NCBI GenBank assembly: GCA_026129865.1
Contig: JAHCHG010000013.1
Coordinates: 1 to 64,000, forward strand
Source: Pyrinomonadaceae bacterium
GTDB lineage: Bacteria > Acidobacteriota > Blastocatellia > Pyrinomonadales > Pyrinomonadaceae
Direction: 5' to 3'
DNA length: 64,000 nucleotides
Shown: positions 1-64,000 of the stretch, piece after piece
How positions within the stretch are numbered: the first letter of the stretch is position 1
Layout: every line of letters starts with the position of its first letter
Program-made: the position numbers and the translations under genes
The notes under the pieces: generated by a model
Database searches by the model: none
Seen by the model: the letters and a program-made list of their open reading frames with translations, nothing else
Told to the model about the DNA's origin: nothing

Positions 1-5
1 AAAGG

Positions 6-44
6 CGATACTCTGACGTTTTTCGCCTGAAGACGATACTCTGA
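6..44. repeat. Pair of 11-bp direct repeats (period 28)
   Basis: The 11-mer cgatactctga occurs at 6-16 and again at 34-44, giving a 28-base period just downstream of the anti-sigma gene. The sequence is cut by the window start, so this may be the end of a longer tandem or hairpin repeat array. No gene is visible in the first 74 bases. Confidence 0.35.
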
Positions 45-74
45 ACTTTTCCAGCTGACTGCGGAACATTAATT

Positions 75-941
75 TTAGACTTTTGCTATTGCGACAATGC
101 CTTTCCTGTCGGAAACGACCACTCCGCCGGGTTTTTCTTTTGTTACGGCAAACAAGGTAGGCTTTTTAACGTCGATCTTCGCGTCTATCGGAATTATCAC
201 TTCGCCGTCGGAGTTCACATCAAAAACACCACCGTCGATCGGATATTTCTCATCTTGATTCTCGTCAAAGATCCAGAGCTGATAAGTTGATTTCTGCGGA
301 TCGTTTTTCGGTAATCCCTTAAATCGCATATAACCCTTTTGTTCAGCGCTGTTCCAGACGATGTCGCCGGTTATCTCTTCGGGCGATTTCGGATCCGCTT
401 TTGAGACCTCGGCTTTAATCACATCTTTGCTCGATGCCAGCAGCTGTTCGCGCTTTTCAGCGTCAGTGAGTTGAGGGGTCGGAGTTTGAGTAACAGGCGT
501 TTTTCCACCCGCAACGTCCGGCGAATTTTGAACTCGGGTCAAATACAAATTAACCGCAAGTGCGATGCACGCAAATGCCGCAACTCCCCATCCGAGCGAT
601 TGCCAGAACGAAGTTTTCGGCGCAGGCGATTCGACCGCCGGAACTGAAGCCGGAGATCTTTCCGGGCTAAATTCCGTAACAGAAATCGAGTCCTGCGCGG
701 AATCAATATATGCGTCTGAGCTAGCCAAAATTCCGGACCGCAAATGCGCGGGCATTTCTTCAAGATCTTCGACTGCAAGCAGGCTGATCGCTGCCGCCGC
801 CGCTTCGAACGAATCGTCGTCGGCAAACTCGGGAAATTCTTGCTCTAATTTGCTAAGCTGAGCCGCTTCTTCGGCGCTCAAACCTTCAGTTGCCTGCTTA
901 CACAGAAGGTCGAGCAGCAATTCTTTATTTACTTCGCTCAT
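75..941 (-). CDS. Anti-sigma factor, RskA-type C-terminal domain
   Basis: This 288-residue membrane protein probably holds the adjacent ECF sigma factor inactive. The N-terminal cytoplasmic part (about 1-105) is acidic and helical and lacks the HxxxCxxC zinc motif. One membrane segment lies at about 112-134 (WGVAAFACIALAVNLYL), followed by a Pro/Thr-rich linker. The extracytoplasmic C-terminal half carries the pattern of the anti-sigma-K (RskA) domain: YQLWIFD, then a V-I-P-I strand, then FAVTKEKPGG. Its start codon overlaps the sigma gene stop by 4 bases (938-941), so the two are translationally coupled. The stimulus is unknown. Confidence 0.85.
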   Translation of the reverse strand: MSEVNKELLLDLLCKQATEGLSAEEAAQLSKLEQEFPEFADDDSFEAAAAAISLLAVEDLEEMPAHLRSGILASSDAYIDSAQDSISVTEFSPERSPASVPAVESPAPKTSFWQSLGWGVAAFACIALAVNLYLTRVQNSPDVAGGKTPVTQTPTPQLTDAEKREQLLASSKDVIKAEVSKADPKSPEEITGDIVWNSAEQKGYMRFKGLPKNDPQKSTYQLWIFDENQDEKYPIDGGVFDVNSDGEVIIPIDAKIDVKKPTLFAVTKEKPGGVVVSDRKGIVAIAKV

Positions 942-1576
942 GCTGTTGCCCCCTGTTGATTTCCTAAAACTTCCCTAACCTGCATCAAACCGCGTCTGAT
1001 GTTCGTTTTTACCGTGCCGAGCGGCATGTTCAGTGCGTCGCTGATCTCCTGATGCGAACATCCCTGGACAACCGAAAGATAGATAACTTTCTTCTGGTCC
1101 GGTCGCAGATCTTTCATGGCTTTCGCCGCTTCTTTTGCTTCGATCGTAACCAAAATATTATCCGAACCGCCCGACGGCTCGAAGATCGAGTCATCCAGCG
1201 AATCGATCTCAGGCTGCCGCGTTACCTTTCGCAGACGATCGATCAGTCTTCGCCGCGCGATCATTGCAATAAAAGTTGTTTCGGAAGCCTGCGACTCGTC
1301 ATAGCGACCAGCGTTCTTCCAAACATCAATAAAAATTTCCTGCACCGCGTCTTCAGCGTCCGCTGAATTTCGGCACATCTTTCTAGCGAGCGACCAGACG
1401 AGACCGCCATATTTGTCTAGGCACTCTTGAACGGCGCTTTTATCGCCGTCGGCGATGCGTTTTAAGATAACTTGATCCACTTTTTTTTGATAAGGAAGCT
1501 GCTTAAAGTACGTTATCGCATCACTATGCGGTTTGCCAAATTCGAATGATCGGGATTTTAATGTTAACTCTTGCAA
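938..1576 (-). CDS. ECF-family RNA polymerase sigma factor (SigK-like)
   Basis: A 212-residue sigma-70 protein of the extracytoplasmic-function class. Region 2 is at about 55-115 (DAEDAVQEIFIDVWKN). Region 4 is near the C-terminus, with the helix-turn-helix HQEISDALNMPLGTVKTNIRRG. There is no region 1.1 or 3, as expected for ECF factors. It is first in a two-gene operon with the RskA-type anti-sigma factor, which it overlaps by 4 bases. That pairing is the basis for calling it SigK-like; its target promoters cannot be read from this window. Confidence 0.92.
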   Translation of the reverse strand: MQELTLKSRSFEFGKPHSDAITYFKQLPYQKKVDQVILKRIADGDKSAVQECLDKYGGLVWSLARKMCRNSADAEDAVQEIFIDVWKNAGRYDESQASETTFIAMIARRRLIDRLRKVTRQPEIDSLDDSIFEPSGGSDNILVTIEAKEAAKAMKDLRPDQKKVIYLSVVQGCSHQEISDALNMPLGTVKTNIRRGLMQVREVLGNQQGATA

Positions 1577-1685
1577 TTGAATGATCCGTCTTACCGGCTG
1601 CCAAAAAATCTAAGACAGAATTCCTGTCATTTTTCACAGTGATATTCGAAATCAGTAAGCGGTTGGATTCAGAAACACGATTAAT

Positions 1686-2123
1686 TTATCGGCGGTGCGA
1701 AAATTTCGAAAAAAGAAAAAGAGCCAGAAGTGAAAGCGTTGTAGCGGCGGAAATAAGACAAAACTGGCAGAAGGCTTCGATAACAAACGCCTGAAGATAC
1801 ATAAGATAGAGCGTGAAGACCGCCATCACCGAAACGAACGCGCCGAGCAAATTCCACATCGCGCGATTGCCGTAAAGCGTCAAAATGGCGAGCGAGAAAA
1901 CAACGAAATAGGCGATCGCGCCGAAAGCTGCGGTAGGAATTCCGAACATTTCTGCGTACTGGCTGGACAAAACAGTTTCGCAACCGGTTACCAAACTGCA
2001 CGGAACTTTTTCGCCGGTGTAATGATGAACAGTCAGATAAACCGAATCGCCGAGCCCGATCATGGCAAAAACGGCTGCCAGGACCGGCAGCCATTTGGTT
2101 TTTAATATGTCGTTTTCAGCCAT
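1686..2123 (-). CDS. Vitamin K epoxide reductase (VKOR) family membrane protein
   Basis: A 145-residue polytopic protein with four or five hydrophobic segments. It carries the four VKOR cysteines: a loop pair (PCSLVTGCETVL) and the quinone-side CxxC (FCQFCLIS). VKOR homologues reoxidise a periplasmic thiol oxidase and pass the electrons to quinone, like DsbB. The DsbA-like gene lies just upstream on the same strand (16-base gap), so the pair most likely makes disulfides in exported proteins. The length matches a bacterial VKOR without a fused thioredoxin domain. Confidence 0.9.
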   Translation of the reverse strand: MAENDILKTKWLPVLAAVFAMIGLGDSVYLTVHHYTGEKVPCSLVTGCETVLSSQYAEMFGIPTAAFGAIAYFVVFSLAILTLYGNRAMWNLLGAFVSVMAVFTLYLMYLQAFVIEAFCQFCLISAATTLSLLALFLFSKFSHRR

Positions 2124-2139
2124 TTCAGTTTTCCGATAG

Positions 2140-2865
2140 TTATTTTTTCTCAGGATTTGAAGCGGCTTTCTGAAGCTCGGCGTCGATCATGGCGCGCATT
2201 CCTTCAACAGTCATTTGATTGAACGGTACCTGCATTCCATTGATATACACCGACGGTGTGGAATTGACCTGAAGCGAGCGGGCACGTTCAAGATCTTTGT
2301 TCACACGGTCTTTTGCCGGAAGCCCGAGGAAATCAGCCTCATATTTAGCAACATCAAGCCCGATCTGCTGAGCATAATCGGTGAAAAGTTTTCGATGGTC
2401 GGTCGAAGACGACCACTCACCCTGTTTCGTGAACAAAAGATTCTGCATGTCCCAAAATTTTCCCTGCATTCCGGCAGCCTCGGCTGCAACGGCGGCGTCG
2501 TAGGCTTTCGGATGCTGCTGGGTCAAAGGGAAATTTCGAAAGATAAATTTGATCCGATTATTATAAATGGAGGTTATCTGTTTTAATTCCGGATGTTTAA
2601 CCGCACAGGTCGGACATTGAAAATCCGCGAACTCTTCGACCGTAACGGCAGCGGTCGGCGAGCCCAAAATATTCGGCGGCTGCGCGCCGGGCGCGGCGGT
2701 CGCGTATCGATCCACGGTGGTCGGGGTGTTTGACGGATTGGTAGCAATCGTCGATGACGGTTTAGATGACGAGTAAAGCCACCATCCTACGATCAAAACA
2801 ATAACAAATACCGAACCGATAATTAGAAGCGGAGTTCCGCTGCTGCTCTCTTTTTGCTTTTCCAT
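2140..2865 (-). CDS. DsbA-family thiol:disulfide oxidoreductase, membrane anchored
   Basis: From the ATG at 2865 the protein has 241 residues: a short charged N-terminus, one membrane anchor (about 11-31), a Ser/Thr/Pro linker and a DsbA-like thioredoxin fold. The redox motif is C84-P-T-C87, and a cis-proline segment (NSTPSVYING) lies near the C-terminus. An upstream ATG at 2898 would add 11 residues inside the end of dxs. The shorter start is preferred because it begins with the usual basic segment before the anchor. Its likely partner is the VKOR protein encoded next. Confidence 0.88.
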   Translation of the reverse strand: MEKQKESSSGTPLLIIGSVFVIVLIVGWWLYSSSKPSSTIATNPSNTPTTVDRYATAAPGAQPPNILGSPTAAVTVEEFADFQCPTCAVKHPELKQITSIYNNRIKFIFRNFPLTQQHPKAYDAAVAAEAAGMQGKFWDMQNLLFTKQGEWSSSTDHRKLFTDYAQQIGLDVAKYEADFLGLPAKDRVNKDLERARSLQVNSTPSVYINGMQVPFNQMTVEGMRAMIDAELQKAASNPEKK

Positions 2866-2869
2866 TTTT

Positions 2870-4801
2870 TTAGCTGACGATCTTTCGCCGCTGCACACCG
2901 GCGCGGCGTTCGTCCATTATTTCAAGGGTTTCTTTAACTTTTGTATATATTCCATCGGTGTCCAGTCCGTATTTTGCAAGCAAAAGCTTCGGATCGCCGT
3001 GCGTGATTATACGGTCTGGAACGCCCATTCTAACGACTTTTACACCGTCGAGCATCGAATTTGCTTCGAGCAGCTCCATAACGGCGGAACCGAAGCCGCC
3101 GGCAAGATAAGCTTCTTCGACGGTTACGATCAAACGCTTGGTTTGCGCCAGCGCCAGGATCAATTCCGAATCAAGCGGTTTGACAAACCTTGCGTTGACG
3201 ACGGTTGCTTCAATTCCGTCTTTTTCAAGCGACGTCGCCGCCTCGAGCGCGGGATGAACCATTGATCCGTATGCGATTATCGCTACCTCGCCGGCAGAAT
3301 CGCGAAGAAGTTCGGCTTTTCCGATCTCGATCTCGGTTGGTTTCTCGCTGATATCAACTCCGACGCCGGCACCGCGCGGGTAACGAATTGCCGCCGGTCC
3401 ATTGTGATTTACAGCCGTTAACATCATGTTGCGCATTTCGGCTTCGTCCTTTGGCGCCATCAAGGTTATGTTCGGATAACCGCGAAGATATGCAATGTCA
3501 AGAAGACCGTGATGCGTTGGACCGTCGGCACCGACGATTCCTGCACGGTCCATGGCAAATGTTACATTCAGATCCTGCAGGCAGACATCGTGAATGATCT
3601 GGTCGAAACCGCGCTGCAGAAAAGTTGAATAGATCGCCGCGACCGGTTTTAATCCTTCGCATGCCATTCCGGCACAAAACGTTACGGCATGCTGTTCGGC
3701 GATTCCCACATCGAACGCGCGTTCGGGAAATTTTTCTAAAACCTGATCGATGCCCGTTCCGTCGGGCATCGCCGCGGTCAGCGCAACGATCTTTTCGTCG
3801 GTTTCCATCAGTTCGCACATCGTTTCGCCGAAGATCTGCGTATAAGATTTCGGCGCGGAACTGCTTGATTTAATGGCTTTTCCGGTTTTCAGATCGAACG
3901 GACCGGTCGCATGCCAGGCGTAGTAATTTTCTTCACGCGACGGATAACCTTTTCCTTTTGTCGTCAGCGCATGCACGATCACCGGACCGTCCTTTACCTT
4001 TTTCGCTTCTTCCAAAGCGCGGACGATCATCGGGACGTTATGTCCGTCGACATAGCCGATGTATTTAAATCCGAGCTCGTTCACAAGCGCACCCGGCAAA
4101 ACCGCTGCCGCGATCGCATCTTTGAACGATTTCGCCGCACGGCGAAGACTGTGTCCGACTCCCGGAACCGAATCCAACGTGTCGCCGATCTCTTCTTTAA
4201 GATGATGATAACTTTGAGCTTCTTTAATTCTATTTAAATATCGCGTAAGCGCGCCGACCGCAGGCGCGATCGACATATCGTTATCGTTCAGCAAAACGAT
4301 CAAGCGCGTTTTAAGATGACCGGCTTGATTTAGAGCCTCCATTGCCATTCCGCCGGCAAGCGACGAATCGCCGATGAGCGCGCAGACGTGATTTTCTTCG
4401 CCGTTCCTGTCGCGTGCGATCGCCATTCCGAGCGCAGCCGAAAGCGACGTTGAAGCATGTCCTGCACCAAATGTGTCGTATTCGGACTCGTCACGACGTA
4501 AAAAACCGCTCAATCCGTCATATTGTTTTAATGTATGAAGCCGGTCTTTTCGCCCGGTGAGAATCTTATGGGCGTACGCCTGATGTCCAACGTCCCAAAC
4601 AAGACGGTCAGCGGGCGTTTCGAAGGCGTAATGCATGGCAACGGCGAGTTCGACCGCGCCGAGGCTTGCACCTGTGTGTCCGCCGATCCGCGAGCAGGTT
4701 TCAAGAATAAACTGCCGAACTTCGTCGGCGACCTCTTGAAGATCCTCAATTTTAAGCTGGCGTAAATCTGCGGGGGAATCGATCTCTGATAAAAATCTCA
4801 T
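2870..4801 (-). CDS. dxs: 1-deoxy-D-xylulose-5-phosphate synthase
   Basis: Condenses pyruvate and glyceraldehyde 3-phosphate to DXP, the first step of the MEP isoprenoid pathway; ThDP and Mg dependent. Its 643 residues are the normal length. The N-terminal ThDP domain shows GGHTGASLG and DVGHQAYAHKILTGR, then LNDNDMSIAPAVGAL. The transketolase-like pyrimidine domain holds IAEQHAVTFCAGMA and DRAGIVGADGPTHHG. Oddly, the usual GDG of the ThDP motif reads GDS here (144-146). ispH of the same pathway lies near 54-55 kb. The stop is only 4 bases before the DsbA-like start. Confidence 0.95.
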   Translation of the reverse strand: MRFLSEIDSPADLRQLKIEDLQEVADEVRQFILETCSRIGGHTGASLGAVELAVAMHYAFETPADRLVWDVGHQAYAHKILTGRKDRLHTLKQYDGLSGFLRRDESEYDTFGAGHASTSLSAALGMAIARDRNGEENHVCALIGDSSLAGGMAMEALNQAGHLKTRLIVLLNDNDMSIAPAVGALTRYLNRIKEAQSYHHLKEEIGDTLDSVPGVGHSLRRAAKSFKDAIAAAVLPGALVNELGFKYIGYVDGHNVPMIVRALEEAKKVKDGPVIVHALTTKGKGYPSREENYYAWHATGPFDLKTGKAIKSSSSAPKSYTQIFGETMCELMETDEKIVALTAAMPDGTGIDQVLEKFPERAFDVGIAEQHAVTFCAGMACEGLKPVAAIYSTFLQRGFDQIIHDVCLQDLNVTFAMDRAGIVGADGPTHHGLLDIAYLRGYPNITLMAPKDEAEMRNMMLTAVNHNGPAAIRYPRGAGVGVDISEKPTEIEIGKAELLRDSAGEVAIIAYGSMVHPALEAATSLEKDGIEATVVNARFVKPLDSELILALAQTKRLIVTVEEAYLAGGFGSAVMELLEANSMLDGVKVVRMGVPDRIITHGDPKLLLAKYGLDTDGIYTKVKETLEIMDERRAGVQRRKIVS

Positions 4802-4982
4802 TAAACTTTGTCCGAATAGGTTTATTTGTTCAAAGATGGCATTTTACCGCGCCGATTCGCAAATGTTAAATCGGAAAGTTTGTTCTGCAGGTAAAATTCA
4901 GACCAAACGCCGTGTGCAGGCGTCTTATATGCACGTTAGCCAACGGCTGATAGATAATAATAAATTTGGAAGAGGAGTAAAT

Positions 4983-5540
4983 ATGGCAATCAATCGTAAA
5001 CTTTTAAACGGAATCGCGCTGGCGGCAGCAGTGTTTGCGCTTTCAACCTTTGTTTCAGCGCAGGAATCAACGACAACGGACGCTCCGGAAAAGCCCGTTA
5101 AAGAGAGAAAATACGAAAAAGGCGGAGAATTCGGTAAGATGAACCGGTTCGGCAGTAAAGGATTCCGCGGCGGACGCGGGCATAATATGATGCGCGGGCT
5201 TCGCGGCATCGATCTGACCGAAGACCAGAAAATGCAGATCCGTTCTCTAATGGAAGCAAACAAGTCGAAATTTGAAGCGAGCCGTGAGGAAATGCGCGAA
5301 CTGATGATGAAAAAGCGCGACGGTTCGATGACAGAAGACGAGAAAGCAAGATTCGAGCAGTTCAAAGCCGACCGAAAAGCCTCGGCAGAACAGATAAAAG
5401 TGACTATTCTTAGTTTGCTGACACCCGAACAGACCGCGAAACTTAATGAAATGAAGGCGGAACGTGAAAAGCGGCGGCAGGAGTTTAAGCAGCGCAGAAT
5501 GGAACGCGCGCCGAGAACGGATGCGCCGAAAAACGATTAG
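4983..5540 (+). CDS. Spy/CpxP-like periplasmic protein with LTxxQ motifs
   Basis: From the ATG at 4983, which has a clear AGAGGAG site just upstream, the protein has 185 residues. A signal peptide (about 1-27) ends in FVSAQ. A basic glycine-rich stretch follows (GSKGFRGGRGHNMMRG), then a helical domain with two LTxxQ motifs, LTEDQKM and LTPEQTA, as in Spy/CpxP envelope chaperones. The C-terminus is highly charged (Lys/Arg/Glu). A longer reading frame to 4836 is open but has no ribosome site. The likely role is folding or stress sensing in the periplasm. A hairpin terminator follows. Confidence 0.8.
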   Translation: MAINRKLLNGIALAAAVFALSTFVSAQESTTTDAPEKPVKERKYEKGGEFGKMNRFGSKGFRGGRGHNMMRGLRGIDLTEDQKMQIRSLMEANKSKFEASREEMRELMMKKRDGSMTEDEKARFEQFKADRKASAEQIKVTILSLLTPEQTAKLNEMKAEREKRRQEFKQRRMERAPRTDAPKND

Positions 5541-5562
5541 AAATCTGCAGTACAGACGATCC

Positions 5563-5602
5563 GAAAACCGCTTGCAGCGTATTTTTGAAAGCGGTTTTTC
5601 GT
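5563..5602 (+). terminator. Hairpin terminator after the Spy-like gene
   Basis: Inverted repeat gaaaaccgctt / aagcggttttt around a 15-base loop, ending in T-rich sequence, 22 bases after the stop codon of the Spy-like gene. Confidence 0.65.
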
Positions 5603-5646
5603 TTATTTTGTGGAATGCGCATCGAATTTGCACTTTCCAATTAACA

Positions 5647-5755
5647 AGCACGAATGACCTTTTTGGATGTTAATCCAGACTCCTTTGCTTTCGGGCAAAG
5701 TTGAAGGCTGACGATGTTTCATGTCAAGGTCGAAGGCTATTTGGTCGTTCGTGCT
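5647..5755. repeat. Spaced inverted repeat of unknown role
   Basis: agcacgaatgacc (5647-5659) matches the reverse complement of ggtcgttcgtgct (5743-5755) with one mismatch, so the 109-base segment could fold back. A small internal hairpin (ctttgc/gcaaag) lies near 5681-5700. It sits between two terminators in the Spy-like/DUF948 convergent gap (5541-5822), where no gene is convincing. It could be a degraded repeat element or a small structured RNA; nothing selects between these. Confidence 0.4.
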
Positions 5756-5767
5756 CGTTTCGCGACA

Positions 5768-5803
5768 AAAAAAGGAGAAGCCGTAAAAAGCTCCTCCTTT
5801 TTT
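5768..5803 (-). terminator. Hairpin terminator downstream of the DUF948 gene
   Basis: A 10-bp stem aaaaaaggag / ctcctttttt around a 16-base loop lies just past the stop of the minus-strand DUF948 gene. It has A and T runs on both sides, so it could also act on transcripts from the plus strand. Confidence 0.75.
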
Positions 5804-5822
5804 GCATGGGATTTTCCGGAAA

Positions 5823-6383
5823 TTATCCGATAAACATCTCGTCTTCGTGATAAACTCTGTCGATCTGTTTCGGCGACGGCGCAAACAAGACTTCGAGACC
5901 TTTTCGAACGCCCGCCATAACAGCCGCAATTTCCCGAGCCGGTTCAACGACCTTTTCCTGAACAAAATCGGTTGTCGTAACAACCTGCATCTGCGTCCGG
6001 TCGATCGTTTGACTGACAAGCGCGACCTTTTCCTTTGCTTCGCGGGCGGTCATTCCTACCAATTCTTTAAGTTCCCCAACTTCTTCGCGGATCAGCTCGG
6101 CAGATTCGGAAAGGTATTTCGTGGTCTTCGAAAGGTTCTCCGATACTTCGGTAAACTGCACCGAGATCTCTTTGCCTTGCGCGCCGATCGCATTTACCTG
6201 ACCGATGAGCGGTTCGACCTTGTCGATCAGCGGATGAACTTTTTCTTCGACACGCTTGACCGAAGCGATAACGCGTTTCACGATCACCGCAATTACGATC
6301 AAAGTAAACGCCATAACTACGAACATTAAGGCGATAACGATCGATGCGATCATCATCCAAAATTGCGGATCAGTGGCATTCAT
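5823..6383 (-). CDS. DUF948-like membrane protein with coiled coil (YtxG-like)
   Basis: A 186-residue protein with one long N-terminal membrane segment (about 8-36). A heptad-rich, t-SNARE or methyl-accepting-like helix follows (RVEEKVHPLIDKVEPLIGQV through ELIREEVGELKELV). This layout fits DUF948 proteins. It lies 18 bases after the YtxH-domain gene, the same pairing as ytxG-ytxH in Bacillus general stress operons. A good ribosome site (GGGGGAAT) precedes the ATG. An envelope stress role is inferred from the pairing only. Confidence 0.65.
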   Translation of the reverse strand: MNATDPQFWMMIASIVIALMFVVMAFTLIVIAVIVKRVIASVKRVEEKVHPLIDKVEPLIGQVNAIGAQGKEISVQFTEVSENLSKTTKYLSESAELIREEVGELKELVGMTAREAKEKVALVSQTIDRTQMQVVTTTDFVQEKVVEPAREIAAVMAGVRKGLEVLFAPSPKQIDRVYHEDEMFIG

Positions 6384-6401
6384 AATTCCCCCTAAATATG
6401 T

Positions 6402-6857
6402 CTAGATTTCCGAGTCGCCCGATTTATCAGATTTTTCTTCAACCGGGTAACTCGGACGCCCTTCGACGATGGATTTTACCTCGTTCTTTTGCTTTTCTTC
6501 GTGATACGCCTTTTTTCCGGCTTCGATAGCTGAGCTAAACGGATTCGCGGTTTGCGCGGCAGCCGATTTCGCTTTTTCACTGATCTCGCCGGCTTTTTCC
6601 TGCGCCGTTTGATAAAATTCGTTCGCCTTTTCGCGAGTCACTTCGTAGTAATCGCCGGCGCGTTCACCGACGAGTGCCGCAGTTTCCTTACCTTTTTCTA
6701 TGCCTTTGCGAGTTACATCAGCGATGTCTCCACGAAGTTCGTGTCCCGATTTGGGCGCGAACAAAAGCGCCAACGCAGCGCCAATTCCGCCGCCGATCAA
6801 CAAATAAGTCAATTTCGTTGCGGCACTTGCTTCTTCCCGTTCGTATTCGTATTTCAT
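6402..6857 (-). CDS. YtxH domain-containing protein
   Basis: A 151-residue protein. The N-terminal membrane helix has the glycine pattern of YtxH (YLLIGGGIGAALALLFAPKSGHELR), followed by Ala/Lys/Glu-rich amphipathic helices of LEA-like character up to about residue 110. The start has a strong AGGAG site seven bases upstream. It is first in an operon with the DUF948-like gene. YtxH proteins are often stress induced; no biochemical role is known. Confidence 0.8.
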   Translation of the reverse strand: MKYEYEREEASAATKLTYLLIGGGIGAALALLFAPKSGHELRGDIADVTRKGIEKGKETAALVGERAGDYYEVTREKANEFYQTAQEKAGEISEKAKSAAAQTANPFSSAIEAGKKAYHEEKQKNEVKSIVEGRPSYPVEEKSDKSGDSEI

Positions 6858-7005
6858 AGTCGATCTCCTCTATCCGCAGACCTGGCTGCGTCCAATAATT
6901 CTAAATGTCTTATGCTTTTGAATATAACAGATACGGGCGTATATGGGCAATGAAAAGTTATTTTTACAAATGCTTAAAATCTGCTGGTTTTTCGCCGGTG
7001 GAAGT

Positions 7006-7857
7006 TCAGCGTTTCTGAATCTTTACCATTCGCGGGATATTTTGCAGGTCGGGAAGAACTTTGAATTCACGCCATCGATCGTTGTTAAATAGTTTGGAAA
7101 CGACGGCAGATTGACCGAAACCTATTTCCATCAACAAATAACCGCCTTGCTTGAGGAAATTCGGCGCGTTTGCCGCGATCGATCCGATTATCGAATAACC
7201 GTCGGCTTCATCGGTCAGTGCAGACCGCGGATCGAAGTCGCGCACCTCGGTCTGAAGTTTTTCGAAATCATCACGCGAAATATACGGCGGATTTGAAACG
7301 ATAAGGTCAAAGATCTGTCCGCTGTCTTCAATAGACGAAAAAATGTCGGATTCGATCAATTTGAGGCGCGATGCGACACCGTGATTTTCTGCATTCGCAG
7401 CGGCAATTTGTAAAGCCTTCGCCGAAATATCGAGCGCCGTCGCGGCTGCCGTCGGATCGTTCCTTAAAAGCGAGACCGAAATGCATCCCGAACCGGCGCC
7501 AACTTCGCAAAACGTCGGTTCTTCAAGATCCTGGAGTATCTTCAGTCCATGTTCAACGATCAATTCCGTTTCGGGGCGCGGGATCAAAACGTCCGGCGAG
7601 ACGATAAACTCAAGCCCGTAAAATTCCTGGACACCTGTTATATGCTGAAACGGCTCACGTTTTGCGCGGCGTTCGATCAGCGAAAAATATTTGCTGATTT
7701 CAGCAGCGCTAAGCTCTATCTCAGAATTTGCGATCAGGTAAGTCCTGTTTTTCTTGAGCGAAAAACACAGAAGTAAAGCCGCCTCGCGACGCGGTTCGGC
7801 AACTCCGCCTTTCTTTAAGATCTCGGTCGCTTGCTTTATTATTTTAGAAATCGTCAA
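7006..7857 (-). CDS. prmC: Release factor glutamine methyltransferase
   Basis: Transfers a methyl group from SAM to the glutamine of the GGQ motif in peptide release factors RF1/RF2. The 283 residues comprise an N-terminal helical release-factor-binding domain (about 1-90) and a Rossmann methyltransferase domain. The SAM motif is EVGAGSGCISVSLL and the catalytic motif is SNPPYIS. The segment RDFDPRSALTDEADGYS is typical of PrmC/HemK. prfA, a common neighbour, is not adjacent here. Confidence 0.93.
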   Translation of the reverse strand: MTISKIIKQATEILKKGGVAEPRREAALLLCFSLKKNRTYLIANSEIELSAAEISKYFSLIERRAKREPFQHITGVQEFYGLEFIVSPDVLIPRPETELIVEHGLKILQDLEEPTFCEVGAGSGCISVSLLRNDPTAAATALDISAKALQIAAANAENHGVASRLKLIESDIFSSIEDSGQIFDLIVSNPPYISRDDFEKLQTEVRDFDPRSALTDEADGYSIIGSIAANAPNFLKQGGYLLMEIGFGQSAVVSKLFNNDRWREFKVLPDLQNIPRMVKIQKR

Positions 7858-7931
7858 GATGGTTTTATCTTAGGTCGCATCATGCCCTAAGGCATGTCAA
7901 CGTCCAGAGCAGCGCCTCTAAACGTTCCCAA

Positions 7932-8178
7932 AGTCAGAGTTACGCCTTCAGGCGTTCTAAATGTCAGAATTACGCCTTCCAAGCGTTCTCAATGTCAGAG
8001 TTACGCCTTCAGGCGTTTTCAATGTCAGAGTTACGCCTTCAGGCATGATCTCCCGCTTCGAAGACTGTTTCACCAGCCTAAGCCAGAGTTACGCCTTCAG
8101 GCGTGATCTCCCGCTTCGAAGACTGTTTCAACAGCCCGGGAAACACGCGGCGCGAACGTTTCTCGCGGCTAAAGCCGC
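7932..8178. repeat. Tandem and nested palindromic repeat array
   Basis: The 340-base gap 7858-8197 is filled with repeats. Units starting gtcaga[g/a]ttacgccttc with a period of about 30-31 begin at 7932, 7962, 7993 and 8023. A larger unit, agagttacgccttcaggc followed by gatctcccgcttcgaagactgtttca, occurs at about 8026 and again at about 8085. Each core acgcc-ttca-ggcgt is a short hairpin. The block ends with a perfect 6-bp hairpin gcggct-aa-agccgc (8165-8178). The pattern resembles REP/BIME-type mosaics; no open reading frame there looks real. Confidence 0.8.
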
Positions 8179-8197
8179 AACTCTAACTCCGCAGAAT

Positions 8198-9787
8198 TCA
8201 TCTAGCGCCGTCTCCTCGTAAAACCGCCGGAAGTGTCAATAATATTATCTTCAGATCAAGCCACAGCGACCAGTTTTCGATGTAAAAAAGATCGATCTTA
8301 ACCATTTCTTCAAACGAGATTCGATTTCGTCCCGAAACTTGCCACAAACCGGTAATTCCCGGCTTCATGTCCAGCCGTTTTCGGTGCCAAATGTCGTAAT
8401 CTTCGACCTCGTACGGGATCGGAGGGCGCGCGCCGACAACGCTCATTTCGCCGCGAATAACGTTCAAAAACTGCGGAAGTTCATCCAAACTCGTTCGCCG
8501 CAAAAATTTTCCAAACGACGTAACGCGCGGATCGTTCTTAACTTTACCGAATACAGGTTTATCTTCGTCGCCGGCATTTGCGTCGGCGACGCCTTCGATG
8601 TTCTTGCGATAAGCCTCCCGATGGACCGATTCGTCCGCGCCTTCCTGCATTGTGCGGAACTTATAACAAAGAAACTGCCGACCGTCCATGCCGACACGTT
8701 CCTGTTTGAAAAGCACCGAACCGCGCGAGTTAAATTTGATCATGAGAGAAATCAATATCCAAACCGGGGCTGTCAGCAGCAGAACCGATGCGGAAAAAAC
8801 CAGATCGAAAAGCCGTTTCAGGAATCTTTCAGCATCGGACAAAGGCTCGCGAAAAAGCCGCACCATCGGCAATATCCCGATCTGCTCGACGCTCGTCTTT
8901 TGCGGCAAAAAGTTAAAAAGCGACGGCGCCAGACGAAATTCAACCTTTCGTTTTCGACCGACCTGCATCATTGTTTCGAAAAGCCGTTCGCTTGGAATTT
9001 TGTCATCGGTAATTATTACTTCCTGAATCTGAAGTTCGCGGATAATTTCCGGAAGTTTTTTGAAATTTCCCGTGATTATCGATCGAAAGTCTGCGCCCGC
9101 CGGTTCGTAACTAACTTTCGAACCGGGAACCACGCCGACAACTAGATAGCCGAGGTCGCGGCGCGATCTTAAAACATCGAATGTTTGTTCGGCTTCGGCA
9201 GTGACGCCGACGATCAGGGTCGGGATCAGATTGATCTCACGGTTTCGGAAAAGCGTCTGGATATATCGAATAGCAATATGAAAAGCGCTAAAAATGACCA
9301 GTGCGATCAGAAAATCGAGAACAAAAACGCCTCGCGAGTACGAAAATTCACGAAATGCAAATCCGCCGCGAAAGAGGAACGTAAACGCGATCATTAAAAG
9401 AGAACCGACGGCGACCGCCTTGAAAACTTTGATGAATTCGGCGATGTAGGAAAATGCGCCGTGAAAGCGGTAAACTCTTTGATAAGAAAGCATTAATACG
9501 CGAACTATGATCGCAAAAAAAACTACGCCGGAATAAGGCACGAATTCTTTTGACCAAGCCCAGGCGGTTTGGGAAAAAACGGCACCGTCCTCGCGAATCA
9601 AAAACGCAAGCGCAAAACAAACAAAGGCAAGAAGCGCATCAGAGCAGACGATCGCAAATTTGACTAACGGCAAAACCCAGCGCGGAGCGCGGTTCTCAGC
9701 TTTGATCAATTTTTTTAACGGTTTTATTGTTGTTTCTGCTTTCATTTTCGCTTTACACTTTGTAAGCGAATCAGCGTAAACTTGCAA
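8198..9787 (-). CDS. Polyprenyl-phosphate sugar-1-phosphate transferase (exopolysaccharide initiation)
   Basis: Starts exopolysaccharide assembly by moving a sugar-1-phosphate from a nucleotide sugar to undecaprenyl phosphate. The 529 residues hold about five N-terminal membrane segments, a central Rossmann-like CoA-binding-type domain (TLIVGVTAEAEQTFDVLRS) and a C-terminal bacterial sugar transferase domain. The latter shows KRLFDLVFS, a membrane helix, YKFRTM, RTSLDELPQ, VGARPP and KPGITGLWQVSGRN. The layout matches WbaP/WcaJ-like enzymes. An ATG at 9745 (14 residues shorter) is an equally plausible start. Two glycosyltransferases lie divergently upstream. Confidence 0.93.
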   Translation of the reverse strand: MQVYADSLTKCKAKMKAETTIKPLKKLIKAENRAPRWVLPLVKFAIVCSDALLAFVCFALAFLIREDGAVFSQTAWAWSKEFVPYSGVVFFAIIVRVLMLSYQRVYRFHGAFSYIAEFIKVFKAVAVGSLLMIAFTFLFRGGFAFREFSYSRGVFVLDFLIALVIFSAFHIAIRYIQTLFRNREINLIPTLIVGVTAEAEQTFDVLRSRRDLGYLVVGVVPGSKVSYEPAGADFRSIITGNFKKLPEIIRELQIQEVIITDDKIPSERLFETMMQVGRKRKVEFRLAPSLFNFLPQKTSVEQIGILPMVRLFREPLSDAERFLKRLFDLVFSASVLLLTAPVWILISLMIKFNSRGSVLFKQERVGMDGRQFLCYKFRTMQEGADESVHREAYRKNIEGVADANAGDEDKPVFGKVKNDPRVTSFGKFLRRTSLDELPQFLNVIRGEMSVVGARPPIPYEVEDYDIWHRKRLDMKPGITGLWQVSGRNRISFEEMVKIDLFYIENWSLWLDLKIILLTLPAVLRGDGAR

Positions 9788-9853
9788 CTTTTGCCAATCT
9801 AAGGACTTTCTCCGCTAAGAAATTTTTAGTTTACTAGCGCCGACTTAAATTAA

Positions 9854-10921
9854 ATGCAAATTCTGATAACTTCGCCAAGCCTTAACGAAACCGAAAATGT
9901 CAGCGGAATTTCATCGCTTGTACGAGAGATTATTTCAGCTTCGGCGTGCGAATTTTCTCACTTTATCGCGGGACGAAAAGATTCGGACAACGAAGGGGTC
10001 GGCTGGATCTTCAAGCAATTAATCTTGCCATTACAGTTTTACAGAAAGATCAGGCGCGAAAGTCCGGATATTGTTCATATCAACACGGCGCTCGTTCCGC
10101 GTTCGATCTTGCGTGATGCGGCACTGACCTTCGCCGCTAAGATCGCTGGAGCCCGCGTAGTTTTACATCTTCACGGCGGGCGGTTTTTGATAGAAGATTT
10201 CGACAATAGATTTATCGAACGAATTACCGCCGCGATGCTGAGCCGTGCTGAAAGAATTTTGGTGTTGAGCGATTTTGAAAAGGAACATCTGACAAAACGT
10301 TGGAAAGATCTGAATATTGAAGTTTTGCCGAATGCTGTTTCGATCGACAAATGTCCGCCGGTCGAGAAAAATTCCGATGTTAAGACCATTATATTTTTCG
10401 GTAGAATTCACGAATCGAAAGGTTTGGACGAAATAATCGAAGCGTGCAAAACTCTCAAAAGCGAAGACCTTACATTTAATTTTCGATGTTTCGGCGCCGG
10501 ACCTGAGAAAGATGTTTTTATCGCGCAAATGACAAAAATTTTGGGAGAAAAATTCTATTACGGCGGAGTTGTCGCGGGCGAAAATAAATGGCGCGAACTT
10601 GCTGAAGCAGATATATTTCTTCTTCCTTCGCGCTACGGCGAAGGTCTGCCGCTCGCGATGCTCGAAGCAATGGCAGCGCGCTGCGTTCCCGTTGTTGCCG
10701 ATGTTGCTTCCGTCCGCTCGGTAATTAAGGACGGCGAAAACGGTTTTATGGTTGAACCTTATAACGCCGCTCAAACGGCGGAAAAACTCAAAAATTTGCT
10801 TTCGGGCAAAGCGAACTGGAACCGTTTGTCAGAAAATGCGCGCAAAACCGTAGAAGAAAAATTTTCGATAAGTGAGTACATTACAAAATTAGAAAAGCTG
10901 TATGCGGAAATTCGATCGTAG
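9854..10921 (+). CDS. Glycosyltransferase family 4 protein
   Basis: A 355-residue GT-B fold enzyme that likely adds a sugar during exopolysaccharide repeat-unit assembly. The N-terminal acceptor domain includes DIVHINTALVPRS and LHLHGGRFL. The C-terminal GT4 domain has IIFFGRIHESKGLDEII, the FLLPSRYGEGLPLAMLEAMA box with its EGLPLAMLEAM motif, and VVADVASVRSVI. It is divergent from the initiating sugar transferase and upstream of a WecG/TagA-type enzyme. Donor and acceptor cannot be told from sequence. Confidence 0.9.
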   Translation: MQILITSPSLNETENVSGISSLVREIISASACEFSHFIAGRKDSDNEGVGWIFKQLILPLQFYRKIRRESPDIVHINTALVPRSILRDAALTFAAKIAGARVVLHLHGGRFLIEDFDNRFIERITAAMLSRAERILVLSDFEKEHLTKRWKDLNIEVLPNAVSIDKCPPVEKNSDVKTIIFFGRIHESKGLDEIIEACKTLKSEDLTFNFRCFGAGPEKDVFIAQMTKILGEKFYYGGVVAGENKWRELAEADIFLLPSRYGEGLPLAMLEAMAARCVPVVADVASVRSVIKDGENGFMVEPYNAAQTAEKLKNLLSGKANWNRLSENARKTVEEKFSISEYITKLEKLYAEIRS

Positions 10922-11039
10922 ATCGGCAGGAAAATACGTTCAGCTTTTTATGGAACATTTGGATTTTCAGCTTTCTAATGACTGGACCAATAGATTTTCG
11001 AGTTTCTTAATTCAGCCGCGAATATTTCTCAGATAATAA

Positions 11040-11843
11040 ATGCCGGACGCAAACGAAAAAAACCAAATCTCGGAAAGTGCCGATCGTGACCGGGTTCGTG
11101 TCTTAAGCCTATTTCCCGATGTGGGCGATCAGGCAGCTATCATCGAAAAGACAGCTGAACTGATCAAAATAGGAAACGGCGGATATATCTGTTTTTCGAC
11201 CGTACATATGGTCATGGAATCGTATGACGACCCGCAATTCGCGGAAAAAGTGAACGGCGCGAATTACATTGCGACGGACGGAATGCCGCTTGTCTGGATG
11301 CAGAAACTGCAGGGCAAAAAACACGCGTCCCGCGTTCGCGGCAACGATTTCATGATCCTGCTTTTAGAATTTGCCGAATCGAATGATCTGAAAGTCGGAT
11401 TTTACGGCGGAAAACAGGAAGTCATTGACGCTCTGTTGGAACGCGCCGGGAAAGAACTTCCTGATCTGGAGATCGCTTATTCGTATTCGCCGCCGTTTCG
11501 AGCGCTAACCGAAGAAGAAAGCGCGGAAATCGTAGAAGATATTAAAATTTCCGGCACGCAGATTCTGTTTGTCGGACTTGGCTGCCCGAAGCAGGAAAAT
11601 TGGATGTCGGCTCACAGAGATAAATTTTCCGCAGTCATGCTCGGTGTCGGTGCGGCGTTCGATTTTTACGCGGGAAATTTAAAAGAGTCGCCGCGATGGA
11701 TAAGCAACCTTGGGCTCGAATGGCTCTACCGTTTGTTTCAGGAACCGAAACGACTTTGGCGGCGGTATTTGATCTTAAATCCGCGGTTTTTATTTCTGGC
11801 GTCGCTGCAGCTTCTCGGTTTGAAAAAGTTTGAAAGGGAATGA
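11040..11843 (+). CDS. WecG/TagA/CpsF family glycosyltransferase (GT26)
   Basis: A 267-residue enzyme of the family that transfers ManNAc, ManNAcA or glucose to an undecaprenyl-linked acceptor. Visible family blocks are YICFSTVHMV, ATDGMPLVWM (the TDGxPxVW catalytic-aspartate motif), KVGFYGGK, the LFVGLGCPKQENWM box, and GVGAAFDFYAG. It sits 118 bases after the GT4 gene on the same strand, supporting a joint role with the sugar transferase at 8.2-9.8 kb. Confidence 0.92.
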   Translation: MPDANEKNQISESADRDRVRVLSLFPDVGDQAAIIEKTAELIKIGNGGYICFSTVHMVMESYDDPQFAEKVNGANYIATDGMPLVWMQKLQGKKHASRVRGNDFMILLLEFAESNDLKVGFYGGKQEVIDALLERAGKELPDLEIAYSYSPPFRALTEEESAEIVEDIKISGTQILFVGLGCPKQENWMSAHRDKFSAVMLGVGAAFDFYAGNLKESPRWISNLGLEWLYRLFQEPKRLWRRYLILNPRFLFLASLQLLGLKKFERE

Positions 11844-11872
11844 TTTACCAGCAAGATCAGGACGTCGTCAGA

Positions 11873-13021
11873 TCATCCGAGCGACAACGAACGAAGCGAA
11901 TTTATTATTTCTTCTAGATTTTCTATGGTTATATCGATGTCTTCTTTCGTGTTGTAACGCCCGAGCGAAAACCGGATCGCTCCCATTGCGCTTTGATAAG
12001 GAATATTCATCGCCTGCAGAACCGGCGACGCCCGGTGATCGGCAGAATTGCAGGCTGATCCGGTTGAAACGCAAATTCCCGCATTGTCGAGTTTTGCAAG
12101 GATCGTTTCGCCATTAATGTTCTCAAAAGAAATGCTGAGCGTGTTCGGCAAACGCATTTTTCGATCTCCGGTTCCGTTGATCTTTGATTCAGGAAAGCGC
12201 GTTAAGATCTCGTTTTCGAGCCGATCGCGAAGCGCGGCAACGCCGTTCATTTTTGAAAGGTCCGATACGAGATCCGCAGCCGCCCCGATCGCGGCGATCT
12301 GATGAACCGCTTCGGTGCCGGCGCGGCGACCGTTTTCCTGTCCGCCGCCGACGGCGATAGACGGAATATCGACTCCGCGGCGAATATAAAGCGCGCCGAT
12401 GCCTTTCGGAGCGTGAAATTTATGTCCGGAAATTGAAAAAAGATCGATCGCCGAATTCTTGAGGTCGATCGGAATTTTTCCGGCGGCATTTACGCCGTCA
12501 ACATGAAAAAGCGCGTTCGAATTTTCCTTGACGATCTCTGCAATTTGGTCGACCGGAAACAAGATTCCCGTTTCATTGTTCGCCATCATTACGGAAACAA
12601 CGGCAGTTTCTTCGTTTAGTGAGGTTCGCAAATGATCCAGGTCAAGAGATCCGTTTTCGTCGACCTCAATGCGCGTAACGCTGGTGCCGCCGAGTTCGAG
12701 TTTGTCGCAGAGTTTTCGGACCGCTTCGTGTTCGACGGTGGTTGTGACGATATGTTTTTGTTTCGGCGCAGTTTCCAGTGCGCCGAGAATCGCCCAGTTA
12801 TCGCTTTCGGTTCCGCCGGATGTAAAAACGATCTCATCGGTAAATTCGGCGCCGATCATTTTCGCAACGCTTTCACGGGCAGATTCTATCGCCTTGCTGC
12901 TTATCTGACCGAAGGAATAAGCGGCGGAAGGATTTCCAAAAGAATCCTGCAAAAACGGAATCATCGCTTCGAATACTTCGGGAGCGACTCGGGTTGTGGC
13001 ATTATTGTCTAAATAGATCAT
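11873..13021 (-). CDS. NifS/IscS-type cysteine desulfurase
   Basis: A PLP enzyme that removes sulfur from cysteine for Fe-S cluster or thiocofactor synthesis. The 382 residues begin with YLDNNATTRVAPEV. The PLP lysine lies in SISGHKFHAPKGIGALY and the persulfide cysteine in STGSACNSADHRASPVL. The long loop round the cysteine marks it as a class I (NifS/IscS) enzyme rather than SufS. No iscU or iscR is adjacent. It is convergent with the WecG-type gene. Confidence 0.92.
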   Translation of the reverse strand: MIYLDNNATTRVAPEVFEAMIPFLQDSFGNPSAAYSFGQISSKAIESARESVAKMIGAEFTDEIVFTSGGTESDNWAILGALETAPKQKHIVTTTVEHEAVRKLCDKLELGGTSVTRIEVDENGSLDLDHLRTSLNEETAVVSVMMANNETGILFPVDQIAEIVKENSNALFHVDGVNAAGKIPIDLKNSAIDLFSISGHKFHAPKGIGALYIRRGVDIPSIAVGGGQENGRRAGTEAVHQIAAIGAAADLVSDLSKMNGVAALRDRLENEILTRFPESKINGTGDRKMRLPNTLSISFENINGETILAKLDNAGICVSTGSACNSADHRASPVLQAMNIPYQSAMGAIRFSLGRYNTKEDIDITIENLEEIINSLRSLSLG

Positions 13022-13128
13022 CTGTTTTTCAAAAAGAGACCGGAAATTTTGCCGGTAAACAGGGAAAAAGTTCCGGGCGGGTTCGATAATTTAATAATTG
13101 AACAGTTTCCATTTACAATCAAAACCTG

Positions 13129-14850
13129 ATGAACGCAATTCTCAAAATTAAAGACGCAAGCGGGCGGACGTGGGAATTTGGATTAAATCCCGGAAGTACA
13201 TTTACGATCGGGCGTGCGAAAGAGAACGACATTGTTCTGAACGACCGAAGGGTCTCACGGCGCCACGCGCATCTCGTCAGCGAAAACGGAGCTTTCACAA
13301 TTGTTGACGGCTATTACGAAAACGGCGAGCTGACGCGAAGCGTAAATCATCTTTATGTCAACGGTGTGCCGGAGCTTGAGAAACTGCTCGCAGACGGCGA
13401 CACGATCGCGATCGGCGAAAGTAAGCTTGAATTTAATTTTGTCCGAACCGGTCAACCCGTTGGCGATCTTACGAGCACGATCGAGCAGTCGCGATCGGCA
13501 ACGGACGTTTCGGACGGTGCGACCGAGATTCCCACCGGAGTCAGGTACGATGACCAGCCGCTCGGGCACACACAGCTTCGAATATCGCTTAACGAAATTA
13601 TTGGAAAAAGTGCGAATATTCCGGCGGAAACAGACCACGCGACTCCGGAAGAGATAAAGGAACTTCGACGAAAAGCACAGATCCTTGAAATGTTCTATGA
13701 AATGAGCAAAACGCTCGGGACGGTCTTCGATCTGAAAGAGATCTTTGTAAAAGCGACCGATCTGATATTTCGCGGAACGCCCGCTGAACGGGTTGTCGCG
13801 CTGCTCGCCGATGAGACGGTTGACGGAAAAATTCTCGATTACAGTCTTTATCCGATCGCGATCCGCGGGCGCGATTCAAAGCTGGAAGATCTCTCCGATA
13901 AACTGGCGATCAGCCGGACGATCACGCAAAAAGTAATGCGCGAAAAGGTCGCGCTTCTTTCGCAGGATGCCACGACCGACAAGCAGTTTATGGGCGCGGA
14001 ATCGATCGTTTCGCAGGGCGTTCGGTCGACCATCTGTGCGCCGCTTGTGACCGAATCAAATGTTCACGGCGTGGTTTACGCGGACAGATTCGATCCGTTT
14101 TCGTCGTTTTCCGAAAACGATCTGGAATTGATCAGCGCCGTCGCCGCGCAAACGGCGGTTGCGGTCGAGACGATCAAAGCGCACAAACGCCTCGCTCGCG
14201 AAGAGGTTGCACGCGCAAATTACAGCCGGTTCATGCCGGAATATGTTGTCAAACAACTTCTCGACAACCCGGATTCGTTCCGGCTCGGCGGGATAAACCA
14301 GGAAATTACGGTGCTTTTTGCCGATATCCGCGGTTTTACATCGTTTTCCGAAAAACAAAATCCGGAGAAGGTTGTCGGTTTGTTGAACCGTTATTTTTCG
14401 GCGATGTCGGAAATAATTTTTGCTCACGGCGGAACGCTTGATAAATATATTGGCGACGGAATGATGGCGCTTTTCGGAGCGCCGACGACTACGCCGGACG
14501 ACGCACAAAACGCTTTGCGAACTGCCGTTACGATGCAAAAACGGTTGGAGAAATTAAATCAAGAGTTGATCGCTGAAGGCTTTGCACCCGTCAGCACCGG
14601 AATCGGTCTTCACACCGGCGAAGCAACGATCGGTTATATCGGTTCCGAACAGCGATCCGAGTATACGGCGATCGGCGATACAGTGAATATTGCGGCGCGT
14701 CTCGAATCGAATGCGAAGCCCGGACAGATCTTAGTAAGCGAAGCAACCGCAAGACATGGCGGCGACAGTTTCACGTTTGTTCCGCTTGAACCGTTACTTG
14801 TAAAAAATAGGCTAGAACCTGTGCCCTTGTTTGAGGTAAAATGGAACTGA
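13129..14850 (+). CDS. Class III adenylate/guanylate cyclase with FHA and GAF domains
   Basis: A 573-residue soluble signalling enzyme. An FHA domain (about 1-105; FTIGRAKENDIVLNDRRVSRRHAH) binds phosphothreonine peptides. A GAF domain (about 195-355; ICAPLVTESNVHGVVYADR) is next. The class III cyclase catalytic domain (about 375-573) has both metal aspartates (FADIRGF and YIGDGMMALFG), the purine-contact lysine in LDKYIGD, and the transition-state pair in NIAARLE. It likely makes cAMP in response to a phosphorylated partner or small ligand. Downstream on the same strand is an MreB-like gene. Confidence 0.93.
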   Translation: MNAILKIKDASGRTWEFGLNPGSTFTIGRAKENDIVLNDRRVSRRHAHLVSENGAFTIVDGYYENGELTRSVNHLYVNGVPELEKLLADGDTIAIGESKLEFNFVRTGQPVGDLTSTIEQSRSATDVSDGATEIPTGVRYDDQPLGHTQLRISLNEIIGKSANIPAETDHATPEEIKELRRKAQILEMFYEMSKTLGTVFDLKEIFVKATDLIFRGTPAERVVALLADETVDGKILDYSLYPIAIRGRDSKLEDLSDKLAISRTITQKVMREKVALLSQDATTDKQFMGAESIVSQGVRSTICAPLVTESNVHGVVYADRFDPFSSFSENDLELISAVAAQTAVAVETIKAHKRLAREEVARANYSRFMPEYVVKQLLDNPDSFRLGGINQEITVLFADIRGFTSFSEKQNPEKVVGLLNRYFSAMSEIIFAHGGTLDKYIGDGMMALFGAPTTTPDDAQNALRTAVTMQKRLEKLNQELIAEGFAPVSTGIGLHTGEATIGYIGSEQRSEYTAIGDTVNIAARLESNAKPGQILVSEATARHGGDSFTFVPLEPLLVKNRLEPVPLFEVKWN

Positions 14851-14925
14851 CCAAAAGATCAAATTAAAGACAAATACAATTTTTCGTCATATCCTCGAAA
14901 ATTTGATCGATAAGATTTTCATAAT

Positions 14926-15996
14926 ATGAGCCTAAAGTCTCTAAAAAAGTATGTTACCGATTCGATGGCGATCGATATGGGAACGGCGAACACGATAATC
15001 GCGGTTAAGGGTCGCAATATTGTTTTCGATGAGCCGTCGCTTGTTGCGGTAAATGAACTCACAGATGAAATTGTTGCTTACGGTCAGGAAGCGTACGATC
15101 TTCTCGGTCGCGAAGGTCGCGACATTACCGTTCTGGCGCCGTTGAGAAAAGGCGTCGTTGCCGATTTTGAGCGGACAAAAAAGATGCTTGCGCATTTCGT
15201 AAAACGCTCGAAATCGGGCGGTTCGCAGGTTTCGCTTGAAGCCGTCATGAGCATGATCTCCGACGTAACTCACGTCGAGCAAAAAGCTTTGCTCGACGCT
15301 GCCGATGAAGCACATATCGGGAAAGTTTACATGATGGAAGAAGGATTGGCAGCAGCCTTCGGCGCGGGCGTTTCTCCGCGCGATAAGCGCGCTTCGGCGA
15401 TAATAGACATCGGTGCGGGAACGACAAATATTGCGTTCATCGCAAAGGGTACGGTTGTTCATGCCCGGTCGGAACGGATCGGCAGCGACGAGATAAACGT
15501 TGCGATCGCCGCGCATCTCCGGCGTCATCGCGGGCTTCAGGTCGGTGCGGAATCGACCGAACATTTGAAAACGGCATTTTCATCGACATTTTTGCCTGAG
15601 GAAATAGACAAAACCACGATCGTTCGCGGTCGCGATGTTCAAACCGGCAGTCCGGCTGCGGTTGAGATCACAAGCGGTGAGATATATCCGGTTGTCGAAG
15701 GCATCGTTCGGCGAATCGCACAGATCGTCAGCGATACTTTGACCGAGCTGCGACCTGAGGTTGCCGCGGACATTTTCGACCGCGGAATCATTATGACCGG
15801 CGGAGGTTCACTGCTTCAGGGAATGGATCAGTATTTGCGCAGCTTCGTCGGTCTGCCGGTAACCATTGCGGATGAACCGCGTTATGCGACAGTGCGCGGC
15901 TTGCTGAGTATGTTCGACGAGCCGGAATTGCTCGAAAAGGTGTCGAGAACTGAACTTCATTTTTTGCAGAATGCCGAAATGCCGTTCGAGGCGTAA
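14926..15996 (+). CDS. MreB/Mbl-family actin-like protein, divergent
   Basis: A 356-residue actin-fold ATPase. Phosphate 1 reads SMAIDMGTANTIIAVKGR, phosphate 2 reads IIDIGAGTTNIAFIAKG, and the adenosine loop reads IIMTGGGSLLQGMD. Several blocks that are near-invariant in MreB are altered: the VPSGVTEVEKRA region reads MISDVTHVEQKALL, and the NVMIGERTAERIK region reads LQVGAESTEHLKTAF. mreC, mreD, pbp2 and rodA are absent nearby. It may be a second MreB paralogue rather than the main shape protein. It is followed by a strong terminator. Confidence 0.85.
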   Translation: MSLKSLKKYVTDSMAIDMGTANTIIAVKGRNIVFDEPSLVAVNELTDEIVAYGQEAYDLLGREGRDITVLAPLRKGVVADFERTKKMLAHFVKRSKSGGSQVSLEAVMSMISDVTHVEQKALLDAADEAHIGKVYMMEEGLAAAFGAGVSPRDKRASAIIDIGAGTTNIAFIAKGTVVHARSERIGSDEINVAIAAHLRRHRGLQVGAESTEHLKTAFSSTFLPEEIDKTTIVRGRDVQTGSPAAVEITSGEIYPVVEGIVRRIAQIVSDTLTELRPEVAADIFDRGIIMTGGGSLLQGMDQYLRSFVGLPVTIADEPRYATVRGLLSMFDEPELLEKVSRTELHFLQNAEMPFEA

Positions 15997-16025
15997 AAAC
16001 TTTCAAAAAAATTGAAATCAAAATG

Positions 16026-16062
16026 ACGGGCGGAGCATCATAAACGTTGCACCGCCCGTTTT
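16026..16062 (+). terminator. Rho-independent terminator after mreB-like gene
   Basis: Perfect 8-bp GC-rich stem acgggcgg (16026-16033) / ccgcccgt (16052-16059) followed by TTTT, 30 bases after the mreB-like stop. Confidence 0.85.
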
Positions 16063-16081
16063 GTAGGGCATTATCTGAAAA

Positions 16082-17176
16082 ATGCGGACTTTCGAATTGG
16101 TCAAAAAACAGTTTCAGATCGCAGTCGTTTCGGGAATCCCCGTTCGTGCGGAGTCGGGCTGGGTTTTTGTCTTCATAATCTTGTCCGTAATAACCGCCGC
16201 GAGCATCAATGCGCAGATCGGAAACTTCACGGCAAGCCTGTTTTTCGGTGTTTTAACGACCGTGATCTTTTTTGCGTCGATCTTCATTCACGAACTCGCG
16301 CACGCTTTCGTCGCCAGAATGGAGGGAATTCAAGTGGTCGAGATCATTTTGCATCCTTTCGGCGGCTTGGCTAGATTTCGGCGCGAACCCGACACGCCGC
16401 GAGCCGAATTTCGTATCGCAATTGCCGGTCCTGCGGCGAGTTTTCTGCTCGCGCTGTTTTTCATGGGATTGATGATCGCGTCCAATTCTCTGGGTGAAGA
16501 CATTATTCTGTCGCCTCTTTTCTTTCTGCTGTTTCTCTTAAACTTTCTGATCGCGGTTTTTAATATGTTTCCCGGTTATCCGCTCGACGGCGGTCGCGTT
16601 TTACGCGCTTATCTCTGGAAACGAGGGACCGACCTGAACGAAGCCACGACACTGACCGGGCGTTTCGGACAAATAATAAGCGCCGTCATGATAATTTTCG
16701 GTATTTTCGTTGCTGCGGTTCACGGTCAGTTCTTTATGGGCTTATGGACCATTTTGGTCGGAGTATTTCTATTTGATTCAGCCAGTTCGATCATTCGGGA
16801 CATCCGTAAACTTGATCAAATGATCGTTGAGCAGTCGATGAAGCTTCCGGTTTCGGTCAAGCCCGACCAGACGCTGATAGACTTCGTTGATAATTTCTTG
16901 CCGGTTCACCGCCGAACGGTTTTTCCGGTGGCGAAAGACCGTCAGCTGTTCGGCATGCTGGTTTTGGAAGACTTAAAGGAAATTCCGCGCGAAGAATGGC
17001 GCGTAACCGAGATTCACACGGTAATGCGACCGATCGCGACGGATCTTTTCATTGAATCGACCGCGTTGATGAGCGACGCGCGCGAGCTGATGCGCCTGAA
17101 CGGTATCGGCGCGCTTGGCGTGATCGATTCGTCCGGAAATTTCGTCGGATTCTTAAGATCGGGCAAAAATTCATAA
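16082..17176 (+). CDS. Site-2 protease (M50) family protein with C-terminal CBS-like region
   Basis: A 364-residue intramembrane metalloprotease of the SpoIVFB-like group. Zinc motifs are IFIHELAHAFVAR (HExxH) and, in a later membrane segment, NMFPGYPLDGGRVLRAY with the ligand aspartate. About six membrane segments occupy residues 20-235. The C-terminal 120 residues resemble a CBS pair (VFPVAKDRQLFGMLVLEDL). Such proteases cut membrane-bound regulators such as anti-sigma factors. A second copy of this architecture lies at 23172. Confidence 0.9.
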   Translation: MRTFELVKKQFQIAVVSGIPVRAESGWVFVFIILSVITAASINAQIGNFTASLFFGVLTTVIFFASIFIHELAHAFVARMEGIQVVEIILHPFGGLARFRREPDTPRAEFRIAIAGPAASFLLALFFMGLMIASNSLGEDIILSPLFFLLFLLNFLIAVFNMFPGYPLDGGRVLRAYLWKRGTDLNEATTLTGRFGQIISAVMIIFGIFVAAVHGQFFMGLWTILVGVFLFDSASSIIRDIRKLDQMIVEQSMKLPVSVKPDQTLIDFVDNFLPVHRRTVFPVAKDRQLFGMLVLEDLKEIPREEWRVTEIHTVMRPIATDLFIESTALMSDARELMRLNGIGALGVIDSSGNFVGFLRSGKNS

Positions 17177-17420
17177 AAATCGGGAATAATAATTGCGGAA
17201 TGAGGAAAATCGGATAAGATTACAAAGAGGGACGATCTCTGCGAGGTTTTTTCGCGAAGCGCCCGTATCAAAGCCATCCGCGTGGTGCAAAAGTCGCATC
17301 CTAGCTTTGAAATCAAGCTCAAAGCAAACTTTATAGTTTCGCTGACCCCCGTTATTTGAGCGGCAAAGATCCGAAAAAACGTTCGACCGGAATGCGTTTC
17401 TCTTCCCTTTGTCAGCAATT

Positions 17421-18260
17421 ATGTCGATTTACGATCTACTTCCAACATTGACCACGTTTCGCAGCGCGCTCGACATCGCGCTGGTTTTTATAATTGTTTA
17501 CGTGGTTTTGAAACTTCTCCGCGGCACACGTGCAGTTCCGACCGTTGTTGGAATGGTGCTGCTTGCGCTGCTTTACTGGCTCTCTGTCGCGCAGGAACTG
17601 GCAACGCTCGAATTCGTACTTCAATCGGCAGCTTTTTATATCGGCGTTGCGATCATCGTCCTTTTTCAATCTGAAATTCGCCAGGCACTTATCTATTTTG
17701 GAAACCGCTTGCAGTTTCCTGTGTTTCGCAGAAACGGAAGCGGGCTTGGCGAAACCATTTACGATGAGATAGTTCTGGCTGCGACAACGCTCGCTTCTTC
17801 GAAAACCGGCGCTTTGATCGTCATCGAACGCGCGGTCGGTTTAAGAAATTTTATTGACGCGGGAGTTCAGCTGGATGCGCGAGTCAGTTACGATCTGATC
17901 GTGACGCTTTTCAATCCGTCAACGCCGCTCCACGACGGCGCTGTGATCATTCGGAACGAACGAATTGCGGCGGCATCTTGCTTTTTGCCGCTGACAAAAA
18001 ATCCGAGCATTTCACGCGAACTTGGAACGCGTCACCGTGCCGGGATCGGTATAACGGAAGGGTCGGACGCGATCTCGGTTGTCGTTTCGGAAGAAACAGG
18101 TTTGATCACATTTGTCGAAAATGGAAATGTCCGGCGCAATGTCGATCCGAACAAACTTCGCGATCTTTTGTTGAAATCAATGAACTTGTCGCCAAAGGAA
18201 GAGGAGCAGCGCGAACCGAAGGCGATCAAGGAACACGACGCGGAAATCTCGGTCGGCTAA
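17421..18260 (+). CDS. cdaA: Diadenylate cyclase CdaA
   Basis: Makes the second messenger c-di-AMP from two ATP. From the ATG at 17421 the protein has 279 residues. Three N-terminal membrane helices (about 10-90) precede a DisA-N-type cyclase domain. The catalytic motif is LHDGAVII and the ATP motif is GTRHRAGIGITE. The reading frame also opens with a TTG four codons earlier, but the ATG is preferred. It is followed after 14 bases by a YbbR-domain gene, the classic cdaA-cdaR operon, here without glmM. Confidence 0.94.
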   Translation: MSIYDLLPTLTTFRSALDIALVFIIVYVVLKLLRGTRAVPTVVGMVLLALLYWLSVAQELATLEFVLQSAAFYIGVAIIVLFQSEIRQALIYFGNRLQFPVFRRNGSGLGETIYDEIVLAATTLASSKTGALIVIERAVGLRNFIDAGVQLDARVSYDLIVTLFNPSTPLHDGAVIIRNERIAAASCFLPLTKNPSISRELGTRHRAGIGITEGSDAISVVVSEETGLITFVENGNVRRNVDPNKLRDLLLKSMNLSPKEEEQREPKAIKEHDAEISVG

Positions 18261-18274
18261 TAATCATTATAAAT

Positions 18275-19219
18275 ATGTCTTCATTTTCATTCGAAAAAAT
18301 ATTTCCGAACGATCAGGGCGAGTTTTCAATTCGACGGCTGTTCGAAAAGATCTTTATCGAAGATTGGATGATGAAGTTGATCGCGCTGATCATTACGCTC
18401 GCGCTCTGGTTCGGGGTCACGGGACTACGAACGCCGACCACCGAGCGTTTGAAAAACGTCACGCTGAAAATTCGTGTTTCTAACGAAATGGAGATAACAA
18501 ATTCGCCGGTTCAGGAGGTCGATCTTGTCATTTCGGGCGACAGCCGCCGGATCGACCAGATCCGACGCGAAGATCTGATCGTTTCGCTCGATCTTGGCGA
18601 CGCTCTGCCGGGCGAACGGACGGTAGAGATAACTCCCGAGAACGTGAACGATAATTTACCGCCCGGCGTCAAGCTCGAAGAAGTTCAGCCGAGCAAGATA
18701 GCGATCACGCTTGAAAAAGTGGAAAAGCGCGAGATTCCGGTTCGGGCGGTGACGGAAAACAACCTGCCCGAGGGCTACGAGATCTACAGCATGACGGTAG
18801 CGCCGAAGAATGTTCCGCTGCGCGGACCGGCGAGCTTCATAAATTCAATTGATTATGTTTCGACCGAACCGATCGACTTGAGCGAAAAACAAGGCGATTT
18901 TACTGCTCAGCAGGTACCGCTTAAGATCACAAATCCGAAAATTACCGTTATCGATGAATCGGTCGTCGATGTTTTTTTCCGAATTGGTGAAAAGCGCATC
19001 GACCGCGTTTTTATTGTTCCCGTTTCCAATCTTCCGGGAAAACGAACCGCGACGCTCGTGCTGTATGGACCGCGCACTATTTTGAACGCGATCGATTCTT
19101 CCAACATGGAAGCGCAGCTTGTTTTAAATGAATCCGGAACCGAGTCGCTCCAATTCGCTTTGCCGGCGGAAATTCAATCGCAAGTCGTGATCAAACGGCA
19201 GGAACTCAACGGCAAATAG
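18275..19219 (+). CDS. YbbR-domain protein, CdaR-like regulator of CdaA
   Basis: From the ATG at 18275, fourteen bases after the cdaA stop, the protein has 314 residues. One membrane helix lies at about 33-50 (MKLIALIITLALWFGVTG), followed by extracytoplasmic YbbR repeats (three can be traced, for example around VDLVISGDSRRI and VPLRGPASFINSIDYVST). CdaR proteins bind CdaA through the membrane and tune c-di-AMP production. The frame is open about 300 bases further upstream, inside cdaA, but the operon spacing and the N-terminal sequence support this start. Confidence 0.88.
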   Translation: MSSFSFEKIFPNDQGEFSIRRLFEKIFIEDWMMKLIALIITLALWFGVTGLRTPTTERLKNVTLKIRVSNEMEITNSPVQEVDLVISGDSRRIDQIRREDLIVSLDLGDALPGERTVEITPENVNDNLPPGVKLEEVQPSKIAITLEKVEKREIPVRAVTENNLPEGYEIYSMTVAPKNVPLRGPASFINSIDYVSTEPIDLSEKQGDFTAQQVPLKITNPKITVIDESVVDVFFRIGEKRIDRVFIVPVSNLPGKRTATLVLYGPRTILNAIDSSNMEAQLVLNESGTESLQFALPAEIQSQVVIKRQELNGK

Positions 19220-19338
19220 ATCGCCGGCAATTTTCAGCCTCGCGCCGTTTTGCTAAATCATCGATTTTCACTACTCTATAAATACGAAATTATTTTTTTG
19301 AACGGGATAAACCGTTTCGGTTTTGCATTTTAAATATT

Positions 19339-20142
19339 ATGGAATTGGCAGTTGAAAAATATAAGGTGGCGAACGAGCCGTATTATCTTCCGATCGGCAG
19401 CGAGGTGGAACTTTTTGACGCGGCGTATGCGGCGAAACTTCCGGTAATGCTGAAAGGTCCGACCGGATGCGGAAAAACGCGTTTTGTCGAACATATGGCT
19501 TACAAAATGAATCGTCCTTTGATCACGGTTGCGTGTCACGAAGATCTGTCCGCGACCGATCTTGTCGGCAGATTTTTGCTCGAAGGAAACGAGACCGTTT
19601 GGCAGGATGGACCGCTGACCACCGCTGTTCGAAGCGGCGCGATCTGTTATCTGGACGAAGTCGTCGAAGCGCGAAAAGATACGGTTGTCATCATTCACCC
19701 TTTGACGGACGACCGCCGCCGTTTGCCGATCGAAAAACTTGGAACCGTCGTCGAAGCGCCGCCGGAATTTATGCTTGTCGTTTCCTATAATCCGGGTTAT
19801 CAATCGATATTAAAGGATTTGAAACAGTCCACGCGGCAGCGTTTTATAGCAATGGAATTCGATTATCCGAATGCAGAAGATGAAACCGCTATTGTCGCAA
19901 AAGAAGGCGCTATCGACGAACAAACCGCGCGAGATTTGGTAACGATCGGTCGAAAAGTGCGAAACCTGCGCGGACACGGTTTGGAAGAAGGTGTATCAAC
20001 ACGCCTTTTGATCTACGCCGCTCAAATGATCGCGAAAGGAATTTCCCCGATAGACGCGGCTGAAGTAGCAATAGTTTCGCCGATCACCGATGACCGGGAA
20101 CTACAAAGAAGCATTCGGGAGATTGTGACTACGATTATTTGA
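19339..20142 (+). CDS. CbbQ/NirQ/NorQ-type AAA+ ATPase
   Basis: A 267-residue MoxR-group AAA+ protein. Walker A is GPTGCGKT, Walker B is [11 protein letters not shown], sensor 1 lies in [12 protein letters not shown], and [12 protein letters not shown] holds the arginine finger region. The tail [22 protein letters not shown] is typical of CbbQ/NorQ. These ATPases remodel metalloenzymes together with a VWA protein (CbbO/NorD). No VWA gene is next to it here: a toxin-antitoxin module occupies the place, followed by a decayed second copy of this gene's last 23 codons. Confidence 0.9.
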
Positions 20143-20154
20143 TCTGTAAAAATT

Positions 20155-20556
20155 ATGGGAACAGACTTAATTGCAGATACGTCCACTATCATTGCTGTTA
20201 TCGCCAACGAACCGGAAAAACCGATGTTGGTTGCGAAAACTCAAGGATGCGAGTTGTTTGCTCCGTATTCGTTGTATTGGGAAATTGGCAACGCGTTTTC
20301 GGCAATGATTAAACGCGGACGCATCACCTTAGAGCAAGCGACGAAGGCACTTAAAATTTATGAACAAATTTCGCTCACGCTGGTTGATGTTGATTTAAAA
20401 CAAGCATTGAAAATTGTTGACCGTCACAAAGTATATGCTTACGATGCCTACATGATTACTTGCGCCTTAGACAGAGGTTGTCCTTTGCTAACGTTGGACA
20501 GCGGTTTGTCTTACGCTGCTAAAGCGGCGGGAGTCGAAGTTTGGGAGGTAAATTAG
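20155..20556 (+). CDS. PIN-domain toxin, VapC-like ribonuclease
   Basis: A 133-residue PIN fold protein. Acidic active-site residues are visible in LIADTSTIIAV (near residue 8), YWEIGNAFSAM (glutamate near 44), and YDAYMITCALDRGCPLLTLDSGL (aspartates near 100 and 118). VapC-type toxins cut tRNA or rRNA. It starts 12 bases after the CbbQ gene and is followed after 3 bases by a small antitoxin-like gene, so the toxin comes first, the reverse of most vapBC pairs. RNA target unknown. Confidence 0.88.
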   Translation: MGTDLIADTSTIIAVIANEPEKPMLVAKTQGCELFAPYSLYWEIGNAFSAMIKRGRITLEQATKALKIYEQISLTLVDVDLKQALKIVDRHKVYAYDAYMITCALDRGCPLLTLDSGLSYAAKAAGVEVWEVN

Positions 20557-20559
20557 CAA

Positions 20560-20772
20560 ATGCAGACATATTCTGAAAAGCATGAAAATCTTACGGCTCT
20601 CCTTGAACGGGCAAGCGAGAAAGGCGGGGTCCGAATCAAGCGGGCAAACGGCGATGTGTTCATACTCAAACCGGAGAAAAAACATTCCGCGCTTGATGTA
20701 AAGGGCATTGATTTGGGAATTTCGACTGAGGAAATCATAGAATTCGTGCGTGAAGGACGCGAACGGTTTTAA
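20560..20772 (+). CDS. Antitoxin-like small protein, partner of the PIN toxin
   Basis: A 70-residue protein of the type often found next to PIN toxins. A short helical N-terminus (ENLTALLERASEKGG) and a beta hairpin (VRIKRANGDVFILKPEKK) precede a C-terminal ALDVKGIDLGISTEEIIEFVREGRERF that probably wraps the toxin. A GGGAGG site lies 13 bases upstream, inside the toxin gene. It is labelled an antitoxin from context and general pattern; no DNA-binding motif is obvious. Confidence 0.72.
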   Translation: MQTYSEKHENLTALLERASEKGGVRIKRANGDVFILKPEKKHSALDVKGIDLGISTEEIIEFVREGRERF

Positions 20773-20803
20773 GATTCGCCGAAATACCGGACAAACCGCG
20801 TTT

Positions 20804-20872
20804 GTTTCACCGATCGCCGACGACAGAGGACTGCAAAACGGTATTCGGGAGACTGTGAGGACGATCAGCTAG
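20804..20872 (+). pseudogene. Decayed second copy of the CbbQ gene 3' end
   Basis: These 69 bases align without gaps to the last 23 codons of the CbbQ-type gene (20074-20142). By direct count about 50 of 69 bases match. The translation VSPIADDRGLQNGIRETVRTIS shares 15 of 22 residues with the intact tail and also ends in a stop. Nothing upstream of 20804 continues the gene, because the antitoxin stop is only 31 bases before. It is the scar of a duplication or of insertion of the toxin-antitoxin module into the gene's 3' end. Confidence 0.75.
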
Positions 20873-20883
20873 GAAATCGATTT

Positions 20884-21099
20884 ATGAAACATATTACGGT
20901 TAAAACAATTGTTGCAATTATCACTTTCATCGTAGGTGTTACTTTTGCAGTTTTCTGGTTTGAATTACCAAGTCGAATACAGACATTTTCAAATGTTCCT
21001 ACCGTTTCAAAAGAAGCTGAAGATTATGCGGTTTATTCTGTTGTTTTGAATGAATTTTTTGCCCAACCGAAACAGCTTATGAATTGCCGTCTGCTTTAG
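20884..21099 (+). pseudogene. Truncated small membrane-anchored hypothetical gene
   Basis: A 71-residue open frame with an N-terminal membrane helix (about 5-25, VKTIVAIITFIVGVTFAVFWF) and a helical stretch EAEDYAVYSVVLNEFFAQP. The last residues (MNCRLL) are read from the left inverted repeat of the element at 21082-21254, so the original C-terminus was probably replaced. The family is not recognised. It could be a short functional peptide, but the junction with the repeat argues for a broken gene. No continuation is seen beyond the element. Confidence 0.55.
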
Positions 21100-21254
21100 C
21101 TGACGGAACAGATTGATAAGAAATTGCGGCTTTAGCCAAATTTATTAAAAATATCAATCATCCTTTTCGCTTTAGCTAAACTGCATTTCACTAAAGTTCG
21201 GCTAAAGCCTTTTATTTTTACTTCATTGTCCGTCAGCTAAAGCAGACGGCAATT
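21082..21254. mobile_element. MITE-like element with 26-bp perfect terminal inverted repeats
   Basis: Bases 21082-21107 and 21229-21254 are exact reverse complements over 26 bases (core gccgtctgctttagctgacg). The 173-base element has no coding capacity. Inside are further copies of a ctttagc/gctaaag theme (gcggctttagcc, cgctttagctaa, tcggctaaagcc). The left arm runs into the coding frame of a small membrane gene. It could be a non-autonomous transposon or a large REP-type palindrome. No target-site duplication is clear. Confidence 0.75.
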
Positions 21255-21334
21255 TATGTTTGAAAAATACAATGTCTAGCATTCTGTGCAATCCCCAAAA
21301 TTAGTTATAAAGTAATACTTTCCGAATTATCAAT

Positions 21335-22993
21335 ATGCTCAAAATCTCCGAAATAAAACTTCCGCTCGATCATTTGGAAGACGCGCTTCGACGCGCGATT
21401 CTCGAAAAACTGCAAGTTTCGGATGATGAATTGATCGATTTTTCTATATTCAAACGCAGTTATGATGCACGGAAAAAGAGCGCGATAGTTTTTGTCTATA
21501 TCGTTGATGTCGAAACGGTGAATGACGCGGAACTGCTCGAAAAATTCAAAAGCGATCCGCACGTTTCTGAAACTCCCGATACGACTTATAAATTGGTTGC
21601 AACGGCGCCGAAAGATTTGAAAGTTCGCCCCGTTGTTATCGGCACGGGACCGTGCGGTTTGTTTGCGGGATTGATGCTGGCGCGGATGGGTTTTCGCCCC
21701 GTTATTTTGGAGCGCGGAAAATCCGTGCGCGAGAGGAGCAAAGATACGTTCGGTTTTTGGCGCGAGGGCGGACTCAATCCCGAATCGAACGCGCAATTCG
21801 GCGAAGGCGGCGCGGGAACTTTTTCGGACGGGAAACTTTATTCGCAGGTCAAAGATTCAAAAAATCTCGGTCGCAAGGTTCTGGACGAATTTGTCGAAGC
21901 GGGCGCGAATCCTGAGATTTTATACATCAACAAACCGCATATCGGCACCTTTAAGCTCGTGATGATCGTCGAAAAAATGCGAGCGACGATCGAGAGTTTG
22001 GGCGGCGAAATTCGTTTTCAAAGCCGCGTCGAAGATATTGAAATCGAAAACGGAAAAGTTCGCGGAGTAACGCTCGCCTGCGGCGAATTTATCGAAAGTT
22101 CGCACGTCGTCTTGGCAGTCGGACACAGCGCACGCGATACGTTTGAAATGCTTGCGAAGCGCGGCGTTTATATCGAACCGAAGCCTTTTTCGATCGGTTT
22201 TCGCATCGAGCATCCGCAAGGTTTGATTGACGAATGTCGTTTCGGTGATTTTGCGGGCAATAAACTGCTCGGCGCGGCGGATTACAAACTCGTCCATCAC
22301 TGCACGAACGGGCGTTCGGTTTACAGTTTTTGTATGTGTCCGGGCGGCATGGTCGTCGCCGCCGCGTCCGAAGCCGGAAGGCTCGTCACCAACGGAATGT
22401 CGCAATATTCGCGCAGTGAAAAAAACGCCAACAGCGCGATCGTCGTCGGCATCACGCCCGAACAAGATTATCCCGACGGCGCACTCGCCGGAATCGAATT
22501 CCAACGTCGTCTGGAAGAAAAAGCATTTAAATTGGGCGGTGAAAATTACAACGCTCCCGGTCAACTTGTCGGCGATTTTCTCAAAGGTCGCCCGTCAAAA
22601 AACTTAGGTAAAGTTCTGCCTTCATACACGCCCGGAATTCACTTAACCGATCTAAACGAAGCCTTGCCGAAGTTTGCGATTGACGCGATCCACGAAGCAA
22701 TTCCCGCCTTCGACAAACAGATCAAAGGTTTTGCAATGAATGACGCGCTTTTAACCGGAGTTGAAACGCGCACGTCGTCGCCGATCCGCATCAAACGCGG
22801 AAAAGACGGACAAAGCATAAACACCGAAGGACTTTATCCCGCAGGCGAAGGCGCAGGCTACGCGGGCGGAATTCTTTCTGCCGGAATTGACGGCATCAAA
22901 GCCGCCGAGGCTGTTGCGATGAACATCCGATGTGAAGGAAATTCGTCGATTGGTGAAAAGACTGTCAAAAGATCTGGGAAAAATACATTCTGA
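21335..22993 (+). CDS. FAD-dependent oxidoreductase (COG2509-like dehydrogenase)
   Basis: A 552-residue flavoprotein. A small N-terminal domain (about 1-85, HEEDALRRAILEKL-like helix and IFVYIVDVE strands) precedes the dinucleotide fold VVIGTGPCGLFAGLMLARMGF. Further marks are FGEGGAGTFSDGKLYSQ, FSIGFRIEHPQ, YSFCMCPGGMVV, and the C-terminal FAD loop LYPAGEGAGYAGGI-SAGIDGIKAAE. This is the pattern of uncharacterised NAD(P)/FAD-dependent proteins annotated as COG2509. Substrate unknown. No operon partner is clear. Confidence 0.88.
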   Translation: MLKISEIKLPLDHLEDALRRAILEKLQVSDDELIDFSIFKRSYDARKKSAIVFVYIVDVETVNDAELLEKFKSDPHVSETPDTTYKLVATAPKDLKVRPVVIGTGPCGLFAGLMLARMGFRPVILERGKSVRERSKDTFGFWREGGLNPESNAQFGEGGAGTFSDGKLYSQVKDSKNLGRKVLDEFVEAGANPEILYINKPHIGTFKLVMIVEKMRATIESLGGEIRFQSRVEDIEIENGKVRGVTLACGEFIESSHVVLAVGHSARDTFEMLAKRGVYIEPKPFSIGFRIEHPQGLIDECRFGDFAGNKLLGAADYKLVHHCTNGRSVYSFCMCPGGMVVAAASEAGRLVTNGMSQYSRSEKNANSAIVVGITPEQDYPDGALAGIEFQRRLEEKAFKLGGENYNAPGQLVGDFLKGRPSKNLGKVLPSYTPGIHLTDLNEALPKFAIDAIHEAIPAFDKQIKGFAMNDALLTGVETRTSSPIRIKRGKDGQSINTEGLYPAGEGAGYAGGILSAGIDGIKAAEAVAMNIRCEGNSSIGEKTVKRSGKNTF

Positions 22994-23084
22994 TTTTCCT
23001 TTGAACACCGTAAAAGCCTACGAAGAATTTTTTAGTCTCTGCCGCCTGAGCAAATTCAAGACATTTTTGGACAAAATGAAATAG
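22932..23084 (+). CDS. Possible small protein overlapping the FAD gene end
   Basis: A GTG-initiated frame of 50 residues overlaps the last 62 bases of the FAD oxidoreductase in another frame and continues past it. Its sequence (KEIRRLVKRLSKDLGKIHSD, then KAYEEFFSLCRLSKFKTFLDKM) looks like a coherent pair of amphipathic helices with coding-like base choice beyond the FAD stop. There is no good ribosome site, and the frame closes just upstream with TGA. It could be a real short gene or the remnant of a longer one. The family is unknown. Confidence 0.35.
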   Translation: MKEIRRLVKRLSKDLGKIHSDFPLNTVKAYEEFFSLCRLSKFKTFLDKMK

Positions 23085-23171
23085 ACTAACCTTGCGAAAG
23101 AAATTTCAGTAATTTTACCATGCTTAATAGTTGAAACCGTAAAATTATCAAACCCCAAAAAAGGAAAAATA

Positions 23172-24302
23172 ATGAAGGCTCAAATAAAGCTCGGTCGTAT
23201 CTTTGGTATCGAGATCGGTTTGCACTACAGCTGGCTGATCATTGCCGTTCTGATCGCACTTTCGCTGTCGCAGTATTTCGCCGAATCGCATCCGGACTGG
23301 ACCGGTTCGGTGATCTGGACAATGGCGATCGTCACGGCTCTGCTCTTCTTTCTTTCAATTGTGATCCATGAACTATCGCATGCTGCAATTGCGCGGCGCA
23401 ATAATTTACCGGTTAAATCGATCACGCTTTTTGCGCTCGGCGGCGTTGCATTGATCGAAAAGGAAGCTGAAAATGCGAAAACCGAATTTTGGATGGGAAT
23501 TATCGGACCGATAACAAGCGCGGCGATCGGATTTCTTTGTCTCGGAATTTCGTATTTACTGGGTTGGATTCCGATGAGCGAACCGAATACGCCGCTGATG
23601 GCGATGCTTGTCTGGCTCGGCTATATCAACTTTGGACTTGCGATCTTCAATATGCTTCCGGGTTTTCCGATGGATGGCGGCAGAGTTTTTCGCGGCATCG
23701 TTTGGGCGATAACCGGAAATAGAACCAAAGCGACCATAATCGCTTCACTGACCGGTCAGTTTCTGGCGTTAAGTTTTATTATACTTGGACTTATCATGTT
23801 TTTCAGCAGGTCAGGATTTAGCGGATTATGGATCGCTTTTATCGGTTGGTTTCTGCTGAATGCGGCGAAAGCGACATATGCGCAGGAAGCTTTAGCGCAG
23901 CAGCTCGCCGGTTTGCAGGTCAGCGATGTGATGAATCAGGATTGCCCGGTCGTCGACAGCCGCATCAACCTGGAGACCTTTGTCGAAGACAACTTACTCC
24001 GAACCGGGCAGAGATGTTTTGTCGTTGTTGAAAACGAACAGCCGGTCGGTCTGTTAACTTCGCATGAAGTTAAGAATATTGAACGAAAACTATGGGGCTT
24101 TAAGATGGTCACGGATGCGATGAAGCCGCTTGAAAGCATCCAGGTCGTCAGTCCCGAAACGCCCGTCATTGAGGCTCTGGAAATAATCGGACGCGAAGAT
24201 GTGAATCAGCTTCCGGTGGTATCAAACGGGCAGCTCAAAGGAATTATTTCGCGCGACCGGATCCTAAATTATTTATTGACAAAGCAGGAATTGAAACTGT
24301 GA
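23172..24302 (+). CDS. Site-2 protease (M50) family protein with two CBS domains
   Basis: A 376-residue intramembrane metalloprotease. Zinc residues are in [15 protein letters not shown] (HExxH) and [16 protein letters not shown]. Six membrane segments fill about residues 10-235. A CBS pair ends the protein ([15 protein letters not shown] through [22 protein letters not shown]), probably sensing adenine nucleotides. It is related to the protein at 16082 but longer and with better conserved CBS domains. The start has AAGGAAAAAT upstream. It probably cleaves a membrane-tethered regulator. Confidence 0.92.
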
Positions 24303-24333
24303 TCAGACAAGAACTGTGAGTTTTTTAAAGGAA

Positions 24334-25935
24334 TTAAGTCATGTTCGATTTAGAAAGCTTATCGACTTTTGCTGTCAGCCATTCGCTCGCTTTGCGGGAA
24401 TTTTCCGACAAATTATTTGCAGTGTCCAAAACCAAATGCGCGTCGCTGACATTTCCAAAACTCTGATATTCAGATATCTGTTTTTTGTAAGTTTCCCAGG
24501 TTGCGTCCGAAAGCCCGTCTTTTTTTTCCGCCCGCAGTGTCAGGCGCCGGCGAACCAATTCAGGGTCGAGCCGGCATTCGATCACGCGGGTTTGCACGCC
24601 AAATGATTCGGCGGTTTGTTTAACCAATTCGCGATCAACGGCGTTTTGGAAAGTCGCATCAAGAATTACGCTTCCGTCTTTTTGCAAAATCTCAACCCCT
24701 TTTTCAACCATTTTTTGATAAGTAAGTCGGCGGGATTCTTCGCTGTAAATTCCTTTTCCGTAACCTTTTGATTCGTTGTCTTCGGGAAAAATTGATTTGC
24801 GAACCGCATCGCTTGAGACAACGCGAAGTCCTAATTCTCCGGCGATCGCCCGTGCGACCGAGGTCTTCCCGGTTCCCGAAAGTCCGGCAATCATAATAAT
24901 AGTCGGGTTTTGCAGTTGTTTTGCAGAATTTACCGCGATCTTGAAATAATTTTCGGCTCTTTTCCTGGCGGACTCATGCTGTCCGTCGCTCACTTCCGGT
25001 TCATCGAGTTGAAAACTCAAAACTTTTCCGCGGACAAACGCCCGGTAACAACGATTGAATGGAAACAGCTTAAAGATCTGTTCGTCCGCCGCAAGTTCGC
25101 TATAGCGCTCGTAAAAGAAATAACCGAGATCGGGTCTGCCGTAAGCCGCCAGATCCATTGCCAAAAACGCAGCTTCATTCGCCACATCTGCGCAGCGAAA
25201 GCGGTCGTTGAATTCTATGCAGTCGAAAATGCAGATGCCGTTTGTAACGCAGACGCTTTCGCATCGCAGATCGCCGTGCCCATCGCAAATATGTCCGTGT
25301 TCGACGCGCATTTTCAGCAAATTTTTATTCTCGTTTAGCCAACGCCCAACCCACGTCTGAATTTGTTCGAAATCCGCTTTTGAGATAGTCCGGTCAATGT
25401 AAGGTTTTGTTTGCTCAAAATTCTCTTCCCAGTTATGACGAATGGTTTCCAAACCACCGTATGCGTCAACATCCGCACCGCGCCGTGCCGTCCGATGAAA
25501 TGTGTTGAGTTTGTCAGCGATCCGAACGATCATCGCTTCGGTGATGGTGTTATCTGTGACCATCCGATCAAGCATAAATTCTTCGGGCAGACGCTTCATC
25601 AAAACGCCGTATTCAATAATTTTTCCTTCGTCAGAAAAGTGAAAACCCAAGTTATCCTCAATAATCGGTTGCGTTCCGAGATAAATATCAGGGCAAAGGC
25701 GGCGATTTAACTCGATTTCGCTTTCGCAAGCAAGCCGGCGTTTTTCAAGTGTTGTGTAATCAAGAAAGCCGAAATCTACGGGTTTCTTCAACTTCAAAAC
25801 ACTATATTTTCCGAGCAAAATAACCGAAATGTGAGTTTGTATAACTTCAATCGGCAGTTCATCTTTTTTCCATAATGTTGCGGAATTCCGCAACCGCTGA
25901 ACCATCCCAAACCAGTTATCGATACTGCTCTTCAT
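24334..25935 (-). CDS. Fusion of aminoglycoside phosphotransferase-like domain and P-loop kinase domain
   Basis: A 533-residue two-domain protein. The N-terminal part (about 1-330) has a kinase-like fold with GHGDLRCESVCVTNG and a metal-binding IFDCIEFNDRFRCADV, as in COG2187 APH-like proteins. The C-terminal part is an AAA/gluconate-kinase-like P-loop domain (IMIAGLSGTGKTSVARAIAGELG, then VVSSDAVRK). The same fusion is common in environmental bacteria, but its substrate is not established. It does not imply drug resistance. Confidence 0.85.
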   Translation of the reverse strand: MKSSIDNWFGMVQRLRNSATLWKKDELPIEVIQTHISVILLGKYSVLKLKKPVDFGFLDYTTLEKRRLACESEIELNRRLCPDIYLGTQPIIEDNLGFHFSDEGKIIEYGVLMKRLPEEFMLDRMVTDNTITEAMIVRIADKLNTFHRTARRGADVDAYGGLETIRHNWEENFEQTKPYIDRTISKADFEQIQTWVGRWLNENKNLLKMRVEHGHICDGHGDLRCESVCVTNGICIFDCIEFNDRFRCADVANEAAFLAMDLAAYGRPDLGYFFYERYSELAADEQIFKLFPFNRCYRAFVRGKVLSFQLDEPEVSDGQHESARKRAENYFKIAVNSAKQLQNPTIIMIAGLSGTGKTSVARAIAGELGLRVVSSDAVRKSIFPEDNESKGYGKGIYSEESRRLTYQKMVEKGVEILQKDGSVILDATFQNAVDRELVKQTAESFGVQTRVIECRLDPELVRRRLTLRAEKKDGLSDATWETYKKQISEYQSFGNVSDAHLVLDTANNLSENSRKASEWLTAKVDKLSKSNMT

Positions 25936-26272
25936 AATGCGTACTTGTTCAAAATTTGCTGGAAAAACCGCCGTATAAAAAATTTTTCAAATGTCCGAAG
26001 AGTCACTGTCGATCCCGAAACTTCGACAAGCTGTTTTTCTTAATTTCTATTGTAATCCGTACTGACACATTTTGCGCAAAAGCGCGACTTGTTGCGCGAA
26101 TATTGCCGCAATGTTCAAACTTTTTTCTTTTTCATTGTTAAAAACCCAGAGCGGCTTTGAACATTTCGGGATGCGATATAAGAACAGCACCCAAGTGTAG
26201 GTAAGAAAAAAGGGTTTTTTGGCAAGCCGAGAAATTGCCGGTTAATTGCGAAGCGGCAAGATTACTAGCCGG

Positions 26273-26294
26273 AAATATGATTGAAATCATATTT
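26273..26294. promoter_or_regulatory. Perfect palindrome, possible operator
   Basis: aaatatgatt-ga-aatcatattt is a perfect 10+2+10 inverted repeat about 60 bases before the cupin lipoprotein start. Its size and symmetry suit a dimeric helix-turn-helix regulator. No regulator gene is adjacent. Confidence 0.5.
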
Positions 26295-26309
26295 TAGTAT
26301 AAATGGATG

Positions 26310-26327
26310 GTTATATAGTTATATAAC
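26310..26327. promoter_or_regulatory. Second perfect palindrome, possible operator
   Basis: gttatata-gt-tatataac is a perfect 8+2+8 inverted repeat whose centre is 35 bases from that of the first palindrome, and 25 bases before the cupin lipoprotein start. Being pure AT apart from the ends and centre, it could also be part of the core promoter. Confidence 0.45.
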
Positions 26328-26352
26328 GTAAAATATTCGAAGGAGAAAATGG

Positions 26353-26820
26353 ATGAAAAAGTTTCTATTGATCGCGTTAGCCGCGATAGTTCCGGTTACC
26401 TTGTCTTGTCGCTCTGAAGCTGAAACAAAGGTTCAAAACGACTCAAATAATGTTAAATCGGTTCAAACGAAAAATGACAATAAGTTGACCGATGCGGACG
26501 AAACGACTCAAAGACCCGAAAAAATAACGAACATAAAAGCGAGCCTTGAGTTTAGTGATGAAAAGCCCGCAATATTGTCCATCATCAACACAGACAAACT
26601 AAGCTACAAAGCCGTCGGGCTAAGAAAGGGGCAGATCATGCCGAAGCATAAATCGGGTTTGAAGTCTCTGCTTATTGTTCTGGAAGGAAAGATCGAATTC
26701 ATGATAAATGATGAAAAGTTTGAACTCGATCCGCTTGATACATACGAAATTCCGGTCAATGTCGAGCACGAAATTCGCGGCATTGAGCAGAGTATTTTTA
26801 CGTTGACGCAGGAGAAATAG
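26353..26820 (+). CDS. Exported cupin-fold protein, probable lipoprotein
   Basis: A 155-residue protein with a signal peptide ending PVTLSC at about residue 19. The lipobox is imperfect (Thr at -3), so lipidation is likely but not certain. A polar linker leads to a single-domain cupin (about 75-155) with MPKHKSGLKSLLIVLEGKIEFMIND and LDTYEIPVNVEHEI. It starts a tightly spaced run of plus-strand genes and has an AAGGAG site. Ligand unknown. Confidence 0.72.
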   Translation: MKKFLLIALAAIVPVTLSCRSEAETKVQNDSNNVKSVQTKNDNKLTDADETTQRPEKITNIKASLEFSDEKPAILSIINTDKLSYKAVGLRKGQIMPKHKSGLKSLLIVLEGKIEFMINDEKFELDPLDTYEIPVNVEHEIRGIEQSIFTLTQEK

Positions 26821-26844
26821 AGCAAGAGCGAAGGAGTTTGAGAT

Positions 26845-27291
26845 ATGCAAAAACGTCCTCCGGGCAAGATAAACATCGGTGTCGGGTTGATCGTGATGGC
26901 TGGCTTTATGATCTACGGCTTCTATCTTATCTACGCACGTGATTTTGCGCCGGGCAAAGAAGCGTGGATCGCGGACTATGCGGTTCATCCACATTTTGAA
27001 GCTCGTCTGGCGCATGTCCACGGAAATCTCTTTGCATTTCTAAACATCGTTTTCGGTTATCTAGTAATGAATCTTTCGATCGGAAAGAATTCGGCAAAAT
27101 GGGTTTCGGGTTTGGCGTTGGCAGGTTTGCTGATGCCGATCGGAATTCTCTCGGAAATATATTTTGGGCTGCCGCCGATCCTGGTTTTGATCGGTGCGGC
27201 GTGCATGGTTTTGGCAACTATCACTTTGGGAGTGTCGGTTATTTTGATGAGAAAACGTCCCGGGCAGATTATTGAAAATAAAGACGCATAA
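26845..27291 (+). CDS. Four-helix membrane protein, unknown family
   Basis: A 148-residue protein with four hydrophobic helices (about 12-30, 62-80, 88-108 and 112-135). Histidines cluster between helices 1 and 2 (VHPHFEARLAHVHGN), which could bind heme or metal, but this is a guess. It lies 24 bases after the cupin gene and 29 before the DUF302 gene, so it is probably cotranscribed. I do not recognise the family. Confidence 0.7.
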   Translation: MQKRPPGKINIGVGLIVMAGFMIYGFYLIYARDFAPGKEAWIADYAVHPHFEARLAHVHGNLFAFLNIVFGYLVMNLSIGKNSAKWVSGLALAGLLMPIGILSEIYFGLPPILVLIGAACMVLATITLGVSVILMRKRPGQIIENKDA

Positions 27292-27320
27292 CATAGCGAT
27301 TTAAATTGGGAGATAAAAAA

Positions 27321-27725
27321 ATGAAAACGCAAATTGAAAAAAATGCTTACGGCTATAGACGCGAGATTGAATCTTCATTCGATGAAACGGTAAGACAAAC
27401 ACGCGAAGCTCTGCAAAAAGAGGGTTTTGGTGTTTTGACCGAAATCGATATGAAGGAAAAATTGAAAGAAAAGCTTGATGTTGATTTTCGCAATTACGTG
27501 ATCTTAGGAGCGTGCAATCCGCCGCTTGCACATTTGGCTTTGCAGGAAGATTTGGACATCGGTTTGCTCTTGCCATGCAATGTCATCGTCTATGAAACGG
27601 AAAAAGGTTCGGTAGTGGCGGCGATTGATGCAAAGAAAATGCTTTCGGTCGCCGAGAATCCAAACCTCGAAAACACCGCCGAAACTGTAAATGAAAAACT
27701 GCGTTCGGCAATAGAAAGCCTTTGA
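27321..27725 (+). CDS. DUF302 domain-containing protein
   Basis: From the ATG at 27321, which follows a GGGAG site, the protein has 134 residues. The DUF302 pattern is clear: [34 protein letters not shown], then [17 protein letters not shown], then [11 protein letters not shown]. Such small cytoplasmic proteins often occur with sulfur, redox or hypoxia genes. Their function is unknown. An upstream TTG-type start at 27306 is possible but less well placed. Confidence 0.88.
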
Positions 27726-27745
27726 AGTTTAAGGAGATAAATGAA

Positions 27746-28252
27746 ATGAATTCTGCACATATACATTTAGTTTTGAACCATATTCCGGTTCTCGGAATAA
27801 TTTTCGGTTTACTTGTTATGGCGTACGGTTTTATCAGGAAAAGCGATGAGGTAAAACAAACCGCGCTTGGTCTATTTGTTGTTGCGGCATTATTGACCAT
27901 TCCCGTTTATCTGACTGGCGAGCCTGCGGAGGAGATCGTCGAACATCTCGCCGGCGTTTCAGATGCGATGATCGACCCGCACGAAGACTGGGCGTTTTAT
28001 GCATTGGTCTTGATGGAAATTACCGGAGTTTTGGCACTTGTTAATTTGATCTTCTTTCGACATTCATTTGCCAAAAAATTTCTTGCGGTGACAACGCTTA
28101 GCTCGCTCATCGCCGTCGGTTCGATTCTTTGGACGGCAAATTTAGGCGGTAAGATTCGGCATACTGAAATTGGGAACGACTCCACGCAAACGGTAAATCC
28201 TGAAAAACAAACAGAAACGAAAAAGAAAACTGACGATGATGATGATCATTAA
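27746..28252 (+). CDS. Membrane protein with conserved histidines (DUF2231-like topology)
   Basis: From the ATG at 27746, with AAGGAG nine bases upstream, the protein has 168 residues and four membrane helices. NSAHIHLVLNHIPVLG opens helix 1. A loop with EEIVEHLAGVSDAMIDPHEDWA precedes helix 3. The tail is Asp/Lys/His rich. Position of the histidines at membrane edges suggests heme or metal binding as in DUF2231-type proteins, but I am not certain of the family. It overlaps the DUF302 operon spacing (20 bases). Confidence 0.7.
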   Translation: MNSAHIHLVLNHIPVLGIIFGLLVMAYGFIRKSDEVKQTALGLFVVAALLTIPVYLTGEPAEEIVEHLAGVSDAMIDPHEDWAFYALVLMEITGVLALVNLIFFRHSFAKKFLAVTTLSSLIAVGSILWTANLGGKIRHTEIGNDSTQTVNPEKQTETKKKTDDDDDH

Positions 28253-28326
28253 TTCTGAATTAGTCGATTGAATACGTAAGAATATCGGCAGGCGATTCAA
28301 ATGGGGCGCGAAAACAAGGTGTAAAA

Positions 28327-29841
28327 GTGGAAAATGTAACCGAGGCAACGACCAAAACCTACGAAAAGGTCAAAACATTAGAGTCGTCTGAAACTGATCT
28401 TGAAACGAAAGAACCGGGAGGAAATAACAAAGAATCAAGAATTAAAAGTCGGTCACCTGCTTCAAAGAATTTGCAAAAATGGCTTGTCAGGATCGGCGTT
28501 TTACTTTTTATCGGTTTTATCGCCATAACAGCGATTTGGCTGATCAATCGTCCGGCGAGAGTTGATCTGATTCAGCCGAAACAGGCGACGATTACGGAAA
28601 CGATTACCAGCAGCGGAAGGGTTGGCGGGACGACCGAAACGAATGTTGGATCACAATCGCAAGGAATCGTTCAGAAACTTTTTGTAAAAGAAGGCGATGA
28701 CGTTGTCGGGGGTCAACCGCTGGCATTGATAAAAAATGATGTCGCCGAAGCGCAGATCTTGCAGGCGCAGGCGTCGGTAAACACGGCACGTTCGCAGCTT
28801 GCACAGGTTTCACGCGGGGCATTGGCTTCGGATATTGACGCTGTTTACGAGCAGGTCCGGCAGGCAAACGCACAGGTTGAACAGCAGCGCGCCGCGATCA
28901 ATCAAGCCGAACAAAATGTCGCACAAGCGCGCTCGCAACTGTCTCAATTTGAAGCCGAACGCGATCTGGCGAAAAAGAATCTGGAACGAAGCGCGAGTTT
29001 GGTCAAGGACGGAATTGTTGCCCAGGTCGAATACGATCAGGCTTTGACGAATTTTCGTGTCGCGGATAAGCGCGTCGAATCTCAAAGCCGGGCAATCGAA
29101 TTGGCTCAAGCAGGAGTTCGCTCCGCACAGGCGAGTCTGAAATCGGCGCAAGCAAATGTCGGGACGCAAAATGCACGTCTTAGAACGATTCAAACCGGCG
29201 CAAGACATGAAGACGTAACCGTTGCGCGGCAACGTGTCGCGGAAACAGAACACGCGTTGAGGGTCGCGCAGCAGCAAGCCGGCAATGCATCTGTCTTTGC
29301 GCCGTTTCCCGGAAAAGTTACAAAAATCAACTCCGAAACCGGTCAAACGGTCGGTTCACAAGGCGTTCTGACATTGGTCAGCGTCGAGCCGGAAATTCGT
29401 CTCGATGTTGATGAAAGCAATATTTCATCCCTAAAAATTGGGCAAGAAGCGGTGATCTCTTCGGGGGCATTTGCCGAAAGCAGTTTTCAAGGCACGGTTT
29501 CCGAGCTCGGTGCGGCGGTCGATCAGGCGCGCGGGACGATCGTAATAAAGGTTATTCCGAACAACACTCCTGAATGGCTGCGTCCGGGGCAAACGGTTAA
29601 CGTAAATATTATCACCGGCAAGGACGTCAGCCGTTTGTTGGTTCCCGAAAACGCGCTGACCCGCGCCGGAGATGAAACGGTTGTTTTTGTTATTGAAGAC
29701 GGAAAGGTCGCTCAAAGAGCGGTCGTAACGAGACCTCCGACAAAAGAAGGCGTTCCCGTAATTTCAGGACTTGCGGTTGAAGATCTGATTATTGCCGATG
29801 CTGCAAACGTGAAAGTGGGCGACAGGGTCGAGGCGAGTTAG
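28327..29841 (+). CDS. HlyD-family periplasmic adaptor (membrane fusion protein)
   Basis: A 504-residue protein, GTG start, with a polar cytoplasmic N-terminus, one membrane helix (about 50-72), a split lipoyl domain (SQSQGIVQKLFVKEGDDVVGGQPLALI and NASVFAPFPGKVTKINSETGQTVG), a long coiled coil of Ala/Gln repeats (about 140-320), then beta-barrel and C-terminal domains. It is the adaptor of an export pump. The FtsX-type permease and LolD-type ATPase that follow complete a MacAB-like system. No outer-membrane TolC gene is in the window. Confidence 0.9.
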   Translation: MENVTEATTKTYEKVKTLESSETDLETKEPGGNNKESRIKSRSPASKNLQKWLVRIGVLLFIGFIAITAIWLINRPARVDLIQPKQATITETITSSGRVGGTTETNVGSQSQGIVQKLFVKEGDDVVGGQPLALIKNDVAEAQILQAQASVNTARSQLAQVSRGALASDIDAVYEQVRQANAQVEQQRAAINQAEQNVAQARSQLSQFEAERDLAKKNLERSASLVKDGIVAQVEYDQALTNFRVADKRVESQSRAIELAQAGVRSAQASLKSAQANVGTQNARLRTIQTGARHEDVTVARQRVAETEHALRVAQQQAGNASVFAPFPGKVTKINSETGQTVGSQGVLTLVSVEPEIRLDVDESNISSLKIGQEAVISSGAFAESSFQGTVSELGAAVDQARGTIVIKVIPNNTPEWLRPGQTVNVNIITGKDVSRLLVPENALTRAGDETVVFVIEDGKVAQRAVVTRPPTKEGVPVISGLAVEDLIIADAANVKVGDRVEAS

Positions 29842-29909
29842 AGCACATTGAATTTGATAGATCTGCAACTAGAATTTCGATAGTGTTTACGAATTCGCGG
29901 TTCTTTGAG

Positions 29910-30035
29910 TCGGTGAAGCCGACACCATGTTTTTAGCCCACGGTGCGAACCGTGGGAATGCCGGAAGAAGGATTTGAAGCCAGTGAAAATGGCGAGATAG
30001 TTTGTATGCCGCGGTTTTCAACCACTCGAGATTCC
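29910..30035. repeat. Multi-hairpin intergenic repeat, copy 1
   Basis: A run of four hairpin modules: gtcgg-tgaag-ccgac, cccacggt-gcga-accgtggg (29937-29956), a gcca-gtgaaaat-ggc type, and a gcggtt-ttc-aacc type. The same modules in the same order and orientation occur at 32258-32385. The two copies flank the ABC permease/ATPase pair. The style matches REP-like mosaic repeats. The rest of the gap 29842-30108 holds no gene. Confidence 0.8.
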
Positions 30036-30108
30036 TTGCGAATTCATATCCACGGTTTAGCCAAAAGTTTGATGTTTCATAGGTTTTAACCGTGATTCAT
30101 ACAAAATC

Positions 30109-31374
30109 ATGAAATCATTTTTCAACATATTTATTTCCGCCCTTGTTCCGAAAAAACTGCGGTTTGAGTTTCAACTCGCCTTACGGCATCTGCTTTCGGG
30201 CGGCTGGCAGACGATTTTGACGATCAGTGCGGTTGCGGCGGGCGTGATCATCGTAATTTTTATTACATCCTTGATTTTCGGTTTGCAGGAAATGATGTCC
30301 GATCTGTTGACGGAATCTATTCCGCACGTTGTTGTGCAGGTTGAAGACCCGAAGCCGAAAACGCTTACAAATACCGAAAATCCGACATCAAGCCGAATCG
30401 AAGAGCAGGCATCGCAACTAAAATTCATAGATAATTGGGAGCAGGTGGTCAGGACAATTCGCGGTTTGCCAAATGTTCGCGGCGTGTCTCCGGTTGTCAG
30501 CGGGCAGGGTTTTGCTTCAAAGGGAGCAAATCCGGTCGGCGTTTCGGTCGTCGGAGCGGAACCTGAACTGCTCGATGTCATTACGCCGATCACGAAAGAT
30601 CTAACGAGCGGAAAATATAGAGGATTAGGCAGCGATGAGATCGTTATTGATGCCGAACTTGCTAAAGATCTGAACACACAAGTCGGTGAACGCATCCGTC
30701 TGACATCGAGTTCGGGGCAATCGGATTCTTTTACGATTGCGGGAATTTACAGCCGCGGTCAAGGTCGCGGAAGTGCGTATGTTACCTTGCGCAACGGGCA
30801 AAGTCTTTTTGGATTTGGAACATCGGTCAACGTTATTTACGTCAAAGTTTATAACATTTACGATGTCGAGAATTTGTCCAATACGATCATGGCTTTGACG
30901 CCATACGAGGCAAAACCATGGACAATAGATTTTTCGCGTTTCCTTGTAAATATGCAGATGATGGGTGCGTCGGCGTATCTAATTTCGATTTTCAGTTTGA
31001 TCGCTTCCGCGTTCGCGATCGCTTCGGTGCTGGTCGTTTCAGTGCTTCAAAAGTCTTCGCAGATCGGGATCTTAAAAAGTATGGGAGCAAGACAGCGACA
31101 GATTTTGACGGTTTTTATTTTTGAAGGTTTAGGTGTGGCAATTATGGGAAGTTCGCTCGGAGCGGTAATCGGGATGATGATCGTTCATTTTATCGGATTA
31201 CTGGAGCGACCCGATTCTACCGGTACGGGTGCTTCTAACGCGATGTTTCCGGTGAGAATTTTGCCTTTGTATATCGGTTTGGCAATCCTCGCGGCGATTA
31301 TCACAACCGTGATCGCCGCCGTTCTTCCGGCAAGACAAGCCGCAAAACTCAACCCCGTGGATGTGATGCGATAA
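30109..31374 (+). CDS. ABC transporter permease, FtsX/MacB type
   Basis: A 421-residue permease: an N-terminal membrane helix (about 38-60), a large extracytoplasmic MacB-PCD domain with GVSPVVSGQGFASKG and VVGAEPELLDVITP, and three C-terminal helices with the FtsX signature (ILKSMGARQRQILTVFIFEGLGVAIMGSSLGAVIG and VLPARQAAKLNPVDVMR). It is followed after 3 bases by its ATPase. With the HlyD adaptor upstream it forms a tripartite-type efflux or lipoprotein-handling system. Cargo unknown. Confidence 0.92.
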   Translation: MKSFFNIFISALVPKKLRFEFQLALRHLLSGGWQTILTISAVAAGVIIVIFITSLIFGLQEMMSDLLTESIPHVVVQVEDPKPKTLTNTENPTSSRIEEQASQLKFIDNWEQVVRTIRGLPNVRGVSPVVSGQGFASKGANPVGVSVVGAEPELLDVITPITKDLTSGKYRGLGSDEIVIDAELAKDLNTQVGERIRLTSSSGQSDSFTIAGIYSRGQGRGSAYVTLRNGQSLFGFGTSVNVIYVKVYNIYDVENLSNTIMALTPYEAKPWTIDFSRFLVNMQMMGASAYLISIFSLIASAFAIASVLVVSVLQKSSQIGILKSMGARQRQILTVFIFEGLGVAIMGSSLGAVIGMMIVHFIGLLERPDSTGTGASNAMFPVRILPLYIGLAILAAIITTVIAAVLPARQAAKLNPVDVMR

Positions 31375-31377
31375 GAA

Positions 31378-32151
31378 ATGAAAAACAGCGAAACAATTAC
31401 AGTAGATGAACTTGCTGTTGAACAAAATTCAAACGGCGGGTCGCCTCTCGTTGTTGAAACTCGCGGTTTGAAAAAGACATACTTTGGCAAGATCGATGTT
31501 CCCGTTCTGCACGGTCTTGATATCAAAATCTACGCACACGAATTTGTCGCCATTATCGGTCAATCAGGAAGCGGAAAATCAACTTTATTGAACATTCTCG
31601 GTGCGTTAGATGTTCCGACGGGCGGCACGGTTTTGATCAATGGAACCGATATTTCGACGCTTGATGAGGATGAATTAGCGACGCTCAGAAGCGATGATGT
31701 CGGTTTTATTTTTCAGTCACATTATCTGCTCAATGAATTTACCTGTTTAGAAAATGCTTTAATGCCCGTAACCATACGCCACGGCGAAGCTGACGAAGAG
31801 CAAACCGATCGCGTTTTGCGTCTGCTTGAAAGAGTCGGTTTAAGCGACCAGATCAACAAACATCCGGATGAGATGAGCGGCGGACAAAACCAGAGATGCG
31901 CTATCGTCCGTTCGCTGGCAAATTCGCCCAAAATTATTTTGGCGGATGAACCGACGGGAAATCTCGACAGCCGCTCCGGCGAAGAAGTTTTCTCGATGAT
32001 GCGCGAGATGAACCGCGAAAGCGGCGTGGCATTTGTGATGATCACGCACGATGACCGTTTGGCGCAGGCGGCTGATAGAATTTTGTTGATCGAAGATGGA
32101 AATATTTTTGAGATCAGCAAAGAAGCACATCGTGAGCGTGTGGCAAAATAG
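31378..32151 (+). CDS. ABC transporter ATP-binding protein, LolD/MacB type
   Basis: A 257-residue ATPase. Walker A is GQSGSGKST, the Q-loop is in FIFQSHYLLNEFT, the signature is MSGGQNQRC, Walker B is IILADEPTGNLD, and the switch histidine is in MITHDDRLAQ. A 25-residue N-terminal extension precedes the domain. The signature is a variant of LSGGQQQR but keeps the key SGGQ. It acts with the permease encoded three bases upstream. Confidence 0.93.
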   Translation: MKNSETITVDELAVEQNSNGGSPLVVETRGLKKTYFGKIDVPVLHGLDIKIYAHEFVAIIGQSGSGKSTLLNILGALDVPTGGTVLINGTDISTLDEDELATLRSDDVGFIFQSHYLLNEFTCLENALMPVTIRHGEADEEQTDRVLRLLERVGLSDQINKHPDEMSGGQNQRCAIVRSLANSPKIILADEPTGNLDSRSGEEVFSMMREMNRESGVAFVMITHDDRLAQAADRILLIEDGNIFEISKEAHRERVAK

Positions 32152-32257
32152 CTGATACTAGGCTCAAGACTTAAATTTCAGTGGTCACTTAAAATGGCTG
32201 TATAAAGCTGGTGATTGCGGGAATAGCCTGAGTTTGAGATAACAGATTCGGACTTAA

Positions 32258-32452
32258 TCGGTGAAACCGACGTTATATCTGTAGCCCACGGTGCAAACCG
32301 TGGGAATGGTGTTAGAGTTTGGACAAAGCCATTGAAAATGGCGACATAAATTGTATGCCGCGGTTATTCAACCGCTTGAAATTCTCTTGTTAACTATTCC
32401 CATAACTTGCGTTATGGGCTACAAATATGTTGCCGTTTTCAACGGCTTATCA
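32258..32452. repeat. Multi-hairpin intergenic repeat, copy 2 with extra modules
   Basis: Bases 32258-32385 repeat the module order of 29910-30035: tcgg-tgaaa-ccga, cccacggt-gcaa-accgtggg, gccatt-gaa-aatggc, and gcggtt-attc-aaccgc. Two more perfect hairpins follow: cccataac-ttgc-gttatggg (32399-32418) and gccgtt-ttc-aacggc (near 32432-32446). The block fills most of the gap 32152-32474 and stops about 20 bases before the phosphofructokinase start. Confidence 0.8.
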
Positions 32453-32474
32453 CGAACTCACGTTAAAAAGGTTT

Positions 32475-33455
32475 ATGGAAACAATGAAGAAAATTGCGAT
32501 TTTAACAAGCGGAGGTGATGCCGCGGGAATGAATGCGGCAATTCGTGCCATAACAAGAACCGGTTTGGACAAAGGCTGGGAGATGTTCGGAGTTCGGGAT
32601 GGTTTTTCTGGATTGATCGAAGGAAATTTTATCCCGCTCGGTGCGAGAGATGTCGGCGGTATTATTGAAAAAGGCGGCACGATGCTTGGGAGCGCGAGAT
32701 GTGCTGAGTTTATGTCCTCTGAAGGACAACAAAAAGCTCTCGAACAACTGCAAAAAAAGGGAATAAACGGATTGGTTGTTATCGGCGGAAACGGTTCGCA
32801 GACCGGTTCAAATGTTTTGTCCGAACTAGGTTTTCCGGTGATCGGCATCGGTTCAACAATTGATAACGATCTTTTCGGAGCGGAAATAACTATCGGTGTT
32901 GATACCGCACTCAATATCGCTCTCGAATCAATTGACAGATTAAAAGTTACGGCTTCTTCGCATAAACGGGCATTTTTGGTTGAAGTAATGGGACGAAATT
33001 GTGGCTATCTGGCGTTAATGGCAGGAATTGCGGGCGGTGCTGAAGCGATTGTTATCCCCGAAATAAATTCTCCGCCCGATGAAGTCGCCGCCGAACTTTT
33101 GGCGGGCTACAAACGCGGCAAATCGCATGCGATCGTCGTTGTTGCCGAAGGAGCGGAATATAACGCTGAAAAGCTGGCTGATTATTTTAAAGCAAATCAG
33201 GAGCGAACAGGTTTTCGTTTGGGGACGACAAAACTCGGACACGTTCAACGCGGCGGCACACCAAGTGTTTTCGACCGCTTGTTGGCAACGCGTCTGGGTG
33301 CTGCCGCGACCGATTATTTTGCACGGGAAAATTACGGATTATTATTGGGTTGGATTAAAGGTGAAATTGCCGCTACGCCGCTTTCGGAAGTCGCCGCCAA
33401 TCAAAAAGCACCGGATTTGAAATTGATGGATCTGGCAGATGTTTTGGCAAAGTAA
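32475..33455 (+). CDS. pfkA: 6-phosphofructokinase, variant active site
   Basis: Phosphorylates fructose 6-phosphate. From the ATG at 32475 the protein has 326 residues. Family blocks: ILTSGGDAAGMNAAIR, STIDND with the catalytic aspartate, the MGRNCGYLALMAGIAGGAEAIVIPE block, and LGHVQRGGTPSVFDR. Two usually fixed positions differ: the GGDGS loop reads GGNGS (Asn106), and the proline-glycine before TIDND reads IGS. GGNGS argues against the GGDD signature of PPi enzymes, but phosphate donor choice needs a test. An acetate kinase gene follows. Confidence 0.9.
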   Translation: METMKKIAILTSGGDAAGMNAAIRAITRTGLDKGWEMFGVRDGFSGLIEGNFIPLGARDVGGIIEKGGTMLGSARCAEFMSSEGQQKALEQLQKKGINGLVVIGGNGSQTGSNVLSELGFPVIGIGSTIDNDLFGAEITIGVDTALNIALESIDRLKVTASSHKRAFLVEVMGRNCGYLALMAGIAGGAEAIVIPEINSPPDEVAAELLAGYKRGKSHAIVVVAEGAEYNAEKLADYFKANQERTGFRLGTTKLGHVQRGGTPSVFDRLLATRLGAAATDYFARENYGLLLGWIKGEIAATPLSEVAANQKAPDLKLMDLADVLAK

Positions 33456-33554
33456 TGCTAATCTGCAAACGGGTTTTTTCGGGTTCTATTTAGTGTTTCG
33501 GTTTAATATCTCGGGAATAGACTTCCCAAAAAATTTGCTGCACATTCATTGATA

Positions 33555-34808
33555 ATGAATATTTTAGTCTTAAATTGCGGAAGCTCTTCCTTGAAATTTC
33601 AGTTGATCGCCACCGATTTGGAGCTTATCAAACTCAACAAAGACAAACGGCTTGCACATGGGCAGATCGAACGTATCGGCGGAGCGGCGATCGTGACGTT
33701 TGTTGCAGACGGCAAAACGACGTATCGTTCGGCGAAACCGATCAAAGACGTGCGAACGGCGGTCGACCTCGTGCTGCGTTGGATATTGTCGGAAGCTTCA
33801 CAGATCGATGAGATCCAAACCCTCGGCGACATTCAGGCGGTCGGGCATCGAGTTGTTCACGGAGGCGAAAAGTTTAAGGAATCGGTGTTAATAACCAATG
33901 AGGTTTTGCGGGAGATTGAAGACTGCATCGAGCTTGCGCCGCTGCATAATCCTGCAAACATCAAGGGAATAGTTGCGGCACGTGAAATTTTAGGAGCAGG
34001 AGTTCCGCAAGCGGCGGTTTTTGATACCGCGTTTCATCAGACGCTTCCCGAACATGCTTTTCTTTACGCGATTCCTTATCAATTTTATCGGCGACACAAG
34101 ATCCGCCGCTACGGTTTTCACGGAACTTCGCATCGATACGTCGCTTATCGTTACCGCAATATCAAAAAGATCGAACGTGAAAATGTAAATGTGATCACGC
34201 TTCATCTCGGGAACGGCTGTTCGATCACGGCGATCAAAAACGGCAATTCTTTTGACACGTCGATGGGTTTGACGCCGCTTGAAGGGCTCGTGATGGGAAC
34301 GCGCTCGGGCGATATCGACCCCGCGATAATCGAATATATCTGCTCAAAAGAAGGCGCGACGGTTCAGGAAGCGGAAACGATCTTAAATTCACAGTCCGGT
34401 CTGCTCGGCATCTCCGGCTTGACCAACGACATGCGCGAGCTGATCAGTGAAGCGAAAGAAAATAACGATCGACGCGCAAAGCTCGCAATCGAGATCTTTT
34501 GCTACCGAACGGCGAAATATATCGGCTCGTATCTCGCCGCGATGAACGGCGCCGACGCGATAATTTTCGCCGGTGGGATCGGCGAACATTCGCCCTATAT
34601 TCGCGAACTCATTTGCGAAAACCTGCGTTGGTTTGGTGTCGAAATAAGCGCAGAAATCAATGAACGAACGATCAATGGAAAAGAAGGCGTCATCAGCACA
34701 GAAAATTCCCGCCCCGATATTTACGTGATTCCGACCGACGAAGAATTGCTCATCGCCCGCGATACTGTTCGGCTGATAAGCGCGGAGTCCGAAAGCAAAC
34801 CGGTCTGA
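33555..34808 (+). CDS. ackA: Acetate kinase
   Basis: Interconverts acetyl phosphate plus ADP with acetate plus ATP. The 417 residues from the ATG at 33555 start [17 protein letters not shown], the first ASKHA motif. Others are [62 protein letters not shown] and [10 protein letters not shown]. No phosphotransacetylase (pta) is adjacent. Its position after phosphofructokinase suggests ATP supply by fermentation under low oxygen, an inference from context. Confidence 0.95.
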
Positions 34809-34981
34809 TCATAATCTTCCGCGACGCATTTCTTGCAAAATATCTCAACCAGGCGCGGCGCACGTCTGAAGACAGTTTGCGCAAAACGGCATCGGTTTCT
34901 AAAATACGCGGAACACGAGTAAACAGATAACGCGTCTGCTGCGCAATTTGATCCAGCAAACTTGCGCGCGGAAAAAATGCT

Positions 34982-35010
34982 AAAAAAGGGAACATTTCTG
35001 CTCCCTTTTT
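34982..35010. terminator. Bidirectional terminator between ackA and the cupin gene
   Basis: Stem aaaaaggga (34983-34991) / tcccttttt (35002-35010) around a ten-base loop, with A and T runs on both flanks, between the convergent ackA and cupin genes. Confidence 0.8.
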
Positions 35011-35031
35011 CAATCGAGCTGTTTGGATCGC

Positions 35032-35604
35032 CTACGCCGTCGAGCCGGTTAATTTTTCAAGTTTTCTTTTTAATTTCGCCATTTTCTGTTGGTATTTGTC
35101 GATCTTCTTGTTGATCTTCTCCGCTTTGCGTGAATCGCCATTTTCGGAACTCGAGTCGGCAGCGTCGTTGCCGGTTTCATCGATAACATTTGGTTTATCA
35201 ATTGACTTCTCGGTCGTTACGCCGTCAAAGTCCTCGTCGTTTTGTTCGGCTTCTTCTTTTGTCGCCCGGACAATTCCGTCTTTGTGATGTGAAGGAGCGT
35301 ATATCGTGTACAATTTCAATTCCTGCTCACCATCTGTATTGATAACGTTGTGATTTGCTCCCGCAGGCACAATTAACACGTCTCCGTCCTTTACGCTGTA
35401 TTCATTGCCTTCGACAATACATTTGCCGAAGCCGCTCTCAAAACGGAAAAATTGGTCATTGTCGTAATGAACTTCTTCCCCGATCTCCTCGCCGACTTTC
35501 AGGCTCATCAAAACGAGCTGAAGATGTTTCGCCGAATACAAAACCTTTCGGAAATTGTTGTTTTCTATTGTGTCAGTTTCGATATTGCTGTGAAATCCTT
35601 TCAT
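35032..35604 (-). CDS. Cupin-domain protein with charged C-terminal tail
   Basis: A 190-residue protein. A cupin domain (about 20-125) has MSLKVGEEIGEEVHYDNDQFFRFESGFGKCIVEG and DGDVLIVPAGANHNVINT, keeping the usual His/Glu metal residues. After about residue 125 a low-complexity acidic then lysine-rich tail ends in coiled-coil-like KINKKIDKYQQKMAKLKRKLEKL. The start overlaps the upstream DUF883-like gene by 4 bases, so they are coupled. Ligand unknown. Confidence 0.82.
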   Translation of the reverse strand: MKGFHSNIETDTIENNNFRKVLYSAKHLQLVLMSLKVGEEIGEEVHYDNDQFFRFESGFGKCIVEGNEYSVKDGDVLIVPAGANHNVINTDGEQELKLYTIYAPSHHKDGIVRATKEEAEQNDEDFDGVTTEKSIDKPNVIDETGNDAADSSSENGDSRKAEKINKKIDKYQQKMAKLKRKLEKLTGSTA

Positions 35605-35939
35605 TTTTGTTCCTTTAGATTTTTGTTAATTTTTCGCTTCAAGAGCATTCCAATAAATACTCCCAATCCCAATCCGACGCCGAATGTAACTCCGACCGAA
35701 CGCAACGGATCCTTTTTTATGCGGTGCGCCGTGTCTTCTACCAGATCTTCCGCGGCGTAACGTCCTTTCTTGATCATCCGCTTTGCTTCGATAACGCTGT
35801 CTTCAATGACGTGTCCCGCTTTTTCTTTTATACGGTCGACGTCCAATTTTGCTTTTACAACTTTCCCCGCGGTGTCGGCGGCTTCCATTAGAAAACTCCT
35901 GTCGTCCGATTTAATTTCTTTTACTGCTTGATTTTCCAT
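35601..35939 (-). CDS. DUF883/ElaB-like small membrane protein
   Basis: A 112-residue protein: amphipathic Ala/Lys/Glu helices (about 1-75), then one glycine-rich membrane helix (VGVTFGVGLGLGVFIGMLL) and a basic tail. The layout matches ElaB/YqjD-like proteins, which tether ribosomes in enterobacterial stationary phase, but similarity is at the level of design only. A GGAG site precedes the start. It is the first gene of a two-gene operon with the cupin protein. Confidence 0.7.
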   Translation of the reverse strand: MENQAVKEIKSDDRSFLMEAADTAGKVVKAKLDVDRIKEKAGHVIEDSVIEAKRMIKKGRYAAEDLVEDTAHRIKKDPLRSVGVTFGVGLGLGVFIGMLLKRKINKNLKEQK

Positions 35940-36301
35940 CTAAATTTCTCCGTCAATTGCGATCGTTTAATACTATATTCACGCGTCCGCTGACCGCCCC
36001 GTTTTTTCCCGGGCGCAGATCGTTAGTTTTTGCCTAATGCTATTAGTAAGGGCAAGACCCATTCCACAGAAAGAGTACCGAAAAGCTTGTTTTAATTGAA
36101 TTAAACGCATTATTCGTTGATTATCTAGGGCGTCAACGGAGAAAAGTCCACGCTAACTGCGCATTAATTCGCACCTAAACAAATTTTGCCTTTCGTTAAC
36201 CGGCAAAATTTACGGGTTAGTTTGTCGGCAAGTTTGAGGAGTCCGAGAGCGCAACTCCTTGTTTCAATCTGTTAATTTCTATAGAATTCCCACTACGCAT
36301 T
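35940..36301. other. Intergenic region between divergent genes (362 bases)
   Basis: No gene is convincing. The notable feature is a perfect 10-bp stem aaattttgcc (36181-36190) / ggcaaaattt (36202-36211) with an 11-base loop, about 90 bases before the radical SAM start, which could be an operator or leader hairpin. A weaker ggagt/actcc hairpin lies near 36238-36257. Confidence 0.55.
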
Positions 36302-38062
36302 ATGGACGTTCAAAAGAAACGGTTCTCTTTGGTTTTGATCAAACCGTCGCATTACGATGACGACGGTTATGTTATCCAATGGTTTCGGTCGGCGATTCCG
36401 GCAAATTCGCTGGCGTGTCTTTACGGATTGGCGCTTGAAGCGCGAGAAGACAAAATATTTGGCGATGAGGTCGAGTTTGAAATTCACGCGTTTGACGAAA
36501 CCAATACTCACATCGATACGGAAAAGATCGCGAAATTGGTCAACGCGGCGGACAACGGCGTCGTAATGCTTGTCGGCGTTCAATCAAATCAGTTTCCGCG
36601 AGCTCTCGATATTGCAAGACCGCTGCGCGAAAAGGGAATTAAGATCGCGATCGGCGGTTTTCATGTTTCGGGAACGATGGCGATGCTCGAAGAACGCGAT
36701 CCATTTGTTCAGAAAGCGTTGGACATGGGCGTTACGATTTTTGCCGGCGAAGCCGAAGGTCGGCTCGGGCAGGTTCTAAAAGACGCTTTTTATGACGATC
36801 TGCAGCCGGTCTATAATTTTATGGACGATCTGCCGAACATCGAAAACGTCGCAACGCCGCTGCTTCCGGCGGAAATAGTTCATTTAACTGCCGGAGCGAC
36901 GACGAGTTTTGATGCCGGGCGCGGCTGCCCGTTTACCTGTTCATTTTGCACGATAATCAATGTTCAAGGACGTAAATCGCGCCGTCGTTCGCCCGAAGAC
37001 ATTGAAAGGATCGTTCGCGCAAACGTAGCGCAGGGTCTTCATTCGTTTTTTATAACGGACGATAATTTTGCCCGGAACAAGGATTGGGAGATCATCCTGG
37101 ACAAACTGATCGAACTTCGCGAGGTCGAAAAACTCAAGATCAGCTTTATCATTCAAGTTGATACACTCTGTCATAAACTCCCGAATTTTATCGAAAAATG
37201 TAAACGCGCCGGTGTAAAAAGAGTTTTCATAGGACTCGAGAACATAAATCCCGATTCACTGCTCGGCGCAAGCAAGCGTCAGAACAAGATCACAGATTAC
37301 CGCGCGATGCTGCTTGCCTGGAAAAAGGTCGGGATCGTTACCTATTGCGGTTATATTTTGGGATTTCCCGGCGATACGCAGGAGAGTATCTTGCGCGACA
37401 TTGAGATAATCAAAAAAGAACTGCCGGTCGATCTTTTAGAATTCTTTTATCTAACGCCGCTTCCGGGTTCGGAAGATCATAAAAAACTGCACACCGCCGG
37501 AATTCCAATGGATCCGGATCTGAACAAGTACGATCTGAACCACGCCGTCACCGCGCATCCGAAAATGTCGCAAGCGGAATGGGAAGAAACGTACCGAAAG
37601 GCGTGGAAAACGTATTACACCGACGAACATATAGAAACCATCCTAAAACGCGCGATCGCCACGGGAACTTCGCCGGGGAAAACGATGTTCTTTATCACGT
37701 GGTTTAACGGATGCATTGATATTGAGGGAATTCATCCGCTCGAAGGCGGATTTTTGCGGAGGAAACATCGCAAAACGCGCCGTTCGGGAATGCCGCTTGA
37801 AAATCCCTTGGTCTTTTATCCTAAAACTTTCGCTGAAACTCTTTGGAAACAGGTCCGCTGGATCTCACTTTACTTGCGGCTTCGTTTGATCTACCGAACC
37901 GTTAGAAACGATCCGAAAAAGCTTGAATATATGGATCTTGCGCTCGAACCGGTGCTGGAAAACGAGACCGAAACACGCGAGCTTTTCCAGTCCGAGGCTG
38001 CCCATAAGTTTGTCGAAAAAATGAACCGTATTGAGAAGATCAGGCACGGCGAAACAGTTTGA
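36302..38062 (+). CDS. B12-binding-domain radical SAM protein
   Basis: A 586-residue enzyme. The N-terminal part (about 60-160) has a cobalamin-binding-like Rossmann fold (GVVMLVGVQSNQFPRALDIARPL, then IAIGGFHVSG) without the classic DxHxxG. The radical SAM core has the cluster motif CPFTCSFC (Cx3Cx2C), then FFITDDNFARN and VKRVFIGLENINPDSL. The C-terminal extension ends in basic helices. Related proteins act in lipid or hopanoid tailoring and methylation, but the substrate here cannot be assigned. No obvious operon partner. Confidence 0.85.
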   Translation: MDVQKKRFSLVLIKPSHYDDDGYVIQWFRSAIPANSLACLYGLALEAREDKIFGDEVEFEIHAFDETNTHIDTEKIAKLVNAADNGVVMLVGVQSNQFPRALDIARPLREKGIKIAIGGFHVSGTMAMLEERDPFVQKALDMGVTIFAGEAEGRLGQVLKDAFYDDLQPVYNFMDDLPNIENVATPLLPAEIVHLTAGATTSFDAGRGCPFTCSFCTIINVQGRKSRRRSPEDIERIVRANVAQGLHSFFITDDNFARNKDWEIILDKLIELREVEKLKISFIIQVDTLCHKLPNFIEKCKRAGVKRVFIGLENINPDSLLGASKRQNKITDYRAMLLAWKKVGIVTYCGYILGFPGDTQESILRDIEIIKKELPVDLLEFFYLTPLPGSEDHKKLHTAGIPMDPDLNKYDLNHAVTAHPKMSQAEWEETYRKAWKTYYTDEHIETILKRAIATGTSPGKTMFFITWFNGCIDIEGIHPLEGGFLRRKHRKTRRSGMPLENPLVFYPKTFAETLWKQVRWISLYLRLRLIYRTVRNDPKKLEYMDLALEPVLENETETRELFQSEAAHKFVEKMNRIEKIRHGETV

Positions 38063-38500
38063 CCGCTATCGTGAGTTTTAAACCTTTTCGCGGCGAATTT
38101 ATTTTCGGATATTCGTTTTAATAAGTTAACGGCGCGTTCAGGAAACTGCGCCGTCATCTTCGATCGAGATCATTTCCCCGTATTTCACTAATCTAAACTG
38201 AAATAGAACTTAAACGCGGTAGGTAAACGTATTCGCATCCGGAAAAGCTGACCGGCGAAATTCGTAAGTCATTTAAACTGACATTTTCAGGATGAATGTC
38301 GATCTTCGGTTTTTGTAGTTCTTAAATCGGGATCAAGCATGATTTGCGAAATCGCACTAATTTTATTTAGGTTCGCGCGACCGGTTAAGTCAATTTCGTA
38401 CCTGAAAAACTTTACAAGGTCTTGCATAAAATACTATCTTCTTTCTACAGCTTTCGACAGCACAGCCAATTTAACTTAACAAACTTTTTTTGGGGGTAAG
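38063..38500. other. Intergenic region before the VCBS-repeat gene (438 bases)
   Basis: No gene is convincing. A 7-bp GC hairpin acggcgc (38129-38135) / gcgccgt (38148-38154) follows the radical SAM gene but lacks a T-run, so it is a weak terminator at best. The right end has a T-rich run and GGGGG just before the ATG at 38501. Confidence 0.5.
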
Positions 38501-40984
38501 ATGAAATACCGTTTTGTTCCGGAACGAATTGCCATTCCTTCGCTTAAACTGATCGCAGTTTTTGCGGTTGCGTTTTTATTTGTACAAACCTTGTCGGCGC
38601 AATCGCTGACGCGTAGAGATCCCGAGATCACAAAGGCGGCGAAGTTCGATATTTCACCACCGCTCAGAACGTTGAAGCCGAATCTTAGTCCAAAGGCAAA
38701 GAAAGCTGAAGACGATCAGGGAGAGCAGGGTCCGGTCGGCGATACGCGGCACGATCCGGATGGTGCGCTTCAATCTTCCACCGGAGAAGGTATCTTCAGC
38801 GGGATTTCAAGTTTTACCGGCTTAGGCGTAAGTTTTGACGGAATGGGCGGACTTGGTTCGACCCCGCCCGATCCGAACGGAGATATCGGACCGAATCATT
38901 ATGTTCAAATGGTAAACGCCCGGTTCCAGATATTTAACCGGTCCGGCGTTTCCGTCTTCGGTCCGGCTAACATCAATACGCTTTTTGCCGGATTTGGCGG
39001 ACCTTGCCAGACCGAAAACGCCGGCGATCCGGTCGTCATTTACGATCAACTCGCCGACCGCTGGCTGCTTAGCCAATTCAGCGATTCGTCCGGACCGTTT
39101 TTTAATTGCGTTGCGCTCTCAACGACCGGCGATCCGACAGGAACTTATTATCGTTATGCTTTTGAAGCACCGACATTTCCCGATTATCCGAAATACGCCG
39201 TCTGGTCCGATGGATATTATTTGAACACACGTGAGAGCGGCGGCGGCGTTTTGGGTATGTACGCGCTTGAACGCGTCGAAATGCTGGTGGGAAATCCAAA
39301 TGCCCGTGTAGTGCGATTCACGGTTGCGGAAACAGGAAGCGGCGGTCCGAACGGTCTTCTGAACGCAGACATCGACGGATCGGTAATGCCTCCGCCGGGC
39401 AGTCCTAATTATCTTATCGGAACGCGCGACGACGGATTCGGTGCGCCTTCGGACGCGCTGCTGCTGTATAAATATCAGGTCGATTGGACAAATGTCGGCA
39501 ATTCGACCCTAACCGGACCGACGGTTTTGCCGATCGCCCCGTTTGACAGTATTTTCCCGTGTACGCCGACATCGCGCGCCTGCATTCCGCAGCCGCAAAC
39601 GACAACGAAGATCGATATTCTTTCGTACCGGCGGCGACCGACTTTTCGTTTAACTTATCGAAATTTCGGAACGCATGAATCGCTTGTAACCAGTCAATCC
39701 GTCGAAGGAAGTGAGGGTATTGCCGGAATGCGCTGGTGGGAGGTCAGAAGTCCGAACACAACACCTGTCGTTCATCAGGAAGGAACATATGCTCCCGGAG
39801 CGACGGACAGCATTCATCGTTGGATGGGCAGCATCGCCATGGATAAACAGGGAAACATGGCGCTCGGTTACAGTGTTTCAAATGCGACCGACGTATTCCC
39901 GGGCATCCGCTTTACCGGACGTCTTGTCACCGATCCGCTCGGGCAAATGGCACAGGGCGAAGGTACGATCATCAACGGCGGAGGTTCGCAGTTGAGCAGC
40001 GGAAATCGCTGGGGAGATTACAGTTCAATTAATGTGGATTCGACCGACGATTGTACATTCTGGTACACGCAGCAATATTACGCGACGACTTCGACGACGG
40101 GATATAAAACCCGGGTCGCTTCGTTCAAGTTTCCGGGCTGCACCGCCGTGCAGCAGAGTGTCTGGGCAGATTTTGACGGCGACCGCAAAACGGATCTTTC
40201 CATCTTTCGACCCGGACCGTCGGAATGGTGGTATTTGAAGAGCAGCAACGGCGGGAACGCCTCCGCGCAGTTCGGCGCCTCCGGCGATCAATTAACACCC
40301 GGAGATTATACAGGCGACGGTAAATCCGATTTTGCGGTTTGGAGACCTTCGAACGGAACCTGGTACGTTCTTCGGAGCGAAGATTTTTCATTTTACTCGT
40401 TTCCATTCGGTGCAAATAGCGATATTCCGGTCCCGGCGGACTTTGACGGCGACGGCAAAACCGACGCCGCAGTTTACAGACCGTCAACCTCGACGTGGTT
40501 TATTACAAATTCCGGCGGCGGAACGACAATTCAAAACTACGGATCCACGGGCGACATTCCCGTTCCGGCAGACTATGACGGCGACGGACGAACCGATCTG
40601 GCGATCTATCGACCTTCTGTCGGTCAATGGTGGCTGCAGCGCACCGCGGCGGGTTTGATCGTTTACACGTTTGGGACAAGTACGGATAAATTAGTACCCG
40701 GCGATTACACCGGCGATGGGAAGCATGATGTCGCATTTTATCGACCGGCAAACGGCGAATGGTTCATTCTTCGCAGCGAAGATCAGAGTTTCTATTCGTT
40801 CCAGTTCGGTACCGGCAGCGATATTCCGGCTCCGGGCGATTACGATGGCGACGGAAAATTTGATTCTGCCGTTTTCCGTCCGTCGAACACGACCTGGTAT
40901 GTTAACCGATCGACATCGGGAATCCAGATCCAGCAGTTTGGAATTGCCAGCGATGTACCGGTTCCGGGTGCTTTTGTTCGGTAA
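38501..40984 (+). CDS. Large secreted protein with six FG-GAP/VCBS-like repeats
   Basis: An 827-residue exported protein with a signal peptide (about 1-33, ending LSAQ). A large N-terminal domain (about 110-545) begins GVSFDGMGGLGSTPPDPNGD and may be a beta-propeller. The last 270 residues hold six repeats of about 44 residues around D-x-D/T-GDG-x-x-D...RPS...W, the calcium-binding FG-GAP/VCBS type. Repeats 2 and 5 are more alike (RSED-x-SFYSF in both), pointing to duplication of a three-repeat unit. Probably a cell-surface or extracellular binding protein. Function unknown. Confidence 0.85.
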   Translation: MKYRFVPERIAIPSLKLIAVFAVAFLFVQTLSAQSLTRRDPEITKAAKFDISPPLRTLKPNLSPKAKKAEDDQGEQGPVGDTRHDPDGALQSSTGEGIFSGISSFTGLGVSFDGMGGLGSTPPDPNGDIGPNHYVQMVNARFQIFNRSGVSVFGPANINTLFAGFGGPCQTENAGDPVVIYDQLADRWLLSQFSDSSGPFFNCVALSTTGDPTGTYYRYAFEAPTFPDYPKYAVWSDGYYLNTRESGGGVLGMYALERVEMLVGNPNARVVRFTVAETGSGGPNGLLNADIDGSVMPPPGSPNYLIGTRDDGFGAPSDALLLYKYQVDWTNVGNSTLTGPTVLPIAPFDSIFPCTPTSRACIPQPQTTTKIDILSYRRRPTFRLTYRNFGTHESLVTSQSVEGSEGIAGMRWWEVRSPNTTPVVHQEGTYAPGATDSIHRWMGSIAMDKQGNMALGYSVSNATDVFPGIRFTGRLVTDPLGQMAQGEGTIINGGGSQLSSGNRWGDYSSINVDSTDDCTFWYTQQYYATTSTTGYKTRVASFKFPGCTAVQQSVWADFDGDRKTDLSIFRPGPSEWWYLKSSNGGNASAQFGASGDQLTPGDYTGDGKSDFAVWRPSNGTWYVLRSEDFSFYSFPFGANSDIPVPADFDGDGKTDAAVYRPSTSTWFITNSGGGTTIQNYGSTGDIPVPADYDGDGRTDLAIYRPSVGQWWLQRTAAGLIVYTFGTSTDKLVPGDYTGDGKHDVAFYRPANGEWFILRSEDQSFYSFQFGTGSDIPAPGDYDGDGKFDSAVFRPSNTTWYVNRSTSGIQIQQFGIASDVPVPGAFVR

Positions 40985-41020
40985 ATAACCGCCGGTCAGC
41001 GGGATAATTGAAAAGAAACT

Positions 41021-42382
41021 ATGCCAAAAAAGACAAACCGACGCGAGTTCTTAAAGAGTCTTGGAGCCGGTTCGCTTGGAATCGCACTCTCGGCTCACGC
41101 CGTCTTCGGTCAAAATAAAAAATCCTGCGTCGTTATCGGCGCGGGATTTTCCGGTCTTGCGGCAGCATATAAATTGAAGATGGCGGGCTGGAACGTAACC
41201 GTTCTCGAAGCCCGAGACCGCATCGGCGGGCGCGTTTTTTCTTATTCGCTGCCGCAAAACAAAGATCTGATCTGCGAGCTCGGTGCCGAATGGGTCGGCG
41301 AAAGTCACGAAAGGATCAAAGCGTTATGTGCGGACTTTAAGATCCCGCTGCAGAAACATCAGTTTGACGATTATCTGCTTCAAAATGGTAAGGTCTCGCG
41401 TCCCGGCGCGTGGGGGTTTTCAAAAGATGCAGAAGCCGCTTTTGCCAAAGCCAAAGATGGCTATGAAAAGCTTTCGGCAGTTCAGGAAAGAAAACTTGAT
41501 AATCTCGATTGGTGGACATATCTCGAAAAGATCGGATTTTCCGAAGACGATCTCCGGCTTCGCGATCTGATGGACAGTACGGATTTCGGCGAATCGATCC
41601 GTCATGTTTCCGCCTACGGCGCACTTGCGGAATATGCCGAATCGAGTCCGAAGAACGAGATGGATTACAAGATGACCGGAGGAAATTCGCGCCTCGCGCA
41701 GGAGTTTGCCGCACGCATCGGCGCGGAAAATATCCGGACAGGAACGCTTGTAAGCGAAGTAATTCAATGGAAGGGAACAGTTTCGGTAAAAACTGCCGAT
41801 GAAACGTTGAAAGCCGATGCGGTAATTTGTACGGTGCCGACCCAATCTCTTCTTAAAATAAAATTCAATCCGCCGCTGCCGACCGCGCAGCGCGAAGCGG
41901 CTGAAAAACTCATTTACGCGCGAATCTGCAAAAACAGCGTTCTTTATGACGAAAGATTTTGGAAGGACGAAAATTTCTCGATGGTTTCCGATGTAACGTC
42001 GCATTACTATTTTCATTCGACGCAAAATCAGCCGGGAAGTCAGGGGATTTTGACGAGCTACGCGATCGGTGAAAAAGCCGACGTCCTTGCTTCGCAATCG
42101 GACGAACGGCGGATGCGGATAATTACGAACGATTTGGTGGATTTTGACAGAGAAGCGCCAAATCTTGCGAAAGGAATTGCGTCTTACGCATGGCAGCGGG
42201 ACAAATATACCGACGGTGCATACGCGCTATATCGTCCCGGGCAATGGTTCGGAATCCGCCCGATCCTGCAGAGACCTCACGGCAAAGTGCTTTTCGCAGG
42301 CGAACATCTTGCCGACTGGCAGGGATTCATGGAAGGCGCCATCGAAACCGGTGAATCCGCCGCGGAGAGCTTGATCAAATAA
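41021..42382 (+). CDS. Tat-exported flavin monoamine oxidase family protein
   Basis: A 453-residue FAD protein. A twin-arginine signal (TNRREFLKSLGAGSLG) opens it. The FAD fold is CVVIGAGFSGLAAAYKLKMAGWNVTVLEARDRIGGR, continued by ELGAEWVGESHERI. The C-terminal FAD motif is VLFAGEHLADWQGFMEGAIETGESAAE. This is the amine oxidase (MAO/tryptophan 2-monooxygenase-like) pattern, and the signal implies folding with FAD before export. Substrate unknown. Confidence 0.9.
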   Translation: MPKKTNRREFLKSLGAGSLGIALSAHAVFGQNKKSCVVIGAGFSGLAAAYKLKMAGWNVTVLEARDRIGGRVFSYSLPQNKDLICELGAEWVGESHERIKALCADFKIPLQKHQFDDYLLQNGKVSRPGAWGFSKDAEAAFAKAKDGYEKLSAVQERKLDNLDWWTYLEKIGFSEDDLRLRDLMDSTDFGESIRHVSAYGALAEYAESSPKNEMDYKMTGGNSRLAQEFAARIGAENIRTGTLVSEVIQWKGTVSVKTADETLKADAVICTVPTQSLLKIKFNPPLPTAQREAAEKLIYARICKNSVLYDERFWKDENFSMVSDVTSHYYFHSTQNQPGSQGILTSYAIGEKADVLASQSDERRMRIITNDLVDFDREAPNLAKGIASYAWQRDKYTDGAYALYRPGQWFGIRPILQRPHGKVLFAGEHLADWQGFMEGAIETGESAAESLIK

Positions 42383-42385
42383 AGC

Positions 42386-42412
42386 GGCGGATCAAAAAGG
42401 CTTTGATCCGCC
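42386..42412. terminator. Bidirectional terminator between the amine oxidase and M1-like genes
   Basis: An 11-bp stem ggcggatcaaa (42386-42396) / tttgatccgcc (42102+300, i.e. 42402-42412) with a short loop, then tcaaaaac. It lies between two convergent genes. Confidence 0.75.
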
Positions 42413-42445
42413 TCAAAAACTCAAATTCAATTAGCCGGTCTTAAC

Positions 42446-44554
42446 TTACTTAACCGCCGTCGTGCTGTCTTCAGATTCGCGCGGGTCGTAAGCTTTTGCT
42501 TTATAACGTTTCACGGCTTCCTGCGCGTTGTCGTAATCGTCGCCCAGACCTTCCGCGCGGTCATACGCCGCGACAGCGCGTGTACGGTCGCCTTTTGCGT
42601 CGTAGGCATTTCCCATCTTGATATTCGCCCAAACCGAAAGCCACGGCGGACGAAGATTTCCGCCGAGAACTGCCTTGAAATTATCGATCGCGAGATCGTA
42701 ATTTCGCTGTTCGAGGAACAAAAGACCGAGGTGGTAATAGATCCACGAATTTGACCGGTCGAGCTTTAATGCGGCTTCAAACTGCTGCTGCGCTTCGACA
42801 TAATTACCTTCTTTGAATTGTTCAATTCCGCGCCGGGCGATCGAGGAAACACGGAGATCGTCGTCAATTCGTAAGATCTTATAATTCGGATCGATGATCA
42901 GATCGAGCGGTTTACCGTTCGATTCTATATTGAAATCCGCGCTCGATTCGTCGATCTGCACCTGAACCGTTCGAAGTTCGCCCTCGCCTTCGGCACGGAG
43001 CATAAGTTCGAGCGGTAACCGTAAATTATCGTAATTTTGCTTCACGGTTCCGCGCGTAATGAACTTACCATCGCGCGTTCGAAGGATCAGATAATCGGCT
43101 GAAAATTCGGGGACGCCGGTGCCTTCGACCCAGCGCGCAAAGAAATAGCGCATATTTTTTCCCGCGATCTCGGAAGTTAATTTTTCAAAATCGTAGATCG
43201 AAGCGTTTTTTCCGCGATACTTCTGAATGAACGTTTTTAGCAGCTGATTAAATTTCGGTTCGCCAAGCGTGTCGCGCAAAAGTTTGAAAACCATCGCGCC
43301 CTTTCCGAACATTATGTATTGATACGCGGTCGATTGATCGTCAAGATTCGCCGGCGTCCGCGCGAGCGAAGCGGTTTGTTCGAATGTGAGCGATTTTTCA
43401 AGAAGTTCGCGCCGGATAAGGTCCAGCTTTGCCCCCGTCAACTGACTTTCGCGCAGCGAAAACGCGCTGTATTCGGCAAGCCCCTGCGACAGCCATGCAT
43501 CGTCAAAAGACTTTAGCCCGACCGTCAAGCCCCACCATTGATAAGCAGCTTCGCGCTGCAGACGCTGTTCGGTAATGTCGCGCGGCTGGCGGAACAAGTT
43601 GCTCGCCATAAAGATCATTCCCTGAGTCGAGTAAAAATCGAGACTGTCGTCATCGATCTGAACTATGATCAAACGCTTGCCGCCTTCCGGCGAGCCGAAT
43701 TGTTTTTGATAATAATTAAGCGCCTTTCCGACGGTTTCGCCGTATTCTGCGATGACGTTCGGATCTAGGTCGGGTCGTGTATAAAACTGCAGCTGATATT
43801 CGCCGAGACTCAAGTTTCTGTTCGTGTAGCGGTCGTAGGCAAAATTTCCGACCAGGCTCGATTGAGTTCGAACAAATCTATATTTCCCGGCAGTTTGCGT
43901 AACCGGCGTGTCGCTGAAACCGACAAGCTGAAAATCCTTCGGAATCGTAACCGTAATGTCGGAAGTCGACTGATCGGCGGCGTATTCATGAAACGGAAAC
44001 CACCGCGCGGCATACATCAAATAGCCGTTGTTCGCGCCGACGTAAGCGAGCCGTTTCGTCAAAAGCGGACCGCCGGAAGGCGTAACCAAAATTCCGCTGT
44101 ATTTGAACCGCAAGACGACCGGGGTTCCTTTCAGTACGGTTTCGCCGAGATCGACCTTGATGCTTGGACCGAGATCGGAAATTCCAACTTGATCTTGGAT
44201 AAATGTTGCGAGTATTTGCGGAGTCGGGGACGGTTTCGGCGCGGGTTTCGGAGTCGTTTTTGCAGCGGATGCCGGCAGGGCACCGATTTTCGGAATTACA
44301 GCTTCGCGGGTAACTGAATCGACTTTTAATGAGCCGTTTAATTCAAATTCGACCGACCGCGTATCCGCAAGCGGCGTAAATTCGACATCGACCGTGGCGC
44401 TAAGTCTGTTTTCAACCGGTGAGATCTGCACGTCCATAATGTAATTCGTTACATCATACGGCGCGCGCTGGATCTGCTGGGCAAGGATCACGGCGGAAAA
44501 AATGAACATTGCGGAGAAAATGCCGGTCAACCGGAAGAAAATAGAATTTTTCAT
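42446..44554 (-). CDS. Catalytically dead M1 aminopeptidase homologue with TPR repeats
   Basis: A 702-residue exported protein with a signal peptide (about 1-25). N-terminal beta domain, M1-like catalytic fold (about 260-490), then a C-terminal TPR pair (about 590-690, EGNYVEAQQQFEAALKLD and YDLAIDNFKAVL). In the M1 zinc motif HExxH-x18-E the ligands are all replaced: Arg334, Tyr338 and Gln357 stand where His, His and Glu belong, though Glu335 and the QWWG and WLSQGLAEY context survive. The GAMEN block is also lost. It is therefore a binding or scaffold protein rather than a peptidase. Confidence 0.85.
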   Translation of the reverse strand: MKNSIFFRLTGIFSAMFIFSAVILAQQIQRAPYDVTNYIMDVQISPVENRLSATVDVEFTPLADTRSVEFELNGSLKVDSVTREAVIPKIGALPASAAKTTPKPAPKPSPTPQILATFIQDQVGISDLGPSIKVDLGETVLKGTPVVLRFKYSGILVTPSGGPLLTKRLAYVGANNGYLMYAARWFPFHEYAADQSTSDITVTIPKDFQLVGFSDTPVTQTAGKYRFVRTQSSLVGNFAYDRYTNRNLSLGEYQLQFYTRPDLDPNVIAEYGETVGKALNYYQKQFGSPEGGKRLIIVQIDDDSLDFYSTQGMIFMASNLFRQPRDITEQRLQREAAYQWWGLTVGLKSFDDAWLSQGLAEYSAFSLRESQLTGAKLDLIRRELLEKSLTFEQTASLARTPANLDDQSTAYQYIMFGKGAMVFKLLRDTLGEPKFNQLLKTFIQKYRGKNASIYDFEKLTSEIAGKNMRYFFARWVEGTGVPEFSADYLILRTRDGKFITRGTVKQNYDNLRLPLELMLRAEGEGELRTVQVQIDESSADFNIESNGKPLDLIIDPNYKILRIDDDLRVSSIARRGIEQFKEGNYVEAQQQFEAALKLDRSNSWIYYHLGLLFLEQRNYDLAIDNFKAVLGGNLRPPWLSVWANIKMGNAYDAKGDRTRAVAAYDRAEGLGDDYDNAQEAVKRYKAKAYDPRESEDSTTAVK

Positions 44555-44653
44555 TATTATCGAAACCTTTAACTAACTGCGTTTTTGTAAATGCAGATTT
44601 TTGATGAGCTAATATGCTAAATCGTTGGCTTTTGTGAAAAATTTGGCAAACAG

Positions 44654-46231
44654 CTATTCGACCGTCGAGCCGTTGAAATCGGCAAGGGCAACGACGATCG
44701 CGTCGATCGCTTTAACCCGGTCGCGAGTTTGCGGAACGCCGTTTACGATAATGGAAAATATAAGATCTTCGCCCGCGGCGGTTTTTACGAATCCGGAAAG
44801 GCTTGAAACCTGATCGATCGTCCCGGTTTTTCCGCGAACGTTGTTTGCAGCGGTCGTCTGCTTAAATCGATTCTTCAGCGTCCCGTCAACGCCGCCGATC
44901 GTCAGCGCCGAGTTCCACGCGATCGCGTAAGGACTTGTCGCCATATATTTATAGACGCGAACGACCGCGTCCGGCGTTACCAGATTATGGCGCGACAACC
45001 CCGAACCGTCCCACTGGATAATACTATCGGACGAAACGCCGGCTTCCTGAAGAAACTGTTGAACAACCGCCAAACCTTTCTCGGAGCTTGTTTTCGTTTG
45101 ATCCGTTTTGTCGCCGAATTCCTCGCCGAGCGTCCAAAGCAGCGTTTCGGTATAGAGATTTTGGCTCGGTTTCATCGTTTTTTGAGCGATAATGCTGAGC
45201 GGCGTCGACTCAAGATATGCCAGCTCCAATCTGTTTTCCGGCGCGGGTTTTCGCTCTTCGGTAATATATGTTCTGCCGGACACCGTAATGCCTTTTGCTT
45301 CCAGCTTTTTTCGAAGCTCGCTCAAAAAGATCTCGCCCGGTTTTGAAACGGCGATGGTTCCGGAAAACCCTTCATTGTTTGACGGAAGTACTCCGTCGAT
45401 CTCGATCGCGTCCTGATCGAGAAGCTTGGTAACACGAAGTTCGCGGGTCGATCCATTGGTTTTGCAAGTATTTACGATCTTTATGGACGGCGTTTCCGGC
45501 AGCGTTCGAACAACGCACGGCGCGCCCGGCGAACCCGGTAAAACTTTAAGCAAGATCGTATTATCGTTAAAACCGAGCGCCGAAATTCCCGCGCCGTAAC
45601 CCCATTGCAGATCGTCCCATTCCCAGCTCTGCGGCAGCGGATAACCGAGAAAATAGCTTTCATCGCCGATCAGATCGCCTTCGATCCTTTTGATTCCGGC
45701 GGCGGCGATCTTTTCTGCAAGTCGTTCGATCGCGCTAACCGACGCGCCCTCGTCAAACGGCTGCGAAAACGTCATATCTCCGCGTCCGAAAATGGTCAGA
45801 TTTCCTTTCAATGTGCCGTCAGCCTGCGGCGCAGTTTCGGCGAAAACCGACGTTCGAAACTTAAAATTCGGCGATAATTTCTGAATAGCCGCCGCTACTG
45901 TGAAAACCTTCATGTTCGACGCCGGCATAAATAGCTTTTCGGAATTTTCTTCAAAAACGACCTTGCCGTCATTTGCATTTACGATCTTAATTCCGACATG
46001 ACCGCGGCGAAGTTCGGGGCTTCGCAAAATTCCGAGTATCTTTGCGCGCAGGCTTCCGAGCGTTTGCACGGGAGCCGGCGTCGGCGACGGAGAGACAGCC
46101 GGAACCGGTGTCGGTGTCGGTTTTTCGACGACGCGGTCGCGCTGCGCAAACATCGTCAGCGAAAGAAAAAATATCGAAACTGCGGAAAATGCGGAGATCT
46201 TCAGACCTCTATTCATAACTTTCATAATCAT
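44654..46231 (-). CDS. dacB: D-alanyl-D-alanine carboxypeptidase/endopeptidase (PBP4, S13)
   Basis: A 525-residue periplasmic enzyme that trims peptidoglycan side chains or cross-links. A signal peptide is followed by a Pro/Thr-rich linker (VEKPTPTPVPAVSPSPTPAP). The active serine lies in FMPASNMKVFTVAAA (SxxK), the second motif in DGSGLSRHNLVTP, and the third is RGKTGTI. These are the three S13 marks, including the long domain insert between SxxK and SxN. It shares the strand with the M1-like gene but is separated by about 100 bases. Confidence 0.93.
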   Translation of the reverse strand: MIMKVMNRGLKISAFSAVSIFFLSLTMFAQRDRVVEKPTPTPVPAVSPSPTPAPVQTLGSLRAKILGILRSPELRRGHVGIKIVNANDGKVVFEENSEKLFMPASNMKVFTVAAAIQKLSPNFKFRTSVFAETAPQADGTLKGNLTIFGRGDMTFSQPFDEGASVSAIERLAEKIAAAGIKRIEGDLIGDESYFLGYPLPQSWEWDDLQWGYGAGISALGFNDNTILLKVLPGSPGAPCVVRTLPETPSIKIVNTCKTNGSTRELRVTKLLDQDAIEIDGVLPSNNEGFSGTIAVSKPGEIFLSELRKKLEAKGITVSGRTYITEERKPAPENRLELAYLESTPLSIIAQKTMKPSQNLYTETLLWTLGEEFGDKTDQTKTSSEKGLAVVQQFLQEAGVSSDSIIQWDGSGLSRHNLVTPDAVVRVYKYMATSPYAIAWNSALTIGGVDGTLKNRFKQTTAANNVRGKTGTIDQVSSLSGFVKTAAGEDLIFSIIVNGVPQTRDRVKAIDAIVVALADFNGSTVE

Positions 46232-46751
46232 TATTTGTCTGTCGAACGTTTAAGAAAAATGCCAGACCATTTTGCAGCAAACGACCTGCTTGTTCAAATT
46301 GTTTCGATGCAAGATGTTCGCATTGCGCACTTGTCAATTAGAACATTCGCAATTATTGATTTGCAACATCTTATCAAAGTAGGGCATCCTTATTTCATAC
46401 TGCTCTCGCGCCTCGACGGTGATGCGCCAATGTCAAACAAATTTTGACGGCGCTTTTGGACAGCTCGGGAATTGACAGTAGAACAACAAAGAAGCCGCTT
46501 TTTATAAAAAGAGCACCAAAAATCGATTCTTCGCAGGCAAACCGTTTCCCCCGAAAAAAATTCGAAGCTTCTCAGTTCCGGAAATGTCCGGAACCGTACT
46601 TGAATTGTATTTTCGAAATGCAGTTCGGATATCGGAACAACACAGCTTCACCGAATGCAGGTTTATTTACTTCATTGCGATTAAAAGCTCACCGAATCTT
46701 TAACGAAACAAGCCGTAATGGCAATTGACCGCCGGAAAGGAAAACCGGCAA
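46232..46751. other. Intergenic region between dacB and the RhlE-type gene (520 bases)
   Basis: No convincing gene. It contains a perfect 8-bp hairpin gttccgga-aatg-tccggaac (46575-46594), a palindrome cttttta-taaaaag (46498-46511), and at its end a small hairpin around the ribosome site of the helicase gene, listed separately. It has room for promoters of both genes. Confidence 0.5.
46731..46749 (+). promoter_or_regulatory. Hairpin enclosing the ribosome site of the RhlE-type gene
   Basis: gccgg (46731-46735) and ccggc (46745-46749) can pair, leaving aaaggaaaa, the likely ribosome-binding site, in the loop, two bases before the ATG at 46752. Such a small hairpin could slow translation. Its stability is marginal and the role is inferred. 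Confidence 0.35.
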
Positions 46752-48008
46752 ATGGATCAAACAGGTTTTGATCCGAAAGATAACTTAATGAAAAATTTTA
46801 CAGACTTGGGATTAAACGAAACACTCGTAAAAAAATGTAAATCCCTACAATTTAACGAACCGACACCTATACAACTGCAGGCGATTCCTGTAATTCTCGA
46901 CGGACTGGATCTTATCGGATGTGCTGAAACCGGAACCGGTAAAACAGCTGCCTTTTTGCTGCCGTCGCTGCAAAAAATGAACAATCGACCGGGCGTACAG
47001 ATCCTGGTCGTCGCACCGACACGCGAACTCGTTTCGCAGATCGAAGCCGCTTTCGGCGATTTTGCAGGTAAAAAGCAGCGCTGTGTCAGCCTGATCGGCG
47101 GCGCAAGCGTAAACCGGCAGATCTCCGAACTAAAACGCGGCGTCAGCGTTGTTATTGCAACGCCGGGACGGCTGCTCGATCATGTCGAACGCGGAACGAT
47201 CGATCTTAGAACCGTAAAGACTTTGATACTCGACGAAGCAGACCGAATGCTCGATATGGGTTTTCTTCCGGCGATTCGAAAAATTTTGAAAGCGGTTCCG
47301 GACGAACGCCAGACACTTTTATTTTCGGCGACGATGTCGGATTCGATCAGAACGCTGGCGTATTCGGTGATGAACGATCCGAAAGTAATTGAAGTAAGCC
47401 GTCAAAATCGAACGGCTAAAACCGTCAAGCAGCTTGCTTATCCGGTTGCGACGTCTTCAAAAACCGCACTGCTTCTGAATTTACTGGAAAAGGAAAAATT
47501 CGAACGCGTGATCGTTTTCACAAGAACAAAACGCGCCGCTGAACGATTGGCTCATATTTTGACGGCTCGCGAGCTTCGCGCTAATCAGATCCATTCAAAC
47601 CGATCGCAATCGCAAAGAGAAAGCGCATTGCGCGATTTTAAGGGCGGCAAAACGCGGATTCTCGTTGCGACCGATATCGCGTCGCGCGGCATCGACGTCG
47701 ACGCCGTTTCGCATGTTATTAATTACGACGTTCCGCAGGCGCCGGAAGATTACGTTCACCGCGTCGGCAGAACGGGACGCGCCGGAAATACCGGACAGGC
47801 GATAACGCTTGTATCGCCGATCGAAGAATTGGCTATGCGCGACATTGAAAAATTAACTGCACAAAAGGTTAAACGCGTCGTCCTTCCGGATTTTGGCGGT
47901 ACGATGTCGACATATTCTGCAACGTTTACGCAGCCGAAGAAAAAATCCGGCGGCTACGGGCGGACTTCGCCGGGAAGAGGATTTAGAACAAAACGCGCCG
48001 GACGATAA
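46752..48008 (+). CDS. rhlE: DEAD-box RNA helicase, RhlE type
   Basis: ATP-dependent RNA unwinding, in ribosome assembly or RNA decay, and cold adaptation in relatives. From the ATG at 46752 the protein has 418 residues. Q motif: EPTPIQLQAIP; motif I: AETGTGKTA; Ib: TPGR; II: DEAD; III: SAT; V: TDIASRGIDVD; VI: HRVGRTGRAG. The C-terminal tail is basic and glycine rich (KKKSGGYGRTSPGRGFRTKRAGR). An ATG at 46788 (MKNFTDLGLN) would match the usual RhlE start. A strong terminator follows. Confidence 0.92.
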   Translation: MDQTGFDPKDNLMKNFTDLGLNETLVKKCKSLQFNEPTPIQLQAIPVILDGLDLIGCAETGTGKTAAFLLPSLQKMNNRPGVQILVVAPTRELVSQIEAAFGDFAGKKQRCVSLIGGASVNRQISELKRGVSVVIATPGRLLDHVERGTIDLRTVKTLILDEADRMLDMGFLPAIRKILKAVPDERQTLLFSATMSDSIRTLAYSVMNDPKVIEVSRQNRTAKTVKQLAYPVATSSKTALLLNLLEKEKFERVIVFTRTKRAAERLAHILTARELRANQIHSNRSQSQRESALRDFKGGKTRILVATDIASRGIDVDAVSHVINYDVPQAPEDYVHRVGRTGRAGNTGQAITLVSPIEELAMRDIEKLTAQKVKRVVLPDFGGTMSTYSATFTQPKKKSGGYGRTSPGRGFRTKRAGR

Positions 48009-48022
48009 GCCGAATTGGATTT

Positions 48023-48062
48023 GCGGGCAGGACCGAACGGTCAACTGCCCGCTTTTATTTTT
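48023..48062 (+). terminator. Rho-independent terminator after rhlE
   Basis: 8-bp stem gcgggcag (48023-48030) / ctgcccgc (48045-48052) followed by ttttattttt. Confidence 0.88.
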
Positions 48063-48163
48063 CTGAATTTAAGGCGTTGGTACGAAAGCGCACTTACAGG
48101 CGGAACTCGAATCTATAAACTGTTCGGTCACGTTCCGTTCAATAATCTGTTTTACCAATTGAT

Positions 48164-49723
48164 ATGAAAATTTTGCTTTATAATCCGGACAACGGTATCA
48201 CGCGCAATTTTATGCCGCATTTGTGGATGTTTCTGCTTCAGGCGCTGACGCCGAAAGAACACGAAGTGGTTTTGATCGACGGCAATGCAAAATCGATGAC
48301 GTGCGAGGAACTTGTACAGTTTTGCAAGGACGAAGAGATCGGTTTGGTCGGCATCGGCGCAATGACACGAATGGTTGCGCGGGCTTATCTGGTTGCCGAC
48401 GCCTTGCGTGACGCCGGATTTAAGGTCGTTATGGGCGGACCGCACGTTACCGAATGCGCGGACGAAGCTCTGGGACGCGACGGCGGAAAACGGCACGCCG
48501 ATGCGGTTGCGCTCGGGGAAGCCGATAACACCTGGCATTTGATAGTAAATGACGCCGCGAACGGAACGCTGAAGGAAGTTTACAAGCCCGAGTTTGACGA
48601 TAAAGGCAACGACATAAAACCGAGTCTTCAGCCTTATCCGCATATTCCGTGGGAAACGCTCGATCTGGATCAATTTAGCCTTGTTCCGAAATTTTTTCAG
48701 CCGATGCTTTCAAAAATGGGCGCAGGCTGGGGCAAATTTTTTGTCGTTCCGATCGAAACCGGACGCGGCTGTCCGTACGGTTGTGAATTTTGTACGGTAA
48801 CCGGATTTTTTGGCGACTCGATCCGTTTTCGCACAAATGAAAGTGTTGTCGAAGAATTGCTCCGCCTTAAAAAACGCGCGAAATCCGAAAAAGGTCAGAT
48901 CGCCGTTTTCTTTATCGACGATAATCTGGCGATCAACAAAAAACGGCTCAAAGTATTGCTTCGCGAAATTATAGCCGCCGGCGCACAGTTGCCGTGGGTG
49001 GCGCAGATCAGCGCGAACCTTTTGAAGGACGAAGAACTTGTCGATCTGATCAGCGAATCGGGCGGTAAATGGATCTTTATCGGAATGGAGTCGATCGATC
49101 CGGAAAATATGGCGTCGGTCAATAAGAACTTCTCAAAACCCGGCGATTATCGCGAGGTATTGGATCGTCTGGCAAAAAGAGATATTTACGCGATCACATC
49201 GTTCATTTTCGGAATGGACAACGACACGGTCGGCGTTGGTGAACGAACCGTACGAGAGATCGAATCCTGGTCGCCGGGTTTGCCGGTTTTCGGTCAGCTG
49301 ACGCCGTTTCCCGCGACGCCGCTTTATACACGGCTCGAAAAGGAAGGTCGTTTGTCGCGTCCGAAGCATTGGCTCGAGTTTGCTCCGTTTGAAATGGCGC
49401 ATAAGCCCTTGAAAATGTCGGCAACCGATGCAAAAGCCGAGGTCGATTTTGCCTGGTCGCGTTCCTACAGTCCGGAGCGAAATGCCGAGGCGCTAGAGGC
49501 GATAAAAGATTCATCGATCGAATTTCGGATCAGTCATTTCGTTGCAAGGGTCTTTTTCCGCGGAATCTATTTTCCGCAAATGAAACGTCGCGAATGGCTT
49601 TATTTGCTGTTCCAAAACCGGCGCACCATTTTTGGTCTTACGTCCGAAGGTTTTTCGACCTGGCGAAAGTTTAGAAAGAAAAAGAAGAATATCGTCGTTG
49701 CCGAAAAGCGTTTAGTGAATTGA
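48164..49723 (+). CDS. Second B12-binding-domain radical SAM protein
   Basis: A 519-residue enzyme. An N-terminal cobalamin-binding-like domain (KILLYNPDNGITRNFMPHLW, then VVMGGPHVTECADEAL) is followed by a radical SAM core with RGCPYGCEFCTVTGFFGDSIRF, the cluster motif Cx3Cx2C. Then FFIDDNLAINKKRLKVLL and WIFIGMESIDPENMASVNKNF. This matches a large group of uncharacterised B12/radical SAM proteins. It is only distantly like the one at 36302. It is alone on its strand and ends in a basic tail. Confidence 0.88.
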   Translation: MKILLYNPDNGITRNFMPHLWMFLLQALTPKEHEVVLIDGNAKSMTCEELVQFCKDEEIGLVGIGAMTRMVARAYLVADALRDAGFKVVMGGPHVTECADEALGRDGGKRHADAVALGEADNTWHLIVNDAANGTLKEVYKPEFDDKGNDIKPSLQPYPHIPWETLDLDQFSLVPKFFQPMLSKMGAGWGKFFVVPIETGRGCPYGCEFCTVTGFFGDSIRFRTNESVVEELLRLKKRAKSEKGQIAVFFIDDNLAINKKRLKVLLREIIAAGAQLPWVAQISANLLKDEELVDLISESGGKWIFIGMESIDPENMASVNKNFSKPGDYREVLDRLAKRDIYAITSFIFGMDNDTVGVGERTVREIESWSPGLPVFGQLTPFPATPLYTRLEKEGRLSRPKHWLEFAPFEMAHKPLKMSATDAKAEVDFAWSRSYSPERNAEALEAIKDSSIEFRISHFVARVFFRGIYFPQMKRREWLYLLFQNRRTIFGLTSEGFSTWRKFRKKKKNIVVAEKRLVN

Positions 49724-49826
49724 GCTTTTACGGAAAGATGTCGTCTTTCCGAACGAAGGTTTTCTAAATTTTATTCGCTGAAAACTTGAATTCAATTTCG
49801 AGCCGACCTTGCGGTTTAAAACCGAA

Positions 49827-49862
49827 AAGAGGCATCGATCGCCGACCCGATCGATGCCTCTT
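49827..49862. terminator. Long bidirectional terminator hairpin
   Basis: A perfect 14-bp stem aagaggcatcgatc (49827-49840) / gatcgatgcctctt (49849-49862) with an eight-base loop, between convergent genes. T-rich sequence follows on the minus strand. Confidence 0.85.
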
Positions 49863-49885
49863 CCTGTGTTTTCCTTGAAATGTAA

Positions 49886-50932
49886 CTATTTAGCGCCGAG
49901 GATCACATCGATATCGCTTTGCGGGACTTTCAGATCGAGCATGACTTCGCTGCCCTGACGCGTGATCTTGGCGTTTTTCAGCATTCGCGAATAAACCTGC
50001 TTATCGTCACCTTTCGCCGCACCCAAAATGCCGCCGAACACTAATGCGCTTCCTTCGAGAAATGAACTCAGTTCTTCAGCCGAATTTTCCGAGTTTGTCT
50101 TCGTTGTCAATTTCACCAGCGTGCCGGTCTGATCAACGTCCATTGCTCCGTAAATCTGCTTAATGGCGTCGATGTTCTTATCGATCTGCGGATTGTCGAG
50201 TTCCAGATAACTCGACATTCCTTTTGGCATTATCGCCCCAAAGCTTATAACGGCGGTTTGGCTGCGGAAAACGAGATCGAGAAGTTGACCGTCGATCCGC
50301 GATTTTCCTTCGATCATTTCACGAACACGCGCGGTCGATCCAAACGCAACCGTCTTTTGATCATACGACGTTACTGCGATTTCGTTGGTCAGGCTGCCGA
50401 TCATCTTGTCGATCAAAGAATCGAAAACATTTCCTTTCGCTTTAGGCTTATTATCGTCCAGGATCTCTTTTGACGAAAAAATATAAATCGTTCGCGAGCC
50501 AACTTTTTCTTCGCGGTATTTGCCTTTAGAAGCAAGCTTCGCGATCGCCACAAGCGCGCGGGCGTTGTAACTTCCGCGGGCAAGCATGACAGGTTCGAAT
50601 TGAAACTTACCGGCGGCGTCCTTGGTTGTCTTTACCCCGCCTGCGAAATGGTCGAACTGCATCAGATCGAGCCCGGTCTTGGCTTTTACGTCCTCTACCA
50701 CTGCCATCAATTTGTCGAACTTTGCTTTGTCGGCAGAAAGGATCTGAGGCAGCGCCTCATTCATCAGACGCTTTAAATCGACCGCACTAACTCCGTCCGA
50801 TTGAGGAAGAAGCGCAACCAGCTGAGTCGTCTGTTTGGAGTTTTTGCCCGATTTGTCATCCGCAAAAGCGACCGCGACCGCGCTCAGAACGAACGCAAGG
50901 GCGATAAAAATAACGACGATCTTTGTTTTCAT
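49886..50932 (-). CDS. Secreted protein of unknown function
   Basis: A 348-residue protein with a signal peptide (about 1-24, ending AVAFA). The mature part is mixed alpha/beta and basic, with no cysteine, metal motif or repeat that can be seen. A segment near 180 (DSLIDKMIGSLTNEIAVTSYDQKTVAFG) and one near 235 (AVISFGAIMPKGMSSYLELDNPQID) suggest a beta-rich domain repeated twice. I do not recognise the family. It is alone on its strand, opposite a terminator. Confidence 0.7.
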   Translation of the reverse strand: MKTKIVVIFIALAFVLSAVAVAFADDKSGKNSKQTTQLVALLPQSDGVSAVDLKRLMNEALPQILSADKAKFDKLMAVVEDVKAKTGLDLMQFDHFAGGVKTTKDAAGKFQFEPVMLARGSYNARALVAIAKLASKGKYREEKVGSRTIYIFSSKEILDDNKPKAKGNVFDSLIDKMIGSLTNEIAVTSYDQKTVAFGSTARVREMIEGKSRIDGQLLDLVFRSQTAVISFGAIMPKGMSSYLELDNPQIDKNIDAIKQIYGAMDVDQTGTLVKLTTKTNSENSAEELSSFLEGSALVFGGILGAAKGDDKQVYSRMLKNAKITRQGSEVMLDLKVPQSDIDVILGAK

Positions 50933-51007
50933 TATGAATCCTCTTTTTCTAAAAATTGCAGCGAACGCGCGTTCTATTGATGTAAAAACGATGGTTGGCG
51001 TTGGACA

Positions 51008-51247
51008 TTAATGACGATCGACCGGTTCGATCAGCCCGCATTGCGGGCAGATCAAAGTAGTTCGGGCGGGATCTGCCCAGCGCGCGAGCGCTCTGCTTGA
51101 AAACGAAGGCGTTTTGCTCTCAGCCTCGCCTTCGGTCATCAGCCGTGAATGCGAATTCGTTTCCGCACCGGAAAATTCCCTTTCGCAATGTTTGCAGATC
51201 CATCCAAATCCGGAGTTATAAAAATCTGACAGTTCGATCGTTTTCAT
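51008..51247 (-). CDS. Small zinc-ribbon protein
   Basis: A 79-residue protein with two CxxC knuckles, WICKHCERE near residue 17 and ICPQCGLIE near residue 67, separated by a polar linker. They should bind one zinc ion. It starts 3 bases after the S1C protease stop, so the two are cotranscribed. The function is unknown; it could be a regulator or partner of the protease. Confidence 0.72.
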   Translation of the reverse strand: MKTIELSDFYNSGFGWICKHCEREFSGAETNSHSRLMTEGEAESKTPSFSSRALARWADPARTTLICPQCGLIEPVDRH

Positions 51248-51250
51248 CGA

Positions 51251-52438
51251 TTATTCCCGCTGCCGCACAGATTGCCTCTGAGCCGGCGGAGGCGTTAATT
51301 TCACCGGAATCGTTACGGTTTTTCCGCTGCGGTAAACTTCGATCTGAACTGTATCGCCGATCTGCTTTTTATCGAGCGCGCGGAAGATGTCGTCGTCGCT
51401 GTTAACTTCGGTGCCGTCGATCGCCGTGATTATATCGCCAAGCAGATAGCCTTCGCCGTCGCTCGAAAGTCCGCGAATGCCTGCGATCGCAGCAGCGCCC
51501 CCCGGCATGGTTTGGAAAACGACCAATCCTTTTTCAACCGGCAGACGGTATCCGCGGCGCATGAGCCGTTCGATCCGTTCGGTTGCGACCCCGAGTTTCG
51601 GTCGTCGGACCTCGCCGAATTGGATCAATTGCGGCACAACGCGCTTAGCGATATTCGCCGGAATAGCAAATCCGACGCCGACCGAACCGCCTGCAGGCGA
51701 CAGGATCTGCGAATTGATGCCGATCATTTTGCCGTATTTGTCGAGCAGCGGACCGCCGGAATTTCCCGGATTGATCGAAGCGTCCGTTTGGATCGCGCCT
51801 TCGATCGGTCGTCCGTTTCGTGCTCTGATCGGTCGTTGTAATCCGGAAATAATTCCGGTCGTTAACGTTCGATCAAGACCGAAGGGATTTCCGATCGCCA
51901 AGACTTTTTGTCCGATCACCAACCGGTCCGAATCTGACATCGAAATTATCGTCAGACCTTCGCGCGGCGGGTCGATCTTTATGACCGCGAGATCGGTATC
52001 GGGATCGCCGCCGACGACCGTTGCGGGAAATATCTTATCGCCGCCGAGGCTAACCGTAAGCTTTTGCGCGCCCTCGATAACGTGATAATTCGTCAGAATA
52101 TGTCCCTGATTATCAATGACCGATCCCGAACCTGAACCCTGACCTTCTTCAACTCCGCCCCAAAAATCGGCACGGTATGTTGTCGAAGTGATAAAAGCGA
52201 CTCCGGGCGACAGCGCACGGTAGATCTCTATATTGTTTTGTTCATCGCTGACGGTCGCAGGATCGGAAAGATCCGCCGGCGGCGCCTGCTCGGCAAGCGC
52301 AATGCTGCCGTTGTTAGAGCGCCAGAGAACTCCGAAGTTAAAAAGAAGAGCCGTAACCAGCGCGGCGGCAAGTGCCGAGATCAGCGCAATGACCAGTATT
52401 TGTCGGGTATTTATCTGAAAAACTGTTTTATTCGCCAT
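51251..52438 (-). CDS. S1C (HtrA/DegP/DegS-type) serine protease with PDZ domain
   Basis: A 395-residue envelope protease. An N-terminal membrane anchor (about 12-38) precedes the trypsin-like domain with histidine in LTNYHVIEG, aspartate in DPDTDLAVIKID and serine in NPGNSGGPLLD. A single PDZ domain follows (GLVVFQTMPGGAAAIAGI, then LGDIITAIDGTEV). One PDZ and a membrane anchor resemble DegS. It likely handles misfolded or regulatory proteins. The zinc-ribbon gene lies immediately downstream. Confidence 0.94.
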   Translation of the reverse strand: MANKTVFQINTRQILVIALISALAAALVTALLFNFGVLWRSNNGSIALAEQAPPADLSDPATVSDEQNNIEIYRALSPGVAFITSTTYRADFWGGVEEGQGSGSGSVIDNQGHILTNYHVIEGAQKLTVSLGGDKIFPATVVGGDPDTDLAVIKIDPPREGLTIISMSDSDRLVIGQKVLAIGNPFGLDRTLTTGIISGLQRPIRARNGRPIEGAIQTDASINPGNSGGPLLDKYGKMIGINSQILSPAGGSVGVGFAIPANIAKRVVPQLIQFGEVRRPKLGVATERIERLMRRGYRLPVEKGLVVFQTMPGGAAAIAGIRGLSSDGEGYLLGDIITAIDGTEVNSDDDIFRALDKKQIGDTVQIEVYRSGKTVTIPVKLTPPPAQRQSVRQRE

Positions 52439-52585
52439 ATTATTTCTCTCTCAAAATGATGTACTGCGTTTGATGCATTAATTTTGACCTCGAGTTGTGC
52501 GGTTTGAAATACGAAAAGAACCGGCTAGACGTTTCAGAATACCCGAAAAGCTTAGCCGGAAGCAGATTGTTTTACTTTTTTAAGC

Positions 52586-52957
52586 TTAAAGAAATACCGC
52601 AAAGACAGAACTCGTAAGGAAGCGGAAATTGTCGACGAACCGTTCCGGCAGAAAGCCCGCAGCGGAGAGCCCGGTAATGCAATGTACGCCCATCAACAGC
52701 ACGTAGAGCGAAACAGCCAGCGCCAGACCGTATTTTGCCAACCGAAAATTGCTCCATTTCCATAAAACGACCGAAGCGAGGGCACCAATTGCGATCTTTA
52801 CCAGTAAAAACGGAATGTTGCCGATATCCAGGAGAGCAGCCATCAAATGATTGCCTTCTGTCGCATAACCGTTTCGCACCCAAAAAATGGTAAGCAGCGC
52901 GTCGATCAAGTTTAACGAAAAAAGCAAAACCGCCTGCGTAAAGATTTGCATAAACAA
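52586..52957 (-). CDS. DUF5658-type small membrane protein
   Basis: A 123-residue protein with three membrane helices (about 6-26, 45-68 and 75-95). The first has NLIDALLTIFWVRNGYATEGN, the Asp-x3-Thr and later Glu/Asn pattern of DUF5658 proteins. Function unknown. It lies alone, upstream of the S1C gene on the same strand but about 147 bases away. A hairpin ccctag/ctaggg near 53006-53031 lies on its promoter side. Confidence 0.8.
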   Translation of the reverse strand: MFMQIFTQAVLLFSLNLIDALLTIFWVRNGYATEGNHLMAALLDIGNIPFLLVKIAIGALASVVLWKWSNFRLAKYGLALAVSLYVLLMGVHCITGLSAAGFLPERFVDNFRFLTSSVFAVFL

Positions 52958-53274
52958 TGGAAGCCCCTGGTAAATAATGTTTTGCCGTGCACTTAAATCA
53001 GCGAACCCCTAGAAAATTTTCTTACTAGGGGCACCGCTTTTCAGATTACAACGAAAAATACAACGTGCCTTGAATATACTCCGAATAACCTCGAATTCCA
53101 ATTTTTTTAACAAATTTCTTTTTCAACCTTTTGGTGGTAAACTTGTTGCAATTAAAAGAATTTAGATCGCGGGTCCGGATATTGATTGCAACTGCAATCG
53201 ATTGAGTTACGTCGAATCACCGGATTATTTTGAGGATCGTATCCTCTTGTTTAAGATTTGGGATGGAGAAGAAT
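52958..53274. other. Intergenic region between DUF5658 and LysM genes (317 bases)
   Basis: Divergent promoters must lie here. It has a 7-bp hairpin cccctag (53006-53012) / ctagggg (53025-53031) and AT-rich sequence near 53095-53160. Nothing else is recognised. The GGAG ribosome site for the LysM gene is at about 53264. Confidence 0.5.
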
Positions 53275-54117
53275 ATGAGAAATATATTAAATATAAAAGT
53301 ATTAGCGGGTTTATTCGCAGTGATCTTTCTGGCAGGTTCAACTGAGAGCTTTGCACAGCGAAATCTCGGAACGGTTGAAAGCGGAACGATCATTCGTGTG
53401 CGAATGAATCAAACGCTTAGTTCAAAGGAAGCACGGGTTGGCGATACATTCACGACCAATGTTACCGAGCCGGTTTATTCAAACACCGGCGCGGTCGTTA
53501 TTCCGACCGGAAGTACCGTGGTCGGAAAAGTCAACGCGGTTACTAAAGCGAAAAAGGGCGGCGATCCCGGAACGATCGATGTCAATTTTACCGAGGTAAG
53601 ACTTCCTAACGGAACGAGCCGTGTGATCAATGGGTCATTGACTAATCTCGATTCAAAAGATGCCAAGAGCGATAATGAAGGAACCGCTTCGGGCGACGAC
53701 CGCAAGAACGATAAAATTATCTTTATCGGCGGCGGTGCCGGCGGCGGCGCTATCATCGGCGGCATCATCGGTGGCGGAAAAGGCGCTTTGATCGGCGGTA
53801 TCCTCGGTGCGCTCGGCGGTCTTGCCGGCGAACGTCTGACGAAAGGCGAAGAAGCAACTGTGAAGGCAGGAACGGAATTCGGCGTTATTCTGAACCGCTC
53901 GGTAACACTGCCGAGATTCGGAGCGATCGACGATGACATTCCGGCGGGCACTGGAAACGGAAGAACATACATCGTTCAACCCGGCGACACGCTCGGAAAG
54001 ATCAGTGTGCGTTTCTACGGAACATCGCGCCGTTATATGGATATCTATAACGCAAATCGGGATAAACTATCGAGCCCGAGCCGCGTTGACGTAGGACAGG
54101 AATTGCGTATTCCGTAA
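53275..54117 (+). CDS. Exported LysM-domain protein with glycine-zipper segment
   Basis: From the ATG at 53275, with GGAG six bases upstream, the protein has 280 residues. A signal peptide (about 1-28) ends ESFAQ. A beta-rich region has GTIIRVRMNQTLSSKEARVGDTF. A glycine zipper (GGGAGGGAIIGGIIGGGKG, about 160-195) resembles membrane-inserting OmpA-like or surface segments. The C-terminal LysM (YIVQPGDTLGKISVRFYG, then VDVGQELRIP) binds peptidoglycan. Likely an envelope protein. The frame is open upstream to 53230 but has no good start. Confidence 0.85.
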   Translation: MRNILNIKVLAGLFAVIFLAGSTESFAQRNLGTVESGTIIRVRMNQTLSSKEARVGDTFTTNVTEPVYSNTGAVVIPTGSTVVGKVNAVTKAKKGGDPGTIDVNFTEVRLPNGTSRVINGSLTNLDSKDAKSDNEGTASGDDRKNDKIIFIGGGAGGGAIIGGIIGGGKGALIGGILGALGGLAGERLTKGEEATVKAGTEFGVILNRSVTLPRFGAIDDDIPAGTGNGRTYIVQPGDTLGKISVRFYGTSRRYMDIYNANRDKLSSPSRVDVGQELRIP

Positions 54118-54142
54118 TCGATTTAATTCGATTTGAAAAATG

Positions 54143-54179
54143 CAAAAGCGGAACGGTTTTAATTGCCGTTCCGCTTTTG
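54143..54179. terminator. Strong bidirectional terminator between LysM gene and ispH
   Basis: A 14-bp stem caaaagcggaacgg (54143-54156) / ccgttccgcttttg (54166-54179) with a nine-base loop, followed by tgttttt. The two genes converge on it. Confidence 0.9.
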
Positions 54180-54202
54180 TGTTTTTGTATCGATGTTTAG
54201 AT

Positions 54203-55042
54203 TTAGTTGATGTTTTCCAAATAAGCGACCACTTTTTTAATAAGCCATTCCGGCGTTGATGCTCCGGCTGTAACTCCGACGACGTTTACGCCTTCAAGAT
54301 CCGCGGGATCGATCTCGTCTTCGGTCTCGATCAAAAAGCTCTTTTCGCATTTTTCCTTGCACACGGCAACAAGTTTTCGGCTGTTCGACGAATGTCTGCC
54401 GCCGATGATGTAAAACGCATCGACCTCGCCGGCGAGCGCGCGGGCTGCGTCCTGCCGGTCGCGGGTTGCCGAACAGATCGTATTTACGACCTGAACTTCA
54501 TCGTCCGTCTTTGCTTTCACGGCTTCGGCAGCGTCGAGAAACGACTGCAGTTTTATCGTCGTTTGCGAAACTACAAGCGGTTTGTTCAATTTCGGCAAAT
54601 TTGCGACTTCTTCCGCGCTGTTGACGATAAAGGTATGTTCCGGCGCGTATCCGTAAACACCGATCATTTCAGGGTGATCCGGATTTCCGACAACGACGAC
54701 ATGCTGGTCCTTCGCGGCTGCGCGCGAAGCTAACCGCTGAACCTTCGTTACGAAGGGACAGGTCGCATCGACGACTTTCGACGCTTTTTCTTCCAATTCT
54801 TTTTGAACCTGCGGCGTCACGCCATGCGCACGAATAACAGCCGTTTCGCCGCGCGTGATCTGTACAGGTTCACTGATCGTGCTGACGCCTTTTGAACCGA
54901 GCCGGTCCATTTCCTGTTCGTTATGAATAAGCGGTCCGAGTGTTCGAACGGTTTCGCCAAGCGACAGCGATTCCTCAACCATATCGACGGCGCGCTCGAC
55001 GCCGAAACAAAACCCGTATTCATTTGCAAGTAAAACTTTCAT
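54203..55042 (-). CDS. ispH: 4-hydroxy-3-methylbut-2-enyl diphosphate reductase
   Basis: Last step of the MEP pathway: a [4Fe-4S] enzyme makes IPP and DMAPP from HMBPP. The 279 residues are a normal length. The three cluster cysteines are in YGFCFGVERA, VVDATCPFVTKVQ and VVNTICSATRDRQ. Other blocks are HNEQEMDRLGSKGV and IIGGRHSSNSRKLVAVC. It works with dxs near 3-5 kb; the other pathway genes are not in the window. Confidence 0.96.
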   Translation of the reverse strand: MKVLLANEYGFCFGVERAVDMVEESLSLGETVRTLGPLIHNEQEMDRLGSKGVSTISEPVQITRGETAVIRAHGVTPQVQKELEEKASKVVDATCPFVTKVQRLASRAAAKDQHVVVVGNPDHPEMIGVYGYAPEHTFIVNSAEEVANLPKLNKPLVVSQTTIKLQSFLDAAEAVKAKTDDEVQVVNTICSATRDRQDAARALAGEVDAFYIIGGRHSSNSRKLVAVCKEKCEKSFLIETEDEIDPADLEGVNVVGVTAGASTPEWLIKKVVAYLENIN

Positions 55043-55162
55043 TGATCAAAACCCTTCTTAAATATCCACAACGGAAAGTTAAATTTATCTTAACAAACCC
55101 GCGAAGATATGCGAAACAGGATCAAATAGCCCTTAGTCGTTTCGGCGAATGCAGAAAACGAC

Positions 55163-57025
55163 TTAACGAATCGGCTCGCGAAGCATTATTTCTGACGCCA
55201 AACGAGCCTTCCGTGCGGATTCCGGATGACTTTTTTTAAGATTGGCGATCTGTAGAAGCGCTTCGCCGGTGCGCGAAAGCAATCGAACGAGGTCGCCTTC
55301 GGCAGCGCGGGTTTCATGAACAAGGTCGTCCCAACCGGTGCCGTCCGCCCAGCTTTCCGCCGCCGCAGCTGCAGAAAAATTCATTTGCGGCGAAGGTTCG
55401 ACACCGAATTTCCATTCGATGTTTGAAACCTGGAATACCGTATTTTCAAACTCGGTCAAAACGTCAAGAATCGTTTCGGAAAGATAAAGTTCCCCGTATT
55501 CGCGGTCCTCGTCCGCCGCGAGAGCAGCCATCAGTCCTGCGATCTGTGTCGGTTCAAGCTTTTCAAACAAACCGTTCTTGAGCGCCTCGCCGACGAGCAG
55601 CGGGCGGTCGACGCGAACATCGGCAAGCCATTTTCCGCTATTCGAAACCTTTTCTTCGCTTAAACTTAAATAACCGAAATGATCCAGCACCTTTGCGCGA
55701 TGTTCGAAAGGAAGCCAGATCTCATTTCGTAAGATCTCGATGTCGCGCTCCGAGCGGCGCAGAAACGAAGCGTCATTTAACGATTCCCAAAGAAATGCGG
55801 AAATATCATCCCGATCCGATCTTTTATTTGTTTCGTAAAACTTCTTCGCAGTGGATTCAAATAGACCGATCGTTTCGTCCAAAACATCTGCTTTTGCTGT
55901 AAGTTTCGGCTCGGCAAGCGGAGGATTTCGACCTTCTTCGATATCAAAAAATGCCGTCTCGAGCGCTTTTTCACTGATCGGGTAAGAATTCTCAAAAATG
56001 CGATTGACGCTGTGCAGCGAAAGCGTGGAGCCTTTTCCGTCGTCGCGCATGGTAACTACTTTGTCTCCGTAAATGCTGATAACAAGATAGTAGCGGCGAC
56101 CGCTACGTCCCTTTGTAACCATCCGACCGACCTTTACGTTTTCGCGCAGCCACTCCGAACGAAGTTCGGCGCGCGTTGTCGGGATCTTCTCTTCGAGACG
56201 CGTTTTTGCAGCGGTCAGCCGTTCAAAACCGCGCAAGTCATCAGGCGTTAGATCAAAACCGTTCTTCTTGATGCGGGCGGTCAACTGGTCTTCGCGATTC
56301 TTAATTTTCTCATTGATCCTTGCGATCTTTCGTCCCGTGTCGCGAAACGCGAAACTTTTTTCGACGATCTGCCGAAGCTGATCGAAATTTCCAAACGCGT
56401 CCAAAAGATTTAATAGACTTGAATAAGTCGCACGAAACTGGCTTTGAAGATCGTCAGGCGGCGACGAAAGAAGCTTTGCGATTCGCGGCGGATTTTGAAA
56501 ATTGCTCGGCGCCAGCACAACAAACCCGACGTTGTCCTTTCCGCGACGACCCGCGCGCCCGGTCATTTGCTGCAGTTCGCTCGCCTGCAGCGGGCGCCAT
56601 CCGTCATTGCCGCGTGTGTCGGCGTTTGAAATGACGACCGTTCGTGCGGGAAAATCGACTCCGGCGGCAACGGTGGAGGTTGCAAAGATCGCATTAAGAA
56701 GTCCCGCGGACATTAATTTTTCGACGAGCAGTTTCCAGGCAGGAATATGCCCGGCATGGTGCGATGCGATTCCGGAATTGAGCAGGATCTTTCTATGTTT
56801 ATGTTTTGCGATCTCGGGATTTTCTTTAAGAAATTCGTCAAAGATCTGCTGACGCGCGATCTGTTTGCCGTGATCGATCAGCTGCGACCGGTCAAGTGCG
56901 ACTTCGGACGCTGCTTCATCGCATCGCCGGCGCGACGGAACGAAGATAATAGCCGGCAGCAGATCGTACGATCTGAGTGTTTTGATCAGCCGCGGCGGCG
57001 GAATTTCGGGCAGACGATATCGCAT
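55163..57025 (-). CDS. Ski2-like (HelY/Mtr4-type) helicase lacking the first RecA domain
   Basis: A 620-residue protein that starts directly at the second RecA domain: SYDLLPAIIFVPSRRRCDEAA, motif V ATSTVAAGVDFPA (about 115-127) and motif VI QMTGRAGRRG (about 153-162), then the winged-helix/ratchet and C-terminal helical regions of Ski2-like helicases. There is no Walker A or DExH box, and only 105 non-coding bases separate it from the ABC gene upstream, so the first domain is truly absent. It cannot hydrolyse ATP alone. It may be an adaptor or act with another subunit. Confidence 0.85.
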   Translation of the reverse strand: MRYRLPEIPPPRLIKTLRSYDLLPAIIFVPSRRRCDEAASEVALDRSQLIDHGKQIARQQIFDEFLKENPEIAKHKHRKILLNSGIASHHAGHIPAWKLLVEKLMSAGLLNAIFATSTVAAGVDFPARTVVISNADTRGNDGWRPLQASELQQMTGRAGRRGKDNVGFVVLAPSNFQNPPRIAKLLSSPPDDLQSQFRATYSSLLNLLDAFGNFDQLRQIVEKSFAFRDTGRKIARINEKIKNREDQLTARIKKNGFDLTPDDLRGFERLTAAKTRLEEKIPTTRAELRSEWLRENVKVGRMVTKGRSGRRYYLVISIYGDKVVTMRDDGKGSTLSLHSVNRIFENSYPISEKALETAFFDIEEGRNPPLAEPKLTAKADVLDETIGLFESTAKKFYETNKRSDRDDISAFLWESLNDASFLRRSERDIEILRNEIWLPFEHRAKVLDHFGYLSLSEEKVSNSGKWLADVRVDRPLLVGEALKNGLFEKLEPTQIAGLMAALAADEDREYGELYLSETILDVLTEFENTVFQVSNIEWKFGVEPSPQMNFSAAAAAESWADGTGWDDLVHETRAAEGDLVRLLSRTGEALLQIANLKKSHPESARKARLASEIMLREPIR

Positions 57026-57130
57026 TTTTTAATAAGAGTAGCACAGATACGAGCGCCGTCTTTATCACACTTCCGGCAAACGGACTTATCTAATTTTCCT
57101 TAAAACTTTGAGAAACCCCGCGTTTCAAAA

Positions 57131-58936
57131 CTAATCGGTCGCTTCGATCTCTTCTTCCAAAAGCTGTCTTTGGTAGAGCGCCGCATATTCGCCATTGAGT
57201 TTTAGCAGCTCGTCATGCGTTCCGCGCTCGATAATTTCGCCTTCGTCGAGAACGCAGATCAGATCGGCGTCGCGCACGGTCGAAACGCGATGCGAAATGA
57301 TGATCGCTGTCTTATTTTGGCGAATGTCGCGCAAACCTTTGAGAATAGTTTCCTCGGTATATGTGTCGACCGCCGAAAGTGAATCGTCGAGTATTAAAAT
57401 CCGCGGATTTCTCATCACCGCACGGGCAATCGCCGTCCGCTGTTTTTGACCGCCGGAAAGCGAAATTCCGCGTTCGCCGACAAGCTGCCGGTATTTAAAA
57501 GGAAATTCCGCGATGTCGCCCGCAAGCCCCGCGACTTCTGCGGCTTTTTCAACAGAAATACTGCGTCTGCCGTTTCCGGATCGGTCGAAATCCTCTGTGT
57601 TTTTTAACTTTGAACCTTGGATCTTTAACTGTTCTTCCACGCCAAACGAAATGTTGTCCTCGATCGATGAACTGAACAGAAATGTTTCCTGCGGAACGAC
57701 GCCGATCGCTTCGCGAAGCTGTTTGAGAGGAAATTTACGAACCGGAATATCGTCGATCAGCACGGTGCCGTCCGGCGCGTCGAGCAGACGCGGGATCAAG
57801 CTGATCAAAGTCGATTTTCCGCTGCCGGTTTTTCCGACAAGTGCGATCGTTTGACCTTCTTCGATCGTCAAATTGATGTCTTTCAGAACCGGTTCGCCGT
57901 CGCCGTACGCAAACGTTAGATCCCGAAATTCGATCTTTCCCTTGATCTTCGGCTGCGGCGCGACGTCTTCTGAATCGTTGATCGCCGGAACGGTTTCTAA
58001 AATGGCGTTAAACCTTTTCAGGCTCGCCGTGCCGCGCTGGTAAAGATTTACGACGTATCCGAGCGCAATTAAATACCAGATCATTCTCTGCAGATAAAGG
58101 ATGAAAGCGGAAAAATCGCCCGCCGTTATGTCGCCGCGGGCAGCCATCGGAACGCCGACCGCAACAATGATCACAAAACTTAGCCCGATAAAGAAATAGA
58201 GCAGCGGTCGCATTGCCGCGCCGAATTTAACGAGCGAAATGTTTCGCTTTGCATATTCGCGGTTCAATTCCTGAAATTTTTCGATCTCGGCGTCTTCCTG
58301 CGCATAGGCGCGCACAACGCGGACTCCCGAAAGATTTTCCTGCGCGCGCGCGGTAATATGCGAGAAAAATTCCTGGATCTTTTCAAATCTGACGTGAATT
58401 TGCTGACCTAAAAATTTGACAGTCAAAGAAACGAACGGAAGCGGAATTAGCAGAAACAAAGTCAGTTTTACGCTGATGCCGAACATGATCGGCAAAACGA
58501 TCGCCAGCGCGAAAACCGCCTGAAAACTGTAAAGGATCATCGGTCCGACGATCTGCCGGACCGCGGAGAGGTCGTTCGTCGCGCGCGCCATCAGATCGCC
58601 GACGCGGTTGTTATGAAAAAATTCGAGCGGCTGATCGACAAGCGCGGCGTAAAAATCGCGGCGCATGTCATATTCAATATGTCTAGAAGTATTGATAAGC
58701 AGCCGGCGCTGCCAGAAGAGAAAAAATCCCGCACAGAGACTTACGCCGAGAATCACAAGCGGATAAAAGATGATCTTTTCCTGCGTCAGTTCGGTGCTCA
58801 GATCGTCGATCGCGCGTCCGACGAGAAACGGGACGAGTAAACTGAACGACATCGAACAAAGAATAAAGAAAATTCCCGCCGCGATCGATTTTCGGTACGG
58901 ATTGAAATATTTCGCAAATTTTCTCAGCTCTTCCAT
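57131..58936 (-). CDS. ABC exporter, fused permease-ATPase (MsbA/McjD type)
   Basis: A 601-residue half-transporter that works as a homodimer or heterodimer. Six membrane helices fill about 1-320. The ATPase has Walker [10 protein letters not shown], signature LSGGQKQR, Walker [13 protein letters not shown] and switch histidine ISHRVST. An insertion of about 30 residues, [20 protein letters not shown], precedes the signature. Such exporters move lipids, peptides or drugs; cargo cannot be told. It starts 4 bases after the thioesterase stop, so they are cotranscribed. Confidence 0.93.
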
Positions 58937-58940
58937 TAAA

Positions 58941-59354
58941 TTAAACGCGTGTGTAGGTCGAAAGCGCGGTTGCGATCATTTTATCGTTTTCGTCAAAAAC
59001 CTCAGCGGAAACGGTCAGCAAACGTCTGCCATTTTTAACAACCTTTGCGCGGCAGACGATCTTTCCATTTATCGCCGGACGAAGGTAGTGAACGTTCAGA
59101 TCGACGGTCGAAGCCGTTTCTTCCTCGCCGATCGTGGTTACAACCGCAAATGCCATTGCCGTATCTATCAACGAAGCGGTCGCGCCGCCGTGAAGCAGAC
59201 CGTGCGGCTGCCGCAGTTCGTCGCGGATCGCAAGTCCGAGACATGCTGTGCCAATCTCCAGCTCCGCCAATTCGATTCCTAAAAGCTTGATATATGGTAC
59301 GTTTTTGAAAACCTTCGCCGCCATCGCGCGAAAATCGTCCGACAATTGCTGCAT
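58941..59354 (-). CDS. PaaI-family hotdog thioesterase
   Basis: A 137-residue hotdog-fold acyl-CoA thioesterase. The motif [25 protein letters not shown] carries the HGG-x-xxxxD active-site pattern of PaaI/YdiI enzymes. A hydrophobic strand [16 protein letters not shown] and the ending [10 protein letters not shown] are typical. It is first in an operon with the ABC exporter (4-base gap), which may mean a shared acyl or lipid substrate. That link is inference. Confidence 0.9.
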
Positions 59355-59488
59355 AAATCACCCGTAAAGATAAAACCTTAAAATTTAATTCGGTCAAAAG
59401 CAATTGCCGCATATTTCGGAAAGTTTTCACCGCCGGTGCGGATATTGCTTTTCAAAAAAGATTACCGCAAAATAACGCCAAACCAATT

Positions 59489-60229
59489 ATGAGTTTGAAG
59501 AAATGGCAGACAAAATATTACCTCGGCGGATTGGCGGTAAGTCCTCTGATCCCATTTCTTTACGCGCAGGGAAAATTCGTCCGTTATAAGGTCGGACGGC
59601 TGCCCGACGCCGCGGGTGAACCGACAGGATCGATCGGCGATTCGGAAGAAACCGTCAAACTGCTGGCTATCGGTGAATCGACCGTTGCCGGCATCGGTGC
59701 AAAGGAGCATGCGGAAGCATTCACCGGACAATTTGCCAAACATCTCAGCCGCAAGCTGGGGAAAACGGTCGAATGGCACGCGCTCGGCGAAAGCGGAATT
59801 ACCGTTCGGCGGACGCTTGTCGAGCTGGTTCCGCGAATTCCCGCTGAAAACTTTGACGTTATTGCCGTAGCGCTCGGCGGCAACGATGTTTTCGGGCTTT
59901 CTAGTCCGAAAAAATTTCGCCGCGATTTTGGCGAGTTTCTTTCGGTGCTTCGCGAAAAATTTCCGCAGGCAGAGATAATTGCCGCAAATGTGCCGATGGT
60001 CCGCGATTTTATAGCAATGCCGAACCCGCTTCGTTACGTTCTGTCGAGGCTTGCAAAGCTTCATCATTTTAACGCCCGCGACCTGATCGAAAACCTCGAA
60101 AAAACTACTTATTTTTACGATGTTAAGCGGGTAAACGACGATTTTTTCAGTGACGGCATTCATCCGTCGGTCAATGGCTACGATCTTTGGACCGAAGAAA
60201 TGGTCGAATTCTTTTTGAAAAACCGTTAG
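59489..60229 (+). CDS. SGNH/GDSL-type hydrolase, membrane anchored
   Basis: A 246-residue esterase or lipase-like protein. An N-terminal hydrophobic segment (about 10-25) may be an anchor. Block I is LLAIGESTVAGIGA (serine in GES), block III is VALGGNDVFG, and block V is FSDGIHPSVNGYDLW (Asp and His). The set matches SGNH hydrolases. Substrate unknown. The orphan nuclease gene follows after 14 bases on the same strand. Confidence 0.88.
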   Translation: MSLKKWQTKYYLGGLAVSPLIPFLYAQGKFVRYKVGRLPDAAGEPTGSIGDSEETVKLLAIGESTVAGIGAKEHAEAFTGQFAKHLSRKLGKTVEWHALGESGITVRRTLVELVPRIPAENFDVIAVALGGNDVFGLSSPKKFRRDFGEFLSVLREKFPQAEIIAANVPMVRDFIAMPNPLRYVLSRLAKLHHFNARDLIENLEKTTYFYDVKRVNDDFFSDGIHPSVNGYDLWTEEMVEFFLKNR

Positions 60230-60243
60230 CGGTCTTTTTCTCG

Positions 60244-61713
60244 ATGAACACTGCCTCAACTCAGAAAAACTTACAGATATTTCTTTCGCTTCACGACGAA
60301 ATATTGCTTGTCGGTTCTGCCGGCAGCGCATTTTCGTGCCGGTCGAACGAAATCTCGACTGAAATAGATCGTGAAAGAATTCTTATATCATTCGTCGATC
60401 GAAAAGGTTTTCAGACCTGGCGAATCGCTTCGTTCGAATTTGACGAGCCGGGCATAAAACTTCACCTTTCGCGAAATTTCGGCAAAGAATCCGAGATTCT
60501 GCGGATAGTTCCGCGAATATTGCCCGCCGATCTCGAAGCGGCGGTCGAGATCGCAAGGCTCGAACAGGGAAACAAGATCGCCGAACTCATAACATCAAAA
60601 ATCCCCGGCGTCCGAGTGGTTAAAATTCAGCTAAATAAAGACAACGGTCGATTTGCCGAGATCTTTATGGAACGGGCAAAGTCGCCGGTTGCCGTATTCG
60701 CGGATGTTTCGCAAACAGCGCCGCCGGAGCTTCATATTTCAAATGCGATCTTAAAACTTCGCCGTCTTGAGCGGCGAAAAAAGGCGCCGATAAACGACAT
60801 CTGGATCGCCGCCGAAACCAAAACGGCGCGGAAAATTCAAAAGCTCCATGCTCTGTTGACGCAAAAACTGAAATATCGAATCAGCATTTTTGAGATCATC
60901 GATGAAAAGGATGAGAGTGAACTTAAGCCGATGAGATCGTTAGAGTTAATAGATCTCTGGCGGCAAAAAGCGGGCAAATTAACGCTCAGCGAAAAATCGC
61001 CGGTAAGCGCTTCGGCAAGGCAAATGATCACTTACTCACCGGAATCGATCGATTGTATTACAACCAAAAGCGGCGAAACGCTCCGTTTCAACGGAATCAG
61101 ATTTTCCCGCATCCGGCGCGTTTTTGACCGCGAAAAGTGCTGGTTTGGGATCGAACGCGAGAAACAGATCCTTTCGGAAAAAACGTTTGACGCATTTGAA
61201 AATATGATCGGCGACCTCGAGAAATATCGTGCGTTCGATTCGCCAAACAAACGCCACGAATTTTATCGTCAATCGCCGGAAGCCTGGCTCGAATCCATTT
61301 TTCGGCGAAACATCAAGCTTTTGGACGACAATCTGATCCTTTCGCCGATCTACAATCAGTTTCGGACCGCGAACGACAAGATCGATCTGCTTGCGCTGCG
61401 CCGCGATGGACGGCTCGTAATAATCGAACTGAAAACATCCCAGGATCAAGAGATGATCTTTCAAGCCGCAGATTACTGGCGAAAGATAGAACTTCAACGG
61501 CGAAAAGGGGTTTTGAATAGCGCAAAGATCTTCGGTGATCTTGAGATCGCAGATCGTCCGACGATAGTTTATCTGGTCGCGCCAACGCTCGGGTTTCATC
61601 CGGATTTTCAGTTTTTGGCGGAATGTATTTCGGAAGAGATCAATATCTACCGGTTCGATCTAGCCGAAAACTGGCGCGAAGAAATAAAGGTTCTGCGGCG
61701 CGAAAAGATCTAA
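60244..61713 (+). CDS. Unassigned protein with C-terminal PD-(D/E)XK nuclease domain
   Basis: From the ATG at 60244 the protein has 489 residues. The first 370 match nothing I recognise and are rich in charged helices and short strands. The C-terminal 120 residues look like a DUF91/NucS or Mrr-type nuclease: PEAWLESIFRRNIKLL, then NDKIDLLALRRDGRLVIIELKTS, giving Asp381, Glu395 and Lys397 in the ID-x13-ExK spacing, then QEMIFQAADYWRKIE. An antisense open frame over it is a shadow. Its ends overlap the converging regulator gene by 4 bases. It could be a repair or defence nuclease. Confidence 0.78.
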   Translation: MNTASTQKNLQIFLSLHDEILLVGSAGSAFSCRSNEISTEIDRERILISFVDRKGFQTWRIASFEFDEPGIKLHLSRNFGKESEILRIVPRILPADLEAAVEIARLEQGNKIAELITSKIPGVRVVKIQLNKDNGRFAEIFMERAKSPVAVFADVSQTAPPELHISNAILKLRRLERRKKAPINDIWIAAETKTARKIQKLHALLTQKLKYRISIFEIIDEKDESELKPMRSLELIDLWRQKAGKLTLSEKSPVSASARQMITYSPESIDCITTKSGETLRFNGIRFSRIRRVFDREKCWFGIEREKQILSEKTFDAFENMIGDLEKYRAFDSPNKRHEFYRQSPEAWLESIFRRNIKLLDDNLILSPIYNQFRTANDKIDLLALRRDGRLVIIELKTSQDQEMIFQAADYWRKIELQRRKGVLNSAKIFGDLEIADRPTIVYLVAPTLGFHPDFQFLAECISEEINIYRFDLAENWREEIKVLRREKI

Positions 61714-62417
61714 TCTTCGGAAACGAATTTATAACCGATGCCGCGAACCGTCAGCAGGATCTTTGGATTCGTCGGGTCTTCTTCCAGATATTTACGCAAC
61801 CGGACGATGAAATTATCGATCGCGCGCGTGTCCGTTTCTTCGTGCAGATCCCAAACTTCTTCGAGGATGGTTTTTCGCGAAACCGGTGCGCCGCCTTTTT
61901 CGATCAAAAAACGCAGGAGTTTTGCTTCCATTAATGTCAGCTGGATGGTATCGGTTTCGCTCCGGATCTCAAGGTTTTCAAAATCGATCAGACGATTGTT
62001 CACCTCTATGATCTCATCGGCTTTTACCGGCTCCTGTTCTTTCAAAAACCATTCGCGGCGGCGAAGAAGTCCGTTTAACCGGGCGAGGAAAATGTTGAGC
62101 TCAAACGGTTTCGGTAAATAATCGTCCGCACCGGCTTCGAATCCGCTGAGGACATCTTCGGGTTTCCCGAGTGCGGTCAGCATGAGGATCGGCGTAAAAT
62201 CGGAACGTTCGCGCAAAGTTCGCGCGACGGTGAAACCATCGACTTTCGGCATCATTACGTCCAGCACGATCGCATCGAACGCGGCTTCCGGGTCGGTAAG
62301 CTTTTCAAGCGCTTCTTCTCCGTCTGCGGCTGTTTCGGTCTCAAATCCGTCGGCTTCAAGATTAAACTTTATACCGTCCGCAATGTTTTTTTCGTCCTCT
62401 ACGATCAAAATTTTCAT
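61710..62417 (-). CDS. OmpR-family response regulator
   Basis: From the ATG at 62417 the protein has 235 residues. The receiver domain starts KILIVEDEKN, with the phosphorylated aspartate in DAIVLDVMMPKVDG and Lys in YLPKPFELN. The winged-helix domain ends GIGYKFVSED. It is probably switched by the histidine kinase encoded just upstream. A GTG start at 62438, abutting the kinase stop, would add 7 residues. Target genes unknown. Its stop overlaps the end of the nuclease gene on the opposite strand. Confidence 0.93.
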   Translation of the reverse strand: MKILIVEDEKNIADGIKFNLEADGFETETAADGEEALEKLTDPEAAFDAIVLDVMMPKVDGFTVARTLRERSDFTPILMLTALGKPEDVLSGFEAGADDYLPKPFELNIFLARLNGLLRRREWFLKEQEPVKADEIIEVNNRLIDFENLEIRSETDTIQLTLMEAKLLRFLIEKGGAPVSRKTILEEVWDLHEETDTRAIDNFIVRLRKYLEEDPTNPKILLTVRGIGYKFVSED

Positions 62418-62438
62418 GACTGTCGCCGTACAGATCAC

Positions 62439-63338
62439 TCAACCGCCAGTGATCTTCGGAAGCCGAACGATGAATGTCGTCCCGCGGTTTTCTCCTTTGC
62501 TTTCGACGAAAATTTTTCCGCCGTGTTTTTTTACGATCGTTTGCGCAATATGCAGCCCGAGCCCGGTCCCTTTCGTCGCCTGTGTTGAAACATTCGGAAT
62601 TCGATAAAAGCGCTTAAAAACGCGTTTTTGTTCGGCGCTTAGAATTCCGACGCCGGAATCCTTGATCAAGATTTCCGTAAAATTTCGGTTCAGATCCGTC
62701 AATTTTACATTGACCTTGATCTCATTGGCTGAATACTTTACGGCATTATCCAAAATGTTGGTCAAAACCGTCTGAAGTTCCGAACGATCGCCCGAAATAA
62801 GTATCTTTTTCGCAGGTTCGATAAATTTTATCTCGTCCTCAAGTTTATAGCGCGAACGGATGATCGCCGTACATTCCTGAATAAGTTCGCCGAGATCGAT
62901 CTCGGAAATGTTCAGCAGCCGGTTTCGGTCTTTTGTCCGGCTGGTCAATAAAACCTGCTCGACGGTGTTCAGCAGGCGGTCCGTGTCCGACAGCATTGTG
63001 TCGTAAAACTCGCGCCGTTTTTCTTCAGAAACCTCGCGCGCGCGGAGCGTTTCCAGATAAAGCTTGATCGAGGCGATCGGAGTTTTCAGTTCGTGCGTCA
63101 CTGCATTTAGAAACGCGTCCTGCTGTTCGTTTCTTCTGATCTCGCGGATAAGAAAGATCATATTCAAAACCAATCCGGTAATGATCAATGCGAAGAAAAC
63201 GACTCCCAAAACCAGCATCGCAACTTCGCGAAGGTTCAGAATGATCCAGCCGACATTAAGCGCAACCGCAAGTGCGACCAGCGTAATTCCAAGAATCAGA
63301 ACAATAACAGCCGCGCGTTTGCGACCTGCAACTCTCAT
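62439..63338 (-). CDS. Membrane sensor histidine kinase
   Basis: A 299-residue kinase with two N-terminal membrane helices (about 10-30 and 38-62) and almost no sensor loop between them, so it likely senses within the membrane or through a partner. H-box: AVTHELKTPIASIKLYLETL. N-box: TNILDNAVKYSANEIKV. G1: IKDSGVGIL. G2: TKGTGLGLHIAQTIV. It is immediately upstream of the OmpR-family regulator. Confidence 0.93.
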   Translation of the reverse strand: MRVAGRKRAAVIVLILGITLVALAVALNVGWIILNLREVAMLVLGVVFFALIITGLVLNMIFLIREIRRNEQQDAFLNAVTHELKTPIASIKLYLETLRAREVSEEKRREFYDTMLSDTDRLLNTVEQVLLTSRTKDRNRLLNISEIDLGELIQECTAIIRSRYKLEDEIKFIEPAKKILISGDRSELQTVLTNILDNAVKYSANEIKVNVKLTDLNRNFTEILIKDSGVGILSAEQKRVFKRFYRIPNVSTQATKGTGLGLHIAQTIVKKHGGKIFVESKGENRGTTFIVRLPKITGG

Positions 63339-63375
63339 AAATCCAGTTTAAACGCTAAATCGCAGCCGGGAAAAT

Positions 63376-63416
63376 TAAAAAGGGAAGATCGAAGATTAAT
63401 TCTCCGTTTCTTCCCC
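63376..63416 (-). terminator. Terminator downstream of the desaturase gene
   Basis: On the minus strand, the stem gggaaga/tcttccc (63382-63388 with 63409-63415) is followed by a T-rich run (tttttaatttt). It lies past the desaturase stop. Confidence 0.65.
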
Positions 63417-63444
63417 GTTCTTATGCCTAATTTAATGGTTCTTT

Positions 63445-64000
<556 letters not shown>

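Follow-up and report, generated by a model that had tools for sequence, protein, structure and literature searches.

Our analysis of a 64,000-nucleotide stretch of DNA (hereafter, the window) from a Pyrinomonadaceae bacterium (GCA_026129865.1, contig JAHCHG010000013.1, positions 1-64,000, forward strand) identified a putative toxin-antitoxin gene pair lying between two copies of the 3' end of a cbbQ gene, the second of which is displaced and decayed. We consider it probable (about 0.6) that this PIN cassette entered at the 3' end of cbbQ, either bringing a homologous cbbQ tail along or recombining within one. The observations comprise the two tails of the window, sibling insertions that also have a displaced tail, cargo that varies between loci, recurrence of the layout at many other genes (at either the 3' or the 5' end), arrays of cassettes, and differences between the copies that are biased toward the third codon position.

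The resident gene of the window (19339-20142, forward strand) is intact and encodes a 267 amino acid CbbQ/NorQ-type AAA ATPase with a match in 58 of 60 relatives; its identification as CbbQ-type in a first-pass annotation of this DNA was borne out by Pfam matches to AAA_5 (E 1.7e-36) and CbbQ_C (E 1.1e-31). The tail of this gene, copy A (20074-20142, forward strand; 22 residues), follows the family consensus. An ORF that starts 12 bases past the cbbQ stop (20155-20556, forward strand) encodes a 133 amino acid PIN-domain protein, the putative toxin (PF01850, E 7.2e-9, above the cut-off), and is adjoined by an ORF encoding a 70 amino acid putative antitoxin (20560-20772, forward strand). Relatives of the PIN protein, 62-80% identical, occur in 4 of the 118 other family genomes, and the 5 of 119 family genomes with a relative of one protein are also those with a relative of the other, the two being adjacent in all five; in all four stretches from other genomes that carry this pair, it lies away from cbbQ. 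The PIN domain and a small adjacent partner that travels with it were both recovered; no known antitoxin family could be assigned to the partner, which had no match in Pfam, NCBIfam or PADLOC. Judged from these sequence features, the PIN gene and its small travelling partner form a putative toxin-antitoxin pair. The usual gene order of VapBC modules places the antitoxin first, and in the window the PIN gene comes first; given this order and the lack of a known antitoxin family for the partner, we refer to a PIN toxin-antitoxin pair and not to a VapBC member.

Behind the pair, the cassette end (20773-20803, forward strand; DNA similarity to the copy of the pair in genome G075 reaches 20784) is followed by copy B, the displaced tail (20804-20872, forward strand), which ends in TAG and has a tail score of 34, against a control maximum of 20. 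As the first-pass annotation had described, copies A and B align ungapped at 50 of 69 bases and 15 of 22 residues and share the position of the stop; the second-best match of any 69-mer to the tail, on both strands of the whole window, is 35 of 69, and the similarity breaks off at both ends of the 69-base match. The peptide of copy B (VSPIADDRGLQNGIRETVRTIS) is altered at positions conserved in relatives, in agreement with the earlier view that the downstream copy is the decayed one. The 40 amino acid ORF around copy B had no family match, so that this copy is a fragment and not part of another full-length gene. Between the two window copies there are 6 synonymous and 11 nonsynonymous codon changes, so that a synonymous bias is not apparent from this pair alone. 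The downstream flank (20873-21334, forward strand) had no match in the other 89 CbbQ loci. Positions 21077-21257 hold a repeat with near-palindromic ends (GCTTTAGCTGACGG type) that has matches at many other places of the genome, in either orientation, and resembles a small mobile repeat of the non-autonomous kind.

When the tail peptide was searched against 119 whole genomes of the family, several proved to have a second, incomplete tail a short distance downstream of cbbQ. We then scanned up to 5 kb downstream of cbbQ in 90 CbbQ loci (the window and 89 loci from 87 genomes, two of which contribute two each). A displaced tail with a score of at least 25 was present in 8 of the 90 loci (the window, G093, G115, G034, G101, G081, G117 and G102), and the control maxima were 20 for 610 other cbbQ segments, 19 for the reverse strand and 14 for upstream DNA. 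Comparison with relatives added two weaker cases, G100 and G096, giving 10 of 90 loci; one displaced tail is common to G096 and G117. Beyond 5 kb, no tail score of 19 was found in the 57 loci reaching that far. When the scan was applied to the tails of 556 genes (from the cbbQ stretches, four stretches carrying the PIN pair, and the window), scores of at least 20 were obtained for 7 cbbQ genes and three other genes, in L124, L054 and L056. In 17 genomes from other families of the class, for which the query is less sensitive, no second cbbQ tail was found at E 0.5 or better. Most titled records among the relatives are assemblies from metagenomes, and an individual locus may therefore be misassembled. 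The cbbQ frame is broken in L110 and L079. In G086, cbbQ ends with different DNA behind them lie on two contigs (L077 and L078), perhaps from two strains binned together.

It is hardly credible that these second tails are leftovers of a tandem cbbQ duplication, in which the second copy was deleted save for its tail and a gene pair landed between. Such an event would yield two tails, and genome G122 does have two cbbQ genes, on separate contigs; but none of the other 90-base cbbQ segments was found displaced in the 90 loci, the empty sites described below show a single tail, and the other target genes and the arrays would be left unexplained.

The DNA between the cbbQ tails differs from locus to locus. 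Four loci (the window, G101, G081 and G100) have PIN pairs, themselves different between loci. In G117 and G102, the tails enclose a nucleotidyltransferase of the DUF6036 type and a small partner. The cargo is a 107 amino acid protein in G093, a hypothetical protein in G115 and four other ORFs in G096. In G034 (locus L074), an 839 amino acid protein is encoded 100-2619 behind the cbbQ stop, between tails alike at 50 of 54 bases; this protein resembles a fusion of a nucleotide cyclase with a radical SAM domain. No recombinase was seen among the cargo ORFs between cbbQ tails. Relatives of the DUF6036 nucleotidyltransferase also lie shortly behind cbbQ in L060, L078, L082, L098, L100 and L103, with a small partner gene in L082 and L100 that had no Pfam match where tested and that may make up an undescribed toxin-antitoxin pair with the nucleotidyltransferase. 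Comparison of G078 with G079, a close relative, shows that the PIN pair immediately following cbbQ in G078 lacks a displaced tail; together with the PIN loci without copies described below, this indicates that the tails are not required, or that they have been lost. We set aside a count suggesting a PIN hotspot behind cbbQ (8 in the first 1 kb, against none in 813 kb elsewhere, over 89 loci), because the profile had been built from the near genes and the count is biased; an alternative estimate, from 149 PF01850 matches in 12 genomes of which 8 had been picked for having a PIN gene near cbbQ, gives 0.28 expected in 87 kb.

DNA following a displaced tail was aligned with DNA directly following cbbQ in other genomes, which gives an independent prediction of the position of the displaced stop. 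The stop was found at the predicted place in three loci: at 441 in G093 (chance about 0.03; empty relatives G116 and G084), at 594 in G115 (chance about 0.01; empty relatives G008 and three others) and at 727 in G100 (chance about 0.02; empty relatives G097 and three others). The flank of G093 runs on into G116 at 88% identity. Empty sites carry a single tail; in the material examined, neither doubled tails at such sites nor a full-length gene around copy B was found, copy B being a fragment. The insertion at the cbbQ 3' end proposed in the first-pass annotation is thus upheld at these sibling loci; the search for an empty counterpart of the window's own locus found none, as 20873-21340 matches none of the other 89 CbbQ loci. 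Most other predictions, mainly from distant relatives, showed no tail at the predicted place. In G101, the gene matching that of G103 sits behind a second cassette, and there was no tail at the stop predicted from G103. For G117 and G096, the comparison with the candidate empty site G106 was weak (scores of 23-24 against null maxima of 21-23).

Some of these loci also bear on where the copies came from. The cbbQ genes of G096 and G117 differ at 8 of the last 18 bases and at none of the 48 before them (p 8e-6), and the displaced tail of G096 is of the G106-like type (17 of 18 bases). The left part of the displaced tail of G115 is like G099 and G081 at 30 of 30 bases and like its own gene at 23. 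The G096/G117 and G115 matches imply that the copies had different origins in these cases. The displaced tail of G100 consists of the last 18 bases only. Third-position divergence that looked raised in the last codons of 8 close pairs first suggested that crossovers regularly fall 18 bases ahead of the stop of cbbQ. This was dropped as a general feature, the test for tail swapping being negative: among 40 close pairs, mean mismatches in the last 18 bases were 3.2 with the same downstream DNA (5 pairs) and 3.4 with different downstream DNA (35 pairs), and are therefore independent of what lies downstream. The G096/G117 break was kept as a single case.

Next, we compared the copies in 28 pairs, 10 at cbbQ and 18 elsewhere, which are not independent because arrays share a resident copy. 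Differences at codon positions 1, 2 and 3 number 73, 42 and 174 (611-613 sites per position), and 144 of the differing codons are synonymous and 86 nonsynonymous; in seven well-preserved pairs, picked after the fact, the counts are 46 and 3. The copies span 18 to about 115 gene bases, and in 20 of the 28 pairs the two copies cease to resemble each other no more than 10 bases from the stop codon; in 5 the resemblance continues 13-59 bases past it, and in 3 it breaks off 25-30 bases before it. The third-position bias indicates that the copies diverged as working genes in separate lineages and not by local duplication. The pattern fits two functional genes that diverged apart and met by recombination, and fits local duplication poorly; of the readings offered in the first-pass annotation, recombination of a homologous donor is the one favored.

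Local duplication has a precedent that deserves weight. Restriction-modification (R-M) genes reportedly insert with long target duplications of variable length, an observation said to go back to Nobusato (2000) and Furuta (2010). Three articles describe direct repeats of about this kind, around 100 bp long (PMC3874152, PMC3031569, PMC1643837), the first of them giving target duplications "in the order of 100 bp", and a fourth also cites R-M insertion with a long target duplication (PMC2654758). R-M insertion is the closest precedent to the layout described here, as both involve a stand-alone selfish unit and direct repeats of the order of 100 bp. The cassettes differ from it in that their cargo is mostly of the toxin-antitoxin type, the copies lie at gene 3' or 5' ends and look homeologous, and arrays occur. 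A reading in which the insertion likewise duplicated tens of bases in situ, with one copy then decaying, is favored by copy lengths of the order given in PMC3874152, a selfish-type gene pair as cargo, flanking repeats of tens to about 100 bp with no transposase seen, and nearly identical copies in G102 (25 of 25 bases) and G034. We nevertheless regard this as unlikely, because a copy decaying in place should change at all codon positions, and the differences are third-position-biased and almost purely synonymous in the well-preserved pairs; moreover, a random duplication would not respect the stop as most of the similarities do. Over the 28 copy pairs, the differences thus speak against repeats made by duplicating the target at insertion.

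Recombination with a diverged cbbQ tail, the reading we prefer, has also to be weighed against site-specific integration, in which a trans-acting recombinase would use the 3' end of cbbQ for attachment and the cassettes would be what remains of integrative elements. One gene end is hit repeatedly, the G096/G117 break and the G100 tail both fall at 18 bases before the stop, and PF00589 genes exist somewhere in each of the 10 occupied genomes. However, no PF00589 or PF00239 match falls within a cassette, and the closest one sharing a contig with a cassette is 30 kb off (G100; the G093 contig spans only 6.1 kb). Six matches from a crude motif scan for a nearby recombinase were judged spurious by eye, and family searches found nothing near. 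The tail had no match in viral contigs by an exact degenerate pattern, and none in phages. A plasmid carrier was also considered and rejected: the search returned 13 records, all below 60% identity, and of the 10 listed, 9 fall on annotated CbbQ/AAA genes and one on none. The layout also occurs at unrelated genes and at 5' ends, so that no single attachment core is apparent, and the copy lengths vary. Site-specific integration is accordingly improbable in our judgment, and the comparison with integrase-type elements made in the first-pass annotation was not sustained.

Known elements of this kind share part of the layout. In phages and islands of the e14-in-icd type, a carried tail restores the gene end and the old tail is displaced. 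The cassettes share the restored end and displaced tail, but e14-type elements carry an integrase and use one target. Many Acinetobacter dif modules are not known to encode a recombinase of their own. These modules are described as small mobile units that move by Xer recombination and are tied to toxin-antitoxin genes. They are bounded by short Xer sites, whereas no common site sequence was seen among the cassettes.

Beyond cbbQ, we surveyed PIN genes in the 12 genomes with 149 PF01850 matches; of the 141 not at cbbQ, 100 were fetched, including 16 others of the window's own genome, and 99 were analyzed. Neither the 12 genomes nor the 100 loci are a random sample, as most of the first 60 follow list order. 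Direct flanking repeats were present at 21 of the 99 loci, and inverted repeats, used as a control, at none. The repeat is the end of a neighboring gene at 16 of the 99 loci, whereas this holds for 0 of 272 control ORFs (p 2.5e-10), and at 13 of 99 (p 1.9e-8) under a strict count that drops three loci with weak or oppositely oriented repeats (L265, with 19 bases, L286 and L250). The controls were ORFs of 90-260 amino acids from cbbQ neighborhoods and the window, 8 of which have flanking repeats, none of them a gene end. Repeats that are not gene ends were excluded (L209, a long paralogous stretch; L247; L275), L255 was not counted as its gene-end-like repeat belongs to a gene not resolved as an ORF, and L223 was missed by the automatic rule, which leaves 83 of the 99 loci without a gene-end copy. 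In a previous scan that allowed no gaps, the counts were 12 of 60 for PIN loci and 3 of 240 for random centers. In the window's own genome, 5 of the 16 other PIN loci belong to the gene-end class (L194, L198, L250, L252 and L256). The arrangement sought on the advice of the first-pass annotation was thus found at other cbbQ loci and at other PIN loci, and the remark that a stand-alone toxin-antitoxin pair moving in this way would be unusual proved wrong, because the layout recurs.

The target genes are ordinary core-type genes. According to Pfam, the copied 3' ends belong to genes for an acyl-CoA dehydrogenase (L194), an alanine dehydrogenase/PNT type protein (L200), an ABC1 kinase (L216), a deoxyhypusine synthase (L232), an aldehyde dehydrogenase (L237), an AMP-binding/acyltransferase protein (L252), a VWA protein (L256) and a phenylalanyl-tRNA synthetase type protein (L267), and the copied 5' ends to genes for a UPF0004/radical SAM/TRAM protein (L198) and a D-2-hydroxyacid dehydrogenase (L274). 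Three tail copies each are present in L194, L200 and L232. At L223 (G101:C15:218300-223700), a 440 amino acid gene product with no Pfam match is followed by a Gp49/HTH pair, a PIN stretch and a GNAT gene, with tail copies between them. In 13 genomes from other families of the class, flanking repeats were found at 5 of 30 PIN loci, 3 of them at gene ends: the 3' end of an M19 dipeptidase gene (L302), a 5' gene end (L293) and the 5' end of an opposite gene (L301). Among 30 PIN relatives, nearly all from other phyla, 3 have repeats and one of these is a gene end: in an Anaerolineae record (L178), a PIN gene is flanked on one side by the end of a gene of the phage integrase family and on the other by a repeat of this end (122 bases, 79.5%). 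Finally, at L124 (G001, reverse strand, 4487-6938), a Vsr mismatch endonuclease gene is directly followed by a displaced gene tail, about 86 bases long and 2.3 kb downstream of the original, which links the gene-end layout to R-M-type cargo.

The arrays at L223, L194, L200 and L232 are integron-like in that tandem cassettes are separated by a repeat, which is not the case at the window locus, and the repeats are host gene ends. A further parallel is provided by the islands at the 3' end of ssrA in Dehalococcoides, for which PMC3146451 describes tandem modules each bounded by a 3'-end repeat, a single RNA gene as target, 20-bp repeats, and a serine-recombinase integration module in 16 of 31 islands. 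Both have tandem modules behind a gene, bounded by its 3'-end repeat; unlike those islands, the cassettes use many protein genes, their copies vary, and no recombinase was seen in them. No report of the gene-end-copy layout for toxin-antitoxin genes was present among the open full-text matches listed.

Under the preferred reading, we infer that a cassette would enter by homologous (homeologous) recombination after DNA uptake, the short gene-end stretches on its two sides acting as homology arms, so that cbbQ would stay intact and a second tail would be left behind the cassette. Copies of 18 to about 115 bases are short for ordinary RecA recombination. Neither a donor, a circular form nor the recombination step was seen. 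As both arms come from one gene, possession of that gene would be enough for a relative to receive the cassette, regardless of the downstream DNA, and conserved neighbors would not be needed; the cbbQ neighborhood is indeed unconserved between genera, with no match for the 9 other genes of an 11-kb region of the window (PIN pair included) in the 9 closest stretches. When a cassette first gains a tail at a gene new to it, the simplest guess is that this may happen through an illegitimate join where the homology ends.

It is conceivable, though we would put the odds somewhat below even, that these loci belong to a general recombinase-free cassette system in which selfish gene pairs carry a copy of a host gene end on their far side. 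If so, cassettes would enter any relative with the gene, stack in arrays and swap, like integron cassettes with gene ends as their sites. The layout also serves as a search signature, namely a small gene pair followed by a displaced gene end, which marked 16 of 99 PIN loci and none of 272 control ORFs; it finds insertions without a comparison genome, allows them to be ranked by the state of the displaced copy, and can be applied to any genome. To our knowledge, there is no settled account of how toxin-antitoxin pairs that stand alone on chromosomes spread, and the layout offers a testable route for this spread, namely gene-end homology on both sides of the pair.

What the first reader, a model, noticed from the sequence alone, without database searches (positions are those of the whole stretch)
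55163..57025. Ski2-like helicase missing its entire ATP-binding first RecA domain
The protein begins at the second RecA domain and has motifs V and VI plus the downstream ratchet regions, but no Walker A or DExH box. The 105 bases upstream cannot hold the missing 200 residues. The remaining 620 residues are intact, so this looks like a stable protein and not a decaying fragment.
Basis: partly seen in the sequence, partly recalled or inferred. Interest (0 to 1): 0.6.

Follow-up and report, generated by a model that had tools for sequence, protein, structure and literature searches.

The report
RNA helicase split into two genes
The protein really lacks the ATP-binding half of a helicase motor, but that half is made by a second, intact gene elsewhere in the same genome, so these bacteria probably build one motor from two separately encoded proteins whose shared ATP site exists only when the two halves meet.

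Summary
In detail: window 55163-57025(-) encodes an intact 620-aa HelY/Ski2/Mtr4-type protein that starts inside the second RecA lobe, with a stop codon (TAA) two codons before its ATG. The first domain is not lost. The same genome has a separate 294-aa gene (contig C4, about 95313-96023) with intact Walker A, DExH box and SAT motif, 72% identical to the first lobe of one-piece relatives. Together the two proteins tile yeast Mtr4 (about 144-350 and 355-1067). In 60 related genomes both halves occur together in 39 of the 40 that have either. Synteny explains the layout: the common order is SecA-RecA1-RecA2-IspH; some relatives have one fused gene, many have two adjacent genes, and in the window's lineage the locus is cut between the halves, RecA1 staying by SecA and RecA2 by IspH. 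Two-replicon relatives carry one half on each replicon. Both halves are under purifying selection. The likeliest mechanism is a two-subunit RNA helicase whose ATPase site forms in trans; assembly itself is inferred, not shown. New variant of a known kind: a bacterial helicase split within its ATPase core.

The parts
55163..57025 (-). Second half of the split helicase: RecA2 lobe, helical/beta insert, ratchet, DSHCT (620 aa)
   Evidence: ORF; Pfam; PDB match; model and fold search
56642..56686 (-). Motif V, FATSTVAAGVDFPAR (residues 114-128)
   Evidence: Nearly invariant in alignment A1
56540..56569 (-). Motif VI, QMTGRAGRRG (residues 153-162), the arginine fingers of the ATP site
   Evidence: Nearly invariant in alignment A1
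55985..56125 (-). Predicted beta domain (residues 301-347) within a helical insert, KOW-like by position
   Evidence: DSSP of model; not searched alone
55169..55654 (-). DSHCT C-terminal domain (residues 458-619)
   Evidence: Pfam PF08148
54203..55042 (-). IspH (LytB) gene, the conserved neighbour that stays with the RecA2 half
   Evidence: Pfam; synteny
53230..54117 (+). LysM-domain gene, second conserved neighbour of the RecA2 half
   Evidence: Pfam; synteny
57131..58936 (-). ABC transporter where the RecA1 gene would stand in unbroken loci; not part of the helicase, marks the break
   Evidence: Pfam; not found beside RecA2 in relatives

Best explanation
The gene encodes the second half of a Ski2-like (HelY/Mtr4-type) RNA helicase that this lineage makes from two genes. 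The first half (motifs I, Ia, Ib, II, III and the short segment after SAT) is a 294-aa protein encoded on another contig. Shown: both genes are intact, single-copy, orthologous to the two parts of a one-piece protein in relatives, co-inherited and under purifying selection, and their separation is traced step by step through synteny. Inferred: the two proteins associate, so that the ATP site (Walker A and DExH from the first chain, motifs V and VI with the arginine fingers from the second) forms at their interface, and the assembled enzyme moves along RNA 3' to 5' as HelY and Mtr4 do. Also inferred: the cut lies just inside the second lobe, so the RecA1 chain would donate the first beta-hairpin of RecA2 (RPVELRAGFL...LYPLL) and hold the two lobes together. 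An arginine-rich tail that every examined split RecA1 carries may add RNA or partner binding.
For: Separate RecA1 gene in the same genome, 72% identical to the RecA1 part of the fused relative G020, E 6e-113, 294 aa with APTGSGKT, LDEVH, LLSATIGN; Pfam DEAD 2e-21. No second copy of either half in the genome at E <= 0.001. Fused single-gene versions of about 850-1014 aa in the same family, including Pyrinomonas methylaliphatogenes K22. Co-occurrence: 39 genomes have both, 1 has RecA2 only (G031, 89% complete, whose RecA1 neighbour gene is also missing), 20 have neither (Fisher p 5e-15, species not independent). All 11 genus-g9 genomes have both, at separate loci. Two-replicon genomes G046/G050/G054 have RecA1 on one replicon and RecA2 on the other. 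Synteny SecA-up1-RecA1-RecA2-IspH-LysM in fused and adjacent genomes; in dispersed genomes RecA1 stays by SecA/up1 and RecA2 by IspH/LysM. Intermediates with gaps of 37 bp to 2.3 kb and one with a 5-kb gene between the halves (L072). dN/dS roughly 0.03-0.2 for both halves in unsaturated pairs. Trees of the two halves recover the same main clades; distances in dispersed f1 genomes correlate, r 0.77. RecA1 profile aligns to Mtr4 144-350, RecA2 model to Mtr4 355-1067.
Against: No physical association, ATPase or helicase activity has been shown, and no complex could be modelled here. Correlated distances can arise from shared species history alone. The fused-protein model was poor in RecA1 (pLDDT mostly under 50), so the hairpin-donation idea rests on sequence alignment and remembered domain boundaries. 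One genome (G031) shows RecA2 without RecA1, probably from incompleteness.
Confidence: 0.85

Rival explanations
1. The window protein works alone as an ATP-independent RNA-binding or scaffold protein derived from a helicase.
For: The chain has no ATP-binding lobe and is well conserved.
Against: The missing lobe is kept intact in the same genome and in nearly every genome with the second half. Motif VI arginines, useful only opposite an ATP site, are invariant.
Confidence: 0.06
2. The two halves are separately useful: RecA1 serves another protein, RecA2 another, and they share only ancestry.
For: They lie at distant loci in the window's lineage; no contact has been shown.
Against: Near-perfect co-occurrence, adjacency with overlapping stop and start codons in many relatives, fusion in others, and no other homologue of the RecA2 half in the genome for RecA1 to serve.
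Confidence: 0.06
3. The halves are joined after synthesis, by a split intein or by RNA trans-splicing, into one chain.
For: Would restore a normal one-chain helicase.
Against: RecA2 starts directly with conserved sequence after its own ATG; the RecA1 tail is a short Arg-rich stretch; no intein domain. Introns were not searched for.
Confidence: 0.02
4. Assembly error or recent pseudogene: the gene is really whole.
For: Draft genome in 21 contigs.
Against: The same separation in dozens of independent assemblies, with intermediates and stable neighbours; strong purifying selection.
Confidence: 0.01

Closest known systems
HelY (actinobacterial Ski2-like RNA helicase; ribosome-associated in Streptomyces coelicolor, PMC7157823)
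   Same: Bacterial Ski2-like helicase; from general knowledge it has both RecA lobes followed by a DSHCT domain.
   Different: One polypeptide there; here two genes. No direct sequence comparison with HelY was run, and no ribosome association was tested here.
Mtr4 / Ski2 (eukaryotic exosome helicases)
   Same: Sequence (E 5e-37) and predicted fold (Z 29) match over RecA2, insert, ratchet and DSHCT; the RecA1 chain matches Ski2 at E 6e-56.
   Different: Mtr4 and Ski2 are single chains; here the chain is cut at about Mtr4 residue 350.
Pyrinomonas methylaliphatogenes fused orthologue (L181, 904 aa)
   Same: Orthologous, same SecA/IspH neighbourhood, about 68% (RecA1) and 50% (RecA2) identical.
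   Different: One gene, with the linker intact.
Split Lhr helicase of Nanoarchaeota (NEQ003/NEQ409 and Nst172/239, PMC3655853)
   Same: A large SF2 helicase encoded by two separate genes.
   Different: Found in very small symbiont genomes among many split genes, at different sites in the two species; I could not establish whether the cut lies between the RecA lobes. Here it is one conserved site across a class of larger-genome bacteria.
DISARM DrmA/DrmB (YprA family, PMC12458937)
   Same: A helicase consistently divided over two genes.
   Different: There the helicase is separated from the C-terminal OB/DUF1998 part; the two RecA lobes stay together.

Membership tests
Ski2-like SF2 helicases (HelY/Mtr4/Ski2 branch) | RecA1 with Walker A, DExH box and SAT motif | tested here: met
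   Absent from the window protein but present in the separate RecA1 gene of the same genome
Ski2-like SF2 helicases (HelY/Mtr4/Ski2 branch) | RecA2 with motifs V and VI (GRAGRRG) | tested here: met
   Motif positions almost all invariant in alignment A1; Pfam Helicase_C
Ski2-like SF2 helicases (HelY/Mtr4/Ski2 branch) | Ratchet helical bundle and C-terminal DSHCT domain | tested here: met
   Pfam DSHCT E 2.7e-28; model aligns to the C-terminal end of Mtr4
Ski2-like SF2 helicases (HelY/Mtr4/Ski2 branch) | Arch-like insert with a KOW-like beta domain (Mtr4/Ski2 subgroup) | tested here: inconclusive
   Helical arms with strands at residues 301-347 predicted, but the insert was not folded or searched alone, and it is missing in a subgroup
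Ski2-like SF2 helicases (HelY/Mtr4/Ski2 branch) | Both RecA lobes on one polypeptide | tested here: not met
   The lobes lie on two genes on different contigs; hence filed as a variant, not a plain member
Ski2-like SF2 helicases (HelY/Mtr4/Ski2 branch) | RNA-stimulated ATPase and 3'-to-5' unwinding | not testable with these tools
   Needs purified proteins
Split-intein proteins | Intein halves at the junction ends | tested here: not met
   No extra sequence at the RecA2 N-terminus, short Arg-rich tail on RecA1, no intein Pfam hit

The most novel reading that the evidence does not exclude
The two lobes form a reversible two-subunit motor: the RecA1 subunit, tethered by a donated RecA2 hairpin and its Arg-rich tail, comes on and off, so the helicase is switched by subunit association. 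That kind of control is not known to me for SF1/SF2 helicases, and it would have been kept across a bacterial class, even with the halves on different replicons.
Probability: 0.2. Interest if true: 0.85.

Novelty: new variant of a known kind. Interest (0 to 1): 0.66.

Why it matters
In SF1 and SF2 helicases the ATP site lies in the cleft between two RecA lobes that are normally one chain. Here that chain has been cut close to the lobe boundary, both pieces have been kept through the divergence of a bacterial class, and in several lineages they have moved to distant loci or different replicons; related species have the uncut gene. That is a ready-made natural experiment on whether a covalent link between the lobes is needed for a translocating motor, and a source of two-part helicases for biochemistry. 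It also warns annotators: each half gene looks like a truncated or ATPase-dead protein unless its partner is sought.

Tried and rejected
Assembly error or frameshift: rejected, because the same separation is found in many independently assembled genomes with intact frames. Degenerate fragment: rejected by conservation and dN/dS. First domain hidden just upstream in another frame: rejected, the upstream gene is an ABC transporter and the RecA1 gene is on contig C4. Programmed frameshift in adjacent pairs: all three frame relations and all three stop codons occur. Split intein: nothing at the ends. Rooting with distant one-piece homologues from other classes (G069, G163) gave very long branches, so the order of fission and fusion is only suggested: within the class, split outgroups plus two fused groups fit an early split with two re-fusions (2 changes), but several independent splits are not excluded. 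The fused-protein structure prediction was poor in RecA1 and was used only as a hint that the hairpin at 241-253 packs with RecA2. A plasmid search gave no match covering 80% of the query. Literature searches found no report of this split; the library lacks most subscription papers.

Full report
What is there. The ORF at 55163-57025(-) is a 620-aa protein. One codon separates its ATG from an in-frame TAA (stop-to-stop length 621 aa). It carries Helicase_C and DSHCT and matches Mtr4 and Ski2 from RecA2 to the end. It has no Walker A, DExH or SAT motif.

Where the first domain is. Relatives were searched with the window protein. The thirty best matches cover nearly the whole query. Some lie in open frames of 848-1014 aa, others in frames of about 613-660 aa. 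The longer ones carry an N-terminal RecA1 domain with Walker A and DExH. Using that domain from G020 as query, the window's own genome gave one strong match, on contig C4 at 95313-96023(-), E 6e-113, 72% identity: a separate 294-aa gene with motifs I, II and III intact (Pfam DEAD). No second copy of either half was found at E 0.001.

Generality. The same search over 60 relatives found RecA1 in 39 of the 40 genomes that have RecA2 at strong E-values, and in none of the other 20. The exception, G031, is 89% complete and also lacks the gene that neighbours RecA1; in G023 RecA1 is present but divided between two contigs. In eleven genomes of genus g9 both halves exist at separate loci. Three genomes with two contigs (2.66 and 1.00 Mb in G046) carry RecA1 on the large one and RecA2 on the small one; I think from memory that these are Chloracidobacterium, but the tool does not name them. 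A scan with named records shows the split in Pyrinomonadaceae and Aridibacter MAGs and the fused form in Pyrinomonas methylaliphatogenes K22.

How it came about. The neighbourhoods are decisive. Fused and adjacent genomes share the order SecA - (often a conserved gene without Pfam match, 'up1') - RecA1 - RecA2 - IspH, often followed by LysM. In dispersed genomes of the window's family RecA1 remains beside SecA/up1 and RecA2 beside IspH and LysM. Intermediates exist: gaps of 37, 111, 145, 716, 726, 2059 and 2335 bp, and in L072 a 5-kb SBBP-repeat gene sits between the halves. In the window's genome RecA1 is followed by a homologue of that SBBP gene (Pfam), and RecA2-IspH-LysM lies on another contig, in the window. 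LYTB (IspH), LysM, ABC transporter and SecA were confirmed by Pfam.

Not a frameshift. Adjacent halves show all three frame relations and all three stop codons, and RecA2 has its own possible starts; in some the RecA1 stop overlaps the RecA2 start as TTGA or ATGA, a usual sign of translational coupling.

Selection and shared history. In unsaturated pairs of genomes dN/dS is roughly 0.03-0.2 for both halves, dispersed pairs included. The RecA1 and RecA2 trees recover the same main groups, and in dispersed genomes the distances of the two halves correlate (r 0.77 among 18 f1 genomes, 0 of 2000 permutations as high); shared species history alone could give this. On the tree, fused versus split needs two changes. 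Because the nearest outgroup families (f3, f8) are split, an early split with two later fusions is the shortest account, but distant roots are too far to be sure.

Anatomy. The RecA1 profile aligns with Ski2 and with Mtr4 up to about Mtr4 residue 350 (6fsz chain); the model of the window protein (mean pLDDT 84, pTM 0.53) aligns over residues 1-620 with Mtr4 355-1067 (Z 29.3, rmsd 16.6 A over 586 residues; Foldseek E about 1e-25). The large rmsd suggests domain movement or misplaced domains; a human Mtr4 chain aligns at 3.0 A over 402 residues (Z 22.6). So the two proteins tile the one-chain helicase. The RecA1 chain includes RPVELRAGFL...LYPLL, which in the Ski2-like fold is, from memory, the linker and first hairpin of RecA2. 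In the fused model this hairpin (241-253, pLDDT about 75) is fairly confident while most of RecA1 is not, and the following linker (274-286), where the split falls, has pLDDT under 50. All examined split RecA1 chains end in an Arg-rich tail (mean 5.6 R/K in the last 12 residues against 2.8 in the matching linker of fused proteins; the fused comparison depends on where I cut).

Mechanism. I infer a heterodimeric helicase: ATP binds between Walker A/DExH of one protein and motifs V/VI of the other; the ratchet, insert and DSHCT of the RecA2 chain guide RNA. HelY in Streptomyces is ribosome-associated and its loss makes cells twofold more sensitive to tetracycline (PMC7157823), so a role in RNA or ribosome maintenance is the best guess for the pathway; this is by analogy only, and no direct comparison with HelY was run.

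Comparison with the known. Split helicases are known in Nanoarchaeota (Lhr, reverse gyrase; PMC3655853), in small symbiont genomes. DISARM separates the helicase from its C-terminal domain (PMC12458937). I found no report of a split at the RecA lobe boundary in bacteria, in a library without most subscription journals.

Verdict. Observation confirmed; interpretation partly supported; new variant of a known kind.

Noticed in passing
G032 (L066), G189 (L091), G274 (L096), and named loci L197, L198, L199: A subgroup related to genus g9 has RecA2 halves of only 423-449 aa that have lost the middle insert (about residues 230-430) while keeping RecA2 and DSHCT; where it was searched (G032, G189, G274) the separate RecA1 gene is present. 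G220 (511-aa open frame) looks similar.
   Followed up: partly
L065 5120-6328(+), also G038 and G042: The RecA1 chain of the f3 family has an N-terminal extension of roughly 100-150 aa absent from the window's family; a one-piece homologue (G069) also has a long N-terminal part.
   Followed up: no
L062 9325-10713(+): A gene between SecA and RecA1 is conserved in position across much of the family but matches no Pfam model.
   Followed up: partly
L145 (JAHBYL010000121.1): A 3.5-kb contig binned as Parvibaculum carries a Blastocatellia-type RecA2 half; it is probably misbinned.
   Followed up: no
L156, L170, L185, junction of the two half-genes: In these adjacent-gene genomes the RecA1 stop TGA appears to overlap a TTG start of RecA2 (TTGA), suggesting translational coupling through a less common start codon.
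   Followed up: partly
window 38501-40984(+) and L062 2783-8131(-): Two large proteins end in similar repeats (DFDGDGKTD...WRPSTG); in L062 Pfam calls FG-GAP-like repeats. A homologue of the L062 gene sits between the half-genes in L072.
   Followed up: partly
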